Virus record (IMG/VR): IMGVR_UViG_3300003885_000049
Span: 1 to 21,492 of that record
Reading direction: 5' to 3' (one strand)
DNA: 21,492 bases
From: a virus
This document shows, in pieces, positions 1 to 21,492 of the stretch. Below the pieces are notes generated by a model. It did not search any database, had not been told where the DNA came from, and saw only the letters and a list, made by a program, of their open reading frames with translations. Position numbers and translations under genes: made by a program. Position 1 is the first letter of the stretch. Each line of letters opens with the position of its first letter.

Positions 1-91
1 AGACTTTCTTGAACTGTCGGTCGGTATCATCACCGTCGATCGGTTCCCACTGTCGCCGATCGTCATCCCAACGCTCTTGGTTGAGCCATGT
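1..91. repeat. Terminal repeat, left copy (circular closure)
   Basis: The first 91 bases are identical to 21402-21492. The initiator gene crosses this join in frame, so the molecule is best read as a 21,401-bp circle or a circularly permuted phage genome cut at an arbitrary point. An exact repeat of 91 bases with no flanking similarity is also what a k-mer assembler leaves on a circular contig. Confidence 0.95.
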
Positions 92-727
92 CGCCGGGTA
101 AGGGCACCACTGGCTAGATGCCTTATCGGATCTGGCGAACTCCCGCACAGCGGCAAGGAGGGCCTCGGCATCGACATTAGCCAGGGCTTTCGAGTACGCT
201 TTTCTCGCGGCGCCCTTTCCCACCTTCCGGGGGTAAGAAGCCCACCAACCATCGAAATGTGAGCACTCTTCCTTTCTTCCCTTCTTGACTTCTTCCCTTC
301 TTCCCTTCTTCCCTTCTTCCTTTTTGGTCCGCGCGTGGTCCGCAAGTGGTCCGCAAGTGGTCCGCAAGTGGTCCACAAGTGGTCCGCTACTGGTCGGGGG
401 GGCGTCTTTGTCACCTTGATATACGTCGTAATTCTCGATACTTATGATCGATTTGCCCTGGTCCACAAAACGCAAAATCATCCCTGACTCCTCCAAACGG
501 AGTAAAGAACGCCTAACCGTCGATTTCGGCATTTCCAGTGCGTTAGAGAGGTATCGCTCCGATGCCTCAACTTGACCTCGATTAAGCTGTATTCCCCGAT
601 ATTTTGCACCGTTTTTGTAATTTGCCTTCAGTAAAAGCCACACAAAAACGGCGAACGCGGAATGGTCTTTGATGATTGGGTGGTCCGACAACGATCGGTA
701 CAACTTAATGTATGTCTCAACTCCCAT
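1..727 (-). CDS. Phage replication initiator, O/DnaD-like winged helix (continues across the circular join)
   Basis: The gene runs off the left edge and continues at 21401 down to a TAA at 21367, giving 253 residues in all. Residues 1-105 match the N-terminal winged-helix domain of phage replisome organisers: an IKLYRSLSDHPI opening, a VWLLLKANYKNG helix and a PKSTVRRSLLRLEESGMI recognition helix. Residues 106-155 are a low-complexity linker coded by an 11-bp iteron array and a homopurine tract. Residues 156-253 carry the FDGWWASYPRKVGKGAA and CPYPATWLNQERW motifs common at the C-terminus of such proteins. It probably binds the origin and recruits the host helicase. The ATG at 727 has only a weak ribosome binding site. 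The stop overlaps the downstream start (ATGACTAA, 8 nt). It follows the zinc-finger gene by 35 bp. The family call rests on motif recognition; direct origin binding is inferred. Confidence 0.85.
   Translation of the reverse strand, partial: MGVETYIKLYRSLSDHPIIKDHSAFAVFVWLLLKANYKNGAKYRGIQLNRGQVEASERYLSNALEMPKSTVRRSLLRLEESGMILRFVDQGKSIISIENYDVYQGDKDAPPTSSGPLVDHLRTTCGPLADHARTKKEEGKKGRREEVKKGRKEECSHFDGWWASYPRKVGKGAARKAYSKALANVDAEALLAAVREFARSDKASSQWCPYPATWLNQERWDDDRRQWEPIDGDDTDRQFKKV
266..325. repeat. Homopurine/homopyrimidine tract with 8-bp period
   Basis: The plus strand is pyrimidine-only from 266 to 286 and from 289 to 325, broken only by GA at 287-288. A TTCCCTTC unit repeats head to tail at 293-300, 301-308 and 309-316. 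The tract lies inside the initiator gene and codes a Lys/Glu/Arg/Gly linker. Such tracts can adopt triplex structure or act as easily melted elements; its position directly beside the 11-bp iterons suggests an origin component, which is inference. Confidence 0.85.
326..397. repeat. Tandem 11-bp iterons inside the initiator gene (candidate origin)
   Basis: GGTCCGCAAGT occurs three times perfectly at 337-347, 348-358 and 359-369. Close variants lie at 326-336, 370-380 and 381-391, with a partial seventh copy at 392-397. Eleven is not a multiple of three, so the repeat is read in all three frames and gives an 11-residue peptide repeat (GPLVDHLRTTC, then GPLADHART). One helical turn per unit places every copy on the same DNA face. 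Iterons inside the O gene are the classic lambda origin layout; here that role is inferred. Confidence 0.85.
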
Positions 728-762
728 GATGACACTCTTTGATGCGGCTAGTGAGGTGGGTA

Positions 763-1119
763 TTACGTGGCACCAGAACGCATCACCTCCCCCTCTATTT
801 GAGAAAGAACACAGACCACATCTGCATAGATTCCGATTTTCTGACCTTCCTTTAGGATACATTTCAGGATTTGATCTAATCGAGTTAGCGATCGTGTGAG
901 TTTGTAAATCGGCCCATCCTCACTGAACCGGTAAAACCCGGGTCTGCCAACTCCCCGGACTTTCCTTGCCCCCAGGGCATACCAAGCAGTGACGACACGA
1001 CGTTCTTTCGGCGTTAGTTGGCCATCAATCATTGGCCCACAGCCCCACTCACGTCCACAGACAAGATGGCTGCCGCTGACACCGATCAAGGGGCTAGAAC
1101 ATTCTGAACAAATCCTCAT
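763..1119 (-). CDS. Small zinc-finger protein of unknown function
   Basis: 118 residues. The N-terminus has CSEC at residues 4-7 and further Cys in CGREWGC at about residues 21-27, a spacing that suggests one zinc site. The remainder is basic and probably helical, with a stretch resembling a DNA-binding helix around YKLTRSLTRLDQILKCILK. The ATG at 1119 has AAAGG about nine bases upstream. It lies between the pentamer-repeat block and the replication initiator, so a role in replication or its control is reasonable, but no family is recognised. The gene ends at 763, 35 bp before the initiator start. Confidence 0.75.
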   Translation of the reverse strand: MRICSECSSPLIGVSGSHLVCGREWGCGPMIDGQLTPKERRVVTAWYALGARKVRGVGRPGFYRFSEDGPIYKLTRSLTRLDQILKCILKEGQKIGIYADVVCVLSQIEGEVMRSGAT

Positions 1120-1148
1120 TCAAGAAGCCTTTCGCAATAAATGCCATG

Positions 1149-1184
1149 AAAAAGACGTCAACGAACGGTTAAGTATCGTTGACG
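1149..1184 (-). terminator. Possible hairpin terminator in repeat copy 1
   Basis: On the minus strand a 9-bp stem (plus-strand arms 1156-1164 and 1176-1184) with an 11-base loop is followed after two bases by TTTTT (1149-1153). It could attenuate transcription before the zinc-finger and initiator genes. The second copy of the hairpin lacks the full T-run, so this could equally be a protein-binding palindrome. Confidence 0.4.
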
Positions 1185-1354
1185 CCAACCTAGCCGTGCC
1201 CTGCCATGCCGTGCCATGCCTTGCCTAGCCACGCCATGCCACGCCTTGCCGTGAGCAAAGACGCCAACGAACGGTTAAGTATCGTTGACGCCAACCTTGC
1301 CTAGCCTTGCCCTGCCATGCCGTGCCATGCCTTGCCACGCCATGCCACGCCTTG
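1151..1354. repeat. Duplicated ~100-bp block: hairpin plus GCCNN pentamer arrays
   Basis: Two copies are offset by 106 bp. Each begins with a nearly identical 38-bp element (1154-1191 and 1260-1297; one T/C difference) containing an inverted repeat GTCAACGA/TCGTTGAC. Each is followed by a tandem pentamer array GCCNN, with 12 units at 1193-1252 and 11 units at 1299-1353. The copies differ mainly by gain or loss of whole pentamers. No gene fits the stretch, since period 5 does not suit a coding frame. It forms most of the 242-bp gap between the genes ending at 1362 and starting at 1119. A replication or regulatory role is inferred from its place among replication genes. Confidence 0.9.
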
Positions 1355-1361
1355 AACAAAA

Positions 1362-1988
1362 CTACTTCCAGCTAACAACTTCGAACTTGCCATAACGGCC
1401 CCGCCATGTCCCAAGGCCCACGGCAATCCCACCCTGGATAAAGATGTTGTGCAATTGCTGCTCTTGGATTTGGTCATTAGCAAACAGATTCAAGGTCAAC
1501 TCAAGCTGCCATTCCATCGGTAGCGTCGGCCGCTCTTTCGGGTTTGGGATCCCCTTCTCTAACCGCGCAACGTCGCGCTTGATAAAAACCTTACTCGACT
1601 CGCAAACTCCTCGGTCGTTAAACCGATCAAACTTAATCGGCTTACCATTTCGAGTGAAGATCAAGTCTTCGCTGTACTCCTTGCCCGGCGCAGAAATCGA
1701 GACATAAGCCGCGCACGCCTCGGTGAACTTCTTGTATTTCCGAGACTCGAGCAACCGCTTAGGCGCGGAGTCCGTGTTTTTCGCAGATAGGAACGACATT
1801 ACGTTGATCGATGGCAGCGTAAGAGTCATCCCATCCGGGCCAAGATACAACTTTTGAGAGGGGGTCAACTTCGTATCGTTGTCCCCTGGATAACGATCGA
1901 ACATTATCGGGGTCAGTCCCTTTAGTTTCACGTTTCGACATATCTTTTCCCTCGTTCCCGATTCAGATCTAGTTTTAGTTACTTCCAT
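1362..1988 (-). CDS. Conserved-looking phage protein in the replication region, function unknown
   Basis: 208 residues with no signal peptide or membrane segment. The C-terminus has GLGTWRGRYGKFEVVSW at about residues 191-207. Similar glycine/arginine endings followed by FGRF-type strands occur, as I recall, in hypothetical proteins of small siphophages; the match is from memory only. Residues 40-75 (LTPSQKLYLGPDGMTLTLPS) look like beta structure. GGAGAG lies about ten bases before the ATG at 1988. It sits 26 bp downstream of the 98-residue gene and two genes downstream of the SSB-like gene, so a DNA-binding or recombination accessory role is possible. It is the last gene before the pentamer block. 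Confidence 0.75.
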   Translation of the reverse strand: MEVTKTRSESGTREKICRNVKLKGLTPIMFDRYPGDNDTKLTPSQKLYLGPDGMTLTLPSINVMSFLSAKNTDSAPKRLLESRKYKKFTEACAAYVSISAPGKEYSEDLIFTRNGKPIKFDRFNDRGVCESSKVFIKRDVARLEKGIPNPKERPTLPMEWQLELTLNLFANDQIQEQQLHNIFIQGGIAVGLGTWRGRYGKFEVVSWK

Positions 1989-2014
1989 TTCTCTTTCTCT
2001 CCATTTTAAACTAA

Positions 2015-2311
2015 CTAAACGTTCAAAGCCCGTTCTCGCAACGCCGGCGTAAGCTTAGACACAGGTACAATTTCCATCAGTGATTCAATGACGCTGCGAG
2101 CCTCAACAAGTTTCGCCGAATCAGACGGCCCCTTCAGACCCATCTCTGTGGCGATGCTTGTAATTACAGAAGCAGCAATCGGCCGAGTAAACTTCAATTC
2201 TTCATTGGCAGCTTTCGCAATGTCGAGAAGCTTGCATTTCTCATCGACATACATCCGTATGAAATGCTCTTCAATCCAGCGGTCCAGTAGTCGTTGATCG
2301 ACTCTTTTCAT
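2015..2311 (-). CDS. Small helical hypothetical protein
   Basis: 98 residues from the ATG at 2311, chosen because TAGGAG lies seven to eight bases upstream; the frame stays open to 2350 but has no better start. The sequence begins MKRVDQRLLDRWIEEHFIRMY and appears all-helical and charged, with no Cys motif or membrane segment. It lies 35 bp after the SSB-like gene. No family is recognised. A small accessory DNA-metabolism protein is plausible from context only. Confidence 0.7.
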   Translation of the reverse strand: MKRVDQRLLDRWIEEHFIRMYVDEKCKLLDIAKAANEELKFTRPIAASVITSIATEMGLKGPSDSAKLVEARSVIESLMEIVPVSKLTPALRERALNV

Positions 2312-2346
2312 TGATAGTCTCCTACGCGTTCGGATTAGGTGGGGAG

Positions 2347-2895
2347 TCAAAAAGGGACATCATTAGCATCGTTTGGGTTTTCATAGTCGGAGGGGGCGCT
2401 CTCGGGTGGAGTCTTTGGCAAGGAATCCAGGAAAACCGGGGCAGCTGCGCGCGGGTTAACCGCGGGCGGAATTGGGGGCGGAGGAAACGAAGGAACCTCA
2501 ACAACTACATCTCGAGGCGCCTGATGCGCGTCAAACATGACCATAATCCCATTTAGGTCAACCGGTTGCTTCATTCCTCTTCCGTCGGCCGCGGCCAGGC
2601 GGATGGCGGGGACGGTTTTTCCTTCGTACTCGACGTTCGTTCGGTAGCAAATCACCAGACGGCCAATCCAAGCATCGGTATTGTCACCGTACAATTCTCG
2701 CATTGTGTTTTCATTGGTCACGTTCAGGGCAAGTTTTTTCTCACTCTGCGTAAACAAGATGACAACTTGTTCGCCGGTGTCTTTGAATCCTTCCTCAAGC
2801 CAAGCTGACTTAATTTTCAGCCACTGATATGGGGCGGGAAGGTGCTTGTGCCTAAGCCAATCGCCACCACCCGTACGCCCAGATAAATCCACCAT
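2347..2895 (-). CDS. Single-stranded DNA-binding-like protein with acidic DNDVPF tail
   Basis: 182 residues. The N-terminal ~105 residues match a phage ssDNA-binding-like family: WLKIKSAWLEEGF, then LALNVTNENTMRELYGDNTD, then a WIGRLVICYRTNV strand and YEGKTVPAIRLA. A proline-rich linker follows (about residues 134-165, including PPPPIPP), and the protein ends in NDANDVPF. That tail resembles the acidic DDDIPF tip of bacterial SSB that docks replication proteins. The start at 2895 has a perfect AAGGAG eight bases upstream. It is 27 bp downstream of the CsrA-like gene. It probably coats ssDNA during replication or recombination. Confidence 0.8.
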   Translation of the reverse strand: MVDLSGRTGGGDWLRHKHLPAPYQWLKIKSAWLEEGFKDTGEQVVILFTQSEKKLALNVTNENTMRELYGDNTDAWIGRLVICYRTNVEYEGKTVPAIRLAAADGRGMKQPVDLNGIMVMFDAHQAPRDVVVEVPSFPPPPIPPAVNPRAAAPVFLDSLPKTPPESAPSDYENPNDANDVPF

Positions 2896-2922
2896 TTTGC
2901 GACTCCTTAAAAATGCCAGCCT

Positions 2923-3120
2923 TCAGACTGACGACGGCCTATCGTCCGGGCCATTCAATGGCCTCAATTCGGATCGATAGACGTTAAACTTTTTGTCGGC
3001 CTCAATTCCGATCTTCGCGACTCCATCCCGACTATCAACTACCATGATTTTTATGACGTCATCGGAATCGGGCATTTCGATGACGAAGTACTCGGATACT
3101 CCCCTTGATAAAACTAGCAT
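2923..3120 (-). CDS. csrA: CsrA-like RNA-binding translational regulator
   Basis: 65 residues, the normal CsrA length. It opens MLVLSRGVSEYFVI like cellular CsrA (MLxLxR at the N-terminus, with Leu4 and Arg6 kept). It continues IKIMVVDSRDGVAKIGIEAD, equivalent to the strand before the conserved IGI-A-PK segment, and ends with FNVYRSEL, which keeps the arginine corresponding to Arg44 of the RNA-binding VHREE motif. CsrA dimers bind GGA in hairpin loops near ribosome binding sites. The start overlaps the upstream stop by one base (TAATG), implying coupled translation. A phage copy could control phage mRNAs or redirect host carbon metabolism; the target is unknown. The residues between strands 1 and 2 (EMPDSDD) are slightly longer than in E. 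coli CsrA. Confidence 0.85.
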   Translation of the reverse strand: MLVLSRGVSEYFVIEMPDSDDVIKIMVVDSRDGVAKIGIEADKKFNVYRSELRPLNGPDDRPSSV

Positions 3121-3437
3121 TAGGCCATCCCATACTTTTCGATAAATCTTTCGAGCGTCATAACCTGGCTAGTGGTCTCCTCAACAAGGCAAGCTACGCC
3201 TTGCTCTTGCATCCGCAAACCAACGTCCATTGCGCTATCAACATCATGTCGAATCACAATCGATTTTCCGTCGGAATCTGTAAACCGGAATGATGGATCC
3301 CCAGTTAGGGAATCAGAAACCCAGACGATGTATTCCACCGCGGCCCGGTCTAGCTCAGCAGCCACGCTAAACGCATCGTCTAGCGATTCAACTTCAGTAA
3401 TTTGCTGACCCGTGCTTGTTCTGAAAGTATAGGACAT
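3120..3437 (-). CDS. Small acidic hypothetical protein
   Basis: 105 residues starting MSYTFRTSTGQQITEVESL. No Cys cluster, signal peptide or membrane helix is visible. It is acidic and probably alpha/beta. The ATG at 3437 is preceded by AAGGAAAG at good spacing and lies two bases after the upstream stop. Its own stop shares an A with the CsrA-like start, so the two are probably produced together and it could be a partner or antagonist of that protein; this is inference only. Confidence 0.7.
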   Translation of the reverse strand: MSYTFRTSTGQQITEVESLDDAFSVAAELDRAAVEYIVWVSDSLTGDPSFRFTDSDGKSIVIRHDVDSAMDVGLRMQEQGVACLVEETTSQVMTLERFIEKYGMA

Positions 3438-3439
3438 TC

Positions 3440-3679
3440 CTACTTTCCTTCGATTTCGGGTAGGTCCTCTGGCGACTCTGCCAGCACTACCTTAACGATT
3501 AACATGTTGCACGTAACACAGAACACGGCCAGTCGATTAGGTCGCTCAAATTCAACATTGATCTTTCGGCTGTTACACTTCGGACACGCGAAAGCAACCA
3601 TCCCGCAACATGCGCAGCATGACGACCGTAATTCCTTTACCGATGTCATTGGGACTTCAGGATTTCGTTTTGTGATCAT
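3440..3679 (-). CDS. Small zinc-ribbon protein
   Basis: 79 residues. Cys pairs lie at CCACCG, CPKC and CVTC, a zinc-ribbon arrangement over about residues 21-58. The start at 3679 overlaps the upstream stop (ATGA); an internal ATG at residue 11 is a possible alternative. The function is unknown. It is one of several Cys-rich small proteins in the early unit, a pattern common for phage proteins that modify host transcription or nucleases, which is not proven here. Confidence 0.7.
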   Translation of the reverse strand: MITKRNPEVPMTSVKELRSSCCACCGMVAFACPKCNSRKINVEFERPNRLAVFCVTCNMLIVKVVLAESPEDLPEIEGK

Positions 3680-3915
3680 TGACGGCGTATTCCAATCCTA
3701 TGTAGTTTTCTTTGGTAATCATCCCTAGCGTTTTCGATCCGGGCAAGGTCGTCACGTGTGAAGGGCCTCGAAATATCGATGACGTATTTGCCCGGGCGGA
3801 CCGTCGCCGCGGGCGGAGGCCCACCCATCACCACAATAGCAAGCAGCGCCAAGAATGTAATCTGTAACGTCGCGACAACGCCCACGGCAACGCCAAGCAG
3901 AAACTTGTATCTCAT
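3676..3915 (-). CDS. Small single-pass membrane protein
   Basis: 79 residues from the ATG at 3915, chosen because it overlaps the upstream stop as ATGA and has GGGAG about eight bases upstream; a TTG five codons earlier is less likely. Residues 4-30 form a hydrophobic helix ending IVVMGGPPPAA, followed by a soluble charged tail of about 48 residues. It could be a signal anchor with the tail outside the membrane. Superinfection exclusion and an early membrane role are possible; neither can be shown from sequence. Confidence 0.7.
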   Translation of the reverse strand: MRYKFLLGVAVGVVATLQITFLALLAIVVMGGPPPAATVRPGKYVIDISRPFTRDDLARIENARDDYQRKLHRIGIRRQ

Positions 3916-4241
3916 GACCCACACTCCCAAGGAGTCGACGGGGGATCACAATCACAATCATTCGAGAGACATTCGCACGGGGACCGATAGCAACCTTGGC
4001 ACACGGCGTGTAAGTCTACTTTTTCGAACTGCGTAATCGCCAAGCGAACCGCTTCCGTTCCAGTAATCGAGCAATCCCAATCCGAAAAGAAAATCGTCTT
4101 GTGAATCCGTTGGTTTCCAATCACCAGGAAAACCTCACACGTACTTTTTCCTGTCTCATAAGATCTGCAATGTTCCACACACACCACTTGATCGCTGGTG
4201 GTAATGAACTTGAATCGAGTGACCACAGAAGCCCACTTCAT
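3912..4241 (-). CDS. Cys-rich small protein, first gene of the early unit
   Basis: 109 residues from the ATG at 4241 with GGAG eight bases upstream; a GTG three codons earlier is a weaker choice. The C-terminal third is rich in Cys (CQGC, CEC, CDC and a final ECG), suggesting bound metal. The N-terminal half looks like beta strands (RFKFITTSDQVVCVEHC). It is the first gene downstream of the promoter at 4311-4340. No family is recognised. Confidence 0.65.
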   Translation of the reverse strand: MKWASVVTRFKFITTSDQVVCVEHCRSYETGKSTCEVFLVIGNQRIHKTIFFSDWDCSITGTEAVRLAITQFEKVDLHAVCQGCYRSPCECLSNDCDCDPPSTPWECGS

Positions 4242-4310
4242 AACCCGCACTCCAATGCGAAAGATTCCAAAAAACGCTTACATTCCGTTGTTAGTAGATT
4301 CCATATGCTC

Positions 4311-4340
4311 AATATAACAGAAGGCCTAAAATGAAGGCAA
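4311..4340 (-). promoter_or_regulatory. Sigma70-like promoter for the early/replication unit
   Basis: On the minus strand TTGCCT (4335-4340) and TATATT (4311-4316) are separated by 18 bp, with transcription expected to start near 4304. The -10 box matches five of six consensus bases and the -35 matches four. It lies in the 265-bp gap upstream of the first early gene and downstream of the terminator of the structural unit. Confidence 0.55.
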
Positions 4341-4433
4341 GTCTAAAAAAACAAATTTCTATTTTAAGGCTATCGCGCTTTCAGACGAATCGCCTTGACT
4401 GCCATTCCCATCAACCGGGGGCCCACCCCAAAT

Positions 4434-4471
4434 CCTAGCCGGTTAGGCTTAAGAAAGCCCAGCCGGCTGGG
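4434..4471 (-). terminator. Twin 14-bp palindromes after the last structural gene; probable terminator
   Basis: CCCAGCCGGCTGGG (4458-4471) is a perfect palindrome. On the minus strand it is followed at once by CTTTCTT, as in a Rho-independent terminator. Ten bases further on, CCTAGCCGGTTAGG (4434-4447) is a second, nearly palindromic copy. Together they follow the consensus CCYAGCCGGYTRGG. They lie 36 bp after the second capsid gene. The T-run is interrupted, so a paired operator is an alternative. Confidence 0.5.
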
Positions 4472-4506
4472 GTGACGATCACCAGGTAAAACCACAATAG
4501 GTAGTT

Positions 4507-5400
4507 CTACACGGTTGTCATCTTGACCAATGCACCCGTGGAATTTGGATCATGGTATCCACCGTCCGACCGATAGGTAGCCAGGATGTCCACTTGATGC
4601 CTAAACGCAGTCATCTCAGTAAGGACGGTAAGGTTGATAACGCCGGCATCATGCACCAGGTATCGATCCAGGGCCCCGAATACTAGATCTGTCGAAACCC
4701 GGTTCGAATAAATCGGATACCCGCGTAAATGCGGACGGCCATCGATCATTTCGAATTGGGTAGTGAGACTTTTCACATCCGCAATCATCGCGGGTGGGGC
4801 CACCCACCCACTAGTCTCGTAATAATCCGGGTCAATAGCGGATTCGAGCAGAGCCAAGTCGTCAGCTTCAACCTTCGGACCAAGCACGCCCAGAGCCGTA
4901 GCAACCGCCTGAATCCCAGTCGGCTTACTCGCTCCGTCTCCCTCAATGAAATGCCGATCGGTCCCTTTGCGTATTCGAGCCCCCAAAATAGCGCCTAAGT
5001 GCCCCATCACACCTGCATCAAACCGATCATCCCAGAGCTGTAAGGATGCCCTGAGAACAGTTGAGTACAAGTAAGGCTTAGTCTTCAGGACGTCGTAGGT
5101 AAGGTCAGCAGGGACCACCGCGGCATGTTCAGCTATGATCTGGGCTTCGATGAAGTCATCGGCCATTGGCCAGTCATGTTCAACCCCGCTGTCCGTCGAA
5201 ACCAGCGTAGCCCAGTGGCGAACCCCCGTGCTTGAGAGCGCCAGGTTGAAACTGGTGATCAGAGGCTCGTTAACCAGGAATCCGCCCGCGGAATCAGGGG
5301 CGACCCCCAATTGCCTCTTGATCTGCAAGGTTCGCACACCGCTTCCCTTTACAAATTCGTCCACATCAACGCTACGTCCGAAAATGTCACGGTCCTGCAT
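4507..5400 (-). CDS. Second HK97-fold major-capsid-like protein, no scaffold domain
   Basis: 297 residues from the ATG at 5400 (AGGA about ten bases upstream, 13 bp after the previous stop). Hallmarks of the HK97 capsid core are clear: LGVAPDSAGGFLVNEPL at residue 31, matching LGTAPDSLGGFTVPEGL at residue 174 of the first capsid protein; FIEGDGASKPTGI, the usual GDG-P-GI loop; GYPIYSNRVS; and the C-terminal FGALDRYLVHD and RHQVDILATYRSDGG strands. It lacks the coiled N-terminal delta domain and has no adjacent protease. It is the last gene of the structural unit, far from portal and protease. It may be a vertex or minor capsid subunit like T4 gp24; that is inference. Confidence 0.85.
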   Translation of the reverse strand: MQDRDIFGRSVDVDEFVKGSGVRTLQIKRQLGVAPDSAGGFLVNEPLITSFNLALSSTGVRHWATLVSTDSGVEHDWPMADDFIEAQIIAEHAAVVPADLTYDVLKTKPYLYSTVLRASLQLWDDRFDAGVMGHLGAILGARIRKGTDRHFIEGDGASKPTGIQAVATALGVLGPKVEADDLALLESAIDPDYYETSGWVAPPAMIADVKSLTTQFEMIDGRPHLRGYPIYSNRVSTDLVFGALDRYLVHDAGVINLTVLTEMTAFRHQVDILATYRSDGGYHDPNSTGALVKMTTV

Positions 5401-5413
5401 ATTGGTTTTGTTC

Positions 5414-6964
5414 CTAGTCGTCGCAAGGATTTTGAGAGGGGGCCGTGGTTGGCACGAAAGCGGCTCCCTTGGGGTCAACGTAATCAACACAATTGCCCCC
5501 GGGGTCCAAGTCAGTCGGGGTGCACGCAATCAATAGCCCATTCTCGAATTGCAGCTGGAGATTGTCGGCGCTGCCTGCATCTCCAACAACGATTGTTGCC
5601 TCAACCCCGGGTTGAGTCCACGCCAATTCAACAACATCGTCGGCTGCGCCTGTTTGGAAAACAAACAAAAGAGAGCCTCCCGTTCCCGGTGACTTCGGAC
5701 GCAGCCAAGTTTGTTCCCCCGGCGCGTCCCTGTTAGCAAATGCCCATCCACCACCGCCCGGATCATCTGCCTCGTTTCCAGAGATTCGGAGGAAAGGACT
5801 ACCCGCGCCGGCTGCATTGATTCCCCCAATCTGAACATTGTGATTCAGAACTGGGCCCGATGTCCACGATAGGCCCGTAGCATCGGAGTGAATGACCGAG
5901 TTTGGGAGTTCGGATGGGTCAAGCTGAATAAGGAAGTCGTCGCCACCACCGTCCCCTAGCATCCGCAATAACGTATCTCGATTGGCGATAATCTTTTGGG
6001 CCTTAGCGCCTGTCGCCGGCTGGTCATAAGCACCACTTGACCCCTTCCCGGCCGTAATCACACACTGTTCATCCACGTTCACACCCGCATCTGCGCCGGC
6101 CGGCCGATGCGGTTCGATAATGTTATAGACCCCCGTCGACTCGTCATAGCTGGCAATAACCGATTCCCCGGCCTTCAGGCCGACATGGTCAGGGATCACC
6201 GCAACCACCATGGCTGAACCCGGGGAGACACCTTGCCACGCTGAAACAACGGTTGCGGCAACCGCAGTGCCTTGACTGACGATATCAGCCCCTAAAACCG
6301 CAACGATCATCTCAGCTTGTTCTTGCAGTTCGATAATCTGAAATGGGCAAGTAGACTCTTGCTGCTTGTGTCTAAATGCCGAGCCCCGATATCCGGTCAA
6401 CCCCTTGAACTTCCCAATCGAATCTTGAACCTGGAAAACCGAGGGAGCATCCCCACTGCAGGCCAGCCTGTTCGCACTCGCTGTGCCACCGATCGGTAGC
6501 GATTCCGCTAATGCGAAGATCACAATTTCAACGCCAGGCGGGGCCGCTTTGCGCCCTACCCACGCCATATCGGCATGATCCTGAAATACTTCAACGATAT
6601 CGTCCGCTTTCCAGTCCTCGGAATTCGACGGATTGAAAACGCGAATGTCGACGAGGTCTAAAATAGTGGCCTCATTAAACGTGCCCCCGCCCACTTCCCC
6701 GCGGGAGAAGCCAAGCATCTTTGCGAGTCCGCTAGTTAAGACTTTTCCGTCAACGGATTTGTCAACGTTTTCACTTAGGCGGGCAAACCGAAACCCGAAA
6801 GTTGATTGGGATCGTTCGGCCTGTTCAGGAACGTCGACCAGCGGCATGTAGGCATTGATGCGGGCAATGAATTCGTTGTATTGCGTTTCAGGGCCGGTTG
6901 CAATTTGTTGCACGGAATCACCGTGCTCCCCCGTTGCGTACCTCCCGTGGAAACCACTATTCAT
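5414..6964 (-). CDS. Probable tail-tip or virion protein
   Basis: 516 residues. The start at 6964 shares one base with the upstream stop (TGATG). The N-terminus up to residue ~190 mixes helices and strands. The rest is Gly/Ala/Asp-rich beta sequence (for example VVSAWQGVSPGS, VVAVIPDHVGLKAGESV, GGGGWAFANRD) as in tail or fibre proteins. Short Cys-containing stretches appear near the end (CTPTDLDPGGNCVDYVDP). No enzymatic motif is seen. Its place after the tape measure and another tail gene suggests a distal tail component, and it directly precedes the second capsid gene. Function is by context only. Confidence 0.75.
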   Translation of the reverse strand: MNSGFHGRYATGEHGDSVQQIATGPETQYNEFIARINAYMPLVDVPEQAERSQSTFGFRFARLSENVDKSVDGKVLTSGLAKMLGFSRGEVGGGTFNEATILDLVDIRVFNPSNSEDWKADDIVEVFQDHADMAWVGRKAAPPGVEIVIFALAESLPIGGTASANRLACSGDAPSVFQVQDSIGKFKGLTGYRGSAFRHKQQESTCPFQIIELQEQAEMIVAVLGADIVSQGTAVAATVVSAWQGVSPGSAMVVAVIPDHVGLKAGESVIASYDESTGVYNIIEPHRPAGADAGVNVDEQCVITAGKGSSGAYDQPATGAKAQKIIANRDTLLRMLGDGGGDDFLIQLDPSELPNSVIHSDATGLSWTSGPVLNHNVQIGGINAAGAGSPFLRISGNEADDPGGGGWAFANRDAPGEQTWLRPKSPGTGGSLLFVFQTGAADDVVELAWTQPGVEATIVVGDAGSADNLQLQFENGLLIACTPTDLDPGGNCVDYVDPKGAAFVPTTAPSQNPCDD

Positions 6965-8001
6965 CAGTCAAATATTCCTAGGTCGTTATGGTTTTTCGCT
7001 TCAATGATTTCGTACGGGAGGTAAACCGGATCTCCCGTGTTTATATTTCCATCTTTCAGTAGAGTGTTGCCATTCATTTTCTGCCCAGTGAGTGGGTCCA
7101 TTATCGATATGCGTCCAGGCCCCCCGCTAAACAATGCGTCATAATCAGAAATGACTCCTGACCCGTACGAATTCTTTGCGCCTTCATAAGCGGCCCGTTC
7201 CAGGCCAATATCAATTTGGCTTATGTTCCATCCGTCGGGCCAAACGTCACGTTCCCTGATCCAAAATTCGTGACGAACAAGCCATCGCCACTTACTAATT
7301 ACGGGATCGATATCGGCAATGGCGCCAGGATAGTAGGACCGGCTGCCCGTAATCGCCACACAGCGAACATTGTCTGGTAACCAATTCCCTAGGAACCCGT
7401 TGCGAGCGATTCGAAGGTCGGTAACATTACGCGTGTTTTCGTACCCCTCGAAAAAACTCTGATCAAAAGTTTTCATTATCTTTTCAATAACCAAAACCCA
7501 ATAAGATGCCTCGTAATTAGGCTGGGGCATAACAAGACTTCCAGCCGAATTCGTCAATGGCCCCTTAGTCCCTGTCGCGCGAGTAGTCCGGATCAGGGCA
7601 TTCGTCTGCCAGTGTCTTACTTCATGTTCCGATAGGTTTTTAGCCTGGACGATTCCGGTCGCCACGAGTCGATTTGTCATCCAAATTTTGTCATCCCAAG
7701 TTTCGGGATCGGGGGACGGTTCACCCACTGGGTAGTAAGTCACAGTCCCTCGCCAACTCAATGTTGCCAGTGGTTTATGTTTCTCAATCCGAAACCCCCG
7801 GGCAAAGACCTGTGGGTCACTATCGCTCCCGAAATCGTACGGGTCTCCAAGTTTTGGAAAGTCCATGTGCTTGCGAATATCGGTAGGCCCAGTTAAGGGG
7901 CTATCTGTCTTAATTAGATACTCAACCGTGGCAACATCTGCGCCATTGAGGGACGTTTGCCCCCAGTTCATACCGGACTCGCGTACGCTAACAACTGCCA
8001 T
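6964..8001 (-). CDS. Probable tail-tip/baseplate-type protein
   Basis: 345 residues from the ATG at 8001, which shares one base with the upstream stop (TGATG) and has AGGA about ten bases upstream; the frame is open 15 codons further but that extension overlaps the upstream gene. The N-terminal half contains an ATVEYLIKTDSPLTG segment, then LATLSWRGTVTYYPVG, typical of phage proteins that follow the tape measure. No membrane segment or catalytic motif is visible. It is coupled to genes on both sides. A structural role is likely; the precise part is unknown. Confidence 0.75.
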   Translation of the reverse strand: MAVVSVRESGMNWGQTSLNGADVATVEYLIKTDSPLTGPTDIRKHMDFPKLGDPYDFGSDSDPQVFARGFRIEKHKPLATLSWRGTVTYYPVGEPSPDPETWDDKIWMTNRLVATGIVQAKNLSEHEVRHWQTNALIRTTRATGTKGPLTNSAGSLVMPQPNYEASYWVLVIEKIMKTFDQSFFEGYENTRNVTDLRIARNGFLGNWLPDNVRCVAITGSRSYYPGAIADIDPVISKWRWLVRHEFWIRERDVWPDGWNISQIDIGLERAAYEGAKNSYGSGVISDYDALFSGGPGRISIMDPLTGQKMNGNTLLKDGNINTGDPVYLPYEIIEAKNHNDLGIFD

Positions 8002-8984
8002 CAAAAAGTAATCCTGCGGATAAGGAAGTTTCGGACGCCGGTCCAATTGGAAGGTGGGGCAGCGGTTGGGTCCACCGTAGGCAATGGAGCCTTGGCTGCT
8101 TCTTGCGCAGCTCGAAGTTCCTCCATCTGGATAGCTTCACGGTTCAATCGTAATTGCTGTTCGATAACAAAGGAATTGAATCCGCCCCGCTGAACACGAG
8201 GGGCGGGGGCGGCTATGGATCGCAACAAAAGGCTGAGTTGCCCACCCGCTGAACCGCCGTTTTGAGGCCCCATCAGTCCGGTTTCAGCCGGCGCAGATTC
8301 CTCATCACCACCGTAAACAAAATCCAGTAGCCTGTCTAAGTTTGACGATGCGCTAAACATGTCCTTGAACTTGCCCGACCGCTGCCGAATTTGATCGGCT
8401 TTTGCGTCGGATATTTGACTGACAGGTAATCGGTCGGGCAGCCGCTGGAATTGGGTTCTCAAGAGGTCTGTTTGCGAAGCCCCGCCAAACAATCGATTGA
8501 CCGTCTCCCTTTGAAACGGATTTCGAGAGGATAGGACACGGCTGATTGAATCGGTTCGCTGTTCAAGGGACAACTTACCGAAATCACGACTAAAGCCAAG
8601 GTCAGCCACTTGCGTAGCTGCTTGGCGGTCAAACTGCGCCCGCATAACTAGATCTCCGACGCGATTCACCGCCCCCTCAACATCTGCAATATTGATACCT
8701 TGCTGTCGACCCACCTGGTCAAGGCCACGAATTTCACCGATCGAAACTCCAGCCCTCCTTGCCCGATCCTCTTGCTGGGCAATTTGAGCAACCTCATTGC
8801 TGAAAATGTTGAAAGCACTTTTTCGCACCCGGTCGGTATTGCCCTTGATTTGACCGAGCACCCCGATTGTGTCCCCCACCTCCCCGGCCGCGGCAACCGC
8901 AACCCTAGCACTTGCGCCCCGGGCCGCCATCCGGCCGGCTACACCACGCCCGGCGGCTACTACCGGCGCCAGAAGCTGTGCCAT
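8001..8984 (-). CDS. Candidate short tape measure protein
   Basis: 327 residues, largely helical. An Ala/Gly/Arg-rich N-terminus (about residues 8-35) is followed by long charged helical stretches (RVRKSAFNIFSNEVAQIAQQ) and a C-terminal helix RLNREAIQMEELRAAQEAAK. It follows the tail-tube and chaperone genes and precedes tail-tip genes, exactly where a tape measure lies. At about 1.5 angstroms per residue its maximum helical span would be near 49 nm, so the tail would be short. No peptidase or membrane domain is evident. If the particle is not a siphovirus it could be an internal or ejection protein. The start at 8984 follows the chaperone stop by three bases, with GGAG about nine bases upstream. 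Confidence 0.6.
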   Translation of the reverse strand: MAQLLAPVVAAGRGVAGRMAARGASARVAVAAAGEVGDTIGVLGQIKGNTDRVRKSAFNIFSNEVAQIAQQEDRARRAGVSIGEIRGLDQVGRQQGINIADVEGAVNRVGDLVMRAQFDRQAATQVADLGFSRDFGKLSLEQRTDSISRVLSSRNPFQRETVNRLFGGASQTDLLRTQFQRLPDRLPVSQISDAKADQIRQRSGKFKDMFSASSNLDRLLDFVYGGDEESAPAETGLMGPQNGGSAGGQLSLLLRSIAAPAPRVQRGGFNSFVIEQQLRLNREAIQMEELRAAQEAAKAPLPTVDPTAAPPSNWTGVRNFLIRRITF

Positions 8985-8987
8985 GGT

Positions 8988-9320
8988 TTATTTCTCCGAT
9001 TTCGCATTCATTAATTGTGAGTGTTGCTCAGGAGTCAGCCAATCCGGATTCTCACTTTGCATTTGCTCGACAGGATCCACTGGATCAACCAGGGGAACAA
9101 ACGAGTTAATGGCGGCCAAAATAGCAACAAAATGGTGGTACGGGAGTGAGCTGATTCCGTGGGACACAAGACATTGCGAAACCAGAAATCGATTGGCCGC
9201 CAATCCGCTAAGCTGAATGAAAACGCAGACCGTCTCAACCATCGGGTAAGCAATTTCGTAGTCCGTCCCGTCAAGTTCGATTGTTACGTCGGGGGGGCGT
9301 ACGTCGGTTGATCGTTCCAT
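8988..9320 (-). CDS. Probable tail assembly chaperone
   Basis: 110 residues from the ATG at 9320, chosen because GGAGGT lies nine bases upstream; a TTG two codons earlier is too close to that site. The sequence VTIELDGTDYEIAYPMVETV followed by a helical domain and a PEQMQ-like charged end is typical of tail chaperones encoded before the tape measure. It overlaps the tail-tube gene by 37 nt. No slippery heptamer or frameshift extension was seen, so it appears to be a single-form chaperone. Confidence 0.6.
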   Translation of the reverse strand: MERSTDVRPPDVTIELDGTDYEIAYPMVETVCVFIQLSGLAANRFLVSQCLVSHGISSLPYHHFVAILAAINSFVPLVDPVDPVEQMQSENPDWLTPEQHSQLMNAKSEK

Positions 9321-9676
9321 ATCCAAGTGACCTCCAATACTTTCGGGATCCCCGCTTGCATCTGCGGGAATGTAAGCAATAACACTTGCGCTTGCCCGAT
9401 CATTGTAGCGGGCGCCGCCTCTCCCACATTGAGAGGATATGTAATTGTAAGGACAGCCGGGTCTCCTTTAGGGGGCAGCGCAGCCAAACGGTCTAACTCG
9501 AATCGAGCAACGACCGGGTCCCATAACTCTTGGCCCTCCGATTCCTGACTTACGTACGCCTGATCCAAGTAGGGCTTGAGTAGCCTGTTTTGGGTCATTC
9601 CCCCGCCCGCTGAAATGACCAAGGGACGGGCAATGAATCCGTTAAAGTCAATTGATGCGCCGACACCTGAGCTCAT
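9284..9676 (-). CDS. Probable tail tube (major tail) protein
   Basis: 130 residues, mainly beta strands (VLTITYPLNVGEAAPATMIGQ, VLEVTWIWND). It starts at 9676 with an ATGA overlap to the tail-terminator gene and has GAGGTGG upstream. Position between tail terminator and chaperone is that of the tail tube in siphophages. It is shorter than most tube proteins (commonly 140-250 residues), so the call is contextual; a second tail-completion protein is the main alternative. Confidence 0.55.
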   Translation of the reverse strand: MSSGVGASIDFNGFIARPLVISAGGGMTQNRLLKPYLDQAYVSQESEGQELWDPVVARFELDRLAALPPKGDPAVLTITYPLNVGEAAPATMIGQAQVLLLTFPQMQAGIPKVLEVTWIWNDQPTYAPPT

Positions 9677-10098
9677 GAGGCCACCTCTTCATATTCGATA
9701 TCGTAAACAGCTGTATTTTCGTAAAAGTGAACATCCGCGGCATCATCCGTTTCGCCAGGGGTAAACAGTGGCGGAGCAATTCGACGAACTGATCCAACAA
9801 ATATTGTGTCTAAGGTTTTCCCCGTAATCCCATCAAGCACGGCCTTGATTTCTTTTTGGATTCCATGGGTCTTAGTTGACGCGTCGGGCTTGTTTGAGAT
9901 AACCGCAACGCCGATCGAAATAAAAATGTCTGTTGATGCCGCGTCAAGAAAAATCTTAGGCTGTTCGGCCGACAGTTCCGCAAATAGGACGATAGGATAA
10001 GTTCGCTTGTCAGCGGGGATCCAAGTCGAAACAATCCGATCAGCCGACAGGATTCCAGCGTTAACAACTTCCCTTCGCAAGACCCCCGTAATTGTCAT
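9673..10098 (-). CDS. Tail terminator / tail completion protein
   Basis: 141 residues from the ATG at 10098, which overlaps the previous stop (ATGA) and has GGGGAAAG upstream. The ending PPLFTPGETDDAADVHFY followed by a YDIEYEE strand resembles the C-terminus of phage tail-completion proteins, where an acidic turn precedes a V-Y-H-YDV strand. It would cap the tail tube and join it to the head connector. It is placed directly after the head-closure gene, consistent with that role. Confidence 0.65.
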   Translation of the reverse strand: MTITGVLRREVVNAGILSADRIVSTWIPADKRTYPIVLFAELSAEQPKIFLDAASTDIFISIGVAVISNKPDASTKTHGIQKEIKAVLDGITGKTLDTIFVGSVRRIAPPLFTPGETDDAADVHFYENTAVYDIEYEEVAS

Positions 10099-10472
10099 TC
10101 TTTCCCCAGTTCGCAATCGAGGTCAATGAACTGCCTGTCTACGGACGTGTTTTTTCGGACACCTCGAATGTCGTATATAGAGCCCTTGAAAACCAACCGG
10201 TCAATGGCAGCATCTACAGGGGCGTTTGAGGTTTCTCGGATTCTGAATATTTCGATCTGCGTAGGTACGTACTGACTTAGCTTCGGCGCAAAGCTAGTCG
10301 CCACAGTAATACGTTTCGCATAAACCATCCGCATCAATCGCCAATCGTCAACGCGAACTCCATCAGCATCCACCGTAGCGAAATTCCGCTCTAGCCGGCC
10401 GTACCAAAACCCCATCCCACCAATACCCAGTTTACCAGTTGCAGCTTGTGTGATTGATTCGTGCAGTACCAT
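10095..10472 (-). CDS. Head closure / head-tail adaptor protein
   Basis: 125 residues from the ATG at 10472, sharing one base with the upstream stop (TGATG); a TTG one codon earlier is possible. The central RITVATSFAPKLSQYVPTQ and the end segment RLVFKGSIYDIRGVRKN match the pattern of phage head-tail joining proteins, in which a strand with F-x-G-x-x-YxI-x-x-V precedes a charged end. It sits between the gp6-like connector and the tail terminator, the standard order. Confidence 0.65.
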   Translation of the reverse strand: MVLHESITQAATGKLGIGGMGFWYGRLERNFATVDADGVRVDDWRLMRMVYAKRITVATSFAPKLSQYVPTQIEIFRIRETSNAPVDAAIDRLVFKGSIYDIRGVRKNTSVDRQFIDLDCELGKE

Positions 10473-11044
10473 CAAAAGGGCCTATCGTATTGCAAGGGTC
10501 TAGCAGCTGAGCTAACAAGCCGCCAATATTCGGCCGGGTAACCGCCCGGATTAACATCACCGCGATTCGTAAACTGGTACGCGATTACGGACAGCATCGC
10601 ATGCACGATTGCAGCGGGTAAATCACACTTATCATAGCCAGCAATAAACTTGATCTGCCACCCCTTTGCATCGACTGGCCAATCACCGCTAACAAGATTA
10701 ATCTGTGGAACAAAACCGAATAGGCTAATCCAATAATCCTCTGCGGGCAGGGCGACCATATTCCGATCTCTATCCATGTACTCCACTTCAATCGAGGTAG
10801 GGTCGATTTTGTGGGTCAGAATCTTAACGGGGAGACCGCCAAGTGGAAACGAATCCATTGATTGGATCCATTCCCCAACACCGATGGGGACATTCGTGTC
10901 GTTTTCAACCTGTTTCCTAGCTGATTCGATGTAGCCGGCTAGGTCAGTATCTTGCCCATCGTGGTCCAGTAGTAAATGTCGCTTAACTTGATCTAGCTCC
11001 AAAATTCCGACCACCGGATTGGTGCGTTCAAGACGGTAGGTCAT
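10472..11044 (-). CDS. gp6-like head-tail connector
   Basis: 190 residues. The N-terminal helix LELDQVKRHLLLDHDGQDT followed by LAGYIESARKQVENDTN is the signature of HK97 gp6-type connectors. The middle has DPTSIEVEYMDRD strands and the C-terminus a helical DLPAAIVHAMLSVIAYQFTNR segment. These proteins form a ring below the portal. The gene is preceded by a strong terminator that separates it from the capsid gene, so it is expressed by readthrough or from an unseen promoter. Confidence 0.85.
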   Translation of the reverse strand: MTYRLERTNPVVGILELDQVKRHLLLDHDGQDTDLAGYIESARKQVENDTNVPIGVGEWIQSMDSFPLGGLPVKILTHKIDPTSIEVEYMDRDRNMVALPAEDYWISLFGFVPQINLVSGDWPVDAKGWQIKFIAGYDKCDLPAAIVHAMLSVIAYQFTNRGDVNPGGYPAEYWRLVSSAARPLQYDRPF

Positions 11045-11062
11045 GTCCGGAATCCCTTATAC

Positions 11063-11100
11063 AAAAAGGTGGGCCGATGCTACTGCAACCATCGACCCAC
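11063..11100 (-). terminator. Rho-independent terminator after the major capsid gene
   Basis: On the minus strand an 11-bp stem (GTGGGTCGATG with CATCGGCCCAC, one G-U pair) closes a 10-base loop and is followed by C then TTTTT (11063-11067). It starts 42 bp after the capsid stop. Partial termination here would give more capsid than connector and tail mRNA. Confidence 0.8.
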
Positions 11101-11141
11101 CCCCACAGCCTACTTGATAAACTGGAGTCGAAAACAAGAAA

Positions 11142-12545
11142 TCAAGCGGCCGCTTGCAATGCGTACTTAACGGGCCCCGACCCCGCATCAATGAGCCGAC
11201 AATCGGAACGCATGAATCCCAGGAACACAACTTGATGCTGCAGGGCTCGAATTTCGTCTAGTCGACGAATCACCATTCCCGGGCCGGCCACATCATGAAT
11301 TTTGAACTTGTTCAACTGGCCATAAAGCAAGGGACGGCCAGTAAGCAAAGTAGTATCAAGCGAATTATTGAGAAAGTACGGGTCTCCATCAATCGTCGAT
11401 GGTTCGCCGAACGCTAAGGAAGGCTGCCATAGCAAGCGCCCATCGGTTTCAGCGCCGCCTAGCCCCCGAATCCCGCCTAGCACGGTATCGTGCATGAGAA
11501 ACCCGTGTCCGATCTGTCGGTAAGCCCGATCAACCGAATACTTCAAGTCGAGCAAGTCATTCGCTGTCGGTTTGTTTGAGCCACTTAGTACAACCGTTGA
11601 ATCCAGGGCAGCGGTTGCGATCCCTTCAGGGACATCGCCCACACCTGAACCCGTTGCGAATTCGTCTGATTGAATCCTGGAAATCCGTTCGGCAACCAAC
11701 CGAGTAACAAGTGCATCCATATTCTCGTTGGAATCTTGCATCAGCTGAATTGAGACAGGAATGTACTTTGAAGAGTACAATTTCGGTTTGGTTAGGACTT
11801 GACCAAATGTGATGTCGCCTTGATTGGCCTCTATATTTTCATCGACGCGTTCACCTCTCTCATCGGAGTCGTTAACCGTCGGGTGCGGCTTCTCCCGTCC
11901 GTCTGGGCTGGCGATAACCGTTGCATAATTTCGGCCCGTGTTAAAAAATGCTAGAGCGATATCGATTTGCTCCATCAGCCCCTCAGGAACGGTAAATCCA
12001 CCGAGGCTATCGGGAGCAGTGCCTAAGTCTCGACGAATTGCAAACTCCTCGAAAGCCTTACGCGTAATTCGCCCTTCTGGCAACTGTGGACCGTTAAAGG
12101 TCGAAATAGAACGAGTAGGAAACCGTAGCTCGATTTCGTTTTGGTGTTCCAACCCGCAAGACGCACGGGCACTACGTTCTGCCACTGAGGCATGTTTGTT
12201 TCGTAGGAATCCATTGAGAGCCCGGACAATCCTCATTTCTGATTCGCTCTCAGCACACGATTCATCAACCGTCTGGTGAACTGTCGCTTGGGCAGACGAG
12301 AACCGATCCGATAACTCCTCTTGCCGATCGAAAGCTACTGCCCGTTTGATTGCCAATTCCTCCGTAGTAACCTCTGCGTCAATTGCATCGAATTCGGCGT
12401 TGATCTCTTGGAATCGACCTTCCCTGTCGTCGCTCCATTCACGCTCCTTGTTCTGTTTCTGCAACTCTTTCCACTCCGGATAGAGCGCCTGCTTCTTCTC
12501 AACTAGGGTCTCGATTTTGGCGTTCGGGGAGGTCACTTCAGACAT
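11142..12545 (-). CDS. Major capsid protein, HK97 fold, with N-terminal delta domain
   Basis: 467 residues. Residues 1-~100 are a charged coiled coil (IETLVEKKQALYPEWKELQK and following), the scaffold-like delta domain normally cut away by the adjacent protease. The core begins near residue 160, with LGTAPDSLGGFTVPEGL at 174-190, KPKLYSSKYIPVSIQL, FATGSGVGDVPEGIA (the GDG-type loop, here GSG), GDPYFLNNSL, LYGQLNKFKIHD, and HQVVFLGFMRSDCRL. It forms the icosahedral shell. The start at 12545 overlaps the protease by 13 nt and has AAAGGAT upstream. A paralogue without the delta domain is encoded at 4507-5400. Confidence 0.92.
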   Translation of the reverse strand: MSEVTSPNAKIETLVEKKQALYPEWKELQKQNKEREWSDDREGRFQEINAEFDAIDAEVTTEELAIKRAVAFDRQEELSDRFSSAQATVHQTVDESCAESESEMRIVRALNGFLRNKHASVAERSARASCGLEHQNEIELRFPTRSISTFNGPQLPEGRITRKAFEEFAIRRDLGTAPDSLGGFTVPEGLMEQIDIALAFFNTGRNYATVIASPDGREKPHPTVNDSDERGERVDENIEANQGDITFGQVLTKPKLYSSKYIPVSIQLMQDSNENMDALVTRLVAERISRIQSDEFATGSGVGDVPEGIATAALDSTVVLSGSNKPTANDLLDLKYSVDRAYRQIGHGFLMHDTVLGGIRGLGGAETDGRLLWQPSLAFGEPSTIDGDPYFLNNSLDTTLLTGRPLLYGQLNKFKIHDVAGPGMVIRRLDEIRALQHQVVFLGFMRSDCRLIDAGSGPVKYALQAAA

Positions 12546-13186
12546 TGGGTAAAAATCCTTTCGCGAAAAATAGCATCACGCTCATCTGATTCGAGCAAGT
12601 TAAAGTCTAGCAAGATAGGGCAATCTGGTTGTTGTTGATGTCGAGTTATAGCGTTCGTACCGCTATAGGCTGCGTCCGAAACGGGCCCCAATTCAGTTAC
12701 TGATAGCTCAGTAACTGTCAGAACCCGGGCCCCCGATTCAATGCTAGTCCGATACTTCTTGACGTTTGCGTCAATTGACGATCCACGGACTAGGCCGGCC
12801 GCGATTTTGGCCGCAACGTAAAGGTGGTCAGGATCATTCGCGTTGATGGGAATGGAGTATTTCAGGCCGAGGTCGTCAGTCGATACCTCCAGCGTTCCGT
12901 TCCGAGTATCGCCCAGTTTGCGGTTGGAATCATGATTGAAGTAGCTCACTATGTTGCGATTGATTCCGAAGCCATCCGTAGCCAAAAAGGCATCAAATGC
13001 CCCCGCGGCAATCCGCTCGACATAGCCCTTGCTTCGTCGCATGTCGAATTGGGTCCCCTCCAGATCTTGGCGATTGAAAAACACCGATGCGTAGCCTTCA
13101 ATCCTGGTTGGCTGGCCGTTCTGTCTTCGAATCGTCAGGGTTGGCGGGGACGCTAATTGATTGGTCTGGATTCGCTGGTGAATCAT
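12533..13186 (-). CDS. Prohead protease, HK97-type (serine)
   Basis: 217 residues. The catalytic set of the family can be placed: His85 in SYFNHD, Ser136 or Ser137 in RGSSIDAN, and an acidic residue in the VTELSVTELGPVSDAAY strand (about 158-174). RIEGYASVFFNR near residue 28 is the usual first strand. The start at 13186 has GGAAGG at about eight bases. The first ~30 codons overlap the portal C-terminus by 89 nt in another frame. It cleaves the delta domain of the capsid protein during prohead maturation. Confidence 0.9.
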   Translation of the reverse strand: MIHQRIQTNQLASPPTLTIRRQNGQPTRIEGYASVFFNRQDLEGTQFDMRRSKGYVERIAAGAFDAFLATDGFGINRNIVSYFNHDSNRKLGDTRNGTLEVSTDDLGLKYSIPINANDPDHLYVAAKIAAGLVRGSSIDANVKKYRTSIESGARVLTVTELSVTELGPVSDAAYSGTNAITRHQQQPDCPILLDFNLLESDERDAIFRERIFTQCLK

Positions 13187-14423
13187 TCGCTAAGCCTTCC
13201 GAGGCGCTTTGAGTATTGTGAGGCATCCGAAGTATATCACCACCTTCAATGGGATTAAGCCCTAGGAGTTGGCGGTATTCATTGACCGTTCCCAGTCCGT
13301 CGTTAGCCCAGCGGCTTCCTGTTGCGATCATGTCGGACATGTCGCCGGACATGAGGAACGGCAAGGTTCGATGCTTAAAAAACAGGCTGCCATCATTCCG
13401 ATTGGAGGGCGGGAGTAGCTTCATGTCACACTCGGATTGAATCGCTACCAACCAGGATTGCAAAGTCTGCGAAAAGTAAGCCCGGGTTTCAGACTCGAGA
13501 GACGAAAAGCTGAAAGAACCCGGGCTTCCCAGTTGGTGCGGCCGCAATCCAATCCACAGAGCAACATCAATCCTGGCCTGCTCCCTGGATTCGACCATCT
13601 GGGCGTCTTTTGCAGTAATCCCAGAAGCAGGAGAGAACTTAACACCGAATCCCTGAACCTGAATAACCCGCCAAGCCGCATCCGCCCGTTCATAAAGTGA
13701 TCGGAATTCGCTCTCGAGATGCTTTCGGACGTCATCAGGCAGGGATGGTGGCAATTCGAGTAGGCCGCCCAGCCGGCCGCCATTCCGGAAAAAGGCCGCC
13801 CCAAAATCCTCGGCCCCAATACCTAGGGCTAGGGTGGTCCGCATTAGCTCGATCAATGTAGGCGGGGTCAGGGGGATGTAGTCGTCGTCGTGGTGCACGT
13901 TCAGCCCCTCAATATGCAAAATGTCATGGGGCATGAAATGTTCGACTAGCCCGGCAAACTGGCCGCCGGGCCACGTGTACTGGTAAAGGAGCCCACCCGA
14001 AACGGTATCCCGCGCGAAGTTCATGAACGCCGATTCAAGCAAGGTAAAATCAATCGGACGAAACATCCGATCCCGATGAATCAGGACGTAAGCGCTTCTC
14101 CACAAAATCGCCTGAACCATCAGTCGTCGCCAGAACTTGTTGACGTTGAGAGTTGTTGTCGGTCGCCTCGAAACGAGTCGCTGGAGGGGATGGTCGAATA
14201 GTACAGCCGACCCGCCCTTGGGATCCCGCTCATGCAACTCAAGCACGAATTTGGCGACATCCGAGGAGACCATATCGACTCCCCTGTAGACCGGCGCAAA
14301 ATTCAGTCCGCCCGGTGGTTCCCCCGCGTTGAATGTCCCACGGGGAATCAATAGATCCCCATTGATGATCCCCCGTCGGGTTTCCTGGTTGAGGTACTGC
14401 TTAGTAGACCTAGTAGATTCCAT
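13098..14423 (-). CDS. Portal protein, HK97 family
   Basis: 441 residues from the ATG at 14423, chosen because of GAGGCGAG upstream and a small overlap with the terminase; the frame is open 16 codons further. Typical portal segments are FAPVYRGVDMVSSDVAKFVL at the N-terminus, WRRLMVQAILWRSAYVLIHR, FMPHDILHIEGLN, and the C-terminal GLGTVNEYRQLLGLNPIEGG. The dodecameric portal forms the DNA entry and exit channel. The last ~30 residues are a low-complexity tail with PANPD twice and PANQD at the end; this tail is coded over the protease start. Confidence 0.92.
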   Translation of the reverse strand: MESTRSTKQYLNQETRRGIINGDLLIPRGTFNAGEPPGGLNFAPVYRGVDMVSSDVAKFVLELHERDPKGGSAVLFDHPLQRLVSRRPTTTLNVNKFWRRLMVQAILWRSAYVLIHRDRMFRPIDFTLLESAFMNFARDTVSGGLLYQYTWPGGQFAGLVEHFMPHDILHIEGLNVHHDDDYIPLTPPTLIELMRTTLALGIGAEDFGAAFFRNGGRLGGLLELPPSLPDDVRKHLESEFRSLYERADAAWRVIQVQGFGVKFSPASGITAKDAQMVESREQARIDVALWIGLRPHQLGSPGSFSFSSLESETRAYFSQTLQSWLVAIQSECDMKLLPPSNRNDGSLFFKHRTLPFLMSGDMSDMIATGSRWANDGLGTVNEYRQLLGLNPIEGGDILRMPHNTQSASEGLANDSPANPDQSISVPANPDDSKTERPANQD

Positions 14424-16185
14424 CGTCTCGCCTCTGACCTTCCCCATACTCTGTCGAAATAGCCGCACCAAGTGCCATAATCAGGGCAGTAGCCGGGTCT
14501 ATCTTTTGCATGCTCTTAAGCTTGTCGGGGAGGAATTCGCCCCTTGAATTTGAGTGAATAACCAGGTTCCCCAGTGCCCAAGCTAACAGAGGGTCCCCGT
14601 CATGGACAATCTCGCAACGCGCAATGAGCCGGATTAGCTCCCGGGTGGGCTCATTGTAATGTGCATACGTTTGAGGGAAGAAGGTGGTGGGTATCCCATG
14701 TTCAGACTTTAGTGTTTGAAGCATTTGCTTCGCGTTATTGGGGTCCGCGGTCCAGATAGCGCCATACTGGTACGTGTATTCCACGGCCCGGGCCATAACC
14801 TCCGAAATCTCTAAGTGAGACCCGGGTAAAACCGTCAAGCAACCGTGCTGGACGAATGTCGCCCACGGGTCACGATCTAATTGGACTTGTCCATCCTCCG
14901 CGGCGAAGCTGTGGTGGCGACACTCCCACTTATCCCCCACTTTTCGAACCATGGCCAAACTAGCTAAGTCGCTATGTGTTCCGAGGTCGATTCCACCGTA
15001 AACATTTCCCGACCAATTGGAGATTTCGCCCACGCAAAGGGCCCATTGCGCGGGGTTGATGATTTTGGCGGTTGACCGTATTCGAACATTGCAGTGATAC
15101 CGCAAAAAGTCTAATTCTTGGTCGACGGATAGGCTTGCCTTTTCTGCCCGCTCCTCTAAGTATCGCAAAGTTGGGTTTACGCCCAATTCAGGATTGGCTT
15201 TCGCCCAGACATCAGCCCCGCCACCCAAGCAATCATCCCCGGTCCGTTGGCCCGTTCCGTGACACCATTCGCATTGGGGATCTGCCCCGCAATGGCAAGG
15301 CTCCTCACAATCAGCTCGAGCGATAAAGGCAAAATGTTGGTCGCCAATAGGGCTCACATTTCCGGGTAGGTTCGACTCGAGCACTCGGCAGGCAAACTCG
15401 TCTCGATTAAGCCATAAGTAGCTTTCGCTATTCCCCGCGGTTGTGATCCAAACGATAAGGGGCTGCGTTCGGGCCCCTGATCCACTTTCGAGCGTCGCCA
15501 GTAGTTCACGATGGTGTTCCCGCCATTCGTGCAATTCGTCAATAACCACAATATGCGGGTCTAATCCGCTTTTTGGTTGGCTAGATCCGAGGGGCCTAGC
15601 GAAGCCGCCAAACCAGGGATGGCAATCCAATAACTGGAGTAAGCGAAACCCTGATCCGTCGGTGAGAATCTTAGCAGTAGACTCCTCTAGTTTGTGGTTT
15701 CGCTTAACGATCTTGCACATCTGGTCAAATACAAGGCGTGCTTGAGATATCTCAGTTGCAACACAGAATGCTTGGGCTTCTGCTTCTCCGTCAAAAAACA
15801 ACAAGTCAGCCATGAGTGAAGCGCTAAGCATGGTCTTACCCCACTTACGCCCGACGGTGATGTAGACTTCTCGGAATCGTCGAGAACCATCCTCGACGCG
15901 TCGCCAACCGTAGAGGTTCCAGATTATGAATCGTTGGGATGGAGCAAGGTGAAACGGTTGGCCAGCCCATTTTCCCCGGGTGTGAAAATATTCGCGCGGC
16001 CAACGTCTCAATGCCTCTGAGGCCACCACGGCGTCAAAGTAGTATCCTCGCTGCCCAGCGTATTCAAGGTCTCGACAATGTCTCTGGATCATCATCCGGA
16101 AGTAGCGACCGGCTGGGATTTCGCCGCGATTAACTTGGGTGACCCACTCAAGAATCGAATCGGAATCTTCGTCAACGAAAAACAA
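14410..16185 (-). CDS. terL: Terminase large subunit (ATPase plus nuclease) with zinc-knuckle insertion
   Basis: 591 residues from a TTG at 16185, preferred because GGAG lies eight bases upstream; a TTG at 16209 in the same frame has no site, and no ATG fits. The ATPase half has the Walker A variant VGRKWGKT (about residues 111-118), Walker B IVVIDELHEW (about 212-221) and the TTAGN coupling motif (about 248-252). The nuclease half starts with GGIDLGTHSDLASL (about 398-411) and ends near ATALIMALGAA. Residues ~293-319 insert a Cys-rich segment with CHCG and CEWCHGTG, not usual in this family. It pumps DNA into proheads. No small terminase was identified upstream. Confidence 0.93.
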   Translation of the reverse strand: MFFVDEDSDSILEWVTQVNRGEIPAGRYFRMMIQRHCRDLEYAGQRGYYFDAVVASEALRRWPREYFHTRGKWAGQPFHLAPSQRFIIWNLYGWRRVEDGSRRFREVYITVGRKWGKTMLSASLMADLLFFDGEAEAQAFCVATEISQARLVFDQMCKIVKRNHKLEESTAKILTDGSGFRLLQLLDCHPWFGGFARPLGSSQPKSGLDPHIVVIDELHEWREHHRELLATLESGSGARTQPLIVWITTAGNSESYLWLNRDEFACRVLESNLPGNVSPIGDQHFAFIARADCEEPCHCGADPQCEWCHGTGQRTGDDCLGGGADVWAKANPELGVNPTLRYLEERAEKASLSVDQELDFLRYHCNVRIRSTAKIINPAQWALCVGEISNWSGNVYGGIDLGTHSDLASLAMVRKVGDKWECRHHSFAAEDGQVQLDRDPWATFVQHGCLTVLPGSHLEISEVMARAVEYTYQYGAIWTADPNNAKQMLQTLKSEHGIPTTFFPQTYAHYNEPTRELIRLIARCEIVHDGDPLLAWALGNLVIHSNSRGEFLPDKLKSMQKIDPATALIMALGAAISTEYGEGQRRDDGIY

Positions 16186-16209
16186 TCGACGTGCTCCGTG
16201 GGGATGCAA

Positions 16210-16521
16210 GTAAATAAAAATGCCGCGGAAAAAATCTCAACCCGCAGCCGCGGGGGCCGCGGAGATTCCGAGGCCAGTGGAAATTATCCCTTAAAAGGTA
16301 GGGATTGCATCCCCTGGAAGGTCGAGCCTTCCCTGGGGACAGGGGAGCGCCAAAAAAACAGCCCTACCCTTTGAGCGTACCCTGACGACTCACCTGGTCC
16401 CTCCACGATCGATGCAACAAGGCCAGCCCAGTTATCCCCATCGCCACCCGGATGTTCTTACGATTGGATTTAGCCCCATCCGGCATACCCCACCCCTAAA
16501 ACATATTCGAGTCGCAACATT
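16210..16521. other. Gap between HNH and terminase rich in inverted repeats; candidate packaging site
   Basis: This 312-bp stretch lacks a clear gene. It holds a hairpin GGAAGG/CCTTCC (16316-16332, loop TCGAG) with CCCC/GGGG outer arms (16311-16338), a CCCGC/GCGGG hairpin (16241-16254) followed on the minus strand after six bases by six T, two CCGCGG palindromes, and a seven-T run. Position directly before the terminase and next to an HNH gene is where small terminase and cos/pac sites usually lie. The assignment is contextual. Confidence 0.4.
16364..16486 (-). CDS. Possible 40-residue basic peptide
   Basis: An ATG at 16486 preceded by AGGGGTGGGG opens a 40-codon frame ending TAG at 16364. 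The peptide is basic (MPDGAKSNRKNIRVAMG at the start) with a short hydrophobic core. It is the only frame in the gap before the terminase with a plausible start. It is much too short for a known small terminase. It may be chance. Confidence 0.25.
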   Translation of the reverse strand: MPDGAKSNRKNIRVAMGITGLALLHRSWRDQVSRQGTLKG

Positions 16522-16848
16522 TTACAGGCCGGCCTTGACCCGCAGCCTTGCGATCCGATTCTCTTCACTCGACTTGACGCCGTGACATCGACGACACAAC
16601 GCTTGCCAGTTACGGGGATCCCAAAACAACTGTAAGTCACGATGATGACTCTGGATATGGTCAACACATTGAGACGGTTGACCGCATGCACACCAGGGAT
16701 TGAAGGCTAGGTATTGCCTTGCATTCATGACCCATTGTCGAGACGAATACAAATCGTTGTTGGTCTTTTCAATTAGGCCGCGGTTAGGTTGTTGTCGCCT
16801 CAATGGCTTAATGACAGCGAGTTGAGGAATCCCACCATAGTCACTCAT
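16522..16848 (-). CDS. HNH endonuclease (packaging-associated type)
   Basis: 108 residues. The HNH core is complete: Cys53 and Cys55 (NPWCACG), CVDHIQSHHRD with the catalytic His64, NWQALCRRCH with Cys85, Cys88 and His89, then KSSEEN. The start overlaps the upstream stop (ATGA). HNH proteins next to terminase genes are needed for DNA cutting and head morphogenesis in HK97-like phages, and this one lies just upstream of the terminase. A homing nuclease is less likely because it is in a coupled operon and interrupts nothing. Confidence 0.88.
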   Translation of the reverse strand: MSDYGGIPQLAVIKPLRRQQPNRGLIEKTNNDLYSSRQWVMNARQYLAFNPWCACGQPSQCVDHIQSHHRDLQLFWDPRNWQALCRRCHGVKSSEENRIARLRVKAGL

Positions 16849-17426
16849 GGGGCCGTAGCTGCGCTTAGCTCAACCATGATGTCAATAGTCTCCCCTGTCT
16901 GCAAAGTGCGCAACGTCTGAAACGCAGAGGCGTTCAGAAGGACGTCGGTTGCCGATGTTGAACCCTTGATTGCTGACTCGGTCATGAAGGCGCCGTCAAC
17001 CGTGACGCTAGGCTGCGAGGCAGTGAACGTAGCTAGGTTCGCCGCGTTTGAAACGATTCGATTGGCCTCGTTCCCCTTTTGCCAAGTTTGCCGCGTAGCC
17101 TCGTCGTATTCTGTACTGAGTTCGGTCCAAAGTTTGCTTGCGAGCGTATCGGCAGCGTCTACGTTGCCAATCATTCCCGTAGCAATTCCGATAAACCAAT
17201 TAGTGACTGCAGTGTCTTGCCCAGTGTTCGCGACCACTTGCAGCGCATGCGACAAACCTTGATTGACGATAATGTTGTTGACTGACCACTGGTCAATCAA
17301 CAGACCAGTTACTGACCTATGCCAGAACTGCCAGCGCCCGCGCCACGTCAATTGGTCTACCACCCCGCCCCTTAAATGACAATTCGGTTTAACTCGGTCG
17401 CCTAATCCCATTTTGCTTCTGTTCAT
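16845..17426 (-). CDS. Conserved phage structural protein
   Basis: 193 residues. The pattern NNIIVNQGLSHALQV, then NWFIGIATG, ADTLASKLWTELSTEYDEAT, NAANLATFTASQ, VDGAFMTES and a closing ETIDIMVELSAA recalls a family of small-phage proteins beginning with an NLI-TAGLN-LLD helix, usually found near capsid and fibre genes. AGGGA lies seven bases before the ATG at 17426; the upstream stop is one base away. It is probably a virion surface or fibre-associated subunit; exact role unknown. Confidence 0.7.
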   Translation of the reverse strand: MNRSKMGLGDRVKPNCHLRGGVVDQLTWRGRWQFWHRSVTGLLIDQWSVNNIIVNQGLSHALQVVANTGQDTAVTNWFIGIATGMIGNVDAADTLASKLWTELSTEYDEATRQTWQKGNEANRIVSNAANLATFTASQPSVTVDGAFMTESAIKGSTSATDVLLNASAFQTLRTLQTGETIDIMVELSAATAP

Positions 17427-17427
17427 T

Positions 17428-19152
17428 TCAAGGTCCCTTATTGTTTGCGGTTTGGAAAAACACCCATTGCATCGATGCGCCGACAGCCAATGAGTCGAGT
17501 TGGATTACAATACGATAGCTTTGCCCAGCTACTAACGCTGCCACGGAAGGAACCGAGCCCACGTAACGATTAGATCCACTTCCGTCGGTCAACATCGGCC
17601 CATTAGTGACTTCAATCCCTTCGCATGTCGATATAGTAAACGTCCCTACCCCATCGACAACATCTACTCCCGATTCCGGGTCAGTTACAGACTCTAAGAT
17701 AATCGAACTATCAGAGCCAGGAACGAGTAATAACATGATAGTAGCCTCCATTGATGGCAAGACTTGAACGGGTGATTCCATTGCTGGAAGAACGAGAATG
17801 ACACCCTCTAATGCGCCGTAGGTATCGTCAATAACGAATGGACGTATTCGGTCGCCAACAACAAGCGTTTCGAAAAGGTCGACGCTGTAAAAGGCATCTA
17901 CGTCAATCAAGGAACCTAAGGTAAACCCGTCTAGGACTTCTGCGGAAAACGTAGCCTGGTGTTCAGCTTCGTCATCGAAAACAAAACCGTCCGTGACAGT
18001 CCCACTAAACACCCCGCTGGCCTCGATTCGATCGCCTAAAATCAACCCGTCGTCAATCTCTTGCGATTTCGACAGAAACGACAGAACCCTATCCGAAAGA
18101 ATAAGCTTATCGGATACGGCAACTTCTAAATCTCCAGTCGCGATGACCCGGGCAGTGAACCTAAAACCATCAATAACGCTTGCCGAAAATGTTGTGGTAG
18201 GTTCAACCCGATCACCTAAGATGATCCCGTCGGCGACTTTAACGTTTACATCCTCTATGACTCGGTCTCCCAAGATGATCCCATCCACGATATGTGCATG
18301 GGCATTGACCCGGGCAAACCCATCATCACCAAGAATAAGCCCCTCGGTGATTATTTCGGGCGGTAAGGAAGGCGAAAGAAAAATGGTAGGGTCAGGCTTG
18401 CTATGCCAAGGCAAAGCGCCTTTCCACAAAAGCTGTATTTCGTGGTCGCCCAAGTAACGATTTCGCCAGAACATTTGAGGGCCGATAGCATTATCGCGGC
18501 CACCAGGTGAAGCTACCGATCCCCCACCTCCTATATCCAGCGACGTGCTATGGGTGGGATTTCGCCTTAATATGGTCCCCGTGGCCGCATAGGTCCCTAT
18601 GCGAATACCATCGGCCCATGTTTCGAGCGACCCGTTCTTGTATCGCATTACGAACAATCGCCAAACGTTACGCTTGGCGGGGTATAGATAATAGGCGTTC
18701 TCTGTCCAGCCGGTATTGACCGACGTCGCGAGAATAAACGAATACCAGTTGAATCCGTTATATCGCGTAAGGCTTAACGAAAAGGTATTGTCAAAGTGAA
18801 TGAGGAAAAAGAGGGATTCACTATCAGAAGTACTACGGTTATGGCGACACCAACCCGCAGCGGTGAATTCAGTATCTCCCGTTTGCGGCGCATCAAGTAC
18901 GCCGTTAGTCGGAAGGTAATCGTACTTAATCCGACTTGTAAAAGGTGTCTGAAGGGTCCTAGCTTCAATCTCACCGCCTTGACCAAACGGACCGAATGTT
19001 GGTTTAGCATTCCAAGAGTTAACAGTGCTATTGTTGAGTATCGGGTTAAGAGGAAACGGCGCCGCCATGAACCATGGCGCGGGGCAGCCGAAAGAAAGTC
19101 CCCGCCATAGTTCGGGATGAAGAGAATTGACCGCGCTTGTCGCAAGCTTCAT
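17428..19152 (-). CDS. Probable tail fibre: LamG lectin domain plus nine 20-residue repeats
   Basis: 574 residues. Residues ~95-245 form a LamG/concanavalin-like domain (FTAAGWCRHNR; RNVWRLFVMRYKNGSLETWADG; a closing RNRYLGDHEIQLLW). Residues 270-436 contain nine repeats spaced mostly 20 residues apart, with consensus DGxILGDRV (starts near 270, 290, 308, 328, 348, 368, 388, 408, 428). The C-terminus from ~470 looks like an Ig-like domain (GTFTISTCEGIEV; GQSYRIVIQLDS). Such proteins bind host surface polysaccharide. The ribosome binding site is weak. It lies in the gene set upstream of terminase, not after the tape measure. Confidence 0.75.
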   Translation of the reverse strand: MKLATSAVNSLHPELWRGLSFGCPAPWFMAAPFPLNPILNNSTVNSWNAKPTFGPFGQGGEIEARTLQTPFTSRIKYDYLPTNGVLDAPQTGDTEFTAAGWCRHNRSTSDSESLFFLIHFDNTFSLSLTRYNGFNWYSFILATSVNTGWTENAYYLYPAKRNVWRLFVMRYKNGSLETWADGIRIGTYAATGTILRRNPTHSTSLDIGGGGSVASPGGRDNAIGPQMFWRNRYLGDHEIQLLWKGALPWHSKPDPTIFLSPSLPPEIITEGLILGDDGFARVNAHAHIVDGIILGDRVIEDVNVKVADGIILGDRVEPTTTFSASVIDGFRFTARVIATGDLEVAVSDKLILSDRVLSFLSKSQEIDDGLILGDRIEASGVFSGTVTDGFVFDDEAEHQATFSAEVLDGFTLGSLIDVDAFYSVDLFETLVVGDRIRPFVIDDTYGALEGVILVLPAMESPVQVLPSMEATIMLLLVPGSDSSIILESVTDPESGVDVVDGVGTFTISTCEGIEVTNGPMLTDGSGSNRYVGSVPSVAALVAGQSYRIVIQLDSLAVGASMQWVFFQTANNKGP

Positions 19153-19161
19153 AAGAACCGA

Positions 19162-19536
19162 TCAAATCTGAAATTGGAATTGTTCAAACGTTGATTGATC
19201 TTGAGTTGGTTGTGAAAAAACTCGTTCTTGTTTACGAAGTGTCCGCAAACCATCGCGGTGAATCTCGATTTCCACCGGCTGTCCGTTTGAAACTCCTACC
19301 GTGTACTCAACCCTCAATTCGGCCGATGTCCATTCGTTGACTTCATTGTCAACTAACGACGTCTGGACGTCGTTGTTGTCGACGATGGTTTGGTTGGTCA
19401 TGATTTGGATTTCGTCAAAGTATTCGGGCAATCCCGTCTGGGGATTAACGATAGCGCCCCGAATCCAGATACTGGCCGTTGTCAGCTGCGAGCCGCTAAG
19501 GTGAAAAATATTGAAGAGGAATGTTTTCGAAAGCAT
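19162..19536 (-). CDS. Hypothetical protein next to the fibre gene
   Basis: 124 residues, beta-rich in the middle (ELRVEYTVGVSNGQPVEIEI) with a Gln/Phe-rich end (FEQFQFQI). No signal peptide, membrane helix or Cys motif is seen. AAAGGCG lies upstream of the ATG at 19536. It lies nine bases upstream of the fibre start and ten after the preceding gene, so it may be a fibre partner or assembly factor; not recognised. Confidence 0.7.
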   Translation of the reverse strand: MLSKTFLFNIFHLSGSQLTTASIWIRGAIVNPQTGLPEYFDEIQIMTNQTIVDNNDVQTSLVDNEVNEWTSAELRVEYTVGVSNGQPVEIEIHRDGLRTLRKQERVFSQPTQDQSTFEQFQFQI

Positions 19537-19546
19537 TTTTTCGCCT

Positions 19547-20026
19547 TTACCATAACCTAGGCTGGCCGTTTTTCACTGCCCAATTATTCGCCGCTAACAT
19601 CTCATTGCCAGATACAGAAACCCCTTGAAGCTGCTCCGCCCTAGACCCCTCTCGAGTTTGCAAAGAAATCAGCTTATCGCGAGTGTTAAGCATGTTACCC
19701 GACCCGGTTAGCCCCAGTATTTGAGCCTTTAGACCGCCCGTGAATTCAAATTGATCGGCTGCGAAGATAAACAGGAATGTATCACGGACTTCAGTCGGTT
19801 GGCTGCTAACTTCATCTTCATCGAATGCATCGACAAGCACTTGCCGAGGCAAGACATCAACCACCCGGCCGGCCGAATACCCAATGTCGCGACTCGTTCG
19901 GGTCACCTCAATTGACGACCGAACAGAGTTTATAGCCATTGAATATTCGACTTCGCTGGCAATCCCCACGTAAAGGCCGGAGGGATCCTGTTTTAGCTCG
20001 GCATAGAGTTCGGCAGCGGTCAACAT
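19547..20026 (-). CDS. Hypothetical virion-associated protein
   Basis: 159 residues starting MLTAAELYAELKQDPSG. It is alpha/beta with an acidic patch (DAFDEDEVSS) and a C-terminal NNWAVKNGQPRLW. No known motif is recognised. It lies eight bases after the secreted-protein gene and only AGGG serves as ribosome binding site. Membership of the structural unit is the only clue to function. Confidence 0.7.
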   Translation of the reverse strand: MLTAAELYAELKQDPSGLYVGIASEVEYSMAINSVRSSIEVTRTSRDIGYSAGRVVDVLPRQVLVDAFDEDEVSSQPTEVRDTFLFIFAADQFEFTGGLKAQILGLTGSGNMLNTRDKLISLQTREGSRAEQLQGVSVSGNEMLAANNWAVKNGQPRLW

Positions 20027-20034
20027 GTTGGGCC

Positions 20035-20607
20035 CTATTGGGAATAGTAGGTAACGACGACGCCGTTAGGATACCGACGGACGCGCTGAACCTTATGAGG
20101 CTTTCGAGACGAGGAAACCTGATAAGTTCGGAAAGGCGAATGAACAGGCTTGGCAGTAGATAGCCAAGCCTTGGCTTTAGCCTTGCGAGCGCGTGACTCG
20201 GCAGCAAAAGCCGCGCGGATACGGGCGGATGCAATTGTGGTCGGTATCAGCGGCAACGATTTCCGAATGATGGGCGGTAACACCTTCCGAATAGTGGCCG
20301 GCGCAGAACGAAGGAAATTAGCCGGCGCAGGGGGGCCGGCCTCCGGTGACCGCGGGTCAGGTACGGGGGCCGGGAAGTAATAGTCGTCGTCGTCGTCGTT
20401 GTTGATGATAATCGGTGGTTGGCCTTGGCGGGATCGATCCCCGCCACCGAAAGGGATGGTGAATTCAACTGTGGGCCTAAAAATTCCGAGTCCGGCCGAT
20501 CGATAGTGGAAAGTCCCCTGGTTGACTCCGTTGCATTGACTAAATGCAAGGGCGGGAAACATAGCAACAACAGCGCCGAGAAAAATAAAAAGAATCGCAT
20601 TTTTCAT
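20035..20607 (-). CDS. Secreted basic protein with signal peptide, candidate lysis or envelope protein
   Basis: 190 residues from the ATG at 20607. Residues 1-21 are a clear signal peptide (MKNAILFIFLGAVVAMFPALA) with an ALA cleavage site; Cys25 does not fit a lipobox. The mature part has a Pro-rich stretch with five consecutive Asp (INNDDDDDYYF), then a strongly basic helical region (RARKAKAKAW) and a basic Tyr-rich end. The start overlaps the stop of a 31-residue membrane protein (ATGA). No peptidoglycan hydrolase motif is present. A lysis-accessory or host-envelope role is inferred from position and export only. Confidence 0.7.
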   Translation of the reverse strand: MKNAILFIFLGAVVAMFPALAFSQCNGVNQGTFHYRSAGLGIFRPTVEFTIPFGGGDRSRQGQPPIIINNDDDDDYYFPAPVPDPRSPEAGPPAPANFLRSAPATIRKVLPPIIRKSLPLIPTTIASARIRAAFAAESRARKAKAKAWLSTAKPVHSPFRTYQVSSSRKPHKVQRVRRYPNGVVVTYYSQ

Positions 20608-20699
20608 AGCTCCAATCCCTCGAAAAGAAAGTAAATCGCAGCTGCAAGCATAACGGAAATCACGAAATAAAAGCACCACTTTTCAAATAGTGTAGTCAA
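20604..20699 (-). CDS. 31-residue single-pass membrane peptide, first gene of the late unit
   Basis: A TTG at 20699 (AAAGG about nine bases upstream) opens a 31-codon frame dominated by one hydrophobic helix (CFYFVISVMLAAAIYFLF), ending GLEL. Its stop overlaps the secreted-protein start as ATGA, the same coupling used across this genome, which argues that it is real. It lies just downstream of the TTGACA promoter. Small single-helix proteins of this size include phage holins and lysis peptides; this role is unproven. The frame has no ATG upstream of the helix, so the start is uncertain. Confidence 0.5.
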   Translation of the reverse strand: MTTLFEKWCFYFVISVMLAAAIYFLFEGLEL

Positions 20700-20730
20700 A
20701 TTGACGACGCCTTTAAATCGACGAGGATAG

Positions 20731-20761
20731 ATTCTAACGATACTTTTTAGATTGGTGTCAA
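20731..20761 (-). promoter_or_regulatory. Sigma70-like promoter for the structural unit
   Basis: On the minus strand a perfect TTGACA (20756-20761) and TAGAAT (20731-20736, five of six) are separated by 19 bp, slightly long. It lies in the gap between the last replication gene (ends 20823) and the first gene of the structural unit (starts 20699). Confidence 0.5.
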
Positions 20762-20822
20762 ATCATACCCGAATCGACTAAAGCTTGCCTAAGGATGAAA
20801 GGGAGGCCGTTAGGATCGATCG

Positions 20823-21374
20823 TCAGGATGTTTGCTGCAGCCCTACTGAAACCCAATCTCGCAATTCCCGCAAACCCTCGGTTGTGGTTAGGCCAGCTGA
20901 ACAGCGAAGCATCTTTGTTGAATGGAATTCGCACAGCGGCCGAAACAGCCGACTCTCGGAGTAGCTTCGGCCGCAAGGGCAAACGCAGGCAACGGCGCAC
21001 GTCCGAATGTCCGACCGGCGGAACCGTTCGATTCCCATCAGGTGGCGAAACATGGCCCGCATGGCACGGGGAGACCAAACCACGATCAGGCCCAAGGAAT
21101 CACATTCCAGGCATTCGGCAGTCGCTGTGACATCATGCGATCCGGCGGAGGTCGATTGGCAGAGCATCGCGATAAGTTGCTCGTGTTTGAGCGGGGGCTG
21201 GATATCTCCCTGAGTGATCTGGTCGGTAAATGCCATCGCTCGTTCAAGGTCGATACGCGTCAGGGGCCGCTCCCAATGCAAGATAGCTTTGGGATTTGCG
21301 GCGATCCACTTCCTGAAGCTGCTATTGGCCTCGCCGTGGTAAGTGATCCACAAAACCAGTTCGTTTTTAGTCAT
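20823..21374 (-). CDS. Zinc-binding protein coupled to the replication initiator
   Basis: 183 residues from the ATG at 21374, chosen for the strong GGAGGAGAG a few bases upstream and the 8-nt overlap with the initiator stop; the open frame extends to 21467 but that part is initiator coding sequence. Two Cys groups (ECLEC near residue 90 followed by DSLGLIVVW, and CVCPCGR near residue 134) resemble the zinc module of phage proteins encoded beside initiators or helicase loaders, where a C-x2-C-x-D-x-G segment precedes a second C-x-C-x-x-G. No Walker motif is seen, so it is not a DnaC-type ATPase. It probably assists replication initiation; this is inferred from coupling. Confidence 0.75.
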   Translation of the reverse strand: MTKNELVLWITYHGEANSSFRKWIAANPKAILHWERPLTRIDLERAMAFTDQITQGDIQPPLKHEQLIAMLCQSTSAGSHDVTATAECLECDSLGLIVVWSPRAMRAMFRHLMGIERFRRSDIRTCAVACVCPCGRSYSESRLFRPLCEFHSTKMLRCSAGLTTTEGLRELRDWVSVGLQQTS

Positions 21375-21492
21375 CGTCGCTCTCCTCCAAAATGTCGGAT
21401 AAGACTTTCTTGAACTGTCGGTCGGTATCATCACCGTCGATCGGTTCCCACTGTCGCCGATCGTCATCCCAACGCTCTTGGTTGAGCCATGT
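21367..21492 (-). CDS. C-terminal end of the replication initiator (rest at 1-727)
   Basis: Minus-strand bases 21401-21367 supply the final ten residues of the initiator (LSDILEESDDD, with the first codon split across the join) and its TAA. Bases 21402-21492 repeat the segment already present at 1-91. Read circularly this is one 762-bp gene, not a duplicate. Confidence 0.85.
   Translation of the reverse strand, partial: TWLNQERWDDDRRQWEPIDGDDTDRQFKKVLSDILEESDDD
21402..21492. repeat. Terminal repeat, right copy (circular closure)
   Basis: Exact copy of bases 1-91. Removing one copy gives a 21,401-bp circle in which the initiator gene is intact. Confidence 0.95.

Follow-up and report, generated by a model that had tools for sequence, protein, structure and literature searches.

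A second, predicted HK97-fold capsid protein lacking a delta domain at the end of the late operon of a 21-kb phage genome

In most HK97-type phages, the pentamers and hexamers of the shell are made from a single protein, and phage T4 is the textbook exception. The T4 vertex protein gp24 is a paralogue of gp23 that is present in 55 copies compared with 960 copies of gp23, and its propeptide of 10-20 residues is much shorter than the 65-residue propeptide of gp23 (PMC5694885). A compartment assembled from two HK97-fold components has also been described (PMC12407261).

We analyzed IMG/VR record IMGVR_UViG_3300003885_000049, positions 1-21,492, a viral sequence whose 21,492 bases are together referred to below as the window. 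The plausible genes of this genome lie on the minus strand. The following features are central to the analysis:

1-91 and 21402-21492, plus strand: terminal repeat, exactly identical over 91 bp
12533-13186, minus strand: prohead protease, Peptidase_S78 (PF04586, E 1.4e-20)
11142-12545, minus strand: MCP1, the ordinary major capsid protein with a delta region, 467 aa (PF05065, E 7e-39; TIGR01554 positions 6-378)
5414-6964, minus strand: gene just upstream of CAP2, 516 aa, no known relatives, separated from CAP2 by 13 bp
4507-5400, minus strand: CAP2, the 297-aa second capsid protein of predicted HK97 fold, without a delta domain (PF05065, TIGR01554, structural model)
4458-4471, minus strand: hairpin with a short T-rich tail past the CAP2 stop codon, a candidate operon end

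Because the 91-bp terminal repeat is exact, the window is probably a complete phage genome of ~21.4 kb in a closed assembly, which backs the description of a 21-kb phage in the first-pass annotation. The head genes form an ordinary set by Pfam and PHROG matches (large terminase, portal, S78 protease, and MCP1, with the MCP1 gene adjoining that of its protease) and are followed by a head-tail adaptor and a weak match to a head-closure protein. The subsequent genes without known relatives are, by position, probably tail genes; those at 5414-9676 (minus strand) yielded nothing above threshold in PHROGs, and the two that were tested had no match in the phage collection. The 516-aa product encoded immediately before CAP2 is likewise probably a tail protein, judging from gene order. 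CAP2 is the last gene of this head-and-tail run. The first-pass annotation had placed a structural terminator after it; a hairpin with a T-rich tail is indeed present at 4458-4471 and may mark the operon end, but such sites occur in the window at chance frequency (13 observed compared with 12.4 expected in shuffled sequence). Elsewhere in the genome, a small CsrA-like regulator is encoded at 2923-3120 on the minus strand (PHROG 9500, E 1.1e-8; under the NCBIfam CsrA cut-off), and a 574-aa protein with weak matches to PHROGs of unknown function, encoded at 17428-19152 on the minus strand, contains a repeated DGIILGDRV-like motif. Tandem arrays at 267-395 and 1151-1354, in or near intergenic gaps, consist of 8-, 11-, and ~106-bp units, the last of which contain GCCAT-like 5-bp repeats; a replication origin is one possibility for these arrays.

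The CAP2 open reading frame starts with ATG and runs for 297 codons from 5400 to 4507, beginning 13 bp past the stop codon of the preceding gene. CAP2 is a member of the HK97-fold phage capsid family: residues 39-287 match PF05065 with 71 bits (E 1.4e-19; curated cut-off, 24.2), the TIGR01554 match scores 87.9 bits (E 7e-25; curated cut-off, 27.5), and PHROG 10, 'major head protein', is matched at E 1.1e-14. The similarity of CAP2 to MCP1 is far above chance (BLASTP E 9e-21, 28% identity across 281 columns), and the two proteins share 28-31% identity. The frame is open, all five family-invariant columns are kept, and codon usage is similar to that of the other genes of the genome, so that there is no sign of decay or of foreign DNA in CAP2. 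A frameshift fusion of CAP2 with the preceding gene was considered and provisionally set aside, as the frame 5' of the ATG looks non-coding by eye.

An AlphaFold2 model of CAP2, built from 45 aligned capsids, has a pLDDT of 79.9, with disorder in the first 35 residues. The top-ranking Foldseek match is the capsid of the gene transfer agent RcGTA (E 3.7e-15), and structural alignments give Z scores of 20.2 for the capsid of cf-PICI EcCI2, 20.1 for RcGTA, and 18.4 for HK97. Encapsulins align with Z ~18, and both components of the Family 2B encapsulin with Z 16.5-16.9. The structure prediction called for in the first-pass annotation thus returned the HK97 fold and not a different one. As far as prediction allows, the fold of CAP2 is settled, with the core retained at full length, and the claim of a second HK97-fold capsid beside MCP1 is borne out by both the profile matches and the model (Z 18-20 against the RcGTA, EcCI2, and HK97 capsids).

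The architecture of CAP2 departs from that of MCP1 at the N-terminus and at two internal places. The TIGR01554 alignment starts at profile position 6 in MCP1 and at position 86 in CAP2, with just 12 CAP2 residues ahead of the match. Since profile positions 1-85 are unmatched, CAP2 lacks the delta region, as had been noted from the sequence, and with it the delta (scaffold) domain of a complete HK97-type major capsid protein. The earlier observation that no protease gene adjoins CAP2 also holds, the only S78 protease found being the one at 12533-13186. CAP2 had been said to align with MCP1 from about residue 144 of the latter. This is right as an offset, with residue 1 of CAP2 corresponding to residue 144 of MCP1, but detectable similarity first appears at residue 27 of CAP2, that is, residue 170 of MCP1. 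In the same way, the proposed coincidence of the CAP2 start with the start of a mature capsid protein is approximate, as the LGVAPDS stretch is reached only after ~26-30 residues, which the model shows as disordered. Compared with 44 other capsid cores, CAP2 is missing residues at two nearby places, after 215 and 238, that most of the other cores keep, and alignments with MCP1 show CAP2 to be clearly the shorter of the two proteins at both. From the known layout of the fold, we take the trimmed stretches to belong to the A domain, close to the axis of the capsomer. MCP1 retains 46 of the 70 columns that show strong conservation across the capsid clade, and CAP2 retains 28.

Among all collected capsids, the top match of CAP2 is MCP1 (67.6 bits compared with at most 52 for any other). 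In a tree of 60 capsids, the two are sisters (bootstrap 95, SH-aLRT 96), with a CAP2 branch of 1.85 compared with 0.76 for MCP1 (~2.4x), and when MCP1 was left out, CAP2 was placed in the same clade with a support of 99. The grouping is a meeting of two long branches, and trees holding CAP2 apart from MCP1 are not rejected by the AU test (p 0.078). A count of unusual residues common to the two proteins revealed no enrichment and adds no support for paralogy. Taken together, CAP2 likely arose by duplication of MCP1 within this lineage, although the comparison falls short of proof.

Two capsid genes in one phage are rare, in agreement with the first-pass annotation, which had called a dedicated second capsid unusual in a phage of this size. 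A PF05065 match was found in 45 of 46 related virus records, exactly one in each, so that none of these 45 carries a second capsid, with the caveat that such records may be fragments in which a missing gene is not proof of absence. Matches were present in 50 of 392 Planctomycetota genomes, with no pair inside one prophage-sized stretch; the sole pair on the same contig lies ~5.5 Mb apart. Queried with MCP1, the phage collection gave 347 places in 345 records, and hence at most 2 records with two; queried with CAP2, it gave 152 places across 152 records. The phage records among the matches listed have one capsid match each. No relative was detected when viral contigs were scanned with the individual sequences of CAP2, of MCP1, and of the two genes upstream of CAP2, and a scan with an alignment of the two capsids detected no confirmed one. 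With the terminase as query one distant locus was retrieved, and with the portal two, each carrying one capsid only; CAP2 is absent from these distant relatives. Near relatives of MCP1 are present in Planctomycetota genomes, and no second capsid was found at any locus fetched from them. The nearest terminase relative (L013, 914-5421; 38-40% identity) has a different capsid and an apparently ClpP-type protease, which indicates that the head genes are mosaic among these phages. Short capsid-like reading frames in two Planctomycetota genomes (L196-L198) are single capsids that are not near CAP2. Literature searches of incomplete coverage turned up no report of two HK97 capsids in a small phage; JBD30 was rejected as a precedent because the 'two major capsid proteins' described there are two copies of one protein.

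The reading that we tentatively favor is that CAP2, a diverged copy of MCP1 and the last product of the late run, serves as a minor shell subunit, most plausibly at special sites, for instance the pentameric vertices. Co-assembly with MCP1, perhaps at vertices as for T4 gp24, is the most likely role, at somewhat below even confidence; the vertex position itself we only infer. With no delta (scaffold) domain of its own, CAP2 would rely on MCP1 to assemble the prohead and should require hardly any cleavage or none, and trimming in the putative A-domain stretches would suit a capsomer whose geometry differs. Both the absence of the scaffold domain and the trimming are in keeping with such a subunit, and they are equally in keeping with relaxed constraint, which the retention of only 28 of 70 conserved columns and the longer branch would fit as well. 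The position of CAP2 ~6 kb from the head genes is not what is expected of a shell partner and is neutral or mildly unfavorable, while the lack of a second capsid in related phages counts against a minor subunit. CAP2 could instead be a capsid gene that is left over or was acquired recently, by duplication or by recombination with another phage, and that has no dedicated role in the virion and has yet to be lost. Its fast divergence with loss of conserved residues, its absence from every related record examined, its location at the operon end far from the head genes, and the mosaicism of those genes, with the nearest terminase relative carrying a different protease and capsid, all point this way. 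We nevertheless regard this explanation as rather unlikely, given an intact 297-codon frame that keeps the key residues of a confidently predicted fold in a genome as small as 21 kb, from which idle genes should vanish; 28% identity to MCP1 also implies a long separation unless the gene was acquired elsewhere.

The remaining explanations appear improbable to differing degrees. CAP2 might act as a decoy or interfering subunit, entering the proheads of rival phages or of satellites and ruining them or altering their size. A scaffold-less capsid core could conceivably poison assembly, and CAP2 sits among accessory-like late genes. We consider this reading improbable; CAP2 is nearest to MCP1 of the same phage, so that self-poisoning would be its first risk. 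A shift of CAP2 away from the head, be it to the tail or to an intracellular encapsulin-like compartment or elsewhere, is if anything slightly less probable. Its position after the presumed tail genes, its encapsulin-like size without a delta domain, and the Z ~18 to encapsulins are compatible with such a shift, but CAP2 groups with phage capsids (in a tree that left out encapsulins), and we know of no tail role for the HK97 fold. That CAP2 was joined to the contig from another phage by misassembly is very improbable. The contig is metagenomic and has no relative to confirm its gene order, but the genome is closed by an exact terminal repeat, gene spacing is tight across the junction, G+C content and codon usage are even, and CAP2 finds its best match, MCP1, on the same contig.

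If CAP2 is indeed a minor shell subunit with sites of its own, a T4-like division of labor would exist in a very small phage. Such a two-capsid phage would offer a simple system for studying the specialization of shell subunits after duplication and for testing whether a scaffold-less subunit can enter an HK97-type prohead. Should CAP2 prove functionless, the locus would be a snapshot of capsid gene turnover. The broader proposition, that the shell of a 21-kb tailed phage is made from two HK97-fold proteins with a scaffold-less, trimmed paralogue reserved either for the vertices or for some other set of sites, is more doubtful than the minor-subunit role as such.

Compared with the described systems, CAP2 is like T4 gp24 in being a second HK97-fold protein of shell type besides the main one, a likely paralogue of it, and in having an N-terminal pre-sequence far shorter than that of the main capsid protein (PMC5694885). 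In contrast to T4, a 170-kb myovirus in which gp24 has been located at the vertices, CAP2 belongs to a 21-kb genome, is a candidate vertex protein, and is encoded far from the head genes. CAP2 shares its fold and sequence family (PF05065 / TIGR01554) with HK97 gp5, RcGTA Rcc01687, and the capsid of cf-PICI EcCI2. Unlike HK97-type major capsid proteins, it has neither a delta domain nor an adjoining protease, shows trimming at two sites, and shares its genome with a complete capsid gene. Family 2B encapsulins have shells built of two HK97-fold components (PMC12407261), as is proposed here for CAP2 and MCP1. They are cellular cargo compartments, and an encapsulin is expected as a cellular gene outside a phage module, whereas CAP2 lies in the late operon of a phage genome that encodes terminase, portal, and protease, and its nearest relatives are phage capsids.
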